NCBI RefSeq assembly: GCF_001187845.1
Contig: NZ_CP012160.1
Coordinates: forward strand, 930,001 to 994,000
DNA from: Octadecabacter temperatus
Lineage (GTDB): Bacteria; Pseudomonadota; Alphaproteobacteria; Rhodobacterales; Rhodobacteraceae
Direction: 5' to 3'
Length of the DNA stretch: 64,000 bases
Part shown: positions 1-64,000 of the stretch, piece after piece
Layout of the letters: each line of letters opens with the position of its first letter
Numbering within the stretch: the stretch's first letter is position 1
The notes under the pieces: generated by a model
What the model was told of the DNA's origin: nothing
The model's database searches: none
What the model saw: the letters and a program-made list of their open reading frames with translations, nothing else
Made by a program: the position numbers and the translations under genes

Positions 1-1
1 C

Positions 2-898
2 TACCTTGGCGCGTTAGAGCTCACTGCGGTCCAGCTGTGGATCACGCTTGTGGCGTTGGCGGCGAATGCGCTGGTGAACTATGCGCTGATTTTCGGCAAC
101 TTTGGTGCGCCGGAGTTGGGGATTGAAGGCGCAGCAATTGCGTCTGTCGTGATCCAAATATTACAAATGGTTGCGCTGATGGCCTATGTGCAACGCAAAA
201 AGCCCGAAGCCGAATTGTTCCGCCGCATCTGGAAAAGCGACAATGAGGCGATGGCACAGGTGTTTCGACTTGGGATGCCGATTGGCCTTACGTCTTTTGC
301 CGAGGGTGCGTTATTTACAGGGGCGTCCGTAATGATGGGCTGGATTGGCGAGATTGAGCTTGCGGCCCACGGGATCGCGCTACAGCTGACCGCGTTTATG
401 TTCATGTTTCATGTTGGAATGTCCGAGGCTGCAACGATCCGCGCGAGCCGACATTTCGGTGCGCGAGATGAGGCAGAGCTTCGGCGTGGTGCGATTGCGG
501 CATACTTTGTCTCGCTGAGTTTCGGTGCGATTGTTGTCGTGCTTTATCTCGCGATACCTGCGTTTTTTGTCGGGTTGTTCCTCGACCCATCTGACCCGGC
601 GCGGGATGCTGTTTTGGCGCTTGGGGTCGTGTTGGTTTTGTTGTCTGCGCTGTTCCAATTTGTGGATGCCGCGCAAATCGTGGCCCTTTCGGTTTTGCGC
701 GGCGTGCAGGATACCCGTGTTCCAATGTGGTTGGCGATTGTCAGCTATTGGATAATTGGTATTCCGGCGAGCTATGTCATGGCGTTCGTATTGGGATGGG
801 GTCCTATCGGTCTTTGGCTTGGATTGACCGTCGGGTTGGGCGTTGCTGCAGTGCTGCTGAGCCAGCGGTTTTGGGCGCGCTCAGTTCATATCGGATAG
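2..898 (+). CDS. MATE family multidrug efflux transporter, 3-prime part
   Basis: The reading frame is open from the first bases of the window and ends at the TAG at 896-898, so the true start lies upstream and only about 298 C-terminal codons are present. The product is very hydrophobic, with repeated membrane segments, short basic loops and the repeat symmetry of MATE (NorM/DinF) cation-coupled drug exporters. The stretch around 'ELAAHGIALQLTAFMFMF' followed by 'SEAATIRASRHFGA' matches the start of the second MATE half, and 'SVLRGVQDTRVPMWLAI' is a typical late MATE segment. It would act in the inner membrane, exchanging Na+ or H+ for toxic compounds. The substrate cannot be inferred. A codon at 50 (GTG) could be read as a start but would cut through the fold. 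Confidence 0.9.
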   Translation, partial: YLGALELTAVQLWITLVALAANALVNYALIFGNFGAPELGIEGAAIASVVIQILQMVALMAYVQRKKPEAELFRRIWKSDNEAMAQVFRLGMPIGLTSFAEGALFTGASVMMGWIGEIELAAHGIALQLTAFMFMFHVGMSEAATIRASRHFGARDEAELRRGAIAAYFVSLSFGAIVVVLYLAIPAFFVGLFLDPSDPARDAVLALGVVLVLLSALFQFVDAAQIVALSVLRGVQDTRVPMWLAIVSYWIIGIPASYVMAFVLGWGPIGLWLGLTVGLGVAAVLLSQRFWARSVHIG

Positions 899-920
899 AT
901 GCGCTTGCAGCGGGCGGGTC

Positions 921-942
921 GCCAATTTTCAAGAAAATTGGC
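921..942. repeat. Perfect inverted repeat with 10-bp arms
   Basis: The arms GCCAATTTTC and GAAAATTGGC are separated by two bases (AA). It lies 22 bases after the MATE stop codon. No T-run follows, so it is not a textbook terminator. The same hairpin shape is common between genes in this bacterial group (from memory), which suggests a dispersed short element or mRNA 3-prime structure. Confidence 0.5.
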
Positions 943-1016
943 TAAGAAAGAGGGGCGTCCTTTGATGCGCCATTGGTTCAAGCACAATGGACGCGCCCCC
1001 AATCGCGGTGCGATTT

Positions 1017-1045
1017 CCCCCGGGATATTTATGAAACAAAAGCAG
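1017..1045 (+). repeat. GGATATTT-type dispersed 3-prime element, tail-only copy
   Basis: CCCCCGGGATATTT is followed two bases later by GAAACAAAAG. It lies downstream of, and in the same sense as, the MATE gene. It matches the tail of the fuller elements at 18748-18809 and 38731-38785, but lacks their GGGGGC hairpin. Confidence 0.5.
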
Positions 1046-1057
1046 AGCGAAGATGCG

Positions 1058-1474
1058 TTATTCGGCGGCGTCTTGGGCTTTCATCAAACGGTCTGCTTTT
1101 TTGCGCACGAGGATTGAGCGTAGGTCGTGCATGGCGAGCAACAAGTCATCTGTGATGCCTTCGAGCTGCTCGTCGCTCGCTTTGGATTGCACCCATTGCG
1201 TCGTGATATTGAGGTAATCCACAGCGCGGTGAATGTCGTCGATATCGCGCTGGGCGAGGAGGGCCATGCGTTCGGCCATCCAGTTTTCGATCTGAGCGAT
1301 GTCAGTTTCTGAAAGTGTGCGATCGCCCTGTGGTTTTACTTCGCCGTTTTTGATGTTGATGACGGCAATTTGGTCCATCTCAATACGGCGTTGGCGGTTT
1401 TCGGTGTCGACACGGAACACAGCTGCGCCGTTCTCGCGGACGCGGAAATAGTAGTCTGGAAGATCTGCGCCCAT
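1058..1474 (-). CDS. Conserved hypothetical protein (138 aa)
   Basis: I do not recognise a named domain. The N-terminal half (about 1-50) looks like a small beta-rich module ('DYYFRVRENGAAVFRVD' then 'MDQIAVINIKNGEVKPQGD'). The C-terminal half (55-138) is helical and charged. There is no signal peptide or membrane segment, so the protein is probably cytosolic. It starts at an ATG just downstream of the aminotransferase gene on the same strand (53-base gap), so the two may share a transcript. Length and codon use fit a real gene. Confidence 0.7.
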   Translation of the reverse strand: MGADLPDYYFRVRENGAAVFRVDTENRQRRIEMDQIAVINIKNGEVKPQGDRTLSETDIAQIENWMAERMALLAQRDIDDIHRAVDYLNITTQWVQSKASDEQLEGITDDLLLAMHDLRSILVRKKADRLMKAQDAAE

Positions 1475-1527
1475 AGCGTCACCTGTAACGTTTCTGAACG
1501 CAGTCTAGCAGCGCTTCAAGGATGGGG

Positions 1528-2739
<1,212 letters not shown>

Positions 2740-2821
2740 TCATGTGGAAGTTATAAGTTAATCATGTCATATGGGGCGCGACACGGAACGGCAACTGATC
2801 TTAAACCGAATGGGAACTATG

Positions 2822-3217
2822 ATGGACGAGCATTCCGAAACAATCGACTGGTACAGCGAAGAGACCGCTACTTTCGGGGATCGTCTGGCAGCGGCGCGGG
2901 AAGAAGCACGCTTAACCCAGAAAGAATTGGCGCAACGGGTCGGCATCAAGACAAGCACGTTGCGCAATTGGGAAGAAGACCTGAGTGAGCCGCGCGCCAA
3001 CCGTTTGAGCATCTTGTCCGGCATTCTTGGGGTGTCCCTGCGATGGCTTTTGACGGCCGAAGGCGAGGGGTTAGCAGCACCCGAAGAAGATGCGCCCGTG
3101 ACTGCAGATGTTGCGGATGTTTTGAACGAGGTGCGCGCGGTGCGGGCGCAATTGACCGCGTCTAACGACAGGCTTGCTAAGCTTGAAAAACGACTTCGTA
3201 GGATGGGCCAAGCATGA
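2822..3217 (+). CDS. XRE-family transcriptional regulator
   Basis: A small cytosolic DNA-binding protein. Residues 19-78 form an HTH_3 helix-turn-helix ('LTQKELAQRVGIKTSTLRNW' is the recognition region). The tail ('VLNEVRAVRAQLTASNDRLA') is a predicted coiled coil, probably for dimerisation. The frame is open back to 2771. I choose the ATG at 2822, with GGGA six bases before it, because the HTH then begins at the usual distance from the N terminus; 2810 and 2819 are alternatives. Its stop overlaps the sdhE start by four bases (ATGA), so the two are translationally coupled. The targets are unknown. Confidence 0.8.
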   Translation: MDEHSETIDWYSEETATFGDRLAAAREEARLTQKELAQRVGIKTSTLRNWEEDLSEPRANRLSILSGILGVSLRWLLTAEGEGLAAPEEDAPVTADVADVLNEVRAVRAQLTASNDRLAKLEKRLRRMGQA

Positions 3218-3492
3218 GCGAACCCTTAGATGTAATGCGCAAACGTCTGCATATGCGGTCAATCCGGCGCGGGATCAAAGAGATGGATTTGATCTTGATG
3301 GATTTTTCTAAGACGCACCTGGCAGGCTTGAGTGCTGATGAGCTTGGGTTGTATGACAAGCTTTTGTCTGAGAATGATCATGATCTATATCAATGGGTTA
3401 GCAATCAATCTGTTGAACCCGAACCCTATCGCGGCCTTATGGATTTGATCCGCGAAGGCGCGGTTGGGGTCACAAAACCGTCTGCAGTTTGA
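3214..3492 (+). CDS. sdhE: Succinate dehydrogenase assembly factor (FAD insertion)
   Basis: A 92-residue member of the SdhE/Sdh5 (YgfY) family, which helps attach FAD covalently to the SdhA flavoprotein of complex II. The family motif RGxxE is seen at 19-23 ('RGIKE') within 'MRSIRRGIKEMDLILMDF', followed by the typical 'LSADELGLYDKLLSENDHDLYQWV'. It is cytosolic with no membrane segment. It follows the XRE regulator with a 4-base overlap, a coupling that is not itself functionally explained. Confidence 0.9.
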   Translation: MSEPLDVMRKRLHMRSIRRGIKEMDLILMDFSKTHLAGLSADELGLYDKLLSENDHDLYQWVSNQSVEPEPYRGLMDLIREGAVGVTKPSAV

Positions 3493-3595
3493 AACTTCGT
3501 TTCGCATAATTTTTCGTAATTTAACGGAATGTTTGCCACTCGCATGGCAATCGGGTTCCAGAAAAAATCGTGAAATGAACGAGACGGAGATTGAA

Positions 3596-4111
3596 ATGAG
3601 CCTGCATTCGCTGCCAACCGCCGATGGTGCCCCGCCTTCGGGAACAGATACTGAATTCATGACGATCTATTTAGACGCGTTGACCTTGGTTGAGCGACTT
3701 CACCGGCTGTTGCTTGATGTGATCAAAGATGAATTTGAACGCGTTGGCGTGCTTGAAATCAACGCCGTTCAAGCGCTGCTGCTGTTCAACGTTGGTGACA
3801 ATGAAGTCACCGCCGGTGAACTCAAGTCGCGCGGATATTATCAAGGCAGCAATGTCAGCTACAACCTCAAGAAACTGGTTGAGATGGAATACATGCATCA
3901 CCAACGCTGCGAGATTGATCGACGTTCTGTGCGCGTGCGTTTGACGGAAAAAGGGCGCTCAGTACGCGATGTCGTGGCGCGCCTTTTCGTTGGCCATGCG
4001 TCTGGTCTGCAAGAAAAGGGTGTACTGGATATGAACAGCCTAGATGAAATCGCCAGTTCGTTGCGCCGCGTTGAACGCTATTGGACAGACCAAATTCGCT
4101 ACATCTACTAG
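3596..4111 (+). CDS. MarR-family winged-helix regulator (LdtR-like)
   Basis: 171 residues. The central winged helix-turn-helix spans about 60-130 of the product: 'NAVQALLLFNVGDNEVTAGEL', recognition helix 'YYQGSNVSYNLKKLVEM', wing 'RRSVRVRLTEKG'. The pattern 'RGYYQGSNVSYNLKKLVE' is close to LdtR of Rhizobiales, which controls an L,D-transpeptidase and cell-envelope genes; transfer of that role here is inference. The frame is open from a GTG at 3464 inside sdhE, but the ATG at 3596 has a GGAG six bases upstream and is the better start. A stem-loop follows the stop. Confidence 0.82.
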   Translation: MSLHSLPTADGAPPSGTDTEFMTIYLDALTLVERLHRLLLDVIKDEFERVGVLEINAVQALLLFNVGDNEVTAGELKSRGYYQGSNVSYNLKKLVEMEYMHHQRCEIDRRSVRVRLTEKGRSVRDVVARLFVGHASGLQEKGVLDMNSLDEIASSLRRVERYWTDQIRYIY

Positions 4112-4122
4112 CGTGGGAAATG

Positions 4123-4145
4123 TGCGGCGCAATCTATGCGCCGCA
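4123..4145 (+). terminator. Stem-loop after the MarR regulator
   Basis: Perfect 9-bp arms TGCGGCGCA and TGCGCCGCA flank a five-base loop, 12 bases after the stop. There is no U-run, so it may be a weak terminator or mRNA end structure. It lies between convergent genes. Confidence 0.45.
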
Positions 4146-4174
4146 AACTCGTCGTCACTCGCATGATCTGGTTC

Positions 4175-4609
4175 TTACCAGTGACCAGTGTTCCCCATGC
4201 TGGTCCAGGGTTCAGCTGGCGTTTGTGCATCGCCAGCTTGCAACAACTCAACCGAGATATTGTCAGGGCTACGGATAAACGCCATCCGGCCGTCGTGTGG
4301 TGGGCGATTAATCGTAACACCATTGTCCATCAGGTGCTGACACAACGCGTAAATATCGTCGCACTCATAGGCGAGGTGGCCAAAGTGCCGGCTGTCGGAC
4401 GGTAATTCATCGTCGCCGTCCCAGTTGTAGGTCAGCTCAAGGTCTGCGGTTCCGTCGGTCTGTTCTGGTGGGCACAAATAGACGAGCGTAAAGCGACCAC
4501 CTTCGCTGTCGATCCGTCTGCGTTCTTTCAAACCCAGAAGGTTATAAAACGCGATCGAGGCGTCGAGATCCTTCACACGGACCATTGTGTGCAAATATGT
4601 AAGGGGCAT
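4175..4609 (-). CDS. gloA: Glyoxalase I (lactoylglutathione lyase)
   Basis: 144 residues with a vicinal-oxygen-chelate fold. It converts the hemithioacetal of methylglyoxal and glutathione to S-lactoylglutathione in the cytosol. The metal ligands expected in this family are visible: H7 in 'YLHTMVRVKD', E58 in 'DLELTYNW', H78 in 'HFGHLAYE' and E121 in 'ISVELLQ'. The N-terminal 'LDASIAFYNLLGLKERRR' is the standard glyoxalase signature. Length is normal. A glutathione reductase and a glutathione transferase lie elsewhere in the window. Confidence 0.93.
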   Translation of the reverse strand: MPLTYLHTMVRVKDLDASIAFYNLLGLKERRRIDSEGGRFTLVYLCPPEQTDGTADLELTYNWDGDDELPSDSRHFGHLAYECDDIYALCQHLMDNGVTINRPPHDGRMAFIRSPDNISVELLQAGDAQTPAEPWTSMGNTGHW

Positions 4610-4666
4610 GTTGTCTCCAAAGCTGTTCGGGCGGACCCTAACACGCTGATTGGAAACGACCAGAGG

Positions 4667-6094
4667 TTAGAAACTGGAGCGAAGGTTTACACCTATTTGC
4701 ACACCATCTGTATCAAACCGCTCAACAGATGACGCGGTCCGACGCGCCTGTAAGGTCACAACCGGTTGAAATCCATAGAAATCAACGTTGTTCAGCCCAA
4801 CATCAAACCGCAAAGACGAGATCCGGTCTTCGCGTCCGGTAGGGTCATAGGCTGATGTTTCATAAACCCGGTACTTTTCTGTGTAGCTGGTCGACAGGTC
4901 GAGACCCAAAGAAACGCTATTTACCGAAAGCGCGCCGAAGTCGTAGCTGACCCCCAGTGTCGCTTCTTCGTATGCGAGGTCCGTGGCATCCGCCGTTGCT
5001 TTCGCCATCTGCCCGATGATCCCAACTTTATCGTCATTCGCGAGGTCGCGCGACCAACGCCCAAGAAGCGAGTAGGTGAAAACTTCGGCGTCGCTCGCAA
5101 AGCGATGGGCGTAACGAATGCTTGCCGACAGAGCGAGCGTGTCGTCATTTCCAAGCGTGAATTGAGTGCCGAGCGTTCCATTCAATTGGTATTGGTAAGG
5201 CGAGCCGCCAGCCCAGTCATGGCTATAGGTTAGGCTAGCAGAGTAGGGGGCGTCGGCTCCGCTTGGGTGCCATTGATGCAAAATGCCTAACGACACTTGG
5301 GCGAACGAGAGGCTTGCACCGGTCACCTCAGGTGCGGACGCACGCGCGGCGTCAGACATTAAATAGGTGCGGCCGTATAGGCCAAATTCTAAAGAAGTTT
5401 GGCTAGTTGCAGTTTCAGCGATGCGGTAGCGCAAGTCAGTTTGTAGCGAGATTTCGAGGCCAGAAAGTGGACGTTCATCTGCCGGAACAAGCCAAAGGAT
5501 CTCGCTAAGGTAGCCTGGAAGATAAGCAAAGCTAATCGCTTGGTTTGAATTGCCAGAGTTCACGTTGGTGGACGGGTTGAGGCCAAAGCTAAGTTCAACA
5601 GCAAGCGGGTTTTCCTGCCGAACACGCCTAAACGCAGTTATCGCGACCTGTTCGGTTTGCTGATCTGGTGCAGTTTGAATGGCGCGGCGTATCCAGATCT
5701 GCGAGCGCGTGTAAGCTTCTTGCGCTGCGTGAAGATCAGCCATTGTTAATGCCGCCGCAAACCTTTCGCGTTTGGTTTCGCCAACGCGCCAAGCTGTTCG
5801 GATTGCCGTTTTTGCAGCATCTAGATTGCCAAGTTGCTTCTCAGCCTGCGACAGGATGAGCAACGCGCTAATATCTCCTGGGTCCGCCTGTAGGAGCCCC
5901 AACGCAATCTCGCGGGCTGCAGATGGTCGACCTTCAGAGGCCAAGCGGCTCGCAAGAATGCGTGCGTCTTCACGGCTAAGGCGTTGCTCGCCTTGCTGTG
6001 CTTGGGCCTCAGTCGGAATGTTTGCACCAAGAGCAGTCAGTGCCAGAAAGCACGCCTGCGTAGCTCCTAGAAAAAATCCACGCAGGTTCGCCAT
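4667..6094 (-). CDS. Slam-type outer-membrane translocon (type XI secretion, TPR plus beta-barrel)
   Basis: 475 residues. A signal peptide (about 1-33, ending 'AQAQQ') is followed by helical TPR-like repeats ('ARILASRLASEGRPSAAREI', 'GDISALLILSQAEKQLGNLD') to about 155. From 'LAVELSFGLNPSTNVNSG' to the C-terminal phenylalanine the sequence alternates like an outer-membrane barrel. This order is that of surface lipoprotein assembly modifiers (DUF560), which move lipoproteins to the cell surface. The start lies three bases after the stop of the upstream lipoprotein gene, the classic cargo/translocon arrangement. No barrel strand is obviously missing. A plain TPR-porin is the alternative. Confidence 0.78.
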   Translation of the reverse strand: MANLRGFFLGATQACFLALTALGANIPTEAQAQQGEQRLSREDARILASRLASEGRPSAAREIALGLLQADPGDISALLILSQAEKQLGNLDAAKTAIRTAWRVGETKRERFAAALTMADLHAAQEAYTRSQIWIRRAIQTAPDQQTEQVAITAFRRVRQENPLAVELSFGLNPSTNVNSGNSNQAISFAYLPGYLSEILWLVPADERPLSGLEISLQTDLRYRIAETATSQTSLEFGLYGRTYLMSDAARASAPEVTGASLSFAQVSLGILHQWHPSGADAPYSASLTYSHDWAGGSPYQYQLNGTLGTQFTLGNDDTLALSASIRYAHRFASDAEVFTYSLLGRWSRDLANDDKVGIIGQMAKATADATDLAYEEATLGVSYDFGALSVNSVSLGLDLSTSYTEKYRVYETSAYDPTGREDRISSLRFDVGLNNVDFYGFQPVVTLQARRTASSVERFDTDGVQIGVNLRSSF

Positions 6095-6097
6095 CGG

Positions 6098-7213
6098 TTA
6101 ATTAAGATCTGTAACAAACACGCCGATTTCACGGGCGTCGAAGGTTGTGTTGACGTCAAATGTATCAAAGGATGTGCTATCAATCGTTGCCCCAGTCGGT
6201 AGATTGCCTCCTACTGAAAGCGTTCCAACCGGGATGCCTGCGTTCACCGCGGCTTGAATTGCGTCAAAATCTGCAAACTGCTGACCCGTAGCGGTACCTG
6301 TCGAGCCGTCCGTGTTCGTATACTCAACAATTTCAAAGGTAACGGTTTGAACGTCCGCTACACCTTCTAAAATAACGTAACCGCCCAATTCTTCTGCATC
6401 CGGACCGCCAATGAGACCTGTATGCGTTCCAGTGTCGCGTACGTTTCCATCATCGAAATACGTTGCCGCGGTTCCATCTTCCCACAAGCCCGTTTCAGTG
6501 TTGAATTCGACGGAAATCAGGGAAATATCGGGCAAATCGCCAACCATCGTATCGCCGATTGTATCTCTAGTGCGGTTGGTGATCGCGCCAACAACTGTGC
6601 CCTGCAAACCTTCGAGCGGATCTGTGTCGTCCACATCAAGAAGTAATCTGGCGTCGCCTCGGATCAGTTCAATACCGCCGCGAAAGTTGTAAGTACGTGT
6701 CGCAGCATAAACACCGAGGTACTCATAGCTGGACTGAGATGGCGTCGGGGTCGCATATTCAGTTCGATTAAGATTGGCACCTGCGAAACCGAAATTGGCC
6801 CATTCTCGACCAGCGGCAGATGTGGCGTCCAAGTAATCGCTTTGCACGAATACAGCGTAGTACTGCATCTCACCATTGATGACGGCTTCAGTGTTCTCGA
6901 AAATATCGGTCACTTGCCCGCTCGCATTAACGGTTCGGGCGCCTGCGACGTCATCATAAACGCCATCAGGGCCGTCAAAGGGCAAGTTGTTGATGATCAA
7001 CTGATCATTGGTGGCATCATATTCGACAGAGTTCATCGTTAGGTTGCGTGTCGGATCATACGCGAACTGGCTGTTAACATCGGTGTTGGGATCGTTCGCG
7101 TCGATCAGCTCGGTCTCACCGTCCGGTGATGTCACTTCGACCATAAACGGGTTCGTACCATCACACCCGGCCAGTACTGAAGTAACGGCGATGGCGGTAA
7201 AAGTTTTCATCAT
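6098..7213 (-). CDS. TbpB-barrel-type surface lipoprotein, probable Slam cargo
   Basis: 371 residues. The lipobox is L14-A15-G16-C17, so the mature protein is lipidated at C17. The residue after it is Asp, which in E. coli would hold a lipoprotein at the inner membrane. The segment 'GLIGGPDAEELGGYVILEG' (266-284) matches the GxxxGPxAxExGG signature of TbpB/HpuA-type eight-strand barrels. The preceding 90 residues read like barrel strands and loops. About 87 residues follow the signature, longer than usual for this domain. There are no other cysteines and the composition is acidic. It is cotranscribed with the downstream translocon. The ligand (iron protein, haem, cobalamin or host factor) cannot be told. 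Confidence 0.75.
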   Translation of the reverse strand: MMKTFTAIAVTSVLAGCDGTNPFMVEVTSPDGETELIDANDPNTDVNSQFAYDPTRNLTMNSVEYDATNDQLIINNLPFDGPDGVYDDVAGARTVNASGQVTDIFENTEAVINGEMQYYAVFVQSDYLDATSAAGREWANFGFAGANLNRTEYATPTPSQSSYEYLGVYAATRTYNFRGGIELIRGDARLLLDVDDTDPLEGLQGTVVGAITNRTRDTIGDTMVGDLPDISLISVEFNTETGLWEDGTAATYFDDGNVRDTGTHTGLIGGPDAEELGGYVILEGVADVQTVTFEIVEYTNTDGSTGTATGQQFADFDAIQAAVNAGIPVGTLSVGGNLPTGATIDSTSFDTFDVNTTFDAREIGVFVTDLN

Positions 7214-7305
7214 GACGGCTCGTCCTCGGGTGTGATCTGCGCTGTTTGCACGTTGTGCGTATAGTCGGAAATTGCAAACGCCAAGTCAACGCATGCTAAA
7301 CGCGA

Positions 7306-7329
7306 AAAACCACCTTATATGGCGGTTTT
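7306..7329. promoter_or_regulatory. Inverted repeat in the thyX/lipoprotein divergent promoter region
   Basis: AAAACCACC and GGCGGTTTT flank TTATAT, with one G-U-type mismatch. It sits in the 194-base gap between the divergent lipoprotein and thyX genes. It could be an operator. On the minus strand the second arm is followed by several T, so a leader attenuator for the lipoprotein operon is also possible. Confidence 0.3.
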
Positions 7330-7407
7330 CGGCACAGTTCCACGCATATATAGTGTAAGTAACCCGTTCCAGCAGAATCACTGCCTCCGTACACAAAGGA
7401 CAGACAC

Positions 7408-8319
7408 ATGCCCGTGACCCCAGAACAACAGGCCGAAATCGACGAACTCCGCGCACAGACGCAGCCGACATTGCGCGCGGTCTCACCTGGTATGGAGAAG
7501 CACCTTTATAAGGCGCACGATGTTTTGGACCACGGTTTTGTACGGGTTATCGATTATATGGGCGACGACGAGGCGATCTGTCAGGCCGCCCGCGTGTCCT
7601 ACGGCAAGGGCACCAAGTCGGTTCAAAACGACGAAGGCCTGATCCGCTATCTGATGCGCCACTGGCATTCCACCCCGTTTGAGATGTGCGAGATCAAGCT
7701 GCACGTGAAGCTGCCCGTCTTCGTGGCCCGCCAATGGATTCGCCACCGCACGGCCAACGTCAACGAATATTCCGCCCGCTATTCCATTCTTGATCGCGAA
7801 TTCTACATTCCCCGCGTCGAAGACCTTGCCGCGCAATCCGTCATCAACAACCAAGGTCGCGGCGAAACCCTGACAGGTGAGGAAGCCGAGCGGGTGTTGC
7901 GCTACCTTAAGGACGATTCAAACCGCGCCTACGACCACTACGAGGACATGATTTCCGAGGAAGACGGCAAGCAGGGCCTCGCCCGCGAATTGGCCCGCAT
8001 GAACCTTCCGGCGAACATCTACACCCAGTGGTACTGGAAAGTGGACCTGCACAACCTGTTCCACTTCCTGCGCCTGCGCGCGGACAGCCACGCCCAAATG
8101 GAAATCCGCGTCTATGCGGATGCGATCTGCGAGATCGTGAAAGACTGGGTGCCTGCCGCCTACGGCGCGTTCGAGGACTACCGTTTGGGTGGCGCAACCC
8201 TGTCCGGCAAAGCGGTTGAGTGCATCCGCAAGATGGTCGCAGGCGAAGAGGTCACGCAGGAAACGTCTGGGATGAGCAAGGGCGAGTGGCGTGAGTTTAT
8301 GGGGGTTGTTGAGGGTTGA
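7408..8319 (+). CDS. thyX: FAD-dependent thymidylate synthase
   Basis: 303 residues. It makes dTMP from dUMP using methylene-tetrahydrofolate, NADPH and FAD. The ThyX signature is complete at 112-126 ('[15 protein letters not shown]'). The substrate-binding regions '[13 protein letters not shown]' and '[26 protein letters not shown]' are also present. The ATG has an AAGGA site eight bases upstream. Length is at the upper end for the family, as usual in alphaproteobacteria. The stop overlaps the TTG start of the following membrane protein. Confidence 0.97.
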
Positions 8320-9074
8320 AAATTCTCCAAGGTGGAACGCTTGCGCTGGGCCTAACACTTGGTGTTTGTTTTACGATCTTAGCTTTTCTGACGATTGGCC
8401 TATTTGCCGAAGTGCTCAATCCAACGTCTGAGCTTTGGGCCGTCATGATCGGCGCTGTTATTGGCGGCGGAATTGCTCTTGCTGGGCAAGTGTTGGAAAG
8501 TCAAAATCAATCGGCCCAGAGAGAGCATGAAAACAAAGAATCTGATTTGGTGAAAGCCTACGACTTGTTTGGTTTGCTTAACGATTACTTGGCGAATGCA
8601 ACATTTTTGAGGAAACACATTGAACAAGGCTATGAGATGGCTCTTGCCGTCAATGAAGAGTTCGCGTCCTTGGCCGTTATGGAGTTATCCAGCGAGCCCA
8701 CGCATGAACCGCTTTCCTTAGGTATCAAGTCAATGCTGATCCGGCGGAAGTTCTTAACTTTGTATAATGAAATCGGCCTATTAGATACCCACATAAAGGC
8801 GCTTTGGGATGGTTTTCGAGTCGGACAAATGAGGCGAGCTGAACTGTTGGCAATAATGGACAAAGAGTTCGTTGGCCAAGGAAAAGGTTTTCAACCTCAG
8901 TTGGAGAGCAAGCAAGAAGCAGCTGGCCGTCATATGGTATTGACCGATAACTTTAAAACGATTGCTTCGGACCTACGAGCCGATGAGGCAAAGCTCAGAA
9001 AGTGTGTTGAGATGACGGTGGAGGTAATTCAGAGTCTCGGTGACACGGCTTTCAGGTTTGAATTCAAAGAATAA
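8316..9074 (+). CDS. Hypothetical membrane protein (252 aa)
   Basis: Not recognised. Two membrane helices are predicted at about 8-32 and 40-59. A long, charged, helical cytoplasmic part follows ('[20 protein letters not shown]' onward). The start is TTG at 8316, overlapping the thyX stop (TTGA). The next in-frame ATG would lose the first helix, so the TTG start is favoured by coupling to thyX. The base composition is visibly richer in A/T than thyX, with codons such as TTT, AAA and GAA frequent, which suggests acquired DNA. The overall shape (two helices plus a coiled coil) resembles many stress or phage-defence accessory proteins, but no catalytic motif is seen. Confidence 0.65.
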
Positions 9075-9619
9075 GCAGCTGACTATCGCACCCGCCAGTA
9101 CAGGTCTCCGACCGTTAGCACCTGAAACGATCCACTGGATCGTTTCCTAGACGGTCCAAACCCCGCCCTACGGGCGGGCGCGTTCCGCACCAACCCCGGG
9201 TCAGGCGCGTCGATAGCCGATAGGGTGGTGGCTATAACCTCGTTCTAGGGTGAGTTTCTATTTCGCACCTGCAGCACGAAAAGGTCGGTGATTCTGTCGT
9301 TCCATTGCTTCGAAAAGCAGCGAAAACGAGGTTACTTTTTCTTGAATCTCGACCCAAAATCGGGCGGATTTGGGCTCGATTTAACCAATTTGACTAATTT
9401 CTTGGCAAAACCGAAACATTTCTAACGTTCGTGTGTGGCGTCGCAATCCGTTGGATTCATTTGGAAGTTTCCCTAGATTCGCAAAATTCCAAATTAGTTA
9501 ACGATGAGTCAATATAGTTGACGCTACGTGTTTTGGGGAAACGCCCAAAACTGTTCCCGCTGCACCTGCACACAGCATCCCTTAAATTGAGGTTATCGAA
9601 ACATCGAGGGGGTTCGAAA
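9075..9619. other. 545-base non-coding, lower-GC stretch with hairpins
   Basis: No convincing gene. It contains a perfect hairpin at 9124-9146 (arms GAAACGATCC/GGATCGTTTC, loop ACT) and another at 9162-9178 (arms CCCGCCC/GGGCGGG, loop TAC). A shorter palindrome, TGCTTCGAAAAGCA, lies at about 9306-9319. The last 200 bases are A/T-rich and probably carry the promoter of the small protein at 9620. A small RNA cannot be excluded. Confidence 0.5.
9124..9146. repeat. Perfect inverted repeat with 10-bp arms
   Basis: The arms GAAACGATCC and GGATCGTTTC flank the loop ACT, 49 bases after the stop of the 252-residue membrane protein. There is no T-run after it, so this is an mRNA end structure or a dispersed palindromic element rather than a standard terminator. 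Confidence 0.5.
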
Positions 9620-9769
9620 ATGAATACGTTAAACACTGCACAAGCTGCCAAGCATGCATTTCCGCCAATCCGCGTTGATCTGTTGGATCGTCTGCTGGAT
9701 GAGGCTGACAAAATGGACAAAGAAGATGAGATCAAGAAGCCTAAGTACTTCAGCTGGTTGCGCAAATGA
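9620..9769 (+). CDS. Small protein of unknown function (49 aa)
   Basis: The ATG at 9620 is preceded by a strong GAGGGGG site at 9606-9612. The product is a 49-residue soluble protein with a charged amphipathic middle ('VDLLDRLLDEADKMDKEDE') and a basic aromatic end ('PKYFSWLRK'). It is followed about 100 bases later by a good terminator, so it looks like a free-standing transcript. No family is recognised. The frame is open back to 9518 but without a better start. Confidence 0.65.
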   Translation: MNTLNTAQAAKHAFPPIRVDLLDRLLDEADKMDKEDEIKKPKYFSWLRK

Positions 9770-9869
9770 GCGGATGCCGCACCGAAAGCGCGTTGAAGTT
9801 CTCCGATCGCGTTAACTTCGCAGCGGGTGGTTTGCTGCCATGAAAAACCTTACATTGATGACACGCGGT

Positions 9870-9905
9870 AACGCCTGCACACCCCGTGCGGGCGTTGTTG
9901 TTTTT
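9870..9905 (+). terminator. Rho-independent terminator
   Basis: The arms AACGCCTGCAC and GTGCGGGCGTT (one G-U pair) are followed by GTTGTTTTT. It ends the transcript of the 49-residue protein and insulates the next gene. Confidence 0.8.
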
Positions 9906-9995
9906 AGAGAGCCCCTGTTTTCAAGCCGTCTGGTATCTGTCGCATAGCAAGGCTACCTTCGCGGCGATAACGAGACCCGATAGAAAGCCCCTCAC

Positions 9996-10319
9996 ATGAT
10001 CCTATATGGCCTCCCGACCTGTTCTGACTGCAACCGTGCGCGCAAGGTTTTGGAGGAGGCGGGTCTTAACGTCGCCTTTCGTGATGTCCGTGCGGAGCCG
10101 ATGCTTGAGGCCGAATGGGCCGTGTTGCTGGCTGAGTTTGGCGATAACCTCGTGGATCGCAAATCCCTCGCGTTTCGCAATCTCAACGTGTGGATGAAAG
10201 AATCCGAGGCCGATGCGCAATTGGCCGACACACCAGCCGTTATGGCGCGCCCTGTGATAACGGATGGGACGAAATTCACGCTGGGGTGGGATGAAACGGT
10301 GAAGGGTGAGTGGCTGTAA
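9996..10319 (+). CDS. Spx/ArsC-family thioredoxin-fold protein
   Basis: 107 residues, beginning 'MILYGLPTCSDCNRARKVL' with a CxxC pair (C9, C12). The ArsC/Spx/YffB layout continues with 'RDVRAEPMLEAEW' and the conserved 'VMARPVITDG' near the end. Family members are glutathione- or thioredoxin-dependent arsenate reductases or redox regulators. YffB-like members have no proven arsenate activity, and no ars operon is present here, so the substrate is open. A second member starts 230 bases downstream. Confidence 0.85.
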   Translation: MILYGLPTCSDCNRARKVLEEAGLNVAFRDVRAEPMLEAEWAVLLAEFGDNLVDRKSLAFRNLNVWMKESEADAQLADTPAVMARPVITDGTKFTLGWDETVKGEWL

Positions 10320-10382
10320 AACGGGGAACCCTGGCTGGACTCTCCCCTGACGTGCCGCAGCGCGAATGGCTAGATATAGTGC

Positions 10383-10493
10383 ATGGAAAAGACATCACAA
10401 ACAGCCACTCCGTCCCCAATTTTTCCGCTCACTCCACAACAGGTGCGTGCGCTTTTGGGGAAATTAACCGAGCAACAACAACAACGGCAGTGA
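10383..10493 (+). CDS. Possible microprotein between two ArsC-like genes
   Basis: A 36-codon frame beginning ATG at 10383, with product ending 'VRALLGKLTEQQQQRQ'. It lies in the 227-base gap between the two ArsC-like genes. There is no clear ribosome site and no recognised family. It is listed because the gap is otherwise empty and the Gln-rich tail looks like a real C terminus. Overlapping longer frame 10310-10543 is less likely. Confidence 0.25.
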   Translation: MEKTSQTATPSPIFPLTPQQVRALLGKLTEQQQQRQ

Positions 10494-10546
10494 CATTCCT
10501 GCCCATGACCGACAGTATCCGCGCAACCATTTGCGGAGCCTGACAC

Positions 10547-10870
10547 ATGCGCTTTTTCTCTCTTAAATCTTGTGACACGTGTCGTAAGGCGCTGAAATCG
10601 CTTTCTGGTCACGATGTAACCATCATTGATGTGCGCAGCGATGGCGTAAGCCCAGCGGACCAAGCGGCGATGATTGCAGCGTTTGGGGCAGGGGTGTTGA
10701 ACACCCGCTCAACGACGTGGCGCAATTTGCCAGAAGACGAGCGCGCAAAAGACCCTGCGGAGTTGCTCGCGCAGCATCCAACGCTTATGAAACGACCAGT
10801 GATTGAATTGGACGGTGCGTGGTATCAGGGGTGGACCCCTGCCACAAAAGCCGCCGTAGGAGTAGAATAA
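10547..10870 (+). CDS. Second Spx/ArsC-family thioredoxin-fold protein
   Basis: 107 residues with the CxxC pair in 'SCDTCRKALKSL' and the family end motif 'TLMKRPVIELDGAWYQGW'. It is clearly paralogous in fold to the gene at 9996 but divergent in sequence. The stop TAA overlaps the start ATG of the next gene by one base, so this protein and the four-helix membrane protein are probably made together. An arsenate or disulfide reductase role is possible but unproven. Confidence 0.85.
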   Translation: MRFFSLKSCDTCRKALKSLSGHDVTIIDVRSDGVSPADQAAMIAAFGAGVLNTRSTTWRNLPEDERAKDPAELLAQHPTLMKRPVIELDGAWYQGWTPATKAAVGVE

Positions 10871-11235
10871 TGCGCAACGCAGCCGCCATTTTGGGCATCA
10901 TCGCGGGGATCATGGGCATCTTCATCGGGCTATTCGGCTGGGGCATGGTCGCGCTGGCAAACGAGGTGCCAGAGGCCAGCGAGTGGCTAACGTTCGAGAA
11001 CCCGAAGTTCATCCAATTCGCCAGCTTTGTAGCACCGATGTTGTGCATCGCAGGTGGCGCAATGGCCAAAGCGCGTGCGCTTTGGGGTGGGATTGCTTTG
11101 TTGATTGGTTGTGCGTTGTTTTTGGCGGCGTTCGGGTTCAACGGTTGGACGATGTTTCCGATTGGTTTCGCCGGCTTGGGCGGTATCCTAGCGATAGCCG
11201 CCGGTAAGCCGGACGAAGAAAAAGCGCACTTCTAG
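10870..11235 (+). CDS. Four-helix membrane protein, unknown
   Basis: 121 residues starting at the ATG that overlaps the preceding TAA. Four hydrophobic helices are evident: 'AAILGIIAGIMGIFIGLFGW', 'FIQFASFVAPMLCIAGGAMA', 'LWGGIALLIGCALFLAAFGF' and 'MFPIGFAGLGGILAIAAG'. The tail is short and charged. It is an inner-membrane protein of unknown role. The frame extends to 10819 but that start would overlap the ArsC-like gene by 52 bases. It converges on bufD with a four-base overlap of stop codons. Confidence 0.7.
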   Translation: MRNAAAILGIIAGIMGIFIGLFGWGMVALANEVPEASEWLTFENPKFIQFASFVAPMLCIAGGAMAKARALWGGIALLIGCALFLAAFGFNGWTMFPIGFAGLGGILAIAAGKPDEEKAHF

Positions 11236-11765
11236 CGATTGTTGGAAAGGAAACGGTCCACTGACAGTGGGCCTGCGCCTTTAAGAACAAGCGTCACAAG
11301 CACCACCATCCAGAACGCGCGTTGATCAAGGATCGCGCCCGTTGGTAAGCCGTCAAACCATTTGCCGAGAGTTTCGGTGTGCTCAATCCCGCCGTGGCCG
11401 TAGAGGTCTGTTAGGGACTGAACGGTCACAAAGCCTATCATACCCAATGCTGCGAAACGGGTGAATAGACCGATCACGATCAGCAAGGGTAGGATGTATT
11501 CTGCCAAGGTGCCAGCAACGACGACGGCCCAATGGAAGATCGACATTTGAGAAATGTCATAGCCTACGGCCTCCATCGCTTTTGGGAAGATTTGCGCGTA
11601 GCCGCCGACGCCGGGTGAGAAGGGTGTGCCGTCCCACTTGGTGTTCGCTGAGTTCCAGAAATAGAACAATAGGGTCGCGGCAAAGACGAAACGGGCCAGT
11701 GTCGGCAAGATTTTGTCGGCAGATTCGTTTAGGGCGTTTGAGATGCGGTCATACAATGCGATCAT
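11232..11765 (-). CDS. bufD: DoxX-family membrane protein of the bufferin operon
   Basis: 177 residues with four predicted membrane helices in DoxX order: 'ILPTLARFVFAATLLFYFWN', 'FHWAVVVAGTLAEYILPLLI', then 'FAALGMIGFVTVQSL' and 'AFWMVVLVTLVLKGAGPLSV'. DoxX proteins often accompany redox or metal systems. It is the last gene of the bufA-bufB-bufC-bufD order, 11 bases after bufC. Inference: it helps move electrons or quinones for peptide modification, or supports export. Its precise role is not established. Confidence 0.85.
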   Translation of the reverse strand: MIALYDRISNALNESADKILPTLARFVFAATLLFYFWNSANTKWDGTPFSPGVGGYAQIFPKAMEAVGYDISQMSIFHWAVVVAGTLAEYILPLLIVIGLFTRFAALGMIGFVTVQSLTDLYGHGGIEHTETLGKWFDGLPTGAILDQRAFWMVVLVTLVLKGAGPLSVDRFLSNNR

Positions 11766-11776
11766 GGTTCTTACTT

Positions 11777-12511
11777 TCAGGTATTTATGGAAATCAATGC
11801 GTTACGGGATAGGAGTAGGCCGAGGAGTGGGCCAAGGTCAAATCCCGCGCCGCCACTTTGCAAGGCTTTTCCTAAGGGCGCGCCGTTGATCAGGGCCGCT
11901 AGGACTGCCGATTGTTCTGGCATAAGCGCATCAACAGTCGGGTCAAATTCGGGGCGTGAGATCAGTGTCGGTTGCGCGACTTTGGCGATGTCGCCGCCAT
12001 GTGTGTTCGTCCACCAGATGGAATGGAGCGGGTATTCTGACACGATCAAATGCACCGATGGTGAGAACGTGAAGGTCACATTTGGCAGCGTGTCTGGCGC
12101 TATTTTTGCCAAAGCATCAGGTTCAATTGGGCTGGCGTCCGCTGCGTGATAGCTGTGGCGCAACGCCAATTCCAGCCGCGCCATATCCGGCAAATACGGG
12201 ACTGATTGCGCAGGGCCAAAGCTTGCCAAGAAGTCGGGCATATCTTCGCCGTAAAACATCATTACGGGGGACGTTGGCGGATGCGCACGCAGGTAGACCC
12301 CTGCCATCGCGCGGAAAAAATCATTCCCAACCAGCTTGTTCACGACTGGGAACGCGGTTTCCAACGCGTCGGTTAGGCTGACGGCCACGTTGTTGCGGTA
12401 AACGTCAAAGCGTTTGGTCGCGGGCACGCCGTCAGGGTTTTGCACACCATTTGGCGCATGTTTAGACGGGTCCAACAGTGCGGTACGGAAATCGGTTTGC
12501 GTGGTGATCAT
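11777..12511 (-). CDS. bufC: HvfC/BufC-type partner of the bufferin maturase (DUF2063)
   Basis: 244 residues. The N-terminal DUF2063 (HvfC/BufC) domain is clear: 'QTDFRTALLDPSKHAPNGV' through 'RFDVYRNNVAVSLTDALETAFP' and 'FFRAMAGVYLRAHPPTSPVM'. The rest (about 100-244) includes 'LPDMARLELALRHSYHAADA' and a compact C-terminal domain. Proteins of this family bind the precursor peptide and pair with the MNIO enzyme to modify cysteines. The start overlaps the bufB stop by four bases (ATGA), consistent with a stable BufB-BufC complex. Confidence 0.9.
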   Translation of the reverse strand: MITTQTDFRTALLDPSKHAPNGVQNPDGVPATKRFDVYRNNVAVSLTDALETAFPVVNKLVGNDFFRAMAGVYLRAHPPTSPVMMFYGEDMPDFLASFGPAQSVPYLPDMARLELALRHSYHAADASPIEPDALAKIAPDTLPNVTFTFSPSVHLIVSEYPLHSIWWTNTHGGDIAKVAQPTLISRPEFDPTVDALMPEQSAVLAALINGAPLGKALQSGGAGFDLGPLLGLLLSRNALISINT

Positions 12512-13356
12512 GCAACAACCGTTAGTGCGGTGTCCGCGCGTTTCGTTTCCTCAACCAGTACGGCCCATTCAGGAACATCCGTGTCCCATTCAATCAGCAA
12601 AGGTTTAGGGCCGGATTTCGCAAGGGTGTAGTCGAGCAATGCCCAAACAGGGTCCACCACTTCGGCACCGTGGCTGTCGATAAGCAATGGCGCACCAGTT
12701 TCATCTTCGTCCTCATCATGGCCGCCAAGGTGAATTTCACCAACAGCATCAAGCGGGCAAGCGTCTATGTAGCTTTGCGGCGAATAATCGAGGTTTGTGG
12801 CGGAAACAAAGACGTTATTCACGTCCAGCAACAGACCACAGCCCGTGCGGGCGACGATCTCGGCCAAGAAATCAGTCTCAGACATGTCGGATTCAGTAAA
12901 GGCCAGATAGCTGGATGGGTTTTCAAGCAGCATTTGGCGGCCAAGCGTGGATTGCACTTCGTCGATATGATCCGCCACGCGTTTTACGGTGGCCGCGGTG
13001 TAGGGCAGCGGCAGAAGATCATTCAAAAACGCGCTCTCGTGCGTGGACCACGCAAGGTGTTCGCTAAAGCTGGCGGGGTTTAGCCAGTCACACAGGGTTT
13101 TCAGCCGCGCGAGGTGGTCGGCGTCAAGGCGGCCTTCGCCACCGATGCTCAGACCGACGCCGTGGACGGAAAACGGAAATTTTTCAGAGAGATGGCGCAG
13201 TTGCGCGAGGGGGCGGCCACCCATCCCCATATAGTTTTCAGCATGAATTTCGAGCCAGCCGACGGGGCCTGCATCTTTCATGATGTCATTGAAATGTTGT
13301 GCTTTATATCCAACGCCGGGGGTGAAGGGCAGGGATGGTCTGGTAACGTCTAGCAT
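12508..13356 (-). CDS. bufB: MNIO (DUF692) iron enzyme, bufferin maturase
   Basis: 282 residues, a TIM-barrel multinuclear non-haem iron oxidase. Segments that carry the metal ligands are visible: 'ENYMG' (40-44), 'SVHGVGLS' (63-70), 'SEHL' (98-101), 'LLENPSS' (143-149), 'LLLDVNNVFVSA' (175-186), 'GEIHLGGHD' (206-214), 'IDSHG' (226-230) and 'IEWDTD' (255-260). Known members oxidise cysteine residues of a precursor peptide, for example to thiooxazole or oxazolone-thioamide groups. The adjacent bufA supplies four cysteines. A GGAGG site precedes the ATG at 13356. All expected His/Glu/Asp/Asn positions appear intact. Confidence 0.93.
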   Translation of the reverse strand: MLDVTRPSLPFTPGVGYKAQHFNDIMKDAGPVGWLEIHAENYMGMGGRPLAQLRHLSEKFPFSVHGVGLSIGGEGRLDADHLARLKTLCDWLNPASFSEHLAWSTHESAFLNDLLPLPYTAATVKRVADHIDEVQSTLGRQMLLENPSSYLAFTESDMSETDFLAEIVARTGCGLLLDVNNVFVSATNLDYSPQSYIDACPLDAVGEIHLGGHDEDEDETGAPLLIDSHGAEVVDPVWALLDYTLAKSGPKPLLIEWDTDVPEWAVLVEETKRADTALTVVA

Positions 13357-13377
13357 ATAGGCCTCCGGCAGTGGTGT

Positions 13378-13413
13378 GCGCCCAGCCTACACCAAAACTG
13401 GGAGGCTGGGCGC
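13378..13413 (-). promoter_or_regulatory. Strong hairpin between bufA and bufB
   Basis: Perfect 11-bp arms GCGCCCAGCCT and AGGCTGGGCGC surround a 14-base loop in the 74-base gap between bufA and bufB. On the coding (minus) strand no T-run follows, so it probably shields the bufA message from decay or causes partial termination, giving more precursor than enzyme. Confidence 0.6.
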
Positions 13414-13430
13414 ATTTTTCGTGAGGCAGC

Positions 13431-13733
13431 TTATGCTGGGATGTCACGGTCCAGTTCAGTCAGGGAACCGGAACGCTCTGGGGAGTCGCCCATAGCTTCG
13501 ATCATTGTGTCTTCACATGTGCCTGCTGGAACGAATGTCCATGCGTTGCCTTGGTAATCAACTGTGGATGTACCGGCGCATGTTGTGCCCGGGCCAGCTG
13601 CACAGTCGTTTTCGCCAGCAAGGGATACGCCGTAGCACTTTTCGTTTTCTTGTGCGTGTGCAGTTGTGGACAGGCCAGCGATTGCAGTTGCGACAGATGC
13701 TGCGAGTACGAGGGAGTTTGTTGTCTTGGACAT
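13431..13733 (-). CDS. bufA: Bufferin precursor peptide (BufA1 family, DUF2282)
   Basis: 100 residues. The signal peptide is about 1-27, with likely cleavage after 'TTAHA'. The mature part has four cysteines, C33, C44, C52 and C73, in the DUF2282 pattern ('[18 protein letters not shown]' ... 'CAG' ... 'VPAGTCE'). In known bufferins these cysteines are modified by the MNIO enzyme, and the secreted peptide buffers copper or other metals in the periplasm. Unusual here is the 27-residue tail after the last cysteine, which is acidic ('[11 protein letters not shown]'). Upstream, on the coding strand, TGTAAGGA occurs about 55 bases before the start and could be part of an ECF-type promoter, but this is weak. 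Confidence 0.92.
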
Positions 13734-13889
13734 GGTGTGAATTCCTGTTGGTTGGTTACAAGTAGTAGCGCGCCGTGATTGGCGACTTCCTTACACTAGA
13801 GCGCACCAACCTTAACGATCCACTCACAGGAGCGTGCATCGCGTGTGCGTTATCTCGTGTTAGACCGTATTCAGTCCTAAGTCATTGAA

Positions 13890-13922
13890 AATAAAAGACC
13901 CGACCGTTTTCACGGCCGGGTC
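13890..13922 (-). terminator. Rho-independent terminator of thrS
   Basis: On the minus strand the arms GACCCGGCCGT and ACGGTCGGGTC (one G-U pair) flank GAAA and are followed by TTTTAT. It lies 26 bases after the thrS stop. Confidence 0.8.
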
Positions 13923-13947
13923 TGTAACACTACTAAAGTGCGAAATG

Positions 13948-15894
13948 TTACAAAAGATCGGGTGGAGTAGCCGATTTTGACAGCTCTTCCGTGATCGAAT
14001 CCAAAGATGTTACAGAAGTTTGCTTTTCACCTAAGCGACGCACGGACACTGTGCGTTCCTCAACTTCACGCGCACCGCACGCGAGAATGATCGGAACCTT
14101 GCCAAGCGAGTGTTCGCGAACCTTGTAGTTGATCTTCTCGTTGCGGATGTCGGCTTCGGTGCGCACGCCTACGGCTTTCAAGGCAGCGACGACTTCGTGC
14201 ACGTAATCATCCGCGTCGCTGATGATAGATGCTACAACCACCTGACGCGGCGCAATCCAGAACGGCAGCTTACCTGCGTGTTCTTCGATCAGAATACCGA
14301 TAAAGCGCTCGAACGACCCAAGTGTCGCGCGGTGCAACATATAGGGCAGGTGCTTTTCGCCATCCGACCCGATGTAGGACGCGCCAAGGCGTTCTGGCAT
14401 GTTGCTATCCACCTGCAAGGTGCCGCACTGCCAATCACGGCCGATCGCATCGGTTAGCACGAACTCAAGTTTCGGGCCGTAGAATGCGCCTTCGCCTTCT
14501 TGGACTTCATAGTCATGGCCAGCAGCCTTACACGCTTCGCCCAATGCCGCCTCGAGTAGATCCCAAGTTTCCTCGGACCCGATCCGCTTTTCAGGGCGGG
14601 TGGACAGCTTGATCTTCCAGTTGCTGAATCCCAACTCTGTGTAGATTTGGGACAGGAAGTCGATGAAGCGTTCAGTTTCGGAGGCGATCTGATCTTCAGT
14701 ACAGAAAATGTGACCGTCATCTTGGGTAAAACCACGCACACGCATGATGCCGTGCAACGCGCCCGAAGGTTCATAACGGTTACAGGACCCGAATTCAGCC
14801 ATGCGCAGCGGCAGTTCGCGGTAAGACTTCATACCTTGGTTGAACACCTGAATATGACATGGGCAGTTCATCGGTTTTAGCGCGTTGATGGTCTTTTCGC
14901 GGGCATGGTCTTCGTCCACTTCGACGACAAACATGTTTTCCTGATAGGCTTCCCAGTGACCGGAAGCTTCCCAGAGTTTGCGGTTCACCACCTGCGGAGT
15001 GTTCACTTCCACATAGCCACCGCTCCGTTGCTTGCGGCGCATGTAGTCTTGCAGCTGGGTGTAGATCAGCCAGCCGTTCGCATGCCAGAACACCTGACCA
15101 GGGGCTTCTTCTTGCATGTGGAACAGGTCCATCTCGCGGCCCAGCTTGCGGTGGTCGCGTTTGGCCGCCTCTTCCAGCATATTCATATGCGCTTTGAGTT
15201 GCTCTTTGTTCTGGAACGCAACGCCATAGATACGCTGCAACATCGCGCGGTCACTGTCGCCACGCCAGTAGGCGCCCGCGATGGACATCAGTTTCCATGA
15301 ATCGCCCGGCACTTGGCCAGTGTTCTGCAGGTGCGGCCCACGGCAAAGGTCCTGCCATTCACCGTGCCAGTACATACGCAGGTCTTCGTTGCCCGGAATA
15401 CTTTCGATCAGCTCAACCTTATAGGGTTCGCCTTTGTCTCTATAATACTGGATCGCAACATCGCGTTCCCAGACTTCAGTGCGGACGGCGTCGCGCTTGT
15501 TGATGATTTCCTTCATCTTCTTCTCAATCACACCGAGGTCTTCGGGTGTGAAAGGGTCTTTGCGATCAAAGTCATAATACCAGCCGTCTTTAATAACAGG
15601 CCCGATTGTAACCTGCGTGTCAGGCCAAAGTTCCTGCACCGCGCGCGCCATGATGTGTGCGAGGTCGTGACGGATCAGTTCCAACGCAGGCTCTGCGTCT
15701 TTCATGGTGTTGATGGCAATGCTTGCATCCGCATCAATCGGCCACTGCATATCCCAGTGTTCACCGTTCACGGTTGCGGAAATGGCCTTCTTGGCCAGCG
15801 ATGACGCAATAGATGCTGCGACTTCAGCAGGGGTAACACCTGCATCGTATTCGCGTGAATTGCCGTCAGGAAATGTAAGGGAGATTTGGGCCAT
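13948..15894 (-). CDS. thrS: Threonyl-tRNA synthetase
   Basis: 648 residues, normal length. It charges tRNA-Thr in the cytosol. Domains in order are: TGS (1-60, '[19 protein letters not shown]'), the second additional/editing domain with '[18 protein letters not shown]', the class II catalytic core (about 240-540) with '[20 protein letters not shown]' containing the zinc cysteine and motif 2 '[19 protein letters not shown]', and the anticodon-binding domain from '[12 protein letters not shown]'. The ATG is preceded by GGAG. It stands alone, with its own terminator. Confidence 0.97.
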
Positions 15895-16035
15895 CTTTGG
15901 GCTCCTCGTCAGTTTGACGCCTACAAAGCGTCCGGTTGCGGGTTATGTGTTCAGTGTTGAAATGGCGATTTTGGGCGCATGGGTCAAGGTCTGATTGCCG
16001 CGAACTTCGCAAGGTGTCAGGGTGATACGAAATAA

Positions 16036-16707
16036 ATGGGGCAAGTCATGAGACATTTCGACGAGATTTTAGACATTGCAGCGGATCGCAAAGGCGGACG
16101 CGGGGCGATTTTGGATGGGATCGAATTGCCCAAATCACGCGATGAAATTGCAGCCATACCAGGGGATAGGTTTCTTGCATCCTTCGCGGAAGGCATTTTT
16201 CAAACGGGGCTGGCATGGACTGTCGTGAAAAACAAATGGCCAGACATCTTTGAGGCGTTTCATGGCTTTGATGTTGGGCGTGTGGCGATGATGTCTGATG
16301 ATTGGTTTTATGATCTGGTCGAAGACAAACGGGTCATTCGCAGCGCTCCGAAAATCCGCGCCATCCAAGAAAACGCAGTGATGATCCAAGAGACCGGGGA
16401 TTTCGGCGCCTTCATCGCGGATTGGCCAACAGACGATTTCGCGGGCCTAGCTTTATGGCTAAAGAAAAACGGGTCCCGACTGGGGGGATCAACGGGGGCT
16501 TATGCGCTCAGACGTCTTGGTGTTGATAGCTTTTTGTTGTCGCGCGACGTGGTGGCAAGATTGATCGCCGAAGGCGTAATCGACAAACCGCCAACATCGC
16601 AAAAGGCAATGTCGGCGGTTCAAGAGGCGTTCAACACGTGGGTGGAACAATCAGGGCGAAGCCTAACGGAAATCAGCCGCGTGTTGGGGCAAAGTATTGA
16701 TGCCTAA
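16036..16707 (+). CDS. DNA-3-methyladenine glycosylase I family protein
   Basis: 223 residues related to Tag, the HhH-superfamily glycosylase that removes 3-methyladenine from alkylated DNA. Visible family features are 'SFAEGIFQTGLAWTVVKNKW' near 52-71 (equivalent to the FExFQAGLSW region), 'KIRAIQENAVMIQETGDFGA' and 'PTSQKAMSAVQEAFNTWVEQ'. The zinc-snap Cys/His pairs of E. coli Tag are not obvious. It may therefore be a divergent clade with altered specificity. A second possible start is the ATG at 16048. Cytosolic; monocistronic. Confidence 0.75.
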   Translation: MGQVMRHFDEILDIAADRKGGRGAILDGIELPKSRDEIAAIPGDRFLASFAEGIFQTGLAWTVVKNKWPDIFEAFHGFDVGRVAMMSDDWFYDLVEDKRVIRSAPKIRAIQENAVMIQETGDFGAFIADWPTDDFAGLALWLKKNGSRLGGSTGAYALRRLGVDSFLLSRDVVARLIAEGVIDKPPTSQKAMSAVQEAFNTWVEQSGRSLTEISRVLGQSIDA

Positions 16708-16710
16708 CAG

Positions 16711-17136
16711 TTAGGCCGCAGCAAAAACCGCGTGGGCCATGATCAGGTTACAGACAAAGCCAGCGGTGAAAATCAGCGGGCGCACAGGCATCAGAGCCAA
16801 GCCTGAGATCATGCCAATGGCATGTGCGATACGCAGCCAGAAGAATGCGATTGCGGTCCAATAGGTTAGGGCAGTGAAACCATCCAGACGGTCAATGATC
16901 AGTACAAACACCGCAAATGGAAATGCCTGTTCCAAAAGGTTCAGGTGCGCGCGGTGGGCGCGTCCGATCCATGCGGGCATCAAGTGCATGTTGGCGATGC
17001 GCGAAAAGCCATCCGGCGCGCCGTCCGGCATGTCTTCGGGCTTCAAATTAGCTTGGCCGACAATTTGCGGAATCCAAAGTGACGCCGCGAGGATCATGAG
17101 GCAGGTGAGAATGCCGAGTTCTGTTGGGAAATCCAT
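16711..17136 (-). CDS. MAPEG family membrane protein
   Basis: 141 residues with four membrane helices ('ILTCLMILAASLWIPQIVG', 'LLEQAFPFAVFVLIIDRL', 'YWTAIAFFWLRIAHAIGMI', 'LIFTAGFVCNLIMAHAVF'). The 'RAHRAHLNLLEQ' loop and 'FFWLRIAHAIGMI' are MAPEG signatures (membrane-associated eicosanoid/glutathione metabolism proteins). Bacterial members are often glutathione-dependent, but the substrate is unknown. It follows the ArsR-SRPBCC gene by 12 bases, so both are probably one transcript and under the regulator's control. Confidence 0.85.
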   Translation of the reverse strand: MDFPTELGILTCLMILAASLWIPQIVGQANLKPEDMPDGAPDGFSRIANMHLMPAWIGRAHRAHLNLLEQAFPFAVFVLIIDRLDGFTALTYWTAIAFFWLRIAHAIGMISGLALMPVRPLIFTAGFVCNLIMAHAVFAAA

Positions 17137-17148
17137 GAGTGTTACTCC

Positions 17149-17892
17149 TTACATGGCCATTTTGAGGGCATCGCCCGTTTCGAGGTAAGATTTGAGAGAG
17201 GCCGCCAAACGTGCCCAGCCTTCCGCGAACCCTTCTTGGCCCGGTGACATGTCGTAGTGTTCAATCGTTAGTTGGCAGACCTCGCCTTGGGGTTCGATCA
17301 GGTAGACCATGTGGGATGATGGTGCGTCTGGGCCCAAGAACAGCGGTTCGAACGTCATGGCGATTTTCGATTTCGGATCGAGGGCGGTTGTTACTTGGCG
17401 CAGCATGGCTTCGCCGTGGGGCAAGATGAACGATGTGGTTTCCCCAACAGCCGCGTTGCCCTGCACGGTATTACAGGCAAAGTGATATCGCGCCATGTCA
17501 TCGGCTTGGGTGAGGGCGTCCCATAGGGCGTCTTGGGTGCAACGGATGAAGGTCTGCATCATGAAATCTGGTTTGCTCATACGGGTATCCTTTTCGAGTT
17601 TGGCTTTGAGGTCAGTCAGCGCCTTGGCTTGGGGCTGAAGAAAGGGCGCGACCCAGCGGTCCATGACCTCCTGCAAGGGAAGGGCGTTTAGGTAATGGTA
17701 TTTGAAGCGCCCCTGTTTGCGCGTGATGATGAGACCGGCGTCTTCCAGCAGCTTGAGGTGCTTCATGACGCCAAAGCGCGTCATCTCAAGGCTGGCTTCT
17801 AGGTCCGTCAGAGTTTGACCATCGCGAAGGCGCAGCGCATCGAGAAGTTTCTGGCGCGTTGGGTCTGCGAGGGCTTTGAAGATATGTTCCAT
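17149..17892 (-). CDS. ArsR-type HTH fused to SRPBCC (AHSA1-like) domain
   Basis: 247 residues. Residues 1-90 are an ArsR winged helix ('IFKALADPTRQKLLDALRLR', 'LEMTRFGVMKHLKLLEDAGL'). Residues about 107-243 are a START/AHSA1-like ligand-binding domain ('FIRCTQDALWDALTQADDMA' ... 'EGFAEGWARLAASLKSYLET'). No metal-binding CxC is present in the HTH, so this is a ligand-sensing rather than metal-sensing ArsR. It is probably autorepressing and regulates the downstream MAPEG gene. The ATG is at 17892, and a repeated 9-mer lies in the promoter region. Confidence 0.88.
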   Translation of the reverse strand: MEHIFKALADPTRQKLLDALRLRDGQTLTDLEASLEMTRFGVMKHLKLLEDAGLIITRKQGRFKYHYLNALPLQEVMDRWVAPFLQPQAKALTDLKAKLEKDTRMSKPDFMMQTFIRCTQDALWDALTQADDMARYHFACNTVQGNAAVGETTSFILPHGEAMLRQVTTALDPKSKIAMTFEPLFLGPDAPSSHMVYLIEPQGEVCQLTIEHYDMSPGQEGFAEGWARLAASLKSYLETGDALKMAM

Positions 17893-17916
17893 GAAGGCAT
17901 TATGGGTGAGTATTTA

Positions 17917-17941
17917 GTAACGTGACAATAGGGTAACGTGA
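17917..17941 (-). promoter_or_regulatory. Direct repeat GTAACGTGA, candidate operator
   Basis: GTAACGTGA occurs at 17917-17925 and 17933-17941, 16 bases apart start to start, directly upstream of the ArsR-SRPBCC gene and between it and the divergent hydrolase. Position and repetition suggest a regulator-binding site. Confidence 0.4.
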
Positions 17942-17998
17942 TTTACCTGCCGAACGTGCTGCGTTAGGGTGCAGGGGAAACGATGCTAGGGAATTGAA

Positions 17999-18757
17999 AT
18001 GGTTGATACATTGGTAACTCCGCAGGGCCGCAAGATTGCTTATCATTTGACGGCCGGTCAGGGGCCAACGGTGGTGTTTTTGGGTGGTTTCAAGTCTGAC
18101 ATGACAGGAACGAAGGCGGTTTTCCTAGAAAACTGGGCCATTGAAACGGGTCGTGCGTTCTTGCGATTCGACTATTCAGGGCATGGTTCCAGCAGCGAGG
18201 CCTTCGAGGACGGCTGCATCGGGGACTGGTATGAAGACGCCTGCGCAGCACTTGGTTTGATCGATGGGCCGGTTGTTTTGGTTGGGTCCAGTATGGGCGG
18301 ATGGATTTCACTGCTTGTTGCGCGCGCCATGCCAGAACGGGTCGCGGGGCTGGTCGGCATAGCGGTCGCGCCGGATTTCACCGAAGACGGTTTCTGGGCT
18401 GGGTTTGATGAAGCGCAAAAGGCCGAGATGGAACGTGAAGGGCGGGTAGCGCTGCCGTCAGAGTACGGCGACCCCTACATCATCACCAAGCGTTTGATCG
18501 AGGAAGGACGGGACCGATTGGTCCTTCGCACGCCGCTTGATTTGCCGTTTGCAGTGCGCTTCTTGCTTGGGACTGCAGATACTTCAGTGAGTACAGAGAC
18601 TGCGCTGCGTCTGCTTGAGCATGCGAGCAGTTCGGATATGCGGTTAACACTGGTCGATGGAGCGGATCATTCGTTTTCCAGCGAGGTGTGTTTGCCTATG
18701 ATCATTGGTGCGATCGGCGAGGTGATTGCGCCTGCGGCGGGCGTGGAGGGGGGCTAG
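17999..18757 (+). CDS. Alpha/beta hydrolase (ABHD10-like esterase)
   Basis: 252 residues. The nucleophile elbow GSSMG puts the serine at 98 ('VVLVGSSMGGWISLL'). The oxyanion region is 'FLGGFKSDMTGTKA' and the histidine is in 'VDGADHSFSS'. The FDYSGHGSSS strand-loop is typical of ABHD10-like acyl-protein or acyl-glucuronide thioesterases. Cytosolic. The stop codon TAG lies inside the centre of a GC palindrome, so the last residues ('VEGG') are encoded by a repeat element. Substrate unknown. Confidence 0.85.
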   Translation: MVDTLVTPQGRKIAYHLTAGQGPTVVFLGGFKSDMTGTKAVFLENWAIETGRAFLRFDYSGHGSSSEAFEDGCIGDWYEDACAALGLIDGPVVLVGSSMGGWISLLVARAMPERVAGLVGIAVAPDFTEDGFWAGFDEAQKAEMEREGRVALPSEYGDPYIITKRLIEEGRDRLVLRTPLDLPFAVRFLLGTADTSVSTETALRLLEHASSSDMRLTLVDGADHSFSSEVCLPMIIGAIGEVIAPAAGVEGG

Positions 18758-18809
18758 CCCCCCGCCGCAAGCGACTCCCCCCAGGATATTTAGAAAACAA
18801 AGGCGAACG
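18748..18809 (+). repeat. GGATATTT-type dispersed 3-prime element, full copy A
   Basis: It comprises the palindrome GGGGGGCTAGCCCCCC (18748-18763), a short spacer, then GACTCCCCCCAGGATATTT and AAAACAAAGGCGAACG. It overlaps the last codons and stop of the hydrolase and reads in the same sense. It aligns along its whole length with the minus-strand copy at 38731-38785. Confidence 0.7.
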
Positions 18810-18875
18810 ACGCGTTGCTTTGCGCGAAGTCCTTTGTAGTGTTTGTTTGTGAACCGTAGTGGAAAAGGATGTCCC

Positions 18876-19733
18876 ATGTTGCCAGAGATAAATGAGTTTG
18901 ATGGCTGGTTGGCTGAACGCGAAGCCGCTGTTGGTGGTGTGCGTGAGGGATGCGCGAAGCAGATTGTCTGGGCGGGGACGCCGACAAAGACGCCATTGTG
19001 CATCGTCTATGTTCACGGGTTTTCCGCCACGGGCGCTGAGGTTCGTCCGTTGCCGGATATGGTGGCCAAGGCACTGGGCGCGAATTTGTATTTCGCGCGT
19101 CTTACTGGACATGGGCAGGACGGTGCCGCAATGGGGCGCGCCCGCCTTCCCGATTGGGAGCGGGATGTTGTTGAGGCGTTGGAGATTGGATCCGCACTTG
19201 GGGATGATGTGGTCGTCATTGGGTGCTCGACAGGTTGCACGTTGTTGACGAGTGCGCTGGCGCAAGGGGCGAGCGTCAAGGGCGTCGTCCATCTTTCACC
19301 CAATTACGGGTTGCGCCACCGATTGGGGCAAATGCTGCTAGATTTACCTGGCGTGCGCCGTTGGGGGCCACTGGTCGCAGGGCGCGAGAGGACATTTGAT
19401 GCGGTTTCTGACGCGCATGCCGCGCTTTGGACCATAAAGTATGACACGCAGGCGGTGTTCACTATGGGCGACGCGGTGCGTGCGTGCCTTGCCGGTGACA
19501 TCGAGGCCATCCAAACCCCAGCATATTTTGCCTTCAATGAGGACGATCAGGTCGTCAGCCCGAAACGGACGCGTGCGGTCATGACACGTTGGGCTGGCCC
19601 TGTGACACAGGACATTTTGGTGCAGGGACCGAGTGACGACAAGATGGGGCATGTGATGGCAGGCGACGTGTTTAGCCCGAAGCAAACCGCGCCATTGGCG
19701 GATCGGATCATCGCTTGGGTCAATGCGTTGTGA
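18876..19733 (+). CDS. Alpha/beta hydrolase, carboxylesterase/lysophospholipase-like
   Basis: 285 residues from the ATG at 18876, which has an AAGGAT site before it. The frame runs back to 18843 without a better signal. The opening strand 'IVYVHGFSATGAEVRPL' and 'YFARLTGHGQDGAAMG' are typical. The nucleophile elbow is GCSTG ('VIGCSTGCTLLTSA'), with a cysteine before the serine. The acid is probably in 'NEDDQVVSP' and the histidine in 'KMGHVMAGD'. Cytosolic; substrate unknown. It lies between two other hydrolases. Confidence 0.82.
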   Translation: MLPEINEFDGWLAEREAAVGGVREGCAKQIVWAGTPTKTPLCIVYVHGFSATGAEVRPLPDMVAKALGANLYFARLTGHGQDGAAMGRARLPDWERDVVEALEIGSALGDDVVVIGCSTGCTLLTSALAQGASVKGVVHLSPNYGLRHRLGQMLLDLPGVRRWGPLVAGRERTFDAVSDAHAALWTIKYDTQAVFTMGDAVRACLAGDIEAIQTPAYFAFNEDDQVVSPKRTRAVMTRWAGPVTQDILVQGPSDDKMGHVMAGDVFSPKQTAPLADRIIAWVNAL

Positions 19734-19804
19734 ATAGGGGTTGCGTCTGGGTGCTGTGCATGGGCAATTTAGGCCAACAGGCAAAAGTATAAGCAGAGGC
19801 AGAC

Positions 19805-20515
19805 ATGGCAGAACCACTCGTCCTATTGCCGGGTATGATGTGCGATGCGCGCGTCTGGGCCACGCAGTTGACGGTTCTAAGCTATGAGCGTCCTGTCACG
19901 GTCGCGCCGGTTGGTGTTGGCGACCGCATCGAAGAGATCGCATCCGAATTACTGTCATGTTTGCCATCCAAGTTCGCGTTGTGCGGGCACGGGATGGGCG
20001 GCGCTGTTGCGCTTGAGTTGACGCGCCGTGCGCCAGAACGGGTTATCCGACTGGCATTGATCGGAACCAATCCACTGTCAGATACCCCGCAAGAAGCTGC
20101 AGATCGTGAACCGCGAATGATTGGTGCAAAGTCGGGTCGATTTGAAAGCCTGCTCGAGCAAGACGTGCTGCCACGCCATGTGGGTAGTGGGCCGCTGCGT
20201 TCGGAAGCGACGGCCGAGCTTAAAGAGATGGCGATGTCGCTGGGGGCGGACGTGTTTGCACGCCAAGAACGCGCGATGCAGCGCCGCCGCGACCAGCAAA
20301 GTACCCTTCGTCGTATCATCCAGCCAACGTTGATTTTGGCGGGCGAGGAAGACCAGATTGTACCCTTGAAACGACAGGAATTTTTGGCGGAACTGATCCC
20401 TTATGCCAAACTCGGTGTTTTGAACGGGGTTGGGCATACGGTGATGCTAGAAGACCCTGAGGGCACGACCGAGGCGCTTTATACATGGATGCGCCAACCG
20501 TTAGTGCTACGCTAG
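19805..20515 (+). CDS. Alpha/beta fold hydrolase
   Basis: 236 residues. The N terminus 'LVLLPGMMCDARVWATQL' contains the oxyanion loop. The usual GxSxG elbow reads GHGMG in 'FALCGHGMGGAVALELT', so the serine nucleophile position is occupied by glycine. Acid and histidine candidates are in 'AGEEDQIVPL' and 'LNGVGHTVMLEDP'. If the elbow reading is right, this is either a non-classical or inactive member. Its stop overlaps the convergent DUF6151 stop by four bases. Confidence 0.8.
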   Translation: MAEPLVLLPGMMCDARVWATQLTVLSYERPVTVAPVGVGDRIEEIASELLSCLPSKFALCGHGMGGAVALELTRRAPERVIRLALIGTNPLSDTPQEAADREPRMIGAKSGRFESLLEQDVLPRHVGSGPLRSEATAELKEMAMSLGADVFARQERAMQRRRDQQSTLRRIIQPTLILAGEEDQIVPLKRQEFLAELIPYAKLGVLNGVGHTVMLEDPEGTTEALYTWMRQPLVLR

Positions 20516-21093
20516 GAGCGCGGATCCTGTGGCACTGTAGCTCGGTCTTGCGCGTTGAGCGTTTGGATAGATGAAATTGCCAAACCGTGATCATCAAAGA
20601 AGGGCGTTTTACGCCATCCACCTGAAATACGTGCCCAGATCGTGCGGCGGATAAAGCCGATGATGAAGTGGCTGAACCCTACGGTTTTGGATTTGCCATT
20701 TGGCATTGGCTTAAATGCATAGGTTTTGGCGGGGCCTAGCGCGTTCGGGTCATCAAACCGCGCTGTATTGATACTTGCAAAAGCCCATTTCGGGCTGTCG
20801 AGCGTGTTTACCAATGTCGCGCCGCAGCACGGGGCGTACCAACGCAACAAGCGCCCTTTTTTCCACTGAAACACCTTTACGTCAGGCCATCCCGTCGTGA
20901 AATCGTACTTGTCTGGCGTTGTTTGGTAATAGTGGACACCCGTACCACCGACATTCTCGTCGCCGGCCCAAACCGCGGCCGCGCGACAATCTTCGCAATA
21001 GCATCGCAGGTGGCCGCCAGATCGCGGGGTAATATCACGCAAAACACCCCGCATAGCGCCACATGAGCAACCGAAGGGGATGTCTTGGCCCAT
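20512..21093 (-). CDS. DUF6151-like zinc protein (GFA-related)
   Basis: 193 residues. Cysteine pairs typical of a GFA-like Zn fold are present: 'FGCSCGAMRGVL', 'LRCYCEDCRAAAVW' and 'WYAPCCGATLVNTL'. The remainder matches what I recall of DUF6151, common in this group. Members are uncharacterised; relatives bind glutathione adducts. It starts two bases after the phaZ stop and is likely cotranscribed with it. No membrane segment. Confidence 0.7.
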   Translation of the reverse strand: MGQDIPFGCSCGAMRGVLRDITPRSGGHLRCYCEDCRAAAVWAGDENVGGTGVHYYQTTPDKYDFTTGWPDVKVFQWKKGRLLRWYAPCCGATLVNTLDSPKWAFASINTARFDDPNALGPAKTYAFKPMPNGKSKTVGFSHFIIGFIRRTIWARISGGWRKTPFFDDHGLAISSIQTLNAQDRATVPQDPRS

Positions 21094-21095
21094 GA

Positions 21096-22394
21096 TTAGC
21101 TGGCCTTATCGACCGCGTTCTTATTCGCGGCTTTTGTTTTGGTATTTTCATTTTTCGCCGGTGCATCGGCATTCGCGTCAATGAAATCCAGTACCAAGGG
21201 GCGAATGTTGTCGCGCCAGCTGCGGCCCGCGAAGATACCGTAGTGTCCTGCACCTGGCTCAAGGTGAGATGCTTTTTTGCTGTCCGGAAGACCCGTCAGC
21301 AATGGCAGTGCTGCAAGACATTGGCCCGGTGCAGAGATGTCATCGTTTTCGCCTTCGACGATTTTCACAGCGACGGTCGTGATCTTACCGAAATCAACAG
21401 GGTGACCTTCGACGGTAAAGCTGTTGGTCGCGATTTCACGGTTCTTGAAGATGCGTTCAACCGTTGAAAGGTAGAATTCTGCCGTCATGTCCATCACGGC
21501 GAGGTATTCATCATAAAACGCATTGTGTTTGTCGTGCTCTGACGCTTCGCCTTTGGCGACGGCCATGATCTGTTTCTGGAAAGCATCGCTGTGCATTTCA
21601 CCGTTCATCGAGATGAAGGACGCCAATTGCAACAACCCAGGGTAAACTCTGCGGCCAACGCCCGGGTATTTGAACCCGACCCGCTGGATCATGGTCTCTT
21701 CCAGTTGGCCCATCGTGACCGAGCGGCCAAAGTCGGTGACTTCAGTGTGGTTGGCTTCTGGATCAACGGGGCCACCGATCAAGGTCAATGAACGTGGCTG
21801 CGCGTCTGGGTCTTGCTCCGCGAGGTAGGCTGTCGCCGCGAGGGTCAGCGGCACGGGCTGACAAACGGCGATAACGTGCGTGTCTGGGCCCATCTCTTTC
21901 ATGAACTCGGACAGGTAAAGTGTGTAGTCTTCAACGTCGAACTTGCCCTCAGACACTGGAATATCGCGCGCGTTGTGCCAGTCAGTTGTGTAAACTTCGC
22001 AATCTGGAAGCAGGGACATGACCGTTTTACGTAGCAAAGTGGCGTAGTGGCCCGACATTGGCGCAACAAGCAGAACCTTGCGTTTGCGTTCCGAACGTCC
22101 GACAGCGCAGAAGTGGACCAGATCGCCAAATGGTTTTTCGACAACCTTGCGCACCATGATGACGTGATCTTTGCCGTCCTCGGCTGGAACACTATCAATA
22201 CCCCAGTCAGGTTTGGTGACCATTCGTGCAAAGCTGCGCTCGGTGACTTCGCCCCATGCGCGCAGCATTTCCATGCCTGGACCAGGCCACATCGCGACAG
22301 CTGGATAAGATGCAATGGCCCGTGCGGAGGCCCCCATCCATTCATTCGTGTTTCGAATGGTTTCCATAAGGTCGTATGTTGCCATATACTTCAT
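21096..22394 (-). CDS. phaZ: Intracellular polyhydroxyalkanoate depolymerase
   Basis: 432 residues. It hydrolyses stored poly-3-hydroxybutyrate granules. The nucleophile is cysteine C178 in 'VIAVCQPVPLTLAA'. The acid is probably in 'GENDDISAPGQ' and the histidine in 'EPGAGHYGIFAG'. The N terminus 'ATYDLMETIRNTNEWMGASA' is typical. I use the ATG at 22394, with GAGGA upstream; 22385 is possible, and the frame open to 22607 is not coding-like. A Lys/Ala tail ('NENTKTKAANKNAV') is unusual and may help granule or nucleoid association. It is divergent from phaC and shares a PhaR-like site. Confidence 0.93.
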   Translation of the reverse strand: MKYMATYDLMETIRNTNEWMGASARAIASYPAVAMWPGPGMEMLRAWGEVTERSFARMVTKPDWGIDSVPAEDGKDHVIMVRKVVEKPFGDLVHFCAVGRSERKRKVLLVAPMSGHYATLLRKTVMSLLPDCEVYTTDWHNARDIPVSEGKFDVEDYTLYLSEFMKEMGPDTHVIAVCQPVPLTLAATAYLAEQDPDAQPRSLTLIGGPVDPEANHTEVTDFGRSVTMGQLEETMIQRVGFKYPGVGRRVYPGLLQLASFISMNGEMHSDAFQKQIMAVAKGEASEHDKHNAFYDEYLAVMDMTAEFYLSTVERIFKNREIATNSFTVEGHPVDFGKITTVAVKIVEGENDDISAPGQCLAALPLLTGLPDSKKASHLEPGAGHYGIFAGRSWRDNIRPLVLDFIDANADAPAKNENTKTKAANKNAVDKAS

Positions 22395-22515
22395 TTTGCG
22401 CGTCCTCGGATTTTGTCGCGGCCCGACTGTGTTGGCCTTTCGACCCAGCCTTAAGGCGCGATGACTATGTCGCATTGACCGAGACGCTATCTTGGCAGAT
22501 AGCAAAAAGAGAAAA

Positions 22516-22530
22516 TGCTGCACCTGCACA
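22516..22530. promoter_or_regulatory. Candidate PhaR site between phaZ and phaC
   Basis: TGCTGCACCTGCACA lies 20 bases upstream of phaC in the phaZ-phaC gap. It resembles the TGC-rich PhaR sites upstream of phaP but is one base off the CTGC-N3-GCAG form. Confidence 0.45.
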
Positions 22531-22549
22531 ATAAGAGGGCGATGCCGAT

Positions 22550-24361
22550 ATGACAACAGATGATTCAAAACGCAGTGAATCCGACGGTCTGGACGCGGCC
22601 TTGCCAAAACTCGAGCAAAATATGGAACGTATTCAGGAACTTACAACGCGGCTTGTAGCGGCGATGTCAAACAAGCGTCAGGTGCCACAAGATTTGCAGG
22701 GGCCAGAACCCGAACTATATGCGCGGGCAGGCGGCGCTATTTTTCAAGAAATGATACAGAATCCGGCGAAGATTATTGAACAGCAAGTCGGATATTGGGG
22801 CAAAACGCTGCAGCATTTTGTCGATGCGCAGCAGGCCTTGTCCAAAGGAAACCTTGAAGCGCCCAAAGACGACACACCAACGGATAAGCGCTTTAAGAAC
22901 CCGTTGTGGCAATCGCACCCCTATTTCAACTTTCTAAAGCAGCAATACATGCTGAACGCACAGGCCGTTGATGCGGCGGTATCTGACATGGAAGGTTTGG
23001 ATGAACGCGACAAGCGGCAGATGGAATACTTTAGCCAACAGATTGTCGACATGCTGTCCCCGACGAATTTTCTAGCCAGCAACCCTGACGCGTTGACCAA
23101 AGCCGTTGAAACGGAAGGTGACAGCCTTGTGCGCGGTTTGGAAAATATGATCGCCGACCTAGAAGCCAACAACGGCGAACTGGTGGTTTCACTGGTGGAT
23201 AAGGATGCGTTTAGCGTTGGTGAAAACCTTGCCACGACGACAGGCGACGTTGTTTTCCGCAATCACATGTTTGAGCTGATCCAGTATGCGCCGACCACCG
23301 AAAAGGTTCATGAAACGCCGCTGGTGATTTTCCCACCATGGATCAATAAATTCTACGTTCTCGACCTGAACGCGCAAAAATCACTTGTTAAATGGATCGT
23401 CGATCAAGGGTTCACGCTGTTTGTTGTCTCATGGATCAACCCTGATAACGCATATCGCGACATCGGGATGACCGACTACATCGAGGACGGCTACATCACC
23501 GCATTTGAAACCGTCCGCGAGATTTGCGGTGTGAAGAAGGTGAATGCGGTCGGATACTGTATTGCTGGTACGACGTTGTCGTTGTCACTGGCCGTTATGA
23601 AGGCACGCGGGCTTGATTACGTAAAATCCGCCACGCTGTTCACGACGCTTACCGACTTCTCAGATCGCGGTGAGGTTGGCGTGTTCCTGAACGATGACTT
23701 TGTGGATGGCATCGAAGCTGAGGTCATGAACGCCGGTTTCCTCGACAGTTTCTATATGAGCCGTACGTTCAGCTATTTGCGCAGCAACGACCTTATCTAT
23801 CAGCCCGCGATCCGCAGCTACATGTTGGGGGAGGCTCCACCGGCCTTCGATTTGCTTTATTGGAACGGCGATGGCACGAACCTTCCCGGCAAAATGGCGA
23901 TCGAATACTTGCGTGGCCTTTGTCAGGACGATGCATTTGCGACGACTGGCTTTGAGGTCGCGGGTATCTCTGTGAAATTGGGTGATGTCGACGTGCCGCT
24001 ATTTGCGATTGCTTGCGAAAGCGACCATATCGCGGCTTGGAAGTCATCTTATTGTGGCGTGCAAAAGATGGGGTCCAAGGACAAGACGTTTATCCTGTCG
24101 GGGTCAGGCCACATCGCAGGGATCGTGAATCCACCTGCTAAGAAGAAGTATGGCCATTGGACAAATACGGACCTCACCCTCAGCCCAGACGATTGGCAAG
24201 CAGGGGCCAAGGCGCATGAAGGGTCTTGGTGGCCGATGTGGGGCAAGTGGTTGGCCAACAAGTCTGGCAAGAAGATCGATGCGAGAACGCCTGGTTGTGC
24301 GACTCATCCCTCGATTATGCCTGCACCCGGAAGTTATGTTTTGGGTGAGAAGACAGTTTGA
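22550..24361 (+). CDS. phaC: Class I poly(3-hydroxyalkanoate) synthase
   Basis: 603 residues. It polymerises (R)-3-hydroxyacyl-CoA to PHA at the granule surface. The lipase-like box is GYCIAG with catalytic C337; D492 ('CESDHIAAW') and H521 ('SGSGHIAGIVNPP') complete the triad. The N-terminal regulatory part (1-150) and 'NPLWQSHPYFNFLKQQYML' are typical of class I. The ATG has GAGGG 11 bases before it. It is followed by phaP and phaR. Class III is excluded by the length and lack of phaE. Confidence 0.97.
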   Translation: MTTDDSKRSESDGLDAALPKLEQNMERIQELTTRLVAAMSNKRQVPQDLQGPEPELYARAGGAIFQEMIQNPAKIIEQQVGYWGKTLQHFVDAQQALSKGNLEAPKDDTPTDKRFKNPLWQSHPYFNFLKQQYMLNAQAVDAAVSDMEGLDERDKRQMEYFSQQIVDMLSPTNFLASNPDALTKAVETEGDSLVRGLENMIADLEANNGELVVSLVDKDAFSVGENLATTTGDVVFRNHMFELIQYAPTTEKVHETPLVIFPPWINKFYVLDLNAQKSLVKWIVDQGFTLFVVSWINPDNAYRDIGMTDYIEDGYITAFETVREICGVKKVNAVGYCIAGTTLSLSLAVMKARGLDYVKSATLFTTLTDFSDRGEVGVFLNDDFVDGIEAEVMNAGFLDSFYMSRTFSYLRSNDLIYQPAIRSYMLGEAPPAFDLLYWNGDGTNLPGKMAIEYLRGLCQDDAFATTGFEVAGISVKLGDVDVPLFAIACESDHIAAWKSSYCGVQKMGSKDKTFILSGSGHIAGIVNPPAKKKYGHWTNTDLTLSPDDWQAGAKAHEGSWWPMWGKWLANKSGKKIDARTPGCATHPSIMPAPGSYVLGEKTV

Positions 24362-24458
24362 CGCAGGGCAAAAGGTAACCTTTTTAGCCTGCATTTCTTG
24401 GGTTGGTTGGTTTTCCGCAATAAATTCAATCGCCTAATGCGTGTGTAACTTATTTATG

Positions 24459-24495
24459 CTGCACTGCAGAAAAAACTTGAAATGCTGCACTGCAG
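24459..24495 (+). promoter_or_regulatory. Two PhaR operator sites upstream of phaP
   Basis: CTGCACTGCAG occurs twice, at 24459-24469 and 24485-24495, 26 bases apart. Both fit the CTGC-N3-GCAG form reported for PhaR in related Rhodobacterales. They lie 65-102 bases upstream of phaP, where a repressor would block transcription. Confidence 0.75.
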
Positions 24496-24560
24496 CAAGT
24501 AAGTTGTTTGCAGACGCAGAAACGCCGGAATGGTCCGGTACATATTTAAGGAGCACCGAC

Positions 24561-25010
24561 ATGGCTGCTACGACACCTGACTTCACCGCCGTTCTCAAAG
24601 ACATGATGGGCGCATTCCCTGTAGACACAAAAGCATTCGACGACGCTGTTAAGACACAGTCCGCGTTGAGCGAAAAGTTGTCCGCTGTTTCCATCACTGC
24701 AGCAGAAAAATCCACTGAGCTGTCCGCGAAATGGGCTCAGGACACACTTGCTAAGGTTACAGAACTGTCCAAAGCAAAGGCAGAGCCTGCTGACTACGCA
24801 AAATCCGTAACTGACTTCGCATCCGCTTCTGCTGAAGCCGCTGCTGAGCACATGGCTGCCTTCGCTGAAATCGCGAAAAAAGTTCAGACAGAAACTCTGG
24901 AACTGATGATGGCTGCTGGCAAAGACGCGTCAGAAGACATGACTGCTGCTGCTAAGAAAGCCACTGCAGACGTAACTGCTGCTGCTAAGAAAGCCGCTAC
25001 TGCAAAGTAA
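24561..25010 (+). CDS. phaP: Phasin (PHA granule-associated protein)
   Basis: 149 residues from the ATG at 24561 with AAGGAG at 24548-24553. The product is helical, alanine-rich and amphipathic ('EHMAAFAEIAKKVQTETLEL'), ending in an Ala/Lys repeat ('DVTAAAKKAATAK') of the type that can bind DNA. Phasins coat polyhydroxybutyrate granules and limit coalescence. Expression should respond to polymer through PhaR, supported by the two operator sites upstream. The codon choice is uniform (GCT, TCC, AAG), typical of a highly expressed gene. A terminator follows. Confidence 0.93.
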   Translation: MAATTPDFTAVLKDMMGAFPVDTKAFDDAVKTQSALSEKLSAVSITAAEKSTELSAKWAQDTLAKVTELSKAKAEPADYAKSVTDFASASAEAAAEHMAAFAEIAKKVQTETLELMMAAGKDASEDMTAAAKKATADVTAAAKKAATAK

Positions 25011-25063
25011 GCGACATTAGATAGATAAGCGCTTTTCTCCTCCCTGAGCGCCAACGTCTTCTT

Positions 25064-25105
25064 AGGGCGTGCTGTTCCTCCCGACAGCACGCCCTTTTCT
25101 TTTGC
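25064..25105 (+). terminator. Rho-independent terminator of phaP
   Basis: Perfect 12-bp arms AGGGCGTGCTGT and ACAGCACGCCCT flank an eight-base loop, followed by TTTCTTTT. It separates phaP from phaR. Confidence 0.88.
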
Positions 25106-25127
25106 TGACATGCGGCATAGGCTTTCT

Positions 25128-25138
25128 CTGCAGTGCAA
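25128..25138 (+). promoter_or_regulatory. Candidate PhaR site upstream of phaR
   Basis: CTGCAGTGCAA is an imperfect version of the phaP sites, seven bases before the phaR ribosome site. It would allow autorepression. Confidence 0.4.
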
Positions 25139-25158
25139 CATTTCGGGGAGGAAACCAG

Positions 25159-25713
25159 TTGGCCAACACATCACAACCGCTACTGATCAAGCGTTATGCA
25201 AGTCGTCGTTTGTACAACACCGAGACCAGCGATTACGTCACACTCGAAGATATCGCGACATTCATTCGTGATGGGCGCGAAGTGCAGATCGTTGACTTGA
25301 AGTCCGGGGACGACCTTACACGTCAATACTTGCTGCAGATCATCGCGGAACATGAAAGCCGCGGCGAAAGCGTGCTTCCGGTTGATGTTTTGACGGATTT
25401 GGTGCGGTCCTACACGAGCCAGTCGATGTCTGTCGTTCCGCAGTTCTTGGCGCAATCATTTGATATGCTTCGTGATGGGCAGTCCAAGATTATGGAAAAC
25501 ATCGGATCAACTAATCCGCTGGCATCGATGCCAGGGTTCGAAGCGATGCAAGCACAGCAACAAGCGTTCATGAAGGCGATGACAGGGGGCATGATGCCAT
25601 CTGCGGCCAAGCCTGCCGAATCCGCCAAAGCCGAAAAAGCCGACGAAGGTCTTGATGACATTAAGGCGGAACTTGCTGCGCTTCAGGAAAAGCTCTCAAA
25701 GCTGGGCAAGTAA
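25159..25713 (+). CDS. phaR: Polyhydroxyalkanoate synthesis repressor
   Basis: 184 residues. The N-terminal PHB/PHA accumulation regulator DNA-binding domain is clear: 'LLIKRYASRRLYNTETSDYV' then 'TLEDIATFIRDG'. A PHB-binding domain follows ('EVQIVDLKSGDDLTRQYLLQ'). The C terminus is a Met/Gln/Ala-rich linker and a coiled coil ('KAELAALQEKLSKLGK'). PhaR represses phaP and itself and is released by binding polymer. The start is TTG at 25159, with GGGGAGG seven bases before it; the frame open to 25069 includes the terminator and is not coding. Confidence 0.95.
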   Translation: MANTSQPLLIKRYASRRLYNTETSDYVTLEDIATFIRDGREVQIVDLKSGDDLTRQYLLQIIAEHESRGESVLPVDVLTDLVRSYTSQSMSVVPQFLAQSFDMLRDGQSKIMENIGSTNPLASMPGFEAMQAQQQAFMKAMTGGMMPSAAKPAESAKAEKADEGLDDIKAELAALQEKLSKLGK

Positions 25714-26895
25714 TTAAGCTACCTTAGCGGATGTCGCCGTTTGTGCGGCTTCCAGCAGAACCTCAGCGATCACATCGCAATCGTCTAGCGTCAGGCGGGC
25801 AGGTAGGCGCACATCGCACGCGCGCATCAACATGGCGCGCGTTTTCGGCAGCTCTGGTGTGGCGCCCAAGAATTCCCAATTCCAGAAAGCCCGCGCATTG
25901 TCCGCACTTTGGCCGAAGATTTGCACCTTGAGGCCCAAAGACGCAGCCGCATCAGCAAAAGCTTGGGTCTGTGCGTCATCCATATTGTACAGGTTGAACT
26001 GAATAGAATCCGGCGCGCGAACTTCGCCCGCTAGAGGGGCAGGGACAACAAGATTCGGGTGCGTGTTCAACCGTGCTGCCACGTGGTCATGGTTGCGTCG
26101 CCCATCGACGACACGCCGTGCGAGCTCGGGCAATTGCGGCCTAATGATTGCAGCGGACAGGTTGGACAGTCGCAGATTATAAAGCGGCAGTTTGTTCTGC
26201 CATTTCTGCATCACCTCTGTTGGGATCGCATGTTTCTGCCATGTGTGTTCATAGGCGCCAGACATGATGATGGCCCGCGCCACGAGATCCGCGTCGTCGG
26301 TGACCAAAATGCCGCCTTCGCCCGCGTTGATCATTTTGTAACTTTGGAAGCTGAAACAGCCGATCTTGCCGATAGTCCCAATCTTGCGACCGTTCCATGT
26401 GGTGCCAAGGCTGTGGGCCGCGTCTTCAATGACAGGCACATCAGCTGCATCGGCCAATGCCATGATTGCATCCATATCTGAGGTGTGCCCACGCATATGC
26501 GAAATAAGTACGGCGTCAGCGTTCTCAAGTTTGGCGGCAAAGTCATCCATGTCGATGCGGTAGTTGTCGGAACACTCTACAAGGACAGGCACACAGCGCG
26601 CATGAACTACAGAGGACGGAACAGCCGCAAAGGTGAACGCAGGGATCAGAACGCGGGCCTCACGGGGCAGGTCTAGCGCTTCGAGGGACAAGAATAGGGC
26701 TGCAGAACAGCTTGAAACCGCGAGGGCATATTTCGTACCCATCAGCGCTGCAAATTCTTGTTCTAAAAGCGAAACTGGCGCGTCATCGGCCCGAGTGTAG
26801 CGAAACAGGTCTGCAGAGTTCAGCAGCTTGGTGACTTCTTCCAGCGCAGCTGCAGGAATGGGTTCTGCATCGTAAACGTTTGGGATTTGGGGCAT
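25714..26895 (-). CDS. DegT/DnrJ/EryC1/StrS family aminotransferase
   Basis: 393 residues. A PLP-dependent sugar (or related) aminotransferase. K187 in 'CFSFQSYKMINAGEGG' is the PLP lysine, and 'VPVIEDAAHSLGTTWNGRKI' is the conserved Asp region. Usual substrates are nucleotide-bound keto-sugars for surface polysaccharide. No sugar-nucleotide genes are nearby, so the substrate is unclear. It converges on phaR with no gap between the stop codons and stands alone on its strand, with a promoter in the gap 26896-26974. Confidence 0.88.
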   Translation of the reverse strand: MPQIPNVYDAEPIPAAALEEVTKLLNSADLFRYTRADDAPVSLLEQEFAALMGTKYALAVSSCSAALFLSLEALDLPREARVLIPAFTFAAVPSSVVHARCVPVLVECSDNYRIDMDDFAAKLENADAVLISHMRGHTSDMDAIMALADAADVPVIEDAAHSLGTTWNGRKIGTIGKIGCFSFQSYKMINAGEGGILVTDDADLVARAIIMSGAYEHTWQKHAIPTEVMQKWQNKLPLYNLRLSNLSAAIIRPQLPELARRVVDGRRNHDHVAARLNTHPNLVVPAPLAGEVRAPDSIQFNLYNMDDAQTQAFADAAASLGLKVQIFGQSADNARAFWNWEFLGATPELPKTRAMLMRACDVRLPARLTLDDCDVIAEVLLEAAQTATSAKVA

Positions 26896-26974
26896 AGATC
26901 AGCACCTAATTTGAATTTTTGCGAAACTTAACATCGTGATTATGACAAGGCCATGACTGTTTGCGGATCAGCGA

Positions 26975-28282
26975 CTAAATGCCCAAGCGATCGCGCATCG
27001 AATACCACGTCATCGCCGCCATTAGCAAAGGTGCGCGTAGCATTGTGCCACCCGGAAAGCGCGGTGTTGGTAGACTCGCGAAAACGTCAAAGCGTTCTGC
27101 TTGGCCGCGTACGGCTTCGGCCATCAGTTTACCGGCGAAACCGGAATGGACGACACCGTGACCGGAATAGCCACCAGAACTTAAGATGTTAGAGGAAGCA
27201 CGCATTAAGTTGGGCAGGCGGGTCGGTGTGATGCCCAGGGTTCCGCCCCATGTGTAATCGATTTTCACGCCCTTAAGCTGTGGGAACATGTGCTCCATCC
27301 GTTTGCGCAATGCGGGTTCAATGTTTTGCGGGAACCCCGTGGTGTAGTTCTCGCGCCCCCCAAACAGCAGGCGGTTGTCCTCAGACAGACGGAAATAGTT
27401 CACCACAAACTTGCTGTCTGCTACGGCGATGTCTTGGGTCAGGATGTCTTTTGCACGCTCACCCAGCGGTTCGGTCGCAGCGATGAAAGAGTTTAGCGGC
27501 ATGGTGCGCGACGTGACCTTTTTGTTGATGTTTGGAAGGTATCCGTTGCCAGCAAGCAGCACGAACGGGGCCGTTACGCGACCCTGTCCCGTGGCGACAA
27601 CAGCAGGATCACCTTCAACGATCTCATGCACTTCCGAGCGTTCAAAAATGCGCGCGCCAGCGGCTTCGGCGGCTTTGGCAAGACCAAGGGCGTAGCGCAG
27701 CGGGTGTATGTGACCCGCGCCACGGTCAACTAGGCCGCCTTGGTAATGTGGTGACTTTACAATGTCTTGGAATGCTTCGCGCGTCAGGCCTTCGACGTCT
27801 TTGTAGTCATAGGTTCGGCGCAAGAACTCAGCCTCATCACGCAGTTCACGGGCCTCAACCGCGTTGTATGCGCCATGCGCGACGCCTGCACGAAAGCGGG
27901 CTTCGGGGGTATGTTTTTCGATGCGCGACTTCAGGAGGTCTTTGCCTTCTTCCGTCATATCCCAGAGCGCCTTGGCTGGGCCTTTTCCAAGTTTTGCAGC
28001 AATCCAGCGCTGGTCTTGGTTGAACCCTGATCCGGCTTGCCCACCATTGCGACCAGACGCGCCCCAACCCGCGCGGTGGGCGTCCAGTACAACAACGTCC
28101 ATTCCGGCTTCGGCCAATTCAAGCGCGGCCATCAGGCCAGTGAAACCAGCGCCAACAATGCAGACGTCCGCTTTGATTTTGCCGTGTAACGGAGCACGTT
28201 CTGGTGGGATGTCGGCGGTTGCGGCATACCAGCTATTGGGGAACTTAGCAGGGCGGTCATTGCGGTATAGGGCGTTTGACAT
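26975..28282 (-). CDS. FAD-dependent amine oxidase (gamma-glutamylputrescine oxidase-like)
   Basis: 435 residues of the DAO/PuuB family. The FAD-binding 'VCIVGAGFTGLMAALELAEA' (about 41-60) and the second family segment 'RNGGQAGSGFNQDQRW' are present. The C-terminal 'SGGYSGHGVVHSGFAGKLM' is typical of gamma-glutamylputrescine oxidoreductase. It would oxidatively deaminate a gamma-glutamylated amine. It is the last gene of the minus-strand operon, 12 bases after the unknown periplasmic gene. The exact substrate is inferred from its glutamine-synthetase-like partners. Confidence 0.85.
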   Translation of the reverse strand: MSNALYRNDRPAKFPNSWYAATADIPPERAPLHGKIKADVCIVGAGFTGLMAALELAEAGMDVVVLDAHRAGWGASGRNGGQAGSGFNQDQRWIAAKLGKGPAKALWDMTEEGKDLLKSRIEKHTPEARFRAGVAHGAYNAVEARELRDEAEFLRRTYDYKDVEGLTREAFQDIVKSPHYQGGLVDRGAGHIHPLRYALGLAKAAEAAGARIFERSEVHEIVEGDPAVVATGQGRVTAPFVLLAGNGYLPNINKKVTSRTMPLNSFIAATEPLGERAKDILTQDIAVADSKFVVNYFRLSEDNRLLFGGRENYTTGFPQNIEPALRKRMEHMFPQLKGVKIDYTWGGTLGITPTRLPNLMRASSNILSSGGYSGHGVVHSGFAGKLMAEAVRGQAERFDVFASLPTPRFPGGTMLRAPLLMAAMTWYSMRDRLGI

Positions 28283-28294
28283 GATTACCTCGGT

Positions 28295-29425
28295 TCAAGG
28301 AGCGTCGCGTAGGTCATAGAACGTTAGATCGTAGCGTTCCGGCACACTGTGGATCACGGTTGCCTCATCATAAACATCGCCTTTGATCTGAAAGTTGTAG
28401 CAATCAGTGCAGGTTAGCCCGAGGTCTTGGATAAACGCCTTTGACGCGTCGTCCCATTCAACCCGCGACAGTGTTTCGCTGGTGAGGGTCTCTAGCAGGT
28501 CATCTGGCAAGCTGGACGCACCCGTGAGATTGATATGAGGTGTATAAAACAGCACGTCAGGAAACGGGATTTCAGCGCCGGCACGGGTGGCAGGTAGGCC
28601 ATTGTCAGCATCGACCAGAATTGCGGCGCCGTGGTCTTCGATATTGATGGAACTGATCGTCACGCCTTCGGGTAGGGCACCTTGGACCAATGCGCTCAGC
28701 AGGGCTGCGTGGGTTTCGGTATCAAGCGGCTGGCTGGTGCTTTGATGGATCGTTGGCAGCGTCACGATCGCTTCTGGTATGGCTTGCGGGACAGGGTGTG
28801 CCTGATCGCGGTTCGCCTTTAGACCAAGCAATGCATAATCCGGTTCATTGGCGATAAACGCCAGTGCTTCGAGGTACGTCGCGTAGGTGTCGTAATATTC
28901 CTCAATAGGGACCAGAGGTTCGGCAGCGTCCAGAAGGCCCGCAAAATCGGCGTCTTCGGCGCTGGCAAAGTCGCCACAGGTCGTTGAGCCGCATGTGACT
29001 TCAAGCACCAGTTCATCGTCGCGAAACAGTGCCGCGATACGTTGTTCCAGTGGAACGCCCATTGCGCCAAGGACGATAGCACCTGCGACTTCACCGCCTG
29101 TCGTCTCAGTGTTCACGAACGCTAGGTCTTGTGCGTTTTTTATGGCGGCAGGGTCGGTGATAACGACAGATGTGCCATTTGGCCCTGCGCGATCCAGCAC
29201 TAATGCGATTTCACCCGTGTCGAGGTACTGATCCGCTAGGAAGTAAAGCCGTGCACTTGTGTCAGGCTCAGGTTCGGGGGCAGGTGTAGGTGCCTCGATG
29301 GGTTGTTCAGCTACAGCAGCAGTCGTTCCTGTGGTCTGCGTGCCTGATCCGCGCACCAAATAGAACGCGCCAAACGCGATCAATCCACCCACAAGGGTAA
29401 CAAGGAGAAAGGCCAGCCGTATCAT
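28295..29425 (-). CDS. Unknown membrane-anchored periplasmic protein in the amine operon
   Basis: 376 residues, family not recognised. One N-terminal membrane helix or uncleaved signal (4-24) is followed by a Pro/Glu/Ala linker (40-57) and a globular domain of about 320 residues. Two cysteine pairs are visible, C145/C150 ('TCGSTTC') and C339/C342 ('TCTDC'), suggesting disulfides or metal binding. It overlaps the upstream synthetase gene by four bases and precedes the oxidase by 12, so it is an integral operon member. Possible roles are an accessory binding protein or envelope sensor. It could equally be a misplaced housekeeping gene. Confidence 0.72.
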   Translation of the reverse strand: MIRLAFLLVTLVGGLIAFGAFYLVRGSGTQTTGTTAAVAEQPIEAPTPAPEPEPDTSARLYFLADQYLDTGEIALVLDRAGPNGTSVVITDPAAIKNAQDLAFVNTETTGGEVAGAIVLGAMGVPLEQRIAALFRDDELVLEVTCGSTTCGDFASAEDADFAGLLDAAEPLVPIEEYYDTYATYLEALAFIANEPDYALLGLKANRDQAHPVPQAIPEAIVTLPTIHQSTSQPLDTETHAALLSALVQGALPEGVTISSINIEDHGAAILVDADNGLPATRAGAEIPFPDVLFYTPHINLTGASSLPDDLLETLTSETLSRVEWDDASKAFIQDLGLTCTDCYNFQIKGDVYDEATVIHSVPERYDLTFYDLRDAP

Positions 29426-30774
29426 ACGTTTAGAAGGAGGTGTTCACGCTCCCACGGGCTGATGACGTGCAAGAATTCTTCGTATTCTGCGCGCTTTACG
29501 ATGGAATAAACGCGGGCGAAATCTGGACCGAGAACCTCATGCATTTCCGTGTTTGCATCAAACAGGTCAAGCGCGGCGTATAGACCTTGGGGCAATTCAC
29601 CGTCGCCTTCATAGGCGTCCCCTTCATACCGTTTGTCAGGGCGGATCTGGTTCTTCATGCCGAGGTAACCACAGGCCAGCGACGCCGCGATACACAAGTA
29701 AGGATTGCAATCCATCCCCGCGAGGCGGTTCTCAATGCGACGTGCTTCGGGGGACGATAACGGTACACGCAGGCCGGTGGTGCGATTGTCACGCGCCCAT
29801 TCCAAATTGATTGGGGCAGCGTGGTCTTTGACGTAGCGGCGGTAGCTGTTCACGTAAGGGGCCATCACCGCGATCACGCTCGGCAGGTACTCTTGCATGC
29901 CGCCGATGAAATGTAAGAACGCATCCGTTTCGCCACCCTGCGGGCCGGTGAAGATGTTGTTGCCGTCCTTGTCGAGGATTGAGTGGTGCACATGCATGGC
30001 GCTACCAGGCTCGTTCTCAATCGGTTTCGCCATAAAGGTAGCGTAGCAATTGTGTTTGAGCGCTGCTTCTTTCAAAAGGCGTTTGAAGAAGAAGACCTGA
30101 TCGGCCAGCTCAACCGGATCACCGTGGTTGAGGTTGATCTCAAGTTGGCCAGCGCCGCCTTCTTGCGTGATGCCATCAATCTCGAACCCCTGAATTTCAG
30201 CGAACTCATAGATGTCATCAATGACAGGTCCGTAGTCGTCCACAGCCGTCATGGAATAGGCTTGGCGGGCAGCAGCAGGGCGACCAGAGCGTCCAATCAT
30301 CGGTTCAATCGGCTTGGTCGGATCAGTGTTGCGCGCCACGAGGAAGAATTCCATCTCAGGCGCAACAACAGGTGTCCAACCTTCTTTTTCATAGAGATCA
30401 ACAACACGCTTCAAAACATTGCGTGGGCTGAACTGGATCGGATCACCTCTGGTGTCAAAAGCATCATGAATGACCTGCAACGTGCCGTCCGCTGCCCATG
30501 GAGCGGCAGTCGTCGTGGAGTAGTCTGGTTTCAAAACCATATCGGGTTCCGTAAAACCCGCATCCCCTGCGGCTTCACCCCAACCACCTGTAAGTGTTTG
30601 AAAGAAGATGGATTCTGGCAAGTGAAATTGCGTCAATTTTTCCCATTTCGCCGCAGGAACCGCCTTACCGCGGGCGATGCCGGGCAGGTCAGAGATCATG
30701 CACTCGACCTCGTCCAGACGGTTCGCATCAAGATAGTCGCGGGCGGCTTGCGGGATTTTATCACTCCAACTCAT
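29422..30774 (-). CDS. Glutamine synthetase family ligase (PuuA-like)
   Basis: 450 residues. It has the GS catalytic fold: 'QLEINLNHGDPVELADQVF', 'AMHVHHSILDKDGNNIF' (catalytic His), 'DNRTTGLRVP' and 'RIENRLAGMDCNPYL'. The N terminus ('VECMISDLPGIARGKAVPA') is the GS-beta-grasp type seen in gamma-glutamylputrescine and related amide synthetases. It lacks the adenylylation loop typical of GlnA. The likely reaction is ATP-dependent ligation of glutamate to an amine. It overlaps both neighbours by four bases. Confidence 0.88.
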   Translation of the reverse strand: MSWSDKIPQAARDYLDANRLDEVECMISDLPGIARGKAVPAAKWEKLTQFHLPESIFFQTLTGGWGEAAGDAGFTEPDMVLKPDYSTTTAAPWAADGTLQVIHDAFDTRGDPIQFSPRNVLKRVVDLYEKEGWTPVVAPEMEFFLVARNTDPTKPIEPMIGRSGRPAAARQAYSMTAVDDYGPVIDDIYEFAEIQGFEIDGITQEGGAGQLEINLNHGDPVELADQVFFFKRLLKEAALKHNCYATFMAKPIENEPGSAMHVHHSILDKDGNNIFTGPQGGETDAFLHFIGGMQEYLPSVIAVMAPYVNSYRRYVKDHAAPINLEWARDNRTTGLRVPLSSPEARRIENRLAGMDCNPYLCIAASLACGYLGMKNQIRPDKRYEGDAYEGDGELPQGLYAALDLFDANTEMHEVLGPDFARVYSIVKRAEYEEFLHVISPWEREHLLLNV

Positions 30775-31448
30775 GCTGCCACTCCTTTGAAAAAGGCACT
30801 GATTTGTGCAGCAAGGCGTTTGTTGTCGACCTCGTTTTCGAGGTCTGCGCGTGCGGCGCTAATTAGGTCAGCTGGCACTGCGCCACCACGGGTGCGGATC
30901 AATCCGTCAATAAGCTCAGCTTCAAACTCTGGGTGGGCCTGAACGGTGAATGCGCGCTTCCCGTAGACCAGTGCCGCATTTTCGCAAAAGTCGTTGCAGG
31001 CGACAGAAGTCGCGTCAGCTGGACGTTCAACAACTTGGTCTTGGTGCCAAGCATTCAACGAGACAGTTTCGCCGTCCCAGTCATAGGTCTGGCGGCCCAC
31101 GGCCCAGCCGTCTTTGAACTTTTCGACTTTACCGCCAAGGGCCTGCGCGATGATCTGGTGGCCAAAGCAAACGCCGACTAGCGGAACTTCCTGCGCATAG
31201 ATGTCACGGATCAAGGTCTCGAGGGGCGCAATCCATGGGTGGTCTTCATAAGCCCCATGTTTGGAACCTGTGATTAGCCAGCCATCGCACCGTTCAGGCG
31301 CATCAGGGAACACGTCGTCAACGACATCGAAGGTCTCAAAGGTGAAACCTTGGTTCGCCAAAAGCCGTTCGAACAGGTTGGAATAGTCGCCCAAAACGGG
31401 CCGTAGCTCATCCGGAGAATGGCCAGTCTGCAAAATGCCGATTTTCAT
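30771..31448 (-). CDS. Type 1 glutamine amidotransferase
   Basis: 225 residues. The class I GATase triad is C94 in 'VGVCFGHQIIAQALGG', with His and Glu in 'FTVQAHPEFEAE'. This free-standing subgroup (YfeJ/GMP synthase-like) differs from PuuD, which is a DJ-1-type hydrolase of similar function. Here it may cleave a gamma-glutamyl product or supply ammonia. It shares an ATGA overlap with the next synthetase gene, and 67 bases separate it from the upstream one. Confidence 0.87.
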   Translation of the reverse strand: MKIGILQTGHSPDELRPVLGDYSNLFERLLANQGFTFETFDVVDDVFPDAPERCDGWLITGSKHGAYEDHPWIAPLETLIRDIYAQEVPLVGVCFGHQIIAQALGGKVEKFKDGWAVGRQTYDWDGETVSLNAWHQDQVVERPADATSVACNDFCENAALVYGKRAFTVQAHPEFEAELIDGLIRTRGGAVPADLISAARADLENEVDNKRLAAQISAFFKGVAA

Positions 31449-31515
31449 GAAACACCAGTGGTTGATTTGCGTCTAGGATAATCCGCCTTAGGCCGTCACA
31501 CAAGCCAGACCGTTA

Positions 31516-32844
31516 TCAGACGGTATCTAGGTAAAGGTCGATCTGTTCTTCGGGGCTGAGGTCCGCAAACGCCTGCAATTCTTGACGCTTTGTCGCGACA
31601 AGGTTGCGGATCAGTTCTGCCGGAAAAATGCGTTTGATGCGCGCGTCAGATTCAAAGCTTTCGATCGCTTCTGCCCAACTTCCGGGCAACTGTGGCAGAC
31701 CTTGATCATAAGCATTCCCTGTTATCGGCGCAGGGGGCATTTCAGCGTCCTCGATCCCCGTCAAAGCCGCACCCAGAACTGCGGCGAGCATCAGGTAGGG
31801 GTTAACATCGCCCCCCGCAACGCGGTGTTCAATGCGGCGTGCCTTGTGATTGCCACCGGGAACGCGGATTGCTGCAGTGCGGTTTTCATAGGCCCAGCAA
31901 ATAGACGTTGGCGCATGGGCATTGGGGACCAAGCGATCATATGAATTGCCGTGGGGAGCAAGGATCAGCGCGGATGGCCCAAGCGCGTTCATGCAGCCTG
32001 CAATTGCGTGCTGCATCACGTCTGTGCCCTGACTGCCGCCGTTGTCAAAGATGTTGTTGCCATCCGCGTCCAACACCGAGAAATGCACATGCATGCCGTT
32101 GCCAGCATATTCCGGATAGGGTTTCGCCATGAAACTGGCTGCAAAGCCGTGCTGGCGGGAAATGCCGCGCACCAGCAGTTTGAACAACCACGTGTCGTCC
32201 GCCGCTTTCATCGCGTGGCTGTGGGACAGGTTGATCTCAAACTGACCAAGGCCTGCTTCGGAAATGGCGGTTTCCGCGGGAATATCCATCGCCTCGGCCC
32301 CGTCATAAAGCGCGGTGAAGAAGTTATCGAAGGCATCCAGCGCACGCAGTGACAGGATTTCAGCACCTGGGCGACGCTTACCAGACCGTTCTGATGGAAC
32401 GACCTTTAGATCTTTGCCGCTGTCATCCACGATGTAGAATTCCAGCTCGGTGCCGCAGATAGGCGTTAGGCCACGATCCGCATAGCGTTTCAACACTGCG
32501 GCAAGGGCATGGCGGGGATCGCCGTCAAACGGGCGGCCATCTTCGCGATACATCCACATCGGCAAAAGGGCGGACGGGTTTTCCAGCCACGGCATCGGCA
32601 TAAAACCACGTTCGGTCGGTAGGGCAACGCCGTCGGGGTCACCCGCTTCGAAAACCAGCGGAGAGTTGTCGATGTCTTCGCCCCAGATATCAAGGTTCAG
32701 AACCGATAGCGGGAAACGTGTACCGTCTTGTTCGATGTTTTGCGCAAACTTGGTCGGGATCCGTTTCCCACGCGCCACGCCGTTCAGGTCTGAGGCCGCA
32801 ACGCGGATGGTTTTGATATCTGGGTTCTCATGGAGCCATGTCAT
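31516..32844 (-). CDS. Glutamine synthetase family ligase, second copy
   Basis: 442 residues. GS signatures are 'QFEINLSHSHAMKAADDTWL', 'GMHVHFSVLDADGNNIF', 'HAPTSICWAYENRTAAIRVP' and 'RRIEHRVAGGDVNPYL'. It is only moderately similar to the synthetase at 29422, so the two probably use different amines. It follows the permease gene by six bases. Both copies in one operon suggest two substrates or a two-step amine route. Confidence 0.88.
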   Translation of the reverse strand: MTWLHENPDIKTIRVAASDLNGVARGKRIPTKFAQNIEQDGTRFPLSVLNLDIWGEDIDNSPLVFEAGDPDGVALPTERGFMPMPWLENPSALLPMWMYREDGRPFDGDPRHALAAVLKRYADRGLTPICGTELEFYIVDDSGKDLKVVPSERSGKRRPGAEILSLRALDAFDNFFTALYDGAEAMDIPAETAISEAGLGQFEINLSHSHAMKAADDTWLFKLLVRGISRQHGFAASFMAKPYPEYAGNGMHVHFSVLDADGNNIFDNGGSQGTDVMQHAIAGCMNALGPSALILAPHGNSYDRLVPNAHAPTSICWAYENRTAAIRVPGGNHKARRIEHRVAGGDVNPYLMLAAVLGAALTGIEDAEMPPAPITGNAYDQGLPQLPGSWAEAIESFESDARIKRIFPAELIRNLVATKRQELQAFADLSPEEQIDLYLDTV

Positions 32845-32850
32845 GGCGGA

Positions 32851-33660
32851 TCACCGAATAATTTGAGGACGGAAACGGAACTTGGGCTTGGCGTCTTGCG
32901 GCAAATGTCTGTTCAGGCGCGTGCCGATTTTCCCCATAATCGCAATGATGACCAGGGTCAGTAGGATGAAATAGAACGCCAAAATGGGGTAAGGAATGAA
33001 GGGGTTGAACGTTTTGTCGGCAAAAAAGGCAGCGTAGTAAAGCGCGTCACCTTTCTGACCCCAAACAGGGAAGCCGCTGAAGAACACAAGTGTTGTGGAA
33101 TGGAACAGAAAGATCGCTTCGTTGGTGTAGGCCGGCCACGCAAGGCGCAACATTGTTGGCCAGATCACACGCCGGAAGCGGGGCCAGCCGGACAGACCGT
33201 AGGCATCTGCGGCTTCAGTGTCGCCTTTAGGGATGGATTGCAGCGCACCATAAAAGATCTCGCCCGTGTAGGCGGCGGTGTTGAGGAACAATACGATCAG
33301 CGCACCAAGCCACGCAGAGGTAAACGCATCAAAGAACGCGTACTGACTTTTGAGGGAAAGGAAGAAGAAATACGCAAAGAAGAACTGAATAAACAGCGGT
33401 GAACCGCGGAAAACAAAGATGAACCATTCCGAGGCTTTGCGGATGATCGGGTTATGTGCCGCCTTGCCAACGGCCACGGCTGTCGCCAGAAAGAAGCCCG
33501 TCAAAAGCGCAAGCAGCCCGAAATAGATGTTCCAGATCATGCCGGAACCGATCAGCGTGAACTGCTGACACAGGGTGAAATCAGAACGTGGCAACAACCG
33601 TTCGCCAACCCCGACTGAGCGCAGGGCGTAGTCTGCAATGGTGTCTAAACATTCCATCAA
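32851..33660 (-). CDS. Amino acid-type ABC transporter permease
   Basis: 269 residues, HisM/GlnP type, with about five membrane helices. The EAA-like loop 'EAADAYGLSGWPRFRRVIWP' contacts the ATPase, and 'FIFVFRGSPLFIQFFFAYF' is the typical polar-amino-acid permease segment. It overlaps the other permease by four bases. Together they import polar amino acids or amines. Confidence 0.92.
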   Translation of the reverse strand: MMECLDTIADYALRSVGVGERLLPRSDFTLCQQFTLIGSGMIWNIYFGLLALLTGFFLATAVAVGKAAHNPIIRKASEWFIFVFRGSPLFIQFFFAYFFFLSLKSQYAFFDAFTSAWLGALIVLFLNTAAYTGEIFYGALQSIPKGDTEAADAYGLSGWPRFRRVIWPTMLRLAWPAYTNEAIFLFHSTTLVFFSGFPVWGQKGDALYYAAFFADKTFNPFIPYPILAFYFILLTLVIIAIMGKIGTRLNRHLPQDAKPKFRFRPQIIR

Positions 33661-34553
33661 CCAGCCACCTTACGTTGGGCTTCGCCGCCTGCTGTCGCTT
33701 GGCCACGGGTGAGGCGGCGCATGGTGCGATCCAGAACGATTTCAGAAACACGCGTAAACGCGAGGTAGAACACCAGCAGTGCAAGGAAATACCACATGCG
33801 CCAATCGGCGTGGGGGTAATCGGTAAAACGCGGTGTTTTGGTCGCGCCGAGTTCACGCGCCCAATAAACGATGTCTTCGACGCCAAGTAGAAACAACAGC
33901 GGCGTGGCTTTGATCAGCACCATCCACAGGTTCCCAAGACCGGGCAGGGCGTAGACCCACATCTGCGGCACGACGATGCGCCAAAAGGTTTGGCGCGGGG
34001 TCATGCCATAGGACTCAGCGGTTTCGATCTGTGGTTTAGGTACAGCCTTCATTGCGCCAAACAACACGTTGCCAGCGAAAGCACCGAACACGATGGCGAA
34101 GGTGAACACGGCGATGAAGAACCCGTAACGGTCATGTACTTCGGGGGCGGCATTGCTCAGCGGCATTTTCGCGGCTTGGCAAACGATGAAATCGTTGCCT
34201 TGGCGAATGGCGTCGGGCCAGTCAGGGCAGATCGCCTGATGACGCAGGTATTCGATGCCTTGGTCCAGAGCGATAACGAAAAACAGGAAGAACGCGATGT
34301 CGGGCACGCCACGTACAATCGCGATGTAGCCCTTGCCCAGCCATGAAACCGGTGCAATGCGGGACCGCGCAGCCATTGCGCCGCCCATGCCAAATGACAG
34401 GGCGAGGGGGGCCGTGATCGCCAGCAATGTAAGAACGGTCAGGAATGACCAATAGAACCCCATGTGCTTGCCTGTGGTCAGGTAGCAGGAGAGCCATTTT
34501 AAGGTCTCTAGGGAGTCAGGGTCTGCGCAAAATTCAAAAATGGGATAGCTCAA
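33657..34553 (-). CDS. Amino acid-type ABC transporter permease
   Basis: 298 residues, HisQ/HisM family. It has the EAA loop 'ETAESYGMTPRQTFWRIVVP' and the N-terminal 'GYIAIVRGVPDIAFFLFFVI'. It has a longer central loop than its partner ('DQGIEYLRHQAICPDWPDAI'), with cysteines, facing the periplasm. It forms a heterodimer with the 32851 permease. It starts 53 bases after the binding-protein gene. Confidence 0.92.
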   Translation of the reverse strand: MSYPIFEFCADPDSLETLKWLSCYLTTGKHMGFYWSFLTVLTLLAITAPLALSFGMGGAMAARSRIAPVSWLGKGYIAIVRGVPDIAFFLFFVIALDQGIEYLRHQAICPDWPDAIRQGNDFIVCQAAKMPLSNAAPEVHDRYGFFIAVFTFAIVFGAFAGNVLFGAMKAVPKPQIETAESYGMTPRQTFWRIVVPQMWVYALPGLGNLWMVLIKATPLLFLLGVEDIVYWARELGATKTPRFTDYPHADWRMWYFLALLVFYLAFTRVSEIVLDRTMRRLTRGQATAGGEAQRKVAG

Positions 34554-34606
34554 TCAGATGATTGGATGCGTCCGCCCCAAATATTAGGGCGGACGCGAAG
34601 ATCAGT

Positions 34607-35332
34607 TTATTCGAACGTTGAAGCAACTTCCCACTTAACGATCAGTTCGTTCAGGGAGCCGTCGTCCTTCATGGACTGGATCGCCGCGTTGAAAGTGTCA
34701 CGCAGTTCGTTGTCGCTTTCACGGATACCCATGCCAACGCCGCCACCCAAAGTGACTTGCTGTTCAAGCATCATCAGTTCGTCTTGGCCTTCGATTGCTG
34801 CCGCGAGGAAAGAGTTGTCTGCAAATACAGCGTCCGCTTCACCAGCACGCACAGCAGCAATGGTTTCTTCCGGCGTGGCGAATTCGACCAAAGTCCAACC
34901 TTGGTCAGCAATGTAGGCTGCCTGAATTGTGCCTGTCTGTGCTGCAACAACGCCAGCAGCTGGGTCAACGTCCATGGACAAAGCCACGAACGATGTTGGG
35001 TCAGCAGGCGTGTATTCCGTTGTGAAGTCGATTACTTCGTCACGCTCGTCTGTGATGGACATGCCTGCGATGATTGTGTCGTAGTTGCCGGATACGAGGT
35101 TCGGGATAATGCTGTCCCATTCGTTTGTGACCCACTCACATGTGAGTTCTGCACGGGCGCAAAGTTCGTCACCGAGCTCACGCTCAAAGCCGTCTACTTC
35201 GCCAGCATCGTTGATGAAGTTCCAAGGGGCGTATGCGCCCTCAGTGCCCATGCGAACAACGGAGTGGTTTTCAGCCATTGCCATTCCAGCAGTGAGTGCG
35301 ACCGCAGCGGTCGTAAGGATAAGGTTTTTCAT
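34607..35332 (-). CDS. Periplasmic amino acid/amine-binding protein
   Basis: 241 residues from the ATG at 35332, which has AGGAGA six bases upstream. A signal peptide (about 1-20) ends 'AGMAMA'. The SBP_bac_3 fold follows: 'VVRMGTEGAYAPWNFINDAG', 'ERELGDELCARAELTCEW' and 'FTTEYTPADPTSFVALS'. The frame is open to 35365 but that start breaks the signal peptide. It is the substrate receptor of this operon. Ligand is inferred as a polyamine or basic amino acid from the downstream genes. Confidence 0.93.
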   Translation of the reverse strand: MKNLILTTAAVALTAGMAMAENHSVVRMGTEGAYAPWNFINDAGEVDGFERELGDELCARAELTCEWVTNEWDSIIPNLVSGNYDTIIAGMSITDERDEVIDFTTEYTPADPTSFVALSMDVDPAAGVVAAQTGTIQAAYIADQGWTLVEFATPEETIAAVRAGEADAVFADNSFLAAAIEGQDELMMLEQQVTLGGGVGMGIRESDNELRDTFNAAIQSMKDDGSLNELIVKWEVASTFE

Positions 35333-35422
35333 CGGGTGTCTCCTGTTGATGAAGGGGCGACTCATATCGTGGTCGCCAAACTGTCGCGCAGGATTGTCGC
35401 TGTTGCGCGAAAAGGCAATAGA

Positions 35423-36193
35423 TTAAGCGGTTTGCGTGACGGAAAGAAACCCGCGTAGCCGTTCGGATTTCGGATTGTTGAACAATTCCTTAGGCGGGCC
35501 TTGCTCTTCGATCAGGCCCTGATGAAGGAATACGACATGGTCCGAAATATCGTGTGCCATCCGCATGTCGTGGGTGACGACCAGCATCGTGCGCCCCTCA
35601 GTCGCCAAGTCTTTGATAACTTTAACGACTTCTTGCTCGAGCTCAGGGTCGAGTGCCGAGGTTGGTTCATCAAACAGCAGTGCCTTTGGTTCCATACAAA
35701 GCGCACGCGCAATCGCGGCGCGTTGTTGCTGGCCACCCGACAGCATCGCCGGATACACATCGCATTTGTCACCGATGCCGACTTTTTCCAAATACTTGCG
35801 CGCAGAGGCTTCGACTTCTTCGCGATCCCGTTTCAACACAGTTAATGGCGCTTCCATCACGTTTTGAAGGATCGTCATGTGCGACCACAGATTGAACTGC
35901 TGGAACACCATGCTGAGGTTCGTGCGAATGCGAATCATCTGTGCGCGATCTGCAGGGTGACGCGCAAGTCCTGTACCTTTCCACGTCACGGGCTCGCCGC
36001 AAAACAACACATCCCCTTGCTGGCTGTCTTCAAGCAGGTTGGCGCAACGCAGCAGCGTGGATTTGCCGGACCCAGAAGACCCAATCAGACTGACAACATG
36101 GCCCGCAGGGGCGCTGATATCGACACCCTTTAAGACTTCGAGGTCGCCATATGCTTTGTGAAGGTTCCGGATTTCGATGACAGGAGCGGTCAT
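35423..36193 (-). CDS. Amino acid-type ABC transporter ATP-binding protein
   Basis: 256 residues from the ATG at 36193, which has GAGG close by. Walker A is 'GSSGSGKST', signature 'LSGGQQQRAAIARAL', Walker B 'ALLFDEPTSALDPEL' and the H-loop 'VVTHDMRMA'. It matches the HisP/GlnQ family. It is the first gene of the amine operon, and its promoter is in the short gap 36194-36256. Confidence 0.94.
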   Translation of the reverse strand: MTAPVIEIRNLHKAYGDLEVLKGVDISAPAGHVVSLIGSSGSGKSTLLRCANLLEDSQQGDVLFCGEPVTWKGTGLARHPADRAQMIRIRTNLSMVFQQFNLWSHMTILQNVMEAPLTVLKRDREEVEASARKYLEKVGIGDKCDVYPAMLSGGQQQRAAIARALCMEPKALLFDEPTSALDPELEQEVVKVIKDLATEGRTMLVVTHDMRMAHDISDHVVFLHQGLIEEQGPPKELFNNPKSERLRGFLSVTQTA

Positions 36194-36256
36194 ATTGCCT
36201 CGTTTACAATGATCTGGCCGAGTAGGGCGCAAATCTTTTCTAAATGCAATGTGCGT

Positions 36257-36988
36257 TTAGGGGGCTTTCGGAATGGGAAGGTCATAAGCGCTATCTGCGA
36301 GTTCGACGATCCCGCGCACCCCGAGTGTCTGCGCATGTTCTGGTGAAAGTTCAGCGATTGCAGTGTTTAAAGCCGCTTTGATTGGCGCAGGATCAATGGT
36401 TTTAGCCGTGATGAAGGTCATTCCAGGTGAAAGACCGGTGCGGCCAATAACGCGCAATTCTGCTGACCGGGGCTCCCACGACTGCAACATACGCCACGTC
36501 ACAGCGTCAATCGCCGCCAAATCGGCGCGACCATCGACAACGGCTTTCATGCTGTCGATATGCGCGCCCGTATGCAGCGTGGTGTGAAACTGCAGCCCTT
36601 GTTCGGTGACACGCGCCAGCGGACCACCCCAACCGGAATGGGACAGCGCGTCGTTATAGGCAAAACGGCCCAAAGTGGCTGGCGCAAGACCGCGCGGCGC
36701 ATCCTCTGCACGTACAACGAAAACAGAATGGTAATAGCCAGCTGGGGTGTCCGTTAATCCGTAGTCGCTGCAGGCAATCCTTGTGACGTTATCACGAAAT
36801 TGCGCCCGATACGGGAGGTTGCAAATCTGCCCCAACAGCAAATCGTCACGGCCCCAGCCCTCAACATGGTCGGTTTCCCGATCAAGCGCTTCAGGCCCAA
36901 ATCCTAACGCACCACGTACACCATCCCACAATGCATCATGGGCGGCCCGGTTTTCCGGCCGATCATACATTGGCAAACTGGCAAACAT
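36257..36988 (-). CDS. PhnD-like solute-binding-fold protein without signal peptide
   Basis: 243 residues of the PhnD/SsuA/transferrin-like periplasmic-binding fold: 'SLPMYDRPENRAAHDALWDG' at the start, then 'GYYHSVFVVRAEDAPRG', 'HTGAHIDSMKAVVDGRADLA' and 'GLSPGMTFIT'. The N terminus has no signal peptide or lipobox, so it appears cytosolic. The start overlaps the preceding TerB-like stop by one base. It may be a ligand sensor or enzyme rather than a transporter part. No permease partner lies next to it; the amine ABC operon is a separate transcript. Confidence 0.78.
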   Translation of the reverse strand: MFASLPMYDRPENRAAHDALWDGVRGALGFGPEALDRETDHVEGWGRDDLLLGQICNLPYRAQFRDNVTRIACSDYGLTDTPAGYYHSVFVVRAEDAPRGLAPATLGRFAYNDALSHSGWGGPLARVTEQGLQFHTTLHTGAHIDSMKAVVDGRADLAAIDAVTWRMLQSWEPRSAELRVIGRTGLSPGMTFITAKTIDPAPIKAALNTAIAELSPEHAQTLGVRGIVELADSAYDLPIPKAP

Positions 36989-37425
36989 CAGCCTTGCGAC
37001 ACGCGAAGACGGGCTTGGTGGCTTTCCATATCGCTAACACCCAGCAGCGGCGCGACCATACGCAACATAGCGTCTTCATGTTCGTCGCGCACACCGTCAG
37101 CCAGAACGACGGACCAAAGGGCCTCGATCACGCCAACACGGTCTTCAAACGGAACTGCATCCTTAATGGCGCGAGTAAAACGCACTGTATCAGGCGCTTC
37201 GGTTTCTGCCGCTTCGCATTGGATGCGCAAATCGGCGGCTTCAAGTTCGGTCAAGCCGTAGCGCTGCATTAAAACCGCATCAATCTGGGAAATTTCTTCG
37301 CCGTCATACGACCCATCAGACCGCGCAAGCCTTACCAACAACGCGCCAAGGGCAACGCGGGCATCAACGTCAGGAAGCGGGGCGGGATCGGGCGCGGTTA
37401 AGCGTTTGAAAAGGTCTGCAAACAT
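36988..37425 (-). CDS. TerB-family protein
   Basis: 145 residues from the ATG at 37425; the frame open to 37467 is less likely because the N terminus 'MFADLFKRLTAPDPAPLPD' matches that of its neighbour. The TerB helical bundle is visible in 'ALGALLVRLARSDGSYDGEE' and 'GVIEALWSVVLADGVRDEHE', each with an acidic cluster that could bind a metal. It is a tandem paralogue of the next gene. Function unknown; TerB proteins are linked to stress or tellurite resistance. Confidence 0.82.
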   Translation of the reverse strand: MFADLFKRLTAPDPAPLPDVDARVALGALLVRLARSDGSYDGEEISQIDAVLMQRYGLTELEAADLRIQCEAAETEAPDTVRFTRAIKDAVPFEDRVGVIEALWSVVLADGVRDEHEDAMLRMVAPLLGVSDMESHQARLRVSQG

Positions 37426-37476
37426 ATAACGGATATAGGCAGGCTCACGCAGAACGCCAAGACCCAATAAACAGAG

Positions 37477-37902
37477 CTAGGCGCGCAAAGCCGCTGCATC
37501 TTCTGGCGACATGCCAAAGGTTTTTGTCGCGATCGCGACCACTTGGGTTTCGGAATCGTGACGCTGCCCGTCTGCATCCGCGACTTTCCAAAGCGCACGC
37601 ACAAGGTTGTTGCACTCACCATTGGTCACATCGCACGACAAGATATGGGCAAGCTCACTGGTGTCCGGCATCGCGGCTTCCAGTCTTTCACACTCAGCCC
37701 GCATTCGTGCAGCTTCAATCGCGTTCAGCTCGTACAGGTCGGCCAGCAGATGGTCGATTTCCTCGATCTCTTGAAACAGATAGGCACCGTCAGCCTTGGC
37801 AACGCGCACCAACAATGCCCCAAGTGCGTGACGGGCATCTGCCTCCGGCATTTCGGTGAAATCTGCAGGTGATCGAAGAAGGGAAAGGACGCGTTCAAAC
37901 AT
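37477..37902 (-). CDS. TerB-family protein, first of a tandem pair
   Basis: 141 residues. It starts 'MFERVLSLLRSPADFTEMPE' and contains the same two TerB helical repeats as the downstream gene ('HALGALLVRVAKADGAYLFQ', 'LVRALWKVADADGQRHDSET'). Two acidic DADG-like clusters suggest metal coordination. It leads a probable three-gene operon with the second TerB and the PhnD-like gene (51-base gap, then a one-base overlap). Location is probably cytosolic. Confidence 0.82.
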   Translation of the reverse strand: MFERVLSLLRSPADFTEMPEADARHALGALLVRVAKADGAYLFQEIEEIDHLLADLYELNAIEAARMRAECERLEAAMPDTSELAHILSCDVTNGECNNLVRALWKVADADGQRHDSETQVVAIATKTFGMSPEDAAALRA

Positions 37903-37939
37903 ATGCCCACTTTAGTTGGGATAACATTCCCTGCAAGCC

Positions 37940-38710
37940 TCAAAGCTTGGCAAACTGCGCCCCAAGCGACTTCAACTCTTCATCCAAGCCCCAAGGCGCA
38001 TTCACCACGATTAAACCAGATCCGACCATCCGGTGCCCTTCGCGCGCGGGTTCGAAATAGACTTCATGGTTCAACGCATCAGGTAGGGCGCCCATAATGG
38101 AAGATCGCATCGTGCGGTGGCGCGCATCGGTTAGGATCGGGTACCATAGGATCAAAACACCAACTGGCCAAATTTTCGCGATCTTGGTGAAATGGCGCAC
38201 GATCGCCACGTAGTCGTCTTTTATTTCATAGGACGGGTCGATCAGCATACAGCCACGCCGCGGCGTTGGCGGGCACATGGAATAGACCAAGTCGAACCCA
38301 TCAATCGCATGAACATGCGCGCCGGGGACTGCGTCATATAACCCTTCAAACTCTTGCGGGTGCAATTCAGCAATGTGCAAAACATCATCACCGCGCAACA
38401 GGTTCGACGCGATCCAAGGCGATCCCGGATAGGATTTCTCCCCATTCTCGGCGCGGCACGCAGCCAGTGTTCGCGCGTAAGGATGATCATCCGCAAACCA
38501 CGGCTCCGCGACAGCGATACCCGCCTCTGCCTCGCCGGTTTTCACCGCCTCAACAGCGCTTAAATCATACAGCCCACGTCCACCGTGTGTTTCGATATAG
38601 CTCATGGGTTTGTCTTTGCGCGTCATATACTCCAGCACCCAAGACAGGGCGGCATGCTTATGCACATCCGCCAAATTTCCCGCGTGATACAGGTGTTGGT
38701 ACGACAACAT
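37940..38710 (-). CDS. rlmJ: 23S rRNA (adenine-2030-N6)-methyltransferase
   Basis: 256 residues. RlmJ signature parts: 'YQHLYHAGNLADVHKHAALS' at the start, 'SYIETHGGRGLYDLSAVE' for SAM binding, and the catalytic N6-adenine motif in the form DPSYE ('MLIDPSYEIKDDYVAI'). It methylates A2030 of 23S rRNA. Length is a little short of E. coli RlmJ but normal for alphaproteobacteria. It lies 100 bases after pyrG on the same strand, separated by the repeat element. Confidence 0.92.
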   Translation of the reverse strand: MLSYQHLYHAGNLADVHKHAALSWVLEYMTRKDKPMSYIETHGGRGLYDLSAVEAVKTGEAEAGIAVAEPWFADDHPYARTLAACRAENGEKSYPGSPWIASNLLRGDDVLHIAELHPQEFEGLYDAVPGAHVHAIDGFDLVYSMCPPTPRRGCMLIDPSYEIKDDYVAIVRHFTKIAKIWPVGVLILWYPILTDARHRTMRSSIMGALPDALNHEVYFEPAREGHRMVGSGLIVVNAPWGLDEELKSLGAQFAKL

Positions 38711-38730
38711 CAGACGTTCCTCTTACGATT

Positions 38731-38785
38731 GTCTTTGTTTCAGAAATATCCCGGGGGAGTCCGCAGGACGGGGGCTGGCCCCCTT
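38731..38785 (-). repeat. GGATATTT-type dispersed 3-prime element, full copy C
   Basis: On the minus strand: GGGGGCCAGCCCCC, then GACTCCCCCGGGATATTT and GAAACAAAGACAATCG. It lies downstream of pyrG and upstream of rlmJ, in the same sense as both. It aligns with copy A at 18748. Confidence 0.7.
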
Positions 38786-38810
38786 CTTTTATCTCGCGGC
38801 GAAGCTTCCC

Positions 38811-40454
38811 TTAGACCAACCGAGACGCTTCAACCGCTGCCCGCACGAAATCCGCAAACAGTGGGTGCGGGGCGAAGGGCTTGGACTTCAATTCTGGGTG
38901 GAACTGCACACCGATGAACCACGGATGATCCGTCCACTCAACGATCTCAGGCAATTTACCATCTGGTGACATGCCTGAAAAACACAGGCCTGCGTCTTCC
39001 AGTTTCGCGCGGTACTTGGTGTCCACCTCATAGCGGTGGCGATGGCGTTCTTCGATGGCTTGCGTGCCATAGATTTCAGCAACCTTCGATCCAGCCGTCA
39101 GTGTCGCGTCATAAGACCCAAGGCGCATGGTTCCGCCCTTGTCGTCATCCGACTTGCGCTTAACCTTGGCATTGCCCTGTACCCATTCTTTCAAATGGTA
39201 GACGACCGGTTCGAAGCGTTTCTTTCCGGCCTCGTGGTCGAATTCCTCAGAACCGGCTTCAGAAATGCCTGCCACGTTGCGTGCAGCTTCAATCACGGCC
39301 ATTTGCATACCGAGACAGATCCCGAAGTAAGGGATCTTATTCTCTCGGGCGTATTGCGCGGCTTTGATTTTGCCTTCGGTGCCCCGTTCGCCAAAACCAC
39401 CTGGGACAAGGATCGCGTGGTACCCTTGAAGGTGCGGTGCTGCGTCCTCAGAATCAAACACTTCGGCGTCGACCCAAGACACATTCACCTTCACGCGGTT
39501 GGCCATGCCGCCGTGCGTCAGCGCCTCTTTGAAGGACTTATAGGCGTCTTCAAGTTGCGTGTACTTGCCGACAATCGCGACATTCACTTCACCGTCTGTC
39601 GTGTGGATGCGGTCATAGACGTCGTTCCAAACGGACAGGTCGGGTTTCGGCGCAGGGGTGATGTTGAAGGCATCCAACACCGCTTGGTCGAGGCCTTGCT
39701 TGTGGTAGGCCAGTGGCGCTTCGTAAATGGACTTTAGGTCGTAGGCCGCGACAACGGCCTCTTTGCGCACGTTACAGAACAGCGCGATCTTTTCGCGTTC
39801 CTTTTCGGGAATTGGATGTTCTGAACGGCAGACCAGAATGTCAGGCGCGATGCCGATGGATTGCAATTCCTTAACCGAGTGCTGCGTCGGTTTCGTCTTC
39901 AACTCACCCGATGCCGCCAAGTACGGAAGCAACGTCAGATGCATGAAGATGCACTCGCCGCGCGGTTTGTCGTGGGAAAACTGACGGATCGCCTCAAAGA
40001 ATGGCAGGCCTTCGATGTCGCCGACCGTGCCGCCGATTTCGCACAGCATAAAGTCGACTTCGTCATCGCCCACATGCAGGAAGTCTTTGATCTCGTTTGT
40101 GACGTGCGGCACCACCTGAATGGTTTTGCCCAAGTAATCGCCACGGCGTTCTTTTTCCAACACGGTGGAATACACCCGCCCAGAGGACACAGAATCCGTC
40201 ATACGTGCAGGGACACCCGTGAAACGTTCGTAGTGGCCAAGATCCAGATCGGTTTCCGCGCCATCGTCCGTAACGAAAACTTCGCCGTGCTCAAACGGGG
40301 ACATCGTTCCGGGATCAACGTTCAGGTAGGGATCCAACTTACGCAAGCGAACCGAGAACCCACGGGCCTGCAACAGAGAGCCCAGAGCCGCAGATGCCAA
40401 ACCTTTGCCAAGCGAGGACACAACCCCACCAGTGATGAATACGTAACGCGCCAT
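38811..40454 (-). CDS. pyrG: CTP synthase
   Basis: 547 residues, normal length. It converts UTP to CTP using glutamine and ATP. The synthetase domain begins '[20 protein letters not shown]' with the nucleotide loop, and includes '[18 protein letters not shown]'. The C-terminal class I glutaminase has the nucleophile Cys in '[17 protein letters not shown]' and the His/Glu in '[12 protein letters not shown]'. It is likely cytosolic and filament-forming. It begins 195 bases after the secG stop. Confidence 0.98.
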
Positions 40455-40648
40455 GAAGCAGGAAACCCCCGTGAAATAGGTCTAAAATTATTGGATTACA
40501 GCCCAGCAGCAGCACGCCAGAACGCATATATCACGGGATTTAAGTCTATGCGGATTCGGGGTGCTCTGGCAACCAAGACTATCCGCAAAAGCCAATATTT
40601 CCGCAATATCGAGTAGATAAAGCAGTTTAGCCCGCAATAGGTAGTGGT

Positions 40649-41014
40649 TTAGTCGACGTCTGGAACCAGTGGCTCATCGCTTGGCGTTTCAACGGATGGC
40701 GGCAACAAGCTCTCGCCAGCCGCTGGCGCAAGATCAGTCGCGTCAACCGCTGGAACAGTGCCATCACCAACAACAGATGCATCGCTTGCTTGCTGCGCGG
40801 AAAGCACAGTCAGCGCGATCGACGTACAAATAAATGCAATCGCCAAGATCCATGTGAGCTTGCCAAGGGCCGTCGCCGCAGACCGGCTGGACATTGCGCC
40901 ACCGCCGCTACCGCCACCAATGCCAAGACCGCCACCTTCAGAACGCTGCAATAAAACAACGCCAATCAGCGAAAGCGCAAGCAACAAGTGGACGACAAGA
41001 ACGACATTTTCCAT
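40649..41014 (-). CDS. secG: Preprotein translocase subunit SecG
   Basis: 121 residues with two membrane helices: 'VVLVVHLLLALSLIGVVLLQ', then 'LTWILAIAFICTSIALTVLS'. They are joined by the glycine-rich SecG loop ('SEGGGLGIGGGSGGGAMS'). The C-terminal tail is extended and Asp/Pro-rich ('DEPLVPDVD'), as seen in this group. It assists SecYE protein export. It sits upstream of pyrG on the same strand. Confidence 0.95.
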   Translation of the reverse strand: MENVVLVVHLLLALSLIGVVLLQRSEGGGLGIGGGSGGGAMSSRSAATALGKLTWILAIAFICTSIALTVLSAQQASDASVVGDGTVPAVDATDLAPAAGESLLPPSVETPSDEPLVPDVD

Positions 41015-41171
41015 GGATGGACCCTTTGGCGGAAGAACGAGTGGTACTTAGAAGCGAAAAGAGACGGTCGCAACCCCTCTCAATGAAACTTGCTCGATCT
41101 TAGGTAGGGTGAGGTGGGAAATATCGCAGGCCGACCGTGGAGAGCGATAGATCAAAGCGAGTTTTCAGGTA

Positions 41172-41486
41172 TCATCGTTCCCAAGGGGGCAAATCCTTTA
41201 GTCGATCGCGCACCTCTTCAACTTGGGCGCGTGTCCAAGATGAATGATGCCGTTTTGTGCCAGCAGGCCGGTTGTGCAATCCAAGGTTTTTCTGCAGACC
41301 ATCAGCGCGTTTGGGCCGAATAGGGCGCATAACAAACCCGCCTCCGCAGGTGGGGCAAACGTTTTCAAGAACGTTATCAACACAGCTTGCACAGTAGGTG
41401 CATTCGTAACTACAGATCCGAGCCTCTTGTGACGCTGGTGGCAGATCACAGTCACACCATTCACAGTTTGGTCTCACTTCAAGCAT
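41172..41486 (-). CDS. DUF1272-type cysteine-rich protein
   Basis: 104 residues. The N-terminal 60 residues carry paired cysteines ('NCEWCDCDLPP', 'CSYECTYCASCVDNVLENVC', 'CPTCGGGF'), matching the DUF1272 zinc-binding pattern. The C-terminal 45 residues are a basic extension ('TKRHHSSWTRAQVEEVRDRL') that is not part of the typical domain. It is small, cytosolic and of unknown function. The neighbours do not suggest a role. Confidence 0.8.
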   Translation of the reverse strand: MLEVRPNCEWCDCDLPPASQEARICSYECTYCASCVDNVLENVCPTCGGGFVMRPIRPKRADGLQKNLGLHNRPAGTKRHHSSWTRAQVEEVRDRLKDLPPWER

Positions 41487-41533
41487 TGCATTTCTCCCTT
41501 TGTTCCAGCGAAGCCTCGCATGTCTTATAGTTT

Positions 41534-41932
41534 TTAATCATCCACATCATCCATATCCGCCTGACCCGACAGCTTGCGGCGTGCGTGGCTCCAGCTGAGG
41601 CCGATACCGAGCACAAAGGACATCATGAATAGGGCAACCCAAGTGTTTGCTGTCGGGTTTTCGAAATTCATCCAACCCAAATCATAAGCAACCCAAAGCA
41701 GAGCGCCCGTGATCGCGGCGACAAGGAACATGCCAACGAACCCAATAGAGCGCAGGGTGGCGCGGACATAGATGATGTAGCCGACAATCAACAACAGGCC
41801 GCACAGCACTGCGATTGACAGATTCTCTGCACCAGATGTCTGTACCCAGCGCGCATAACACCACTGTGTCGGGTTGAATGTGGCTGCCAAAAGCAGAAAC
41901 GCGAATAACCAACGAAGGAGAAAACCACTCAT
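41534..41932 (-). CDS. DUF6524-like four-helix membrane protein
   Basis: 132 residues with four predicted helices ('LLRWLFAFLLLAATFNPTQW', 'NLSIAVLCGLLLIVGYIIYV', 'IGFVGMFLVAAITGALLWVA', 'TWVALFMMSFVLGIGLSWSH') and an acidic tail ('GQADMDDVDD'). It matches what I recall as DUF6524, found across Rhodobacterales. Inner membrane, unknown role. Its promoter faces purA's. Confidence 0.7.
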   Translation of the reverse strand: MSGFLLRWLFAFLLLAATFNPTQWCYARWVQTSGAENLSIAVLCGLLLIVGYIIYVRATLRSIGFVGMFLVAAITGALLWVAYDLGWMNFENPTANTWVALFMMSFVLGIGLSWSHARRKLSGQADMDDVDD

Positions 41933-42033
41933 GAAAGCCTCTAAAGATATTGTTTTGCGGGCAAGATGGCGGTGTGGATGCGCCCTGTCTAGGGGGCTGA
42001 GCTAAATGTCCACTTTCGCCCTCTGGCATGATG

Positions 42034-42064
42034 CCCTAAGAGGGGCACGGGTTTTACCTTAGGG
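42034..42064 (+). promoter_or_regulatory. Possible RBS-occluding hairpin in the purA leader
   Basis: The 7-bp arms CCCTAAG and CTTAGGG enclose a 17-base loop. The second arm runs into AGGGGAT, which is the purA ribosome site at 42061-42067. Base pairing could slow purA initiation. Biological relevance is uncertain. Confidence 0.3.
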
Positions 42065-42074
42065 GATCAAGAAT

Positions 42075-43370
42075 ATGGCGAATGTAGTAGTTGTTGGCGC
42101 ACAATGGGGCGATGAAGGCAAAGGCAAAATTGTCGATTGGCTTTCAGAACGCGCCGATGTGATTGCGCGATTCCAAGGTGGGCACAATGCGGGCCACACA
42201 CTGGTGATTGATGGCAAAGTCTACAAATTGCACGCGCTACCGTCTGGCGTTGTTCGCGGCGGCAAGCTTTCGGTGATCGGCAACGGCGTTGTACTGGACC
42301 CGTGGCACCTGATGAAAGAGATCGCCACGATTGAAGCGCAAGGCGTTGAGATCAATCCTGACAACTTGATGATCGCGGAAAACACGCCGCTGATCCTGCC
42401 GATCCACGGCGAGCTTGACCGCGTACGCGAAGAAGCCGCCAGCAAGGGCACCAAGATTGGCACCACTGGGCGTGGCATTGGACCAGCCTATGAAGACAAA
42501 GTCGGCCGTCGGTCCGTTCGCGTTGCGGACTTGGCAGACCCAGTAACATTGGAAGCCCGCGTTGATCGCGCGTTGCAGCACCATAACCCGCTGCGCAAAG
42601 GTCTTGGATTTGACGAGATCGACCGCGATGCGCTTTTGGCGCAACTGCAAGAAATTGCACCGAAAATCCTGCCATATGCAGCGCCGGTTTGGAAAGTTTT
42701 GGCTGAAAAGCGCAAAGCCGGAAAGCGCATTTTATTTGAAGGCGCACAGGGCGCCTTGCTGGATATCGACTTTGGTACTTACCCGTTTGTGACGTCTTCC
42801 AATGTGATCGCAGGCCAGGCGGCGACTGGCGTGGGCCTTGGGCCAACGGCGATTGACTACGTTTTGGGCATCGTCAAAGCCTATACAACCCGCGTGGGCG
42901 AGGGGCCGTTCCCGACGGAACTGGACGACGCCGATGGTCAGCGCCTTGGCGAACGTGGACATGAATTTGGCACCACTACGGGCCGCAAGCGCCGTTGTGG
43001 TTGGTTTGATGCAGCCTTGCTGCGTCAGACCTGCGCAACATCCGGCATTACAGGCATCTGCCTAACAAAGCTGGACGTTTTGGACGGGTTTGAGACGCTA
43101 AAAATCTGTGTCGGCTACGATCTGGACGGTGAACGTTTGGACTATTTGCCAACAGCCGCCGATGCGCAGGCCCGTTGCACGCCGATCTATGAAGAGATGG
43201 AAGGCTGGAGCGAGTCGACTGAGGGCGCGCGCTCTTGGGCGCAGCTTCCGGCGCAGGCGATCAAATATGTGCGCCGCGTGGAAGAGCTGATTGAATGTCC
43301 GGTGGCCTTGGTTTCAACCAGCCCTGAACGTGAAGACACGATCCTCGTCACTGATCCGTTTGCGGATTAA
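42075..43370 (+). CDS. purA: Adenylosuccinate synthetase
   Basis: 431 residues, normal length. It is the first committed step from IMP to AMP, using GTP and aspartate. The N-terminal '[20 protein letters not shown]' with the catalytic Asp and the '[14 protein letters not shown]' motif are intact, as is '[20 protein letters not shown]' for aspartate binding. The ATG is eight bases after AGGGGAT. The following DUF2842 gene starts three bases after its stop. Confidence 0.98.
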
Positions 43371-43373
43371 CCC

Positions 43374-43604
43374 ATGGCGCTGTCGCATAAAGCACGAAAG
43401 CGCTGGTCACTGGTGATTTTGCTGGTGGGGCTTCCCGTTTATGTGGTCGTCGCGGTCAGTGTGATCAACTGGCTTTACCCAGATCCAATGACGTTGCCAC
43501 CGCCATTGGTGCAAGTCGGGATATTCTTAGGTATTGGCCTGCTTTGGGCATTCCCGCTGAAGTTCATCTTCAAAGGTGTCGGCCAAGAAGATCCAGACGC
43601 GTGA
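43374..43604 (+). CDS. DUF2842 family membrane protein
   Basis: 76 residues with two helices ('WSLVILLVGLPVYVVVAVSV' and 'VQVGIFLGIGLLWAFPLKFI'). DUF2842 is an alphaproteobacterial family of unknown function. It is three bases after purA and probably cotranscribed. The short acidic tail 'GQEDPDA' is unremarkable. Confidence 0.88.
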   Translation: MALSHKARKRWSLVILLVGLPVYVVVAVSVINWLYPDPMTLPPPLVQVGIFLGIGLLWAFPLKFIFKGVGQEDPDA

Positions 43605-43695
43605 GCTGATCTAACGGAGCCGCTGCGCGGCGTTGTTTAGTTGGCGTATTTGGTGAGGTGAGCCAATCGCGACATATCGTGAGTGGGCTAGTACG

Positions 43696-43730
43696 TCCCT
43701 GCGGGGCGAGTATTTGTGAGCCAAAGAAAC
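43696..43730 (+). repeat. Diverged GGATATTT-type 3-prime element
   Basis: GCGGGGCGAGTATTTGTGAG followed by CCAAAGAAAC, downstream of DUF2842 and in the same sense. It is a weaker match to the element at 18748 and 38731. Confidence 0.35.
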
Positions 43731-43735
43731 GACAA

Positions 43736-43778
43736 GAAAAAGCGGCGCGAAGGGGTAAACCTCGCGCCGCTTTGTTTA
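43736..43778. terminator. Bidirectional Rho-independent terminator
   Basis: Arms AGCGGCGCGA and TCGCGCCGCT flank an 11-base loop. TTTGTTT follows on the plus strand and TTTTTCTTGT on the minus strand. It serves purA-DUF2842 from one side and the 762-residue gene from the other. Confidence 0.82.
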
Positions 43779-43794
43779 GGTCTGTTGTCGAACC

Positions 43795-46083
43795 TTAGCT
43801 GGCACGGCGCTCCGGGTTGAAGCGACTGTCGTCGGCGACCTGGAAGCGGCCATTGCGCACTTTGGTAAAGCGACCGGCGCGCAGCAAGTCTGCGAAGCTG
43901 CGCAAACCGTCTTCGCGGTTAAAGTCATCACTGGCCACAGTGCGCGCACGGCGCAAGATCTGTGGGCGTGAGAACTCGTCCGCGCCTTCTACGAAGGCAG
44001 TGTAAGCGGCGGCTGCTTCGAGCAAATCCGGAAGTTCGGACGCGCCCATGTTTTCAGCAAACTCAGCAAAAGATCCCGCGGGTTGCTGTGCTGCATCGGC
44101 GTCAGTACGCGCTACCACACGGCGTGGGATGATTGGCGTGTCACGCTTTTCACTATCCACCATGTCGACGCGCTGGGCTGCGACGAGTTTTAGCGGCGCT
44201 GGGCGCGGGCGCTCTGTGCGATTGCTAGAACGTACAACCGGACGTGGGCGAACAATGCCACCGCTTTCAGGTGGAGCTGCTTGAGACAGGTCATCACGGA
44301 ACGCGTTTTCTGCGTCTTGTGCATCATCCTGCGTATCACCAACTTGGCGCGCGGCTTCTTTGGCTGCGACTGCGGCCTTAAGCTGCGCGATTGCGTCGCG
44401 GCGGCGGCTGCCTTCCGGCTCTTGCATTTGCGCTTCGGATTCAGACATCAAACGATCAAGGGCTTCGTCGTCGACCTGAGGTTCCTCGCTTAGAAACGCG
44501 GATTTAGCTGGTTCAACCTCGTGCTCTTCTTCGTCTTCCACGACATCTTCGGTTTCTTCAGCCAACTCATCTGATGCAGGGGCTTCAGGGATGATTGCAT
44601 TCGCATTCATTGCCGTTGAAATTGCACCTAGCGTGTTTGCATCGTCAACTTCAGCAACCTCTTCTTCAGGCTCAACAGCTTCGACCCCATCGTCCTCTTG
44701 TGCAAAGTCGGCTTCGATCGCTGCAAGATCTTCATCGAGATCGGAGGTTTCGCTTTCAGTAAGGGCGGTGTCAGAAAAGTCGCTGTCCTCAAGATATTCA
44801 TCAAGCTCATCCGCGCCGTCCAGAAGACCGAAATCAGGGCCTGTATTGGATGGAGTTTCCGCTTCAGGGGCCTTTAAGTCACCGTTTTCCACGGCGTCCT
44901 CGAAGTCAGAGCGTTTCATTCGAACGACACGTGCGTTTGGCGTTTGTGCGGGCACATCTACGGCTTCTTCGACCTCGATTGATGCCGTTTCCGGAGTTGC
45001 GTTTTCCTCAGGCGCGTCTTCCGCGTGACGTCCCATAACACGAGAAATCATGTCCGAACCGCCGCCATCTGCCACAGGTGTTTCACTGTCTTGTTCAGTG
45101 GCTTGCGCTTCCTGATCCATTTCAGCTTCATGGGCGTCAAACTCAGCGACGAGACCACCGTCTTCAGCGTCCGGTGCACGAACATCAGCTACGTCCGGGG
45201 TTTCGGTCTGCGGCAAGAACTGCGCGGTCAGATCGTCGGTCGCTGCGTTTTCGTCGTCATCAGAATTGCCGACAACTGCACGGATACGCTGAAGTTTCGC
45301 GGCAACGCTGTCAGCGTCTGGGTGGGCGGGAACTTCAGAAAGGGCGGGGGCCGGATCGTTCGTCGCGAGCACAGAAGACGGCGCGTCGCCGCGCGTTTCT
45401 TCGACGTCGGATCCGGTCGTCCCCTCCGCTTGCTCTGCCGTCGCAGAGCTTACGGAACTCAAAATAGATGCATCAGAATTGTCTTCTGCTGCGGTGTCAG
45501 CGTCTGCCTTGGCATCAGCGTTAGACTTTTCTTGCTCTGCCGCTTTGGCGTCTGCTTCGGCTTTTTCGTCAGCCGCAGCTTTCGCTTCTGCTGCAACTTT
45601 TGCCTCTGCTTCTGCGGCCTCAGCCTTCGCGTCCGCTTCTGCTTTTGCAGCGGCTTCTGCTTCACGTTCAGCGTCACGCTTCGCTTTGCGTGCAGCTTTG
45701 CGGCGTGCTTTGCGTTCAGCTTTGGCCGCTTTGCGTTCAGCTTCGACCTTGGCACGTGATTCTTTGTCGTGTTCAGGTTCGGCAGGGGCCTCAGCTGCGT
45801 CGCTTGGCGCGTCTGACTGGTCTGTCAGGGCCGCAGCGCGCAGCACAATGCCGCTGTCGTCCATGCTGGCGTCGACGCGGCGTGATATCTCACGCTCGGC
45901 GATTTTTGCCAGCATTTCTGCATCTGGAGTGGGGGGCTCTGCCCCGAAGTACCGATCATCAGAGGCCAAACCGCGGAAATATTCCGCAATCGCTTTCATC
46001 GTGTTGAAGGAATCATCGAATCCTTCAAGTGTGCACGAAAAAGTGCCGTATGAGACGGTAAGAATTTTGCTCGTACCAACCAT
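43795..46083 (-). CDS. Large, mostly disordered acidic protein with two ordered ends (762 aa)
   Basis: Function not recognised. The N-terminal ~75 residues look folded ('VSYGTFSCTLEGFDDSFNTM' then 'AEYFRGLASDDRYFGAEPPT'). From about 100 to 200 the sequence is Ala/Lys/Glu repeats ('AERKARRKAARKAKRDAER'), a probable single helix or coiled coil. From 200 to 560 it is acidic and low complexity. The C-terminal ~100 residues ('FAEFAENMGASELPDLLEAA' to 'GRFTKVRNGRFQVADDSRFN') form a second folded domain. No signal peptide or membrane segment. The arrangement suggests a scaffold linking two partners. Relatives are sometimes labelled CheA, but no histidine-kinase or Hpt motif is present. Confidence 0.8.
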   Translation of the reverse strand: MVGTSKILTVSYGTFSCTLEGFDDSFNTMKAIAEYFRGLASDDRYFGAEPPTPDAEMLAKIAEREISRRVDASMDDSGIVLRAAALTDQSDAPSDAAEAPAEPEHDKESRAKVEAERKAAKAERKARRKAARKAKRDAEREAEAAAKAEADAKAEAAEAEAKVAAEAKAAADEKAEADAKAAEQEKSNADAKADADTAAEDNSDASILSSVSSATAEQAEGTTGSDVEETRGDAPSSVLATNDPAPALSEVPAHPDADSVAAKLQRIRAVVGNSDDDENAATDDLTAQFLPQTETPDVADVRAPDAEDGGLVAEFDAHEAEMDQEAQATEQDSETPVADGGGSDMISRVMGRHAEDAPEENATPETASIEVEEAVDVPAQTPNARVVRMKRSDFEDAVENGDLKAPEAETPSNTGPDFGLLDGADELDEYLEDSDFSDTALTESETSDLDEDLAAIEADFAQEDDGVEAVEPEEEVAEVDDANTLGAISTAMNANAIIPEAPASDELAEETEDVVEDEEEHEVEPAKSAFLSEEPQVDDEALDRLMSESEAQMQEPEGSRRRDAIAQLKAAVAAKEAARQVGDTQDDAQDAENAFRDDLSQAAPPESGGIVRPRPVVRSSNRTERPRPAPLKLVAAQRVDMVDSEKRDTPIIPRRVVARTDADAAQQPAGSFAEFAENMGASELPDLLEAAAAYTAFVEGADEFSRPQILRRARTVASDDFNREDGLRSFADLLRAGRFTKVRNGRFQVADDSRFNPERRAS

Positions 46084-46220
46084 TATTTGCTCGCTTTCTA
46101 CCCAACCAGTGACAGTCTGTTTACCATCAATTGGTTCGCAATCCGGAACAGAACCGCGTTAAAGTGAGTATTATTTCGTGACCGTTTTAAGGCACGTTTC
46201 CAAAATTGGGGTTAATCAAC

Positions 46221-46907
46221 GTGAATCCGCCGATTGTTTCTAGTTCGTGTCCAATCACATTGATTGGAGGCGTGAACCCTGCGTCAGCGACTCTTTCAGA
46301 GGTGTTAAGCATAGCATCATTGGTTGTCGCAGCCGATGGGGGCGCGGATCATGCTTTAGCGGCGGGGGTGTCACTGGAAGCTGTGATCGGGGACATGGAT
46401 TCGATATCAAAGGCTGCGCAGGATGCGTTTAAAGACGTGTTTCATCCAATCACTGAGCAGGACAGCACGGATTTCGATAAGGCATTGCGCCATATAGATG
46501 CGCCTTTGGTTTTGGGGGTCGGGTTTAGTGGGGCGCGGTTGGATCATGAGCTAGGGTCCATGACCGTGTTGGTGCGTCACCCTGAACGGCGTTGTATTTT
46601 GATTGGTGAAGACACGATCGTTTTGCTTTGCCCGCCGCAAATCACGCTAGATTTGCCAATGGAAAGCGCCGTTTCGTTGTTCCCTATGGCAGAAGTGGGG
46701 TGTGAAAGCGATGGGTTGCGCTGGCCGACGGGGGGGCTTCGGTTTGCACCGGACAGGCAGATCGGCACCTTGAACAAGGTCGATGGTACGGTGACTTTGC
46801 GGCCCGACGCGCCAAAGATGTTGTTGATCCTGCCGCGCAGCGCCCTTGGCGTTACAGTGCAGGCGATGCTGCAGGACGACGTGAGATGGCCCGCTCGCGC
46901 AAGATAA
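46221..46907 (+). CDS. Thiamine pyrophosphokinase
   Basis: 228 residues from the GTG at 46221, with GGGG at 46208-46211. A TTG at 46206 is an alternative. It makes thiamine diphosphate from thiamine and ATP. The motifs 'VVAADGGADHALAAG', 'AVIGDMDSISKAAQ' and 'EQDSTDFDKALRHI' carry the Asp residues for Mg-ATP. The C-terminal thiamine-binding part is shortish but present. Its 3-prime end overlaps the convergent EamA gene by 56 bases. No TPP riboswitch precedes it. Confidence 0.88.
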   Translation: MNPPIVSSSCPITLIGGVNPASATLSEVLSIASLVVAADGGADHALAAGVSLEAVIGDMDSISKAAQDAFKDVFHPITEQDSTDFDKALRHIDAPLVLGVGFSGARLDHELGSMTVLVRHPERRCILIGEDTIVLLCPPQITLDLPMESAVSLFPMAEVGCESDGLRWPTGGLRFAPDRQIGTLNKVDGTVTLRPDAPKMLLILPRSALGVTVQAMLQDDVRWPARAR

Positions 46908-47757
46908 TATAGAGGCCAGCCGCGACCGTGATGCAGATGCCTATGGCTGCCATGCCATTCGGTAGGTCCTTAAAGATAAGGTAGCCGATCACCGTGCCGA
47001 TCGGGATTTCCAGATATTGCATCGGAGCGAGGGTGGCAGAGGGCGCAAAGCGCAAAGACCACGTCATAAGCAAATGCGCGATGGTCCCAAGCCCGCCGAG
47101 GACAAGAAGCAGTATCCACGCCTTGCCGACAATCGGGTGGGTCGCAAACAGCGGGGTGCTTGGGAACATCAACAAAGCTGTACCGACAACAGGCACGGCC
47201 ATAACGCCAGACAGTGCTTGCAGTCCGATTGGGTCCACGTCTTTGGCGATCTTGCGGGTCACCAGCATGAACAGCGCAAATACCACCGCGACACCAATAG
47301 GCAGTAATGCGGGTAGGCCGACCTCAACAAAGTTGGGTTGCACAACAAGCAGCGTCCCAATGAACCCGACACCACAGGCGACCAAACGGTGCGGGCCCAC
47401 ATGTTCGTTGAGGTAGACCTTACCCAAAAGCAACATGATGAACGGCATTACAAAGGCAATCGCGATGGCGTCCGCCAGCTCAAGGAATTGAAGGGACGAA
47501 AACATCAGCGTGATGCCTGCGATGTGCAACGCCGTGCGCAATGCCGTCAGGCGCAGCAGGCGTGCGCCAGAAGGGAGGGGATATTTAAACAACCACACAA
47601 GCGGCAACAAAAGGATCGCCTGGATCGCAAAGCGCACAAATACCAGAAACCCAACTGACAAATCATCACCCAGCAGTTTCGCCATTGCGTCCCCCAAAGG
47701 GGCCAAGACGCAAAAGCCGAGCATCAAAAGGATACCTAAGAAGGGGCGATCAGACAT
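46852..47757 (-). CDS. EamA/DMT family transporter
   Basis: 301 residues with ten predicted helices in two EamA repeats. The first repeat starts 'FLGILLMLGFCVLAPLGDAM', and the last shared segment is 'SATLAPMQYLEIPIGTVIGY'. It is a drug/metabolite exporter or importer of unknown substrate. It is paralogous to the next gene upstream, and the 3-prime end overlaps thiamine pyrophosphokinase by 56 bases (convergent). Confidence 0.9.
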   Translation of the reverse strand: MSDRPFLGILLMLGFCVLAPLGDAMAKLLGDDLSVGFLVFVRFAIQAILLLPLVWLFKYPLPSGARLLRLTALRTALHIAGITLMFSSLQFLELADAIAIAFVMPFIMLLLGKVYLNEHVGPHRLVACGVGFIGTLLVVQPNFVEVGLPALLPIGVAVVFALFMLVTRKIAKDVDPIGLQALSGVMAVPVVGTALLMFPSTPLFATHPIVGKAWILLLVLGGLGTIAHLLMTWSLRFAPSATLAPMQYLEIPIGTVIGYLIFKDLPNGMAAIGICITVAAGLYIILRERAISRRPAASPAL

Positions 47758-47789
47758 AGGGGCACGCTATGCGGGGCGAGGTGCCGCGT

Positions 47790-48749
47790 CTAGACCGGTG
47801 CATGGGGGCGGGTCGAGACACCACGAGACGTCACGCGTTCGCGGTGGATCATATAGATACCCGCACCGATGATTAACGCGATTCCTCCAAGGGCCATTGA
47901 GTTTGGGAATTCGCTAAACACCAGATACCCAAGCACCGTAGCAACCGGAATTTCGAGGTACTGCATCGGCGCAAGGGTCGATGAAGGCGCAAAGGTCAGA
48001 CCATAGGTCATCATCATGTGGCTAATGGTGGCAAAGAAGCCCACGCCAAGCAGCCATGTCCAATAGATTCCCGTGGGCCAAACTGGATCAAGCATTTCAC
48101 TGCCACTTCCGTTTGCAAGCCAGATAATTGGCACGCTCATCACAGTAGCGATTGCGCCTGTATGGAATTGCATCATCACAGGGTGAAGCCGCCCGCGAAG
48201 GCCGCGTGTTACCAAAACGTAGCCTGCAAAGCACACAGCGGTGCCAAGGGGAAACAGTGCAACGGCCCCAAAGGTTGCGAAGGAAGGCTGGATCACCAAT
48301 ACCACGCCAATGAAGCCGACGACCGCGGCCCCAATGCGGCGCGGCCCGACGTCTTCGCCGAAAGCATACTTACCAACCAGCATGACGATAAACGGTTCGG
48401 TAAACACAATCGCCAAGGCATCCGCTAAAGGCATGACGCGGATTGCGGCAATAAAGAAGAATGTAGAAAGCAGCAAAAGAAGGGCGCGTAGCGACAACAC
48501 CCCTAGCTGCCCGTTCATGCCGAACGACAAACCCATCATCAGGCACACGGGCAACATCAAACCCAACTGCACCAAAAAACGCGCGGCGGTGATTTGCCCC
48601 ACAGGAATGGTGTCAGACGCAAGTTTCGCCGCGACGTCCAACAAAGGAGCGGTCAGGCAAAATCCAAGCATGAGCAAAATGCCCAGCATAATACGGTCTG
48701 GTGTTTCCGTGCGTGGTGTCATTTCAAACGCGCTCGATTTTGCGGCCAT
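47790..48749 (-). CDS. EamA/DMT family transporter, tandem paralogue
   Basis: 319 residues, ten helices. It shares 'MLGILLMLGFCLTAPLLDVA' and 'SSTLAPMQYLEIPVATVLGY' with the downstream copy. A longer N terminus (about 20 residues) precedes the first helix. A 32-base gap separates the two, so they may be cotranscribed. They may form a pair or simply be a recent duplication. Substrate unknown. Confidence 0.9.
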   Translation of the reverse strand: MAAKSSAFEMTPRTETPDRIMLGILLMLGFCLTAPLLDVAAKLASDTIPVGQITAARFLVQLGLMLPVCLMMGLSFGMNGQLGVLSLRALLLLLSTFFFIAAIRVMPLADALAIVFTEPFIVMLVGKYAFGEDVGPRRIGAAVVGFIGVVLVIQPSFATFGAVALFPLGTAVCFAGYVLVTRGLRGRLHPVMMQFHTGAIATVMSVPIIWLANGSGSEMLDPVWPTGIYWTWLLGVGFFATISHMMMTYGLTFAPSSTLAPMQYLEIPVATVLGYLVFSEFPNSMALGGIALIIGAGIYMIHRERVTSRGVSTRPHAPV

Positions 48750-48781
48750 ATCGATGGGCCTTAGGTTACAGAAATCTCAGG

Positions 48782-48840
48782 CGGGAGTTTTTGGCAAGAT
48801 GAATAGAGGAGCACTTTAACTTCATCTTGGCCAAGAAACT
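48782..48840. repeat. Two inverted GAGTTTxTTGGC(C)AAGATGAA copies
   Basis: On the plus strand GGGAGTTTTTGGCAAGATGAA lies at 48783-48803. On the minus strand GAGTTTCTTGGCCAAGATGAA lies at 48821-48841. They face each other and form an inverted repeat with one bulged G. The gap is otherwise featureless. It is not a terminator (no T-run). The sequence resembles another variant of the dispersed 3-prime element. Confidence 0.45.
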
Positions 48841-48870
48841 CACCCCGTAGGGTCGGGTTCATAGTCGTAT

Positions 48871-50244
48871 TCAGCAGTTTGGCACGTTAACTGCCAAACC
48901 ACCCAGCGCGGTTTCCTTATATTTTTCAGACATATCGGCACCGGTTTGGCGCATGGTCTCAATCGCGGCGTCAAGCGGAACAAGGTGCGTGCCATCCCCA
49001 CGCATCGCAAGCGACGCGGCAGACACAGCCTTAATCGCGCCTAACCCGTTGCGTTCAATGCAGGGCACCTGAACCAATCCACGCACGGGGTCGCAGGTCA
49101 TGCCAAGGTGATGCTCAAGCGCGATTTCGGCGGCGTTTTCGATTTGCTCAGGCGTGCCGCCAAGAACAGCACAAAGACCCGCCGCCGCCATTGCAGCCGC
49201 AGAACCAACTTCGGCCTGACATCCCGCTTCAGCACCGCTGATGGACGCGTTGAATTTTACCAATCCGCCAATCGCAGCCGCCGTTAACAAAAAGTCGGGG
49301 ATCTTGGCTGCGGTCGCGCTGGGCACGTGGTCCATATAGTAGCGGATCGTGGCGGGAACGACGCCTGCCGCGCCATTGGTCGGGGCGGTGACGACTTGCC
49401 CACCGGCCGCGTTTTCCTCATTCACGGCCATTGCGTAGGTCGACATCCAATCATTGATCGTGTGCGGCGCTGTAAGGTTCACGCCAGCTTCGGCCTTTAG
49501 CGCATCATGGATGCCCTTGGCGCGGCGTTTCACATGCAATCCGCCAGGTAAAATTCCATCCGTCTCGAGGCCGCGATCAATGCAATCGTTCATCACCTGC
49601 CACAGTCGATCCAGCCCTTTGTCTAGGTCTGCGTCAGCTATGCGGCTCAATTCGTTTTGCCGCTTCATGTTGGAAATGCTCGAACCGCTTTCCGCTGCCA
49701 TATCAAGCATTTCTGCTGCGCTCTTAAAAGGAAACGGAACAGGTGCACCGTCCTCTTTATCTGCGCCTGCAGCGAGTTCATCTTCGGTAAGAACGAAGCC
49801 TCCGCCAATGGAGTAATAGGTAACCTGCATGACAACATCGCCCTGCGCATCTGTGCCCATCAGGATCATGCCGTTCGCGTGGCCCTTAAGCGCTGGGCCG
49901 TAATCAAATTCCAAGTGGTTTTTCGGGCGGAACGTGAGGGTCCCGAGCCCGTCTGGATGCACCGTTCCTTCCGCGGTGATGCGTTCCATTTCAGCATCCG
50001 CCTTGTCGCGGTCATAGTCATCAGCGCGAAATCCTGCGAGGCCAAGGATCGTCGCGCGGTCGGTGGCGTGTCCCACACCCGTAAAGGCAAGCGATCCATG
50101 TAGCGACGCCTTAACACCAGCGACCTTGAACGGCTGCGCGCGCAGGTGGTCAAGGAAACGTGCCGCGGCAACCATCGGGCCAATCGTGTGCGACGAAGAA
50201 GGGCCAATCCCAACTTTGAACATATCGAAAACGGATAGAAACAT
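48871..50244 (-). CDS. sdaA: L-serine ammonia-lyase (iron-sulfur type)
   Basis: 457 residues, single-chain SdaA type. It deaminates serine to pyruvate and ammonia. The beta domain begins '[20 protein letters not shown]'. The alpha domain has '[20 protein letters not shown]' and the cluster cysteines in '[15 protein letters not shown]' and '[18 protein letters not shown]'. The oxygen-sensitive [4Fe-4S] cluster is expected in this family. Length is normal. It is monocistronic. Confidence 0.95.
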
Positions 50245-50337
50245 GTGCAGCTGCCTTGTTTATGTCCGCTGACTGTAGATCGCGTTTCGTGTCTTTGTCG
50301 GTGTGGAAAACGACACCATGGCGCATGTTTGCGGGGC

Positions 50338-51027
50338 TTAGGTTGCGGACCCTTCTGGGGGCTTAGCATAGTGCGGGGCGGTGAAAGGCGTATTTCCAAG
50401 ACCTTCGGCGGTGATTGCAGCGGCGGTTGAGGGATATGTTTCGTTTATGGCCGCGATGCGTTGCAGCGTTGGGTAATCCGCAAGGTTCGGGCGCGAAGGG
50501 GCGTTGGCGGGATAAAGCTGCGTCCAGCGCAACATCGGGCAAAGGTAGCAGTCTAGGATGCTGGGAACCTGACCGCCGACATATCCCGCGTCAGCCAATC
50601 CACCATCAATGATCGCAAGCTGTTTGCCCAGCCGCGTACGGGTCCGCTCGGACAGCGCGTCTTGAGAGGATTCGGCAATATACTGGTCAGGGTAAAACAG
50701 CATGCGCAGGGTTGGGTGCAGCGTATTTGACATCCAAATCAGCCACTTAATGGCCTGCGCGCGTTCACCGTTGTCGCTGGGCATTAACTCTGGCGCCTGC
50801 TCGGCAACCCACAACAATATCGCGGCTGTTTCAAACAGCGCGCCATCAGGGGTTTCAAGAACAGGGATCAACCCGTTGGGGTTCAAGGCGCGGTAGTTCT
50901 CCGATTTATGCGCAGACGCTGCGCGATCCACGAGACGGGTGTCAAACGGCAGGCCAGCCGCCTCAAGTGCGAGGCGAATGCACAGCGACGCATTGTCAGG
51001 CGCGTAGTAAAGAACAAGTTTGGTCAT
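50338..51027 (-). CDS. Glutathione S-transferase family protein
   Basis: 229 residues from the ATG at 51027. The frame open to 51225 lacks coding features. The thioredoxin-like N domain has 'LVLYYAPDNASLCIRLALEA' with a Ser/Cys active-site region near residues 13-15, and 'NPNGLIPVLETPDGALFETA' for glutathione binding. The helical C domain follows, including 'LAIIDGGLADAGYVGGQVPS'. It is a beta/nu-like soluble GST; substrate unknown. It is divergent from rpiA. Confidence 0.9.
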   Translation of the reverse strand: MTKLVLYYAPDNASLCIRLALEAAGLPFDTRLVDRAASAHKSENYRALNPNGLIPVLETPDGALFETAAILLWVAEQAPELMPSDNGERAQAIKWLIWMSNTLHPTLRMLFYPDQYIAESSQDALSERTRTRLGKQLAIIDGGLADAGYVGGQVPSILDCYLCPMLRWTQLYPANAPSRPNLADYPTLQRIAAINETYPSTAAAITAEGLGNTPFTAPHYAKPPEGSAT

Positions 51028-51190
51028 GGTTGTAACATGGCACAGTTCACAGGTGGGGCCAGCGTCTTCACGACGCAATTTGCGGCGTTTCCGAATAATT
51101 AAATCATTGCGATTAACCATTCCGTCTCGCTCAGAAGCGTTTGCGCGCTTATAAGGGCATAAGTACCGATTCAACACGCAGGAGCTGCCC

Positions 51191-51979
51191 ATGTCGTCCG
51201 AATTGTCCCCAATCGACAAAGCCAAATTCGTCGCGGCGAAACAGGCAAGTAGCTATGTTGAAGACGGCATGAAAGTGGGCCTTGGATCCGGATCAACTGC
51301 TGCGTGGTTGGTCAAATGCCTAGGCGAACGGGTCGAGAAAGAGGGCCTGAAAATCAAAGGCGTACCAACGTCATCGCGTACCGCAGCATTGGCACGTGAA
51401 GTTGGGATTGAGGTTATTTCGCTTGATGAGGCCAAGTGGCTGGACCTAACTATTGACGGCGCTGATGAGTATGACGGCAACCTGAACCTGATCAAAGGCG
51501 GTGGCGGTTCGTTGCTGCAGGAAAAGATTGTCGCGACCGCAAGCGACCAGATGATCGTGATCGCGGATGCGTCAAAGCAGGTGGAGACTCTGGGTACATT
51601 TCCGTTGCCGATCGAAGTGATCCCTTTTGGCTGGCAGACAACCAAAACACTGGTCGAGGAAACACTGATCGGCATGGATGTGCTGGGCCGTAAGGTGACA
51701 TTACGAATGAATGGGGATGCGCCGTTTTACACGGACGAGGGCAACCATATCCTTGATATGCACCTGAACCGGATCGGGAACGCGCGGCAATTGTCACTTA
51801 TAGTCAATCAGATACCGGGCGTTGTTGAGAACGGATTGTTCATTGATATCTGTGACGTCGTCATAATCGGGTTCGGCGATGGGCGCGTTGAGAGCCGCGA
51901 TATTAATGAGGGATCGGTTGAAGAAGACCGGATCGAATTCGTTGAAACGGAAAATCTGTTCGCTGACTTGAACGACTAA
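51191..51979 (+). CDS. rpiA: Ribose-5-phosphate isomerase A
   Basis: 262 residues. It interconverts ribose-5-phosphate and ribulose-5-phosphate. The motifs 'KVGLGSGSTAAWLVKCLGE', 'LTIDGADEYDGNLNLIKGGG' (catalytic Asp and general base Glu follow) and 'YTDEGNHILDMHLNRIGN' are complete. Length is normal. It is followed 104 bases later by gor, with a probable terminator between. Confidence 0.97.
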   Translation: MSSELSPIDKAKFVAAKQASSYVEDGMKVGLGSGSTAAWLVKCLGERVEKEGLKIKGVPTSSRTAALAREVGIEVISLDEAKWLDLTIDGADEYDGNLNLIKGGGGSLLQEKIVATASDQMIVIADASKQVETLGTFPLPIEVIPFGWQTTKTLVEETLIGMDVLGRKVTLRMNGDAPFYTDEGNHILDMHLNRIGNARQLSLIVNQIPGVVENGLFIDICDVVIIGFGDGRVESRDINEGSVEEDRIEFVETENLFADLND

Positions 51980-52001
51980 GGCGGAATCGGCCGCTTCAAT
52001 T

Positions 52002-52039
52002 GCACAACCCTGTGACTGGTCATCATCGCAGGGCTGTGC
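52002..52039 (+). terminator. Probable terminator after rpiA
   Basis: GCACAACCCTG and CAGGGCTGTGC form an 11-bp stem with one mismatch and a 16-base loop, followed by TTTA. The U-run is short, so termination may be partial and gor could be partly cotranscribed. Confidence 0.5.
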
Positions 52040-52083
52040 TTTATCCAACTCCCGAACAAATTTTGCGCTGAAGGACCAACGCC

Positions 52084-53442
52084 ATGGCTGATTTCGACTA
52101 CGATCTATTTGTAATTGGTGGCGGCTCTGGCGGCGTTCGCGCTGCTCGCGTGGCGTCTGCGACGGGTGCTAAGGTTGGTTTGGCCGAAGAGTTCCGCATG
52201 GGCGGGACCTGCGTGATCCGTGGCTGCGTTCCCAAAAAGCTGATGGTTTTCGCGTCCGAGTATCATGAGATGTTCGCAGACGCGCGCGCTTACGGGTGGG
52301 ACATTCAGGATGGCACGTTTGAGTGGCCGCAGTTCCAAAAGAAACTGCACGCTGAGTTGGACCGTCTTGAGGGCATTTACCGCAAGCTCCTCGGCAATTC
52401 AGACGTCATCATTCATGATAGCCGCGCAACGGTGTCTGGCACCCATGAGGTCACGTTGGCAGACGGTAAAACCTACAGCGCCAAGCACATCCTTGTTGCG
52501 ACAGGTGGGCGGCCGGTTCTGCCGGACATCAAAAATGCCGAGCTTGGCATCACGTCGAATGAAATCTTCCTGCTGCCTGAGCTGCCAAAGAAGATCCTGA
52601 TCGTTGGCGGCGGATACATCGCGTCTGAGTTTGCCTGTATTCTCAATGGCCTCGGCGTTGAGGTCACGCAATTCTATCGTGGCGCGCAAATCCTGCGCGG
52701 GTTTGACGATGAGGCCCGTGGACTCGTTTCAGAGATGATGATCGAGAAGGGCGTTGGCTTGCATTTGGGAACCAACGTGCTTGAGATGGAAAAACGTGAC
52801 GGTGGCATTTGGGTGAAGTGCACGAATGGGTCTGAAAAGATTTACGACCAAGTGATGTTCGCGACAGGCCGTACCCCAAACACAGACGGGCTGGGACTTG
52901 AGGCTGTAGGCGTTGAAGTTGGTCGTAAGTCCGAGATTGTGGTTGATGACTATAGCCAGACCAAAGTGCCAAGCATCTACGCCGTTGGCGATGTAACGAA
53001 CCGCGTCCAGCTGACACCTGTTGCTATCCGCGAGGGTATGGCCTTCGTTGAGACAGTATTCAAAGGCAACCCGACAAAAGTGGACCACGATCTTATCCCG
53101 TCCGCGATTTTCACACAGCCGGAAATGGGCACCGTGGGCCTTTCTGAGGAAGCCGCCGCCGAGCAGGAGCCCGTTGAGATTTACGCGACAAGTTTCCGTC
53201 CGATGCAATCAGCGTTCGCGGATCGCCCAGATCGCGTGTTGATGAAACTCGTCGTGTCCAAAGCGACCCGAAAGGTGCTAGGATGCCATATCGTCAGCCC
53301 GCATGCCGGCGAGATGATCCAATTGGCGGGCATCGCGATCAAGATGGGGGCCACAAAAGAGCAGTTTGATGCGACTTGCGCGGTGCACCCGACGATTTCG
53401 GAAGAACTGGTGACAATGAAGGAACCGGTGAGAACCGCTTGA
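52084..53442 (+). CDS. gor: Glutathione-disulfide reductase
   Basis: 452 residues. It regenerates reduced glutathione with NADPH. FAD-binding 'VIGGGSGGVRAARVASATGA' (11-30), the redox pair C43/C48 in 'GGTCVIRGCVPKKLM', the NADPH-binding 'ILIVGGGYIASEFA' and the 'CAVHPTISEELVTM' His-Glu pair (C-terminal) are all present. The segment 'AVGDVTNRVQLTPVAIREGM' is standard. AAGGA lies upstream of the ATG. It supports the glyoxalase, GST and MAPEG proteins nearby. Confidence 0.96.
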   Translation: MADFDYDLFVIGGGSGGVRAARVASATGAKVGLAEEFRMGGTCVIRGCVPKKLMVFASEYHEMFADARAYGWDIQDGTFEWPQFQKKLHAELDRLEGIYRKLLGNSDVIIHDSRATVSGTHEVTLADGKTYSAKHILVATGGRPVLPDIKNAELGITSNEIFLLPELPKKILIVGGGYIASEFACILNGLGVEVTQFYRGAQILRGFDDEARGLVSEMMIEKGVGLHLGTNVLEMEKRDGGIWVKCTNGSEKIYDQVMFATGRTPNTDGLGLEAVGVEVGRKSEIVVDDYSQTKVPSIYAVGDVTNRVQLTPVAIREGMAFVETVFKGNPTKVDHDLIPSAIFTQPEMGTVGLSEEAAAEQEPVEIYATSFRPMQSAFADRPDRVLMKLVVSKATRKVLGCHIVSPHAGEMIQLAGIAIKMGATKEQFDATCAVHPTISEELVTMKEPVRTA

Positions 53443-53525
53443 ATGTTGGGGTCAAAAGCCCATTTAATAGAACAAGATAATTCGGGTCCGAAAATATCGG
53501 ACCGCAACAAGGGAAGACAGGCTTA

Positions 53526-54776
53526 ATGGCTGGAAACAACGGCGGCCCCTGGGGGGGCGGAGGCAACGACGGAGGCGACGACGACGACCGTTTTCGCCCG
53601 AACGGGAATGGCGATCGCAATGGTGGGCGTCGCCCAACCAACGAACCGCAGATCCCTGAGTTCGATGAGATCATAAACAAAACCAAAGACCAGTTGCGCG
53701 ACCTGCTGGGCGGCGGCGGTGGAAACCGCGGCGGTTCTGGTGGCAGCGGTGGGGCAGGTGGCCCTGTTGTGTCGCGTGGCATGATCGGCCTTGGTGTTTT
53801 GGCGGCTGTTGCCCTTTGGGGGTTCAATAGCTTTTACCGCGTTTTGCCTGAACAACAGTCTGTTGAGCTGTTCCTTGGCGAATGTAATGACCCCTGCATC
53901 GGGTCTGACGGTCTGAACTTCGCACCGTGGCCGCTGGTCACATATGAAATCGTTCAGGTTACGCAGGAACGCGTGATCTCGATTGGCGACGATCCGGTTC
54001 CACAAGAATTGTCCGAAAGCCCATCAGTGCTACGTGCACTTGAAGGCGATACAGGCTTGATGCTGACGGGCGATGAAAACATCGTCGACATCGATTTCCA
54101 GGTGGTCTGGAACATCAACCGCGCTGATGAGTTCTTGTTCAACTTGGCTGAACCAACTGAGACCATCGAAGCGGTTTCTGAATCTGTAATGCGTGAAATC
54201 ATCGCGACATCGGAACTGGCCAACTTAAACCAAGATCGTGCGTCTATTGAACAGCGGATGCGTGAACTTACGCAAACAACATTGGATAGCTATAACTCCG
54301 GTGTTAATATCGTTCGCATCAACCTTGGTGCTGCCGATCCGCCCGCGACGCGCGTAGACACGCAAAACATCGATGGCGAAGACATCTCGACATCCCCACT
54401 CGCGGCTTACCGCGACGTTCAGGATGCCGAACAAGAACGCATTCAATTGCAAAACCAAGCGGACGCTTATGCCAACCGTGAAACGGCGCGTGCCCGTGGT
54501 AATGCAGCCCAAATCCTCGAAGATGCAGAAGGCTACCGTGCCCGTGTCGTCAACGAAGCACAGGGTGAAGCTGCGCGTTTTGTTTCCGTTCTTGAAGAAT
54601 ACCAGAAAGCACCGGAAGTGACGCGTGAACGTCTATATCTGGAAATGGTCGAAGACGTCTTCGGAACGGCGAATATCATTCTGCTTGATGAAAACACGGA
54701 TGGCGGAAGCGGTGTTGTACCATATCTGCCGCTTGATCAACTACGTACTCCAACCAACTCTGGGGGGTCGAACTAA
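53526..54776 (+). CDS. hflK: FtsH protease modulator HflK
   Basis: 416 residues. A Gly/Asn-rich cytosolic N terminus ('GGNDGGDDDDRFRPNGNGDR') is followed by one membrane helix ('GMIGLGVLAAVALWGFNSFY', about 80-99) and an SPFH/band-7 domain, with a helical C-terminal region ('AEQERIQLQNQADAYANRET'). With HflC it forms the periplasmic cage around FtsH that controls membrane-protein turnover. Its TAA overlaps the hflC ATG by one base. Confidence 0.95.
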   Translation: MAGNNGGPWGGGGNDGGDDDDRFRPNGNGDRNGGRRPTNEPQIPEFDEIINKTKDQLRDLLGGGGGNRGGSGGSGGAGGPVVSRGMIGLGVLAAVALWGFNSFYRVLPEQQSVELFLGECNDPCIGSDGLNFAPWPLVTYEIVQVTQERVISIGDDPVPQELSESPSVLRALEGDTGLMLTGDENIVDIDFQVVWNINRADEFLFNLAEPTETIEAVSESVMREIIATSELANLNQDRASIEQRMRELTQTTLDSYNSGVNIVRINLGAADPPATRVDTQNIDGEDISTSPLAAYRDVQDAEQERIQLQNQADAYANRETARARGNAAQILEDAEGYRARVVNEAQGEAARFVSVLEEYQKAPEVTRERLYLEMVEDVFGTANIILLDENTDGGSGVVPYLPLDQLRTPTNSGGSN

Positions 54777-55663
54777 TGAATAAGTCACTCTTTATCTTGC
54801 CGGTTATTGTCATCCTGATCGTAGCGGCACTGAGTTCGATTTTCATCGTGGACGAACGCGAAAAGGCGCTCGTGTTGCGGTTCGGTCGTGTAGTGCAGAC
54901 TGTTGAAGACCCCGGTTTGAACTTCCGTATGCCGATGATTGATCAAGTTATCACATATGACGACCGCATCATTTCCATCGACATGGCCGCGCAAGAGGTC
55001 ATTCCGAGTGATGACCGCCGTCTGAGCGTTGATGCCTTCGCACGGTACCGGATTGTTGATCTGGAACGTGTGCGTCAGGCGACTGGTGCGGGCGGGGATC
55101 AGGCAATTGCAATTGCAGATCAGCGTCTTGAACGGATCTTGAACGCGCAAACACGGACCGTTCTGGGTGAGGTGACGTCTGGCGACATCCTGTCCACGGA
55201 CCGTGACGCCCTGATGCTACGCATCCGAAATGCCGCGATTGCCGAGGCGTCTGCCTTGGGTATTGAGGTGATCGATGTGCGTCTTAAGCGCACGGACCTG
55301 CCGTCCCAAAACCTTGAACGCACGTTTGAGCGGATGGTGTCGGAACGTCAGCGTGAAGCAGAAGATGAACGTGCTCGTGGTCGTGAAGCCGCGACACGCA
55401 TCACTGCCCTTGCGGATCGTACTGTGGTCGAGCTGGAATCTGATGCGAACCGCGAAGCGCGTATCGTTGAAGGTGAAGCAGACGCCCAAAGCAACGCAAT
55501 CTTTGCGCAAGCTTACGGACAAGACGTTGAGTTCTTTGAGTTCTACCGTTCTTTGGAAGCGTATCGTACGGGTCTTGCATCGGGTAACGCCCGCCTGGTC
55601 ATGACGCCTCCGGACGATTTCTTTGATTACTTACGCTCCCCAACCGGCAATGCTGGCGAATAA
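54776..55663 (+). CDS. hflC: FtsH protease modulator HflC
   Basis: 295 residues. The N-terminal helix ('SLFILPVIVILIVAALSSIF') is followed by the SPFH domain ('VDEREKALVLRFGRVVQTVE'). 'SDANREARIVEGEADAQSNA' is the coiled-coil region. It forms a complex with HflK. The start overlaps hflK and the stop overlaps the DUF2065 start by one base, so three proteins are translationally coupled. Confidence 0.96.
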   Translation: MNKSLFILPVIVILIVAALSSIFIVDEREKALVLRFGRVVQTVEDPGLNFRMPMIDQVITYDDRIISIDMAAQEVIPSDDRRLSVDAFARYRIVDLERVRQATGAGGDQAIAIADQRLERILNAQTRTVLGEVTSGDILSTDRDALMLRIRNAAIAEASALGIEVIDVRLKRTDLPSQNLERTFERMVSERQREAEDERARGREAATRITALADRTVVELESDANREARIVEGEADAQSNAIFAQAYGQDVEFFEFYRSLEAYRTGLASGNARLVMTPPDDFFDYLRSPTGNAGE

Positions 55664-55863
55664 TGGGTATTGCACTTTTAGCCCTCGGGCTGGTGCTAAT
55701 CGTGGAGGGGCTGGTGTACGCACTGGCCCCTTCGCTTGTTGAGGACATGTTGGCAGCTTTGCGTCAAATGACACTCGAGACACGGCGCTTGGTCGGCTTC
55801 GCAGCGCTGTGCATCGGCATTGCACTGGTTTGGCTGGCGGCAAGCCTTGACGTGCTAAGCTAA
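55663..55863 (+). CDS. DUF2065 family membrane protein
   Basis: 66 residues with two helices ('LLALGLVLIVEGLVYALAPS' and 'GFAALCIGIALVWLAASLDV'). The DUF2065 (YjeT) family almost always follows hflKC. It is probably a small partner of the HflKC-FtsH complex; this is inference from synteny. The start overlaps hflC by one base. Confidence 0.92.
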   Translation: MGIALLALGLVLIVEGLVYALAPSLVEDMLAALRQMTLETRRLVGFAALCIGIALVWLAASLDVLS

Positions 55864-56000
55864 GCGTTTCGTTGCTCAGAAATGCTCACAAGCTGTTGAC
55901 GAACGCGTGTTAGACGTTGCGTTGGCGCAATCGTCCCCTACATTCTATCCCAAGGACTGATGTTCAGTCATTGAATTGCTACCCTCTGAAGGAGAGTCAC

Positions 56001-57497
56001 GTGAAACCCCAATCGGTTACAAAGCCACAGGTTATCGCAATCGCCCCAACCCAAGACGTTACGCGCCAGAAATGGATCGCCGCACTGATGACCGGCCTTG
56101 CCTTGTCATTGCTAACAGTCGTGAGCGCGGACGCACAGAACCGCCCCGCAACATTCGCGGATTTGGCGGAACAGATCAGCCCGTCCGTGGTGAACATCAC
56201 CACAAGCACCGTGATTGCAGGTCGCACTGGACCGCAGGGCGTTGTGCCAGAAGGTTCTCCGTTTGAAGACTTTTTTAACGAGTTTGATGACGACGGCCCA
56301 AGCCGTTCATCTGCGTTGGGATCCGGTTTCGTGATCTCTGCTGATGGCTTCATCGTGACGAACAACCACGTCATTGAAGGCGCGGACGAGATCGAGATCG
56401 AGTTTTTCCCAGGCGACGGCCAGCCATCCGAGCTGCTTCCAGCTGAGTTGGTCGGGACCGATCCGAACACAGACATTGCGCTTTTGAAGGTTGAATATGA
56501 CACCCCGCTAAGCTTCGTAAGCTTTGGCGACAGCAACGGCCCGGGCTCGCGTGTTGGCGACTGGGTCATGGCGATGGGTAACCCGTTGGGGCAGGGGTTC
56601 TCTGTTTCCGCTGGTATTATCTCAGCGCGCAACCGCTCGCTTCAAGGGACATATGATGACTACATCCAGACCGACGCTGCGATTAACCGCGGGAACTCTG
56701 GTGGGCCATTGTTTAACATGGATGGTGATGTGATTGGCGTGAACACGGCGATCCTGTCCCCGAACGGCGGATCAATCGGGATTGGATTTGCGATGTCCTC
56801 GGATGTTGTGACCAATGTTGTCGATCAGCTGGAGGAATTCGGTGAGACACGTCGCGGCTGGCTCGGTGTGCGCATTCAGGACGTCACCGTTGATATGATC
56901 GACGCGATTGATGGGCTGGAAGAAGCACGTGGTGCGATGGTTACTGATGTGCCTTCTGGCCCAGCAGAAGATGCGGGCATGGTGTCTGGCGACATTATCC
57001 TTTTGTTTGACGGTGTCGCGATTGAGGACACACGTGAGCTGGTACAGATCGTCGGCAACTCACCCGTGGGCAAAGAAGTTCCGGTTCAGGTGCTGCGCAC
57101 AGGCGAAATGGTTGACCTAACGGTTGTGCTTGGCCGCCGTGAAACTGCCGAAGCCGCAGCCTTCCCAGAAGAAGGCGAAACACCTGATGAAGGAACGCCT
57201 GACACGACCAACATGCTTGGCATGACCCTGTCCGAAATTTCACCTGACATGGAAGAAAGCCTTGGCGTTGAAGCAGGCAGCGGCCTTGTTGTGGTTGAAG
57301 TCGAAGCTGACTCTGAGGCGGAAACCAAAGGTCTGCTTGCAGGGGATCTGATCACCGAGGCCGGCCAACAAAAGCTGACAGGCATCGCGGATTTCGAAGC
57401 CCGTGTTGAAGAGGCGCAAGAAGCAGGGCGTAAGTCTTTGCTTCTGCTGGTTCGCCGCGATGGCGCGCCGCGGTTTGTTGCGCTTGGGCTTGAGTAA
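56001..57497 (+). CDS. Do-family periplasmic serine endoprotease (DegP/HtrA-like)
   Basis: 498 residues from the GTG at 56001, with GAAGGAG six bases earlier; the frame open to 55917 is not needed. A membrane/signal segment (about 25-46) is followed by the trypsin-like domain with triad H123 ('NNHVIEG'), D158 ('DPNTDIALLKV') and S233 ('RGNSGGPLFN'). Two PDZ domains follow ('GWLGVRIQDVTVDMIDAIDG' and 'GMTLSEISPDMEESLGVE'). It degrades or chaperones misfolded envelope proteins, which fits its place after hflKC. Its long Q-like loop ('GPQGVVPEGSPFEDFFNEFD') is typical of the Do subgroup. Confidence 0.94.
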   Translation: MKPQSVTKPQVIAIAPTQDVTRQKWIAALMTGLALSLLTVVSADAQNRPATFADLAEQISPSVVNITTSTVIAGRTGPQGVVPEGSPFEDFFNEFDDDGPSRSSALGSGFVISADGFIVTNNHVIEGADEIEIEFFPGDGQPSELLPAELVGTDPNTDIALLKVEYDTPLSFVSFGDSNGPGSRVGDWVMAMGNPLGQGFSVSAGIISARNRSLQGTYDDYIQTDAAINRGNSGGPLFNMDGDVIGVNTAILSPNGGSIGIGFAMSSDVVTNVVDQLEEFGETRRGWLGVRIQDVTVDMIDAIDGLEEARGAMVTDVPSGPAEDAGMVSGDIILLFDGVAIEDTRELVQIVGNSPVGKEVPVQVLRTGEMVDLTVVLGRRETAEAAAFPEEGETPDEGTPDTTNMLGMTLSEISPDMEESLGVEAGSGLVVVEVEADSEAETKGLLAGDLITEAGQQKLTGIADFEARVEEAQEAGRKSLLLLVRRDGAPRFVALGLE

Positions 57498-57518
57498 ACA
57501 GAACCAAACTTTAGGAAT

Positions 57519-57546
57519 GGGGCGCTCCGATCGGAGCGCCCTTTTT
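57519..57546 (+). terminator. Rho-independent terminator after the Do protease gene
   Basis: Perfect arms GGGCGCTCC and GGAGCGCCC with loop GATC, followed by TTTTT, 23 bases after the stop. Confidence 0.9.
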
Positions 57547-57603
57547 CGTTGGAGGGCGCGGGCCTGTGTTGCCTCCCTCAATTGATCGGGGTAAGCCTTG
57601 GGT

Positions 57604-57780
57604 ATGAAACATGTACCCAAAGACACCACAGACGACGATCTAATTCAGCAATATCTGAATAAGGGCGGCAAGGTCACCAAAGGTAAAACCAAACCGCTGG
57701 ACCCAGCCTTGGGCATCAGCAAGAACGTTTGGAACCAAACTTTGACCAAAGAAGAGAAAGCCGCGCGCGACAAGAAGTGA
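57604..57780 (+). CDS. Small lysine-rich protein (58 aa)
   Basis: Starts ATG at 57604 (a TTG at 57598 is possible). The product is basic with an ordered-looking start ('TTDDDLIQQYLNKGGKV') and a Lys-rich C terminus ('TLTKEEKAARDKK'). No family recognised; there is no signal peptide. It has its own transcript after the Do protease terminator. The ribosome site is weak (GGGG at about 57588). It resembles conserved small alphaproteobacterial proteins. Confidence 0.6.
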   Translation: MKHVPKDTTDDDLIQQYLNKGGKVTKGKTKPLDPALGISKNVWNQTLTKEEKAARDKK

Positions 57781-57874
57781 TCGTGCGCGCTATGGATCAC
57801 GCAGGTTTCGCCGCCACATAATTGCCGGCGAAAACCTTTCGTTTTTGACAAAGCAACTGTTTGCGCCTTGGCGC

Positions 57875-58423
57875 TTATAGTTGATCGCGTGGAAGCGCGA
57901 CCAATCCCAAAGTTTGAGCCGTCTTGAGGGTGAGGGTGCCAGTGTGCACATCGTTTTGTGCTGTCTGGAACCTTTCAATCGCCCCCGTTGTGCGTGCATC
58001 CAAGGTTCCGTTGATGCTTCCACGGTAATAGCCCCGTGCAATAAGCGCACGCTGCACAGAGGCCACGAATTGCGGCGTCATCAGCGGGGCGCAGGGTGTC
58101 TCAAATTCCACCTCGCGACGTTCACGTAGGATTTGCTGGCGCGTAACAGTGCGAAAGACCGCAGGTGAATCGACGCTGCCGTCACTGCGCACGGTTGCAG
58201 GTTGCACCATGATTTGTTCAGTCACGGTTTCAATGATGGCAGGGGTCGTTGCGCGTGCGAAACAAGTGCCGCTGTCTGTGTCCACGGTGGCAGGTTCCGC
58301 CAATGGACCAATAAGGTCGCTATCTGCACGGGTCACTTGAGGCGCCTCCATACAGCCCGTCAAAACGGTCAGCCCAAAGGCCGCAAGCACGCTAAACGTG
58401 GATCGAAGGGTTCGTGTCGTCAT
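57875..58423 (-). CDS. Peptidoglycan-binding lipoprotein
   Basis: 182 residues from the ATG at 58423, which has GAGGA near it. The lipobox L21-T22-G23-C24 predicts lipidation at C24. A linker region ('VTEQIMVQPATVRSDGSVDS') precedes a PG_binding_1 domain at about 112-175 ('VASVQRALIARGYYRGSING' to 'AIERFQTAQNDVHTGTLTL'). It anchors the envelope to the cell wall. The frame is open to 58495 without a better start. No enzymatic domain is attached. Confidence 0.85.
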   Translation of the reverse strand: MTTRTLRSTFSVLAAFGLTVLTGCMEAPQVTRADSDLIGPLAEPATVDTDSGTCFARATTPAIIETVTEQIMVQPATVRSDGSVDSPAVFRTVTRQQILRERREVEFETPCAPLMTPQFVASVQRALIARGYYRGSINGTLDARTTGAIERFQTAQNDVHTGTLTLKTAQTLGLVALPRDQL

Positions 58424-58628
58424 CTGCTCATCCTCGGGCTCTTTTGGCCCGTTTGTTACGGATTTGTACCCGAGCAAGGCATGCGCGCAAAGCATGATGC
58501 GCCGCGACGGGGCATTTCAGGTGTCGATGGTGTCGTTTACGTGCCACCCCATCAACGACCTTGTGTTTAAAAGGGGCTGGAATGGTCGTGCAACGCGGCC
58601 TATCTATCAGGCAACAGAGTTTTTTTAA

Positions 58629-58967
<339 letters not shown>

Positions 58968-58968
58968 G

Positions 58969-59712
58969 ATGGCACCGCGTCTGATGTCGTGGGCGTTGCA
59001 AGGTCTTTTGCGCGGTGCGTCGTTGACGTTTTGCGTGGGGTTGGCAGGGGCCAGTGCAGCGGAGACGATTGTTGGCGCGACGTTCGACGGGCCAACGACA
59101 CGGTATGGGCATGGTATTCTGGGTGACGCGATTGAGTTCACTGAGCTTGTGATCGAGACCGAGGATTGGTCACATAAGGTGCGATATCGCGTGAGTCTGC
59201 CGGAAGATCATGTTTTTGAAGATATCGCGCCGCGCCTGTGGGACATCACAGGCGATGGTGCGCCTGAAGTAGTGGTGATTGAAACGGACACGGCGCGCGG
59301 CGGGTCTTTGGCCGTTTACGACGAGACCGGTAAGATTGGCGAAACGCCCCACATTGGCCGCTCGAACCGTTGGCTAGCGCCAATTGGTGCCGCTGATTTT
59401 GATGGGGACGGTCGGATTGAGGTTGCGTTTATTGATCGCCCGCATTTAGCCAAGACATTGCGGGTCTTTGAATGGGACGGCACGGGCTTGGTGTTGGACG
59501 CTGAGCTTGGCGGATTGACGAACCATCAGATTGGTCAGGATTTCATTTCCAGTGGCGTGCGCGATTGCGGCGACAGCCCTGAGATGGTGACGGCGGATAG
59601 TGATTGGTCCGATATCATGGTGACGCGTATGGATGGCGGCGTTTTAGAGACGCGCTCGGTTGCAGCGTTTTCATCGCAACGTTTGCAAGCGGTTCTTAAC
59701 TGTTCGCTTTGA
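58969..59712 (+). CDS. FG-GAP/VCBS repeat protein, exported
   Basis: 247 residues. A signal peptide (about 1-30, ending 'AGASA') is followed by beta-propeller-type repeats: 'DITGDGAPEVVVIETD' and 'DFDGDGRIEVAFIDRP', each with a DxDGDG-like calcium loop. The C-terminal part has a cysteine pair ('VRDCGDSP', 'AVLNCSL'). It is periplasmic or secreted; binding partner unknown. It follows the ferredoxin by one base, so it is cotranscribed with a cytosolic redox protein. Confidence 0.82.
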   Translation: MAPRLMSWALQGLLRGASLTFCVGLAGASAAETIVGATFDGPTTRYGHGILGDAIEFTELVIETEDWSHKVRYRVSLPEDHVFEDIAPRLWDITGDGAPEVVVIETDTARGGSLAVYDETGKIGETPHIGRSNRWLAPIGAADFDGDGRIEVAFIDRPHLAKTLRVFEWDGTGLVLDAELGGLTNHQIGQDFISSGVRDCGDSPEMVTADSDWSDIMVTRMDGGVLETRSVAAFSSQRLQAVLNCSL

Positions 59713-59719
59713 AGCATCC

Positions 59720-59745
59720 GGCGGGGATATTTTCAAAACAGAGAC
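59720..59745 (+). repeat. GGATATTT-type 3-prime element, tail-only copy
   Basis: GGCGGGGATATTTTCAAAAC followed by AGAGAC, downstream of and in the same sense as the VCBS gene. The GGGGGC hairpin of the full copies is absent. Confidence 0.45.
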
Positions 59746-59749
59746 AAGT

Positions 59750-60526
59750 TTAAGAAAGAAGTGCTGCAAATGTAAGCAAAGCCGCGATTTCTGTTAGCTG
59801 TTGCGTAGCCCCGAGAATGTCACCGGTTTGACCATTAATCTTTGATTTTGCGATCGTCGCACATGTGAACGCTGTGAGTGTGCAAGTCACGACAAGCCAG
59901 AACACCGAGAACTGGACGAGGATAAGGGCCCCAACAGCAGCGATGGCAAGTGCGATATAGGCTGTTTGTACGGGTGGGCGGCCCACCGAGTGGCTGAGGC
60001 CTTCTGTGCGGGCGTGGGGCACGAATGCCATCATTGGAACCATCACCGCGCGGCTGAGCATTGCGCCAACGAGGAGTGCGGGCCAAAGCATGTTGTTCTC
60101 GACGATAAGCGTCAGTGCGCTCCACCGTAGAAGAAGGCTAAGGCCAAGAGCCAGCACGCCGTAAGTGCCTATGAAGCTGTCTTTCATGATCTTTAGGCGG
60201 TGATCCTTATCCCAGCCGCCCCAAAGCCCATCGGCAGAATCTGCTAAACCATCTTCGTGCATTGCACCCGTTGTGATGATGAGCGTGGCGAGGGTGAGGC
60301 CTGCGGCCAGTGTGCCGGGTAAGCCGAGCCACAGCGCGCATTGGGTTACGATGCCAGCGATCAGCGCAAGGATAAGGCCGGCGATAGGATAGGCCCAAGC
60401 GGCCAAGGCGCCGCGTTGCGTCGCGCGTTCTGTGTCCACGGATATCGGCAGGCGGCTAAGCAGTCCGAGGGCTGCGGCAATGTCTGAGAACGCGATAGGC
60501 GTAGTCTTGTCGCTGTTTTGTGCCAT
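59750..60526 (-). CDS. cobS: Adenosylcobinamide-GDP ribazoletransferase (cobalamin synthase)
   Basis: 258 residues from the ATG at 60526, which has AGGAAG about eight bases upstream. The frame open to 60826 overlaps cobT and is not coding. It joins alpha-ribazole to adenosylcobinamide-GDP at the inner membrane to complete cobalamin. Conserved segments '[18 protein letters not shown]', '[20 protein letters not shown]' (Asp-rich metal site) and '[20 protein letters not shown]' are present. About six helices. Divergent from cobT with a 76-base gap, too short for a cobalamin riboswitch. Confidence 0.94.
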
Positions 60527-60602
60527 GTCGCCGCTTCCTGTCTGGTCATTTCCGCCCCATTGGGTAGAGAGTGCGGTAAATGTTTGCAATGAGGCCTTTC
60601 CC

Positions 60603-61613
60603 ATGACCGCTCCTTTCTCGACGCTTTCCGAATTTCGCGCCACGCTTGCGGCGGCAACGGGACCTGACATGGCGTCGATCGCCGGAGCCAAAGAGCGCAA
60701 TGGGCAGCTGACCAAGCCGCCGGGTGCGTTAGGGCGACTTGAGGAACTGGCGATTTGGTATGCTGGGTGGCGTGATACGGACCGCCCAAGCATCGAAAAC
60801 CCGCAGGTGATTATCTTTGCGGGCAATCACGGCGTTTGTGCGCAAGGCGTTTCGGCGTTCCCACCTGAAGTGACCGTTCAGATGGTTGCGAATTTTGAAC
60901 ATGGCGGGGCGGCGATCAACCAGTTGTCCAAAGCGGCAGGCGCGTCTTTGGATGTTGTTGCCCTTGATCTAGAGGCTCCGACGCAGGACTTCACCGTCAC
61001 TGCGGCGATGACTGAGGATGAAGTTGTGCAGGCGCTGAGTGCTGGCTGGGCGGCCGTTGACCCGAAAGCAGATTTGCTGGTGACGGGTGAAATGGGCATC
61101 GGCAACACGACATCTGCGGCGGCGGTTGCGGCGGCGGTTTTGGGGGGCGATGCCGCTGATTGGACAGGTCGCGGGACTGGTGTGGATGACGAAGGGCTTG
61201 CCCGCAAAACGGACGTCGTGGCGCGCGGATTGGCATTGCATGACACAACCGATCCGCTTGAGGCACTGCGTTGCCTTGGTGGGCGCGAGCTGGCAGCGAT
61301 GGCTGGCGCGATTGCGGCAGCACGTCACCACCGTATTCCGGTTATCTTGGACGGGTTCATTTGCAGCGCAGCCGCTGCGACGCTTGAAATGGCCGTCGAG
61401 GGTGCGCTGGATCATACGGTTGCAGGCCACCTGAGTGCGGAAGGTGCCCATGAACGCCTGCTGAACGCCATTGATAAGAAACCGATATTGTCATTGGGGC
61501 TACGTTTAGGCGAAGGCTCTGGTGGGACCTTGGCAATCAATGTGTTGAAGTCGGCGATTGCATGCCATTCCGACATGGCGACATTTGCAGAAGCTGGCGT
61601 TGCTGCAGGCTAA
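60603..61613 (+). CDS. cobT: Nicotinate-nucleotide-dimethylbenzimidazole phosphoribosyltransferase
   Basis: 336 residues from the ATG at 60603; the frame open to 60432 overlaps cobS and lacks a ribosome site. It activates dimethylbenzimidazole as alpha-ribazole phosphate. '[19 protein letters not shown]', '[20 protein letters not shown]' and '[20 protein letters not shown]' match the family. The conserved acidic '[13 protein letters not shown]' near the end carries the catalytic Glu. Its stop abuts the convergent KefB/C-type gene. Confidence 0.95.
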
Positions 61614-63524
61614 CTAGCTTTTAGGCTTGTGGCTGAACGCAGGGCTATCGCTTTGGCGCGATGCCTTGCGTTCAGCCTCGTCCAAGGTTTGGGCCAGCGC
61701 ACTTTCCAAGTCACGGTTCGATGCTTTCGCTCGTTCGATGTAGGCGCTGTTCTGTGCGATTGGAATTTTCGGGTCCCAAACTTCGGCAAGTTCACGCAGC
61801 ACGCGGCGATCATGGTGGTAGAATGACATCTCCGCTTCTGAGGCTTCGAATTCAGACAGACCAAGGTTTTCCAGAACATATCGACCGGCACGAAGTGAGC
61901 TGTCAAACAGCTCGCGGACGATATCATTCGCGCCAGCGGCATAGAGCTCGTAGACGTGAACGCGGTCACGGGCACGGGCCACGATATGTAGATCAGGGTT
62001 GTGCGAACGCGCGTATTTCACCAGTTTGACGGCCGCTTCTTTGCTGTCTAGCGCAACCACAAGCACCGAGGCATCATCCAACCCTGCAGCATGTAGGATG
62101 TCAGGCCGCGTCGGATCGCCAAAGAAGCCTTTGAACCCAAATGTCCGCATGGTTTGAACCGTCTTAAGGTCGGCATCAAGAACCACCGTGCTAAACCCAC
62201 TGGATTGTACAAGACGGTTCACGACCTGACCGAAACGCCCGATACCTGCGATGATGACGGTGCCTTTTTCGTCAATCTCGTCCTCAGGATCGTCGGTCGC
62301 CTCGGATGTGATGCGTCTCGAGAGGACCTCATAGAGGATGAATAACAGCGGGGTGGCGAGCATGGAAAGCGCCACAACTAGCAAAAGATCAGCACCAAGA
62401 GATTGCGTAAGAACGTTCTGCTGAAGTGAGAATGCAATGAGGACGAACCCGAATTCGCCAGCCTGCGCGAGGCCGAGGGTGAACAACCAACGCGCACGAC
62501 CGCGCAGCTTGAAAATGACAGCAAGTAAGTAAAGCACGAACCCCTTAATCAGGATCACAGCAAGCGTTAGCCCAACGATAAGGCCGGGTTTGTTAAGTAG
62601 CGTTTCAAAATCAATACCCGCGCCAACGGTGATGAAAAACAACCCAAGCAGCAGACCCTTAAACGGGGCAAGGTCACTTTCCAGTTCGTGCCGGAATTCT
62701 GAGTTCGCAAGGACCACACCTGCAAGGAATGTGCCAAGGGCGGCAGAAAGCCCGACAAGGCCCATAAGCGCTGCGATTGAGACAACAATAAGCAGGGCGA
62801 GGGCAGTGTACATTTCGCGCAGGCGTGCGTGGTGAATGTATCGAAACAGTGGATTGGTTAGGAACACACCGACTAAAATGACAGCCGCGACAGCACCAAG
62901 TGTCACAAGGGTGACGCCCCAAGCAGGCAACCCTTCAACGAGGCTCATGGCGTGGTGTGCCGTATCCTCGGTCTCAATCCCACGGGTCACGGAGCCATCA
63001 GGGTTAATCGACACAGGTGAGCGAAAGGCAAGTAGGGGCAAGAATGCGAGCATTGGGATCACTGCGATGTCTTGGGTAAGCAGAACAGAAAACGTGCTTC
63101 GCCCGCCGCTCGTTTGCATCAGGCCTTTTTCGTCCAAGGTCTGCAGCACAATCGCAGTGGAGGAGAGCGCGAAAATCATACCGATGGCGAGCGAGGTTTG
63201 CCAAGGTTCCCCAAGCCACATGAAAACGCCCATCAACAAGACGGTCGTCAGCCCGATTTGTAGCCCCCCAAGCCCAAGAAGGCGGTGGCGCATCCCCCAA
63301 AGCGCGCGTGGCTCGAGCTCAAGCCCGATCAGGAATAGCATCATAACCACGCCAAATTCGGCGACATGCTGAAGTTCGGCGGCTTGCGCACCAATGATAG
63401 GCGCGATGGCGACGCCTGCTAGGAGATACCCAAGAACAGACCCAAGTCCGAGGCGTGCAGCCAAAGGCACTGCAATGACCGCGGCGCCAAGCAAAACTGT
63501 TGCTAGAATTAGGGTTTGTTCCAT
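61614..63524 (-). CDS. KefB/KefC-type cation:proton antiporter
   Basis: 636 residues. The N-terminal ~385 residues form about 12-13 helices (Na/H exchanger, CPA2 family: 'LFLIGLELEPRALWGMRHR', 'LSAALGTFLAGVVLANSEFR'). Residues from about 420 hold the TrkA-N (RCK) NAD-binding fold ('VIIAGIGRFGQVVNRLVQSS'). The C-terminal tail (about 540-636) is helical. These systems extrude K+ and are often gated by glutathione adducts. KefF or KefG ancillary genes are not adjacent. Confidence 0.92.
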   Translation of the reverse strand: MEQTLILATVLLGAAVIAVPLAARLGLGSVLGYLLAGVAIAPIIGAQAAELQHVAEFGVVMMLFLIGLELEPRALWGMRHRLLGLGGLQIGLTTVLLMGVFMWLGEPWQTSLAIGMIFALSSTAIVLQTLDEKGLMQTSGGRSTFSVLLTQDIAVIPMLAFLPLLAFRSPVSINPDGSVTRGIETEDTAHHAMSLVEGLPAWGVTLVTLGAVAAVILVGVFLTNPLFRYIHHARLREMYTALALLIVVSIAALMGLVGLSAALGTFLAGVVLANSEFRHELESDLAPFKGLLLGLFFITVGAGIDFETLLNKPGLIVGLTLAVILIKGFVLYLLAVIFKLRGRARWLFTLGLAQAGEFGFVLIAFSLQQNVLTQSLGADLLLVVALSMLATPLLFILYEVLSRRITSEATDDPEDEIDEKGTVIIAGIGRFGQVVNRLVQSSGFSTVVLDADLKTVQTMRTFGFKGFFGDPTRPDILHAAGLDDASVLVVALDSKEAAVKLVKYARSHNPDLHIVARARDRVHVYELYAAGANDIVRELFDSSLRAGRYVLENLGLSEFEASEAEMSFYHHDRRVLRELAEVWDPKIPIAQNSAYIERAKASNRDLESALAQTLDEAERKASRQSDSPAFSHKPKS

Positions 63525-63563
63525 AGCCTAGATATCCGCGTGCAGTGCAGGAATGACAAGGGC

Positions 63564-64000
63564 CTAGCCGGGAACTTCCAAGGTTATCGCGCGCCCGCGC
63601 TTTGAATAACTAAGTGCGCTCGCGCTGATGGCTGTCACGCGACCGCCATCAAGGCGGTCGCCAACGGTGACGCGCAAATAGCGGCCGTTGCCCATGCGGA
63701 CCAATGCGCGACGGTCACCCGACCCGCCATAAATCCCGATGAGGTTCACGTCACGCAGGTTGATCGCATTGTCGAGTGTCGCCGCTTGCGCCACAGAGCC
63801 AGCTGTTGGACCACTTGGCGCGACAGTGCGCGGCGCGACGGCGGCCACTTGTGTGGCTGCGCGTTCTTGAGCTTGTGCGGCGCGGGCAACGATACGGTCC
63901 ATGTTACGCGGGCGTGTATCTGGTCGTGAGGATTGCGGTACGGCCTGCGCGGTTGGGTTTACAATAGGGTTCGGACGGTTCGCGGCGGCCTGTACCGCGG
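63564..64000 (-). CDS. PilP/GspC-like domain protein, C-terminal part
   Basis: The frame is open to the window edge, so the start lies beyond 64000. At least 144 C-terminal residues are seen. A Pro/Asn/Arg-rich linker near the edge precedes a small domain: 'NLRDVNLIGIYGGSGDRRAL', 'MGNGRYLRVTVGDRLDGGRV' and 'ISASALSYSKRGRAITLEVPG'. This resembles the HR/PilP domain of type IV pilus or type II secretion assembly proteins that bind secretin. The rest of the protein is not visible, so its class is not certain. The ATG at 63902 is an unlikely start. Confidence 0.65.
   Translation of the reverse strand, partial: AVQAAANRPNPIVNPTAQAVPQSSRPDTRPRNMDRIVARAAQAQERAATQVAAVAPRTVAPSGPTAGSVAQAATLDNAINLRDVNLIGIYGGSGDRRALVRMGNGRYLRVTVGDRLDGGRVTAISASALSYSKRGRAITLEVPG

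Follow-up and report, generated by a model that had tools for sequence, protein, structure and literature searches.

The DNA analysed here, a 64,000-nucleotide stretch of the genome of the marine bacterium Octadecabacter temperatus that we call the window, carries a complete Buf1 bufferin operon, bufA-bufB-bufC-bufD, reading from 13733 to 11232 on the minus strand. Its genes and associated features are the following:

11232..11765, minus strand: bufD, DoxX-family membrane protein, 177 aa (PF07681)
11777..12511, minus strand: bufC, DUF2063 partner (PME type 1), 244 aa (PF09836)
12508..13356, minus strand: bufB, MNIO (DUF692) bufferin maturase, 282 aa (PF05114 and NF050167)
13377..13414, minus strand: bufA-bufB intergenic hairpin with a perfect 12-bp stem and no T run after it
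13431..13733, minus strand: bufA, Buf1 (DUF2282) bufferin precursor, 100 aa (PF10048)
13768..13786, minus strand: stem-loop predicted from folding z-scores, where the bufA leader begins
13793..13798, minus strand: TAGTGT, -10-like box, 23 nt after the double palindrome
13822..13852, minus strand: double palindrome TAACGCACACGCGATGCACGCTCCTGTGAGT, predicted regulator site by match to a family pattern
13896..13923, minus strand: terminator-like stem of thrS, separating bufA from thrS
17149-17892: ArsR-AHSA1 gene, 3.4 kb upstream of bufA, 79% identical to that of locus L176

A first-pass annotation had proposed a four-gene buf operon with a complete gene order, and Pfam and NCBIfam scores place all of the genes on the minus strand where listed, with Pfam matches for bufABC and the DoxX gene alike. 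BufA matches PF10048 (DUF2282) at 83.6 bits (cut-off 22.4) and carries Cys33, Cys44, Cys52 and Cys73, whose spacing is kept in 76 of 76 compared rows; by inspection, approximately residues 1–27 read as a Sec signal peptide, with an n-region, a hydrophobic core and an AHA-Q junction, in line with the signal-peptide precursor and four DUF2282-pattern cysteines previously claimed. The protein ends in a C-terminal tail of 12 letters.

BufB scores 348 bits against PF05114 and 371.8 bits (cut-off 310) against the NCBIfam model NF050167, 'MNIO family bufferin maturase' (MNIO_BufB). Eleven residues, H65, H100, E145, D178, N180, N181, H209, D227, H229, E256 and D258, are invariant in 76/76 rows, and the conserved His, Asp, Asn and Glu positions fall in blocks that align with the solved MNIO chains 3bww, 8hci and 7dz9. 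We take these invariant residues to be the MNIO ligands; every putative ligand checked is present, which agrees with the earlier reading of an MNIO enzyme with its ligand motifs. The DUF2063 partner claimed beside it is likewise found, BufC matching PF09836 over residues 4–95 (93.7 bits), and its gene overlaps bufB by 4 nt (ATGA, 12508-12511), as had been noted. A search of solved protein chains gave no sequence match to BufC up to E 1. At 244 aa, BufC lies near the 250–260 aa usual for PME type 1 partners in PMC12452194, and the assignment to Buf1 is supported, since the sequence features given there are present, the RRE-type half of BufC remaining putative. BufD, the expected DoxX protein, exceeds the PF07681 cut-off (31.8 against 23.6 bits).

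The operon is an ordinary one for its family, because a profile search found DUF2282 in 106 of 149 family genomes. Its composition is that of bufA1B1C1D1 (CC3254-CC3257) of Caulobacter vibrioides, a DUF2282, DUF692, DUF2063 and DoxX series, where, according to PMC3511200, Buf1 is transcribed by SigF from a GTAACC-N16-CGAA promoter and controlled by NrsF. In O. temperatus, by contrast, none of these three was found. The operon is flanked by thrS upstream of bufA and a convergent gene downstream of bufD, consistent with the earlier remark that no sigma/anti-sigma pair adjoins it. Across the genome, which is 99.98% complete, a PF06532 profile search gave no NrsF match, and no close SigF was detected, a family-member SigF query matching two stretches at 29% and 27% identity (34.3 bits for the better). 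The promoter sequence GTAACN-N16-CGWA is absent at ≤1 mismatch from the 16 upstream regions of the window and its genus (170 nt each), and a sigma-70 scan of 11000-14100 returned no site upstream of bufA, where the -35 position reads GGATCG rather than TTGACA. What the upstream region does contain is the double palindrome and the -10-like box, and the earlier suggestion that regulation may differ here is thereby substantiated.

Another ECF sigma factor encoded elsewhere might drive the operon, leaving the palindrome a minor accessory. DUF2282 operons of C. crescentus are driven by SigF (PMC3511200 and PMC8224329), and the O. temperatus genome does contain further sigma-like stretches. Against this, among 64 rows lacking NrsF (48 from the family and 16 from the window and genus, genome G145 being counted twice), a SigF-type promoter occurs in none at 0 mismatches and in one at one mismatch, as compared with 7 of 12 NrsF-bearing loci at 0 mismatches. 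The genome-wide lack of NrsF and of a close SigF speaks the same way, as does the box after the element, which is TAnnnT and not CGWA; we therefore consider this explanation improbable. A promoter without the expected sigma-factor site and with a conserved double palindrome instead points to a regulator other than SigF.

The double palindrome consists of palindrome 1 (13839-13852) and palindrome 2 (13824-13836), and its family consensus is TNACG-N4-CGTGA-NN-CACG-N4-CGTGA-NT, from which the O. temperatus element departs at 2 of 19 positions of the 31-base pattern. At ≤2/19 mismatches this pattern adjoins bufA in 55 of 106 DUF2282 genomes and matches eight times elsewhere, always overlapping long putative ORFs (seven flagged by script, L214 by coordinates), while the reversed pattern gave no match in the family genomes. 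Relaxed to ≤4/19 mismatches, it is found in 74 of 78 named relatives and in 0 of 78 shuffled sequences; its 24-base core, at ≤3/17 mismatches, is present upstream of bufA in 52 of 76 regions, where a shuffled set gives 0.05. Within the O. temperatus genome, the bufA site is the only match to the 31-base pattern at ≤2 mismatches, and the only one with fewer than 3 mismatches among 12 places matching the 24-base pattern at ≤3 (eight for the reversed pattern). Neither pattern scan located a second gene with the double element, which is unlike a global regulon. Single palindromes at ≤1 mismatch are no more frequent in the window than chance predicts, with 20 matches for 23 expected. Literature searches by the spelling of the motif, a weak test, found no paper on it; none was found for DUF2282 with Roseobacter, and among the matches listed, papers retrieved with other genus names held no DUF2282 and no title concerned this element.

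The distribution of the element was then set against that of NrsF. NrsF has no match above cut-off in 90 of the 106 DUF2282 genomes, and therefore something else must control the buf operon there; 35 of the 106 lack both NrsF and a match to the element at ≤2 mismatches. Element and NrsF are mutually exclusive: the element is found in 0/16 NrsF-bearing genomes, and NrsF in 0/55 genomes with the element against 16/51 without it (Fisher p 2e-6, a statistic that ignores shared ancestry). Among 12 loci with NrsF near bufA, one palindrome is kept in nine, and of 16 NrsF-bearing loci examined, 11 hold a single palindrome, the first 12 having yielded all 11. L216, L217, L218 and L219 are without it (the start of L217 is doubtful), L216 having a SigF-type site and the other three none at ≤1 mismatch; L215, without a usable bufA, was left out of the count. 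In several NrsF-bearing relatives the single palindrome lies 5–6 nt upstream of the SigF-type -35. These patterns suggest, with slightly less than even chances in our estimation, which the four loci without the palindrome lowered a little, that in much of the Rhodobacteraceae a dedicated regulator governs bufferin production by way of the double ACG-N4-CGT palindrome, that a single copy acts with SigF in many relatives that keep sigF-nrsF, and that the copper-stress switch has been rewired between sigma-factor and activator control.

We also considered whether the conserved DNA could be a by-product of its neighbourhood, such as a piece of the 3' end of thrS, or else a small RNA. Most element-bearing loci do have thrS upstream, and L060, L061 and L070, which lack thrS, also lack the element. 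On the other hand, the element precedes bufA in L047, L048, L049 and L082, whose fetched stretches have no thrS (24-base pattern, 0–4 mismatches), the single palindrome persists in the 11 NrsF-bearing loci counted above, and Rfam at gathering scores gave no match over 10400-16000. The distance from the element to the -10 box is moreover fixed, with TANNNT following at 22–23 nt in 84 of the 116 upstream regions that bear the element. A by-product is, on this evidence, very improbable.

The element might instead be a repressor operator, a metal-sensing repressor on -66 to -36 leaving when copper rises and so derepressing the operon. Tandem palindromic sites suit dimeric repressors, the placement of the single palindrome just ahead of SigF-type -35 sequences would fit, and an ArsR-type gene lies upstream of bufA, the ArsR family consisting mostly of repressors. 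However, the site stops short of the -35 position, and the free -10 box together with the lack of a recognisable -35 suits an activator better than a repressor. Clustering of neighbouring ORFs with buf and thrS masked gave 46 clusters present in at least 5 loci, the loci reaching ~3–4 kb upstream. In the 20 of these scanned with Pfam, the DNA- or RNA-binding families were ArsR-AHSA1, a cold-shock protein and, at SigF loci, an ECF sigma factor, making ArsR-AHSA1 the only transcription factor gene recurring near buf outside SigF loci. At E 1e-30, 22 of 149 family genomes have ArsR-AHSA1 relatives, three of them without DUF2282; of the other 19, which do have DUF2282, 16 carry the gene within 6 kb of bufA. 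Yet it is absent from 44 of 55 element-bearing genomes, including G145, the other genus member of the sample; as only 11 of the 55 carry the gene, it does not explain the element and was rejected as its general owner. We judge the repressor reading unlikely, although it deserves some weight. A TetR gene, the sole find among ten neighbour ORFs of four more distant relatives, was also set aside, as it adjoins an operon without the palindrome.

Genes, residues, element and spacing are read from the sequence itself, and we hold with good confidence the overall account built on them, namely a Buf1 bufferin operon with its own promoter and a double palindrome bound by an activating, non-SigF regulator. 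The locus is probably a copper-buffering RiPP operon under activation by that regulator. BufA would be made with its signal peptide; by analogy with PMC12452194 and PMC12668002, the iron enzyme BufB, guided by BufC, would convert Cys44 and Cys52 in the cytoplasm into copper-binding 5-thiooxazole heterocycles, a Cys33–Cys73 disulfide would form after export, and the exported peptide would buffer excess periplasmic copper, with BufD assisting. Transcription would start behind the thrS terminator from a promoter with the -10-like box and neither a recognisable -35 nor a SigF site, the regulator binding at ~-66 to -36 and most likely activating, with copper as the presumed signal.

Bufferins are described as large, widespread copper-stress peptide families in PMC12452194. 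Cupriavidus metallidurans and Legionella pneumophila, which belong to other bacterial classes, have GIG operons that are described as related and metal-induced (PMC5413113 and PMC8224329). Captophorins/oxazolins (fontiphorin, HvfA) also pair an MNIO with a PME1 protein, yielding copper-associated 5-thiooxazoles (PMC12668002), but differ in their EGKCG-repeat precursors, and the NCBIfam HvfB, HvfC and HvfX models stay below cut-off for proteins of the window. For another enzyme that forms 5-thiooxazoles, PMC12668002 reports a mass loss of 8 Da over two sites, or about 4 Da for each cysteine modified. SigF/NrsF is the only regulator named in the bufferin literature consulted, and PMC12668002 mentions unnamed 'transcriptional regulators'. 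The 31-bp element offers bait for a regulator search, and the promoter map is directly testable in marine roseobacters kept in the laboratory.

Three stem structures accompany the operon. The thrS stem has 12 pairs followed by a T-rich tail; sites of this kind numbered 6 in the terminator scan and 3.6 in shuffled sequence, so that the position of this stem outweighs the match itself. The bufA-bufB hairpin is a probable mRNA stabiliser or processing end: its seven inner stem pairs are kept in 15/15 aligned genus sequences (of 16 given, L102 being left out), and 3 of 10 predicted pairs are changed on both sides. Beyond the genus, the post-bufA z-score is below -2 in few loci (11/48 NrsF-less, 0/12 NrsF-bearing), and hence the hairpin is not claimed family-wide. 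Together with the leader stem-loop, it would probably keep precursor mRNA above enzyme mRNA. The leader stem-loop has z -1.3 in the window, weak for any single sequence; across 57 leaders that bear the element its z averages -1.10, with 8 of them below -2, and across 8 SigF-type leaders it averages -2.25, with 4 below -2.

The operon is arranged in the window as follows:

13733 down to 11232, minus strand: bufA-bufB-bufC-bufD, in this order

All four products matched their families above the Pfam cut-offs: BufA as DUF2282 (PF10048, 83.6 bits), BufB as MNIO/DUF692 (PF05114, 348 bits), BufC as DUF2063 (PF09836, 93.7 bits) and BufD as DoxX (PF07681, 31.8 bits). BufB also passed NF050167, the NCBIfam bufferin-maturase model (371.8 against a cut-off of 310), and none of the window's proteins reached the cut-offs of the NCBIfam HvfB, HvfC and HvfX models. 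Gene order, Pfam families and NF050167 thus confirm the complete bufferin operon proposed in the first-pass annotation, whose further details were borne out: the DoxX protein, the ATGA overlap of bufB with the DUF2063 gene bufC, and a DUF2282 precursor with four cysteines (Cys33, Cys44, Cys52 and Cys73), which have matching spacing in 76/76 rows compared. BufB residues H65, H100, E145, D178, N180, N181, H209, D227, H229, E256 and D258 were identical in all 76 rows, in which one genome occurs twice, and lie within blocks aligning to the solved MNIO chains 3bww, 8hci and 7dz9, consistent with the ligand motifs predicted for this enzyme. These invariant residues presumably include the catalytic base and the ligands of the iron. 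A section of PMC12668002 names an Asp as the base for that study's own enzyme.

Within its family the operon is unremarkable and of a well-known kind, since DUF2282 is widespread (106/149 family, 16/19 genus and 84/240 class genomes; a single one in the window's genome) and BufB has close relatives, the nearest coming mostly from Octadecabacter and Pseudooctadecabacter, with the top match at 98%. Further BufB relatives, at 67–78% identity, are found on three records of 1.2–1.6 Mb labelled as Tritonibacter and Pseudorhodobacter plasmids, and the gene is therefore not always chromosomal. Two relatives' loci (L053 and L090) carry a tandem pair of bufA copies ahead of a single bufB.

The regulation of this operon, in contrast, is a variant. 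In Caulobacter crescentus, DUF2282 operons require SigF, an ECF sigma factor restrained by NrsF, and the promoter GTAACC-N16-CGAA (PMC3511200), with copper as inducer (PMC8224329). Other papers report Buf1 clusters with sigma and NrsF genes (PMC12452194) and frequent co-occurrence with transcriptional regulators, which the passage concerned does not name (PMC12668002). Unlike Caulobacter crescentus, the window's genome yielded no NrsF match and no close SigF (two stretches at 29% and 27% identity only), and has conserved palindromes upstream of bufA instead, supporting the earlier suggestion that regulation may differ. NrsF matches occur in 22/149 family genomes, 21 of them above cut-off, and above cut-off in 16 of the 106 DUF2282-bearing ones.

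Relatives' upstream regions share the pattern TNACG-N4-CGTGA-NN-CACG-N4-CGTGA-NT between the thrS terminator and bufA, comprising two ACG-N4-CGT palindromes 15 bp apart. Its 24-base core, at up to 3/17 mismatches, was found in 52/76 upstream regions, compared with 0.05 for each shuffled set; of the 76 regions, 16 come from the window plus its genus relatives. Scanning 149 whole genomes at up to 2/19 mismatches gave 68 rows in 61 genomes, against zero for the reversed pattern; 60 rows (55 genomes) adjoin bufA, and the other 8 overlap long predicted reading frames. Because some of the tested loci had served to define the pattern, this reversed control and the position beside bufA weigh most. Among the 78 of 80 named loci that could be examined, 74 carried the element at up to 4/19 mismatches (shuffled 0/78), a share biased upward because these are the closest BufB relatives. 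Even with up to 2 mismatches allowed, the window's genome has the element at no second gene, and matches to a single palindrome in the window (up to 1 mismatch) are at chance level, 20 against 23 expected. A limited literature search found no published description of the double palindrome.

Among 140 distinct upstream regions, 116 contain the element when up to 4 mismatches are allowed, and in 84 of these a TANNNT box follows after 22–23 nt (70 at 23, 14 at 22); at any other distance from 5 to 44 nt, it was never seen in more than three regions. In the window, this box is:

13793–13798: TAGTGT, the TANNNT box after the element

If TAGTGT is the –10 box, the element would span about –66 to –36. 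No TTGACA-like –35 was seen in the window's bufA promoter, and the predicted layout suits an activator site touching RNA polymerase, though a repressor may act at the element instead.

The double element and NrsF are mutually exclusive among DUF2282 genomes (55 and 16 genomes, none with both; Fisher p 2e-6, ancestry ignored), and at these thresholds 35/106 lack both. With no more than 1 mismatch, a single CACG-N4-CGTGA occurs in 11/12 loci of NrsF-bearing genomes (shuffles 0.47) and 38/48 NrsF-less loci (shuffles 1.6). Of those 12, 8 have a SigF-type promoter with at most 1 mismatch (7 of them with none), and the palindrome ends 5–6 nt upstream of its –35 in 7/8 and 15 nt upstream in one; the 48 NrsF-less loci gave 0 at zero mismatches and 1 at one. 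Four further NrsF-bearing loci had the palindrome in 0/4 and the SigF site in 1/4, giving totals of 11/16 and 9/16; where NrsF lies near bufA (12 loci), each occurs in 9. In more distant alphaproteobacteria, the palindrome was found in 8/27 (shuffles 0.6), two of these with a SigF site, which five others have without the palindrome.

Fetched loci extend about 3–4 kb upstream of bufA or bufB, and 20 of 46 recurring neighbour clusters were scanned with Pfam; in these 20, the only recurring transcription factor besides SigF was an ArsR-AHSA1 protein:

17149–17892, minus strand: ArsR-type regulator with AHSA1 domain, upstream of thrS, 3.4 kb from bufA

Its relatives occur in 22/149 genomes, three of which lack DUF2282; of the 19 that have DUF2282, 16 carry the relative no more than 6 kb from bufA. 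As a general regulator it was rejected, being absent at E 1e-30 from 44/55 element-bearing genomes, including a member of the genus (G145); since it is sparse and does not track the element, it is a gene of the thrS neighbourhood that may have a role in the window's genome alone.

Between bufA and bufB lies a perfect 12-bp hairpin that no T run follows; it is kept in 15/15 of the genus sequences aligned, where 3/10 predicted pairs show changes on both sides, and is weak outside the genus. A small stem-loop tends to open the leaders (mean z –1.10 for 57 element-bearing leaders and –2.25 for 8 of SigF type; approximate shuffler). We infer that both structures may increase the amount of precursor mRNA relative to that of the enzyme. 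The BufA tail GSLxxLxRDLP (bufA 13431–13500 and relatives), matched by one regular expression in 40/48 NrsF-less and 6/12 NrsF-bearing family loci, may serve BufC as a recognition site.

Downstream of the operon lie:

10870–11235, plus strand: small predicted membrane protein with no match in Pfam; its gene converges on bufD, and the two ends overlap by 4 nt
9996–10319 and 10547–10870, plus strand: two small ArsC-family (Spx/MgsR-like) proteins side by side, scoring below the NCBIfam cut-offs

Relatives of the membrane protein occur in 48/140 buf loci, where recurring clusters include ArsC-family (106) and cold-shock-domain (92) proteins.
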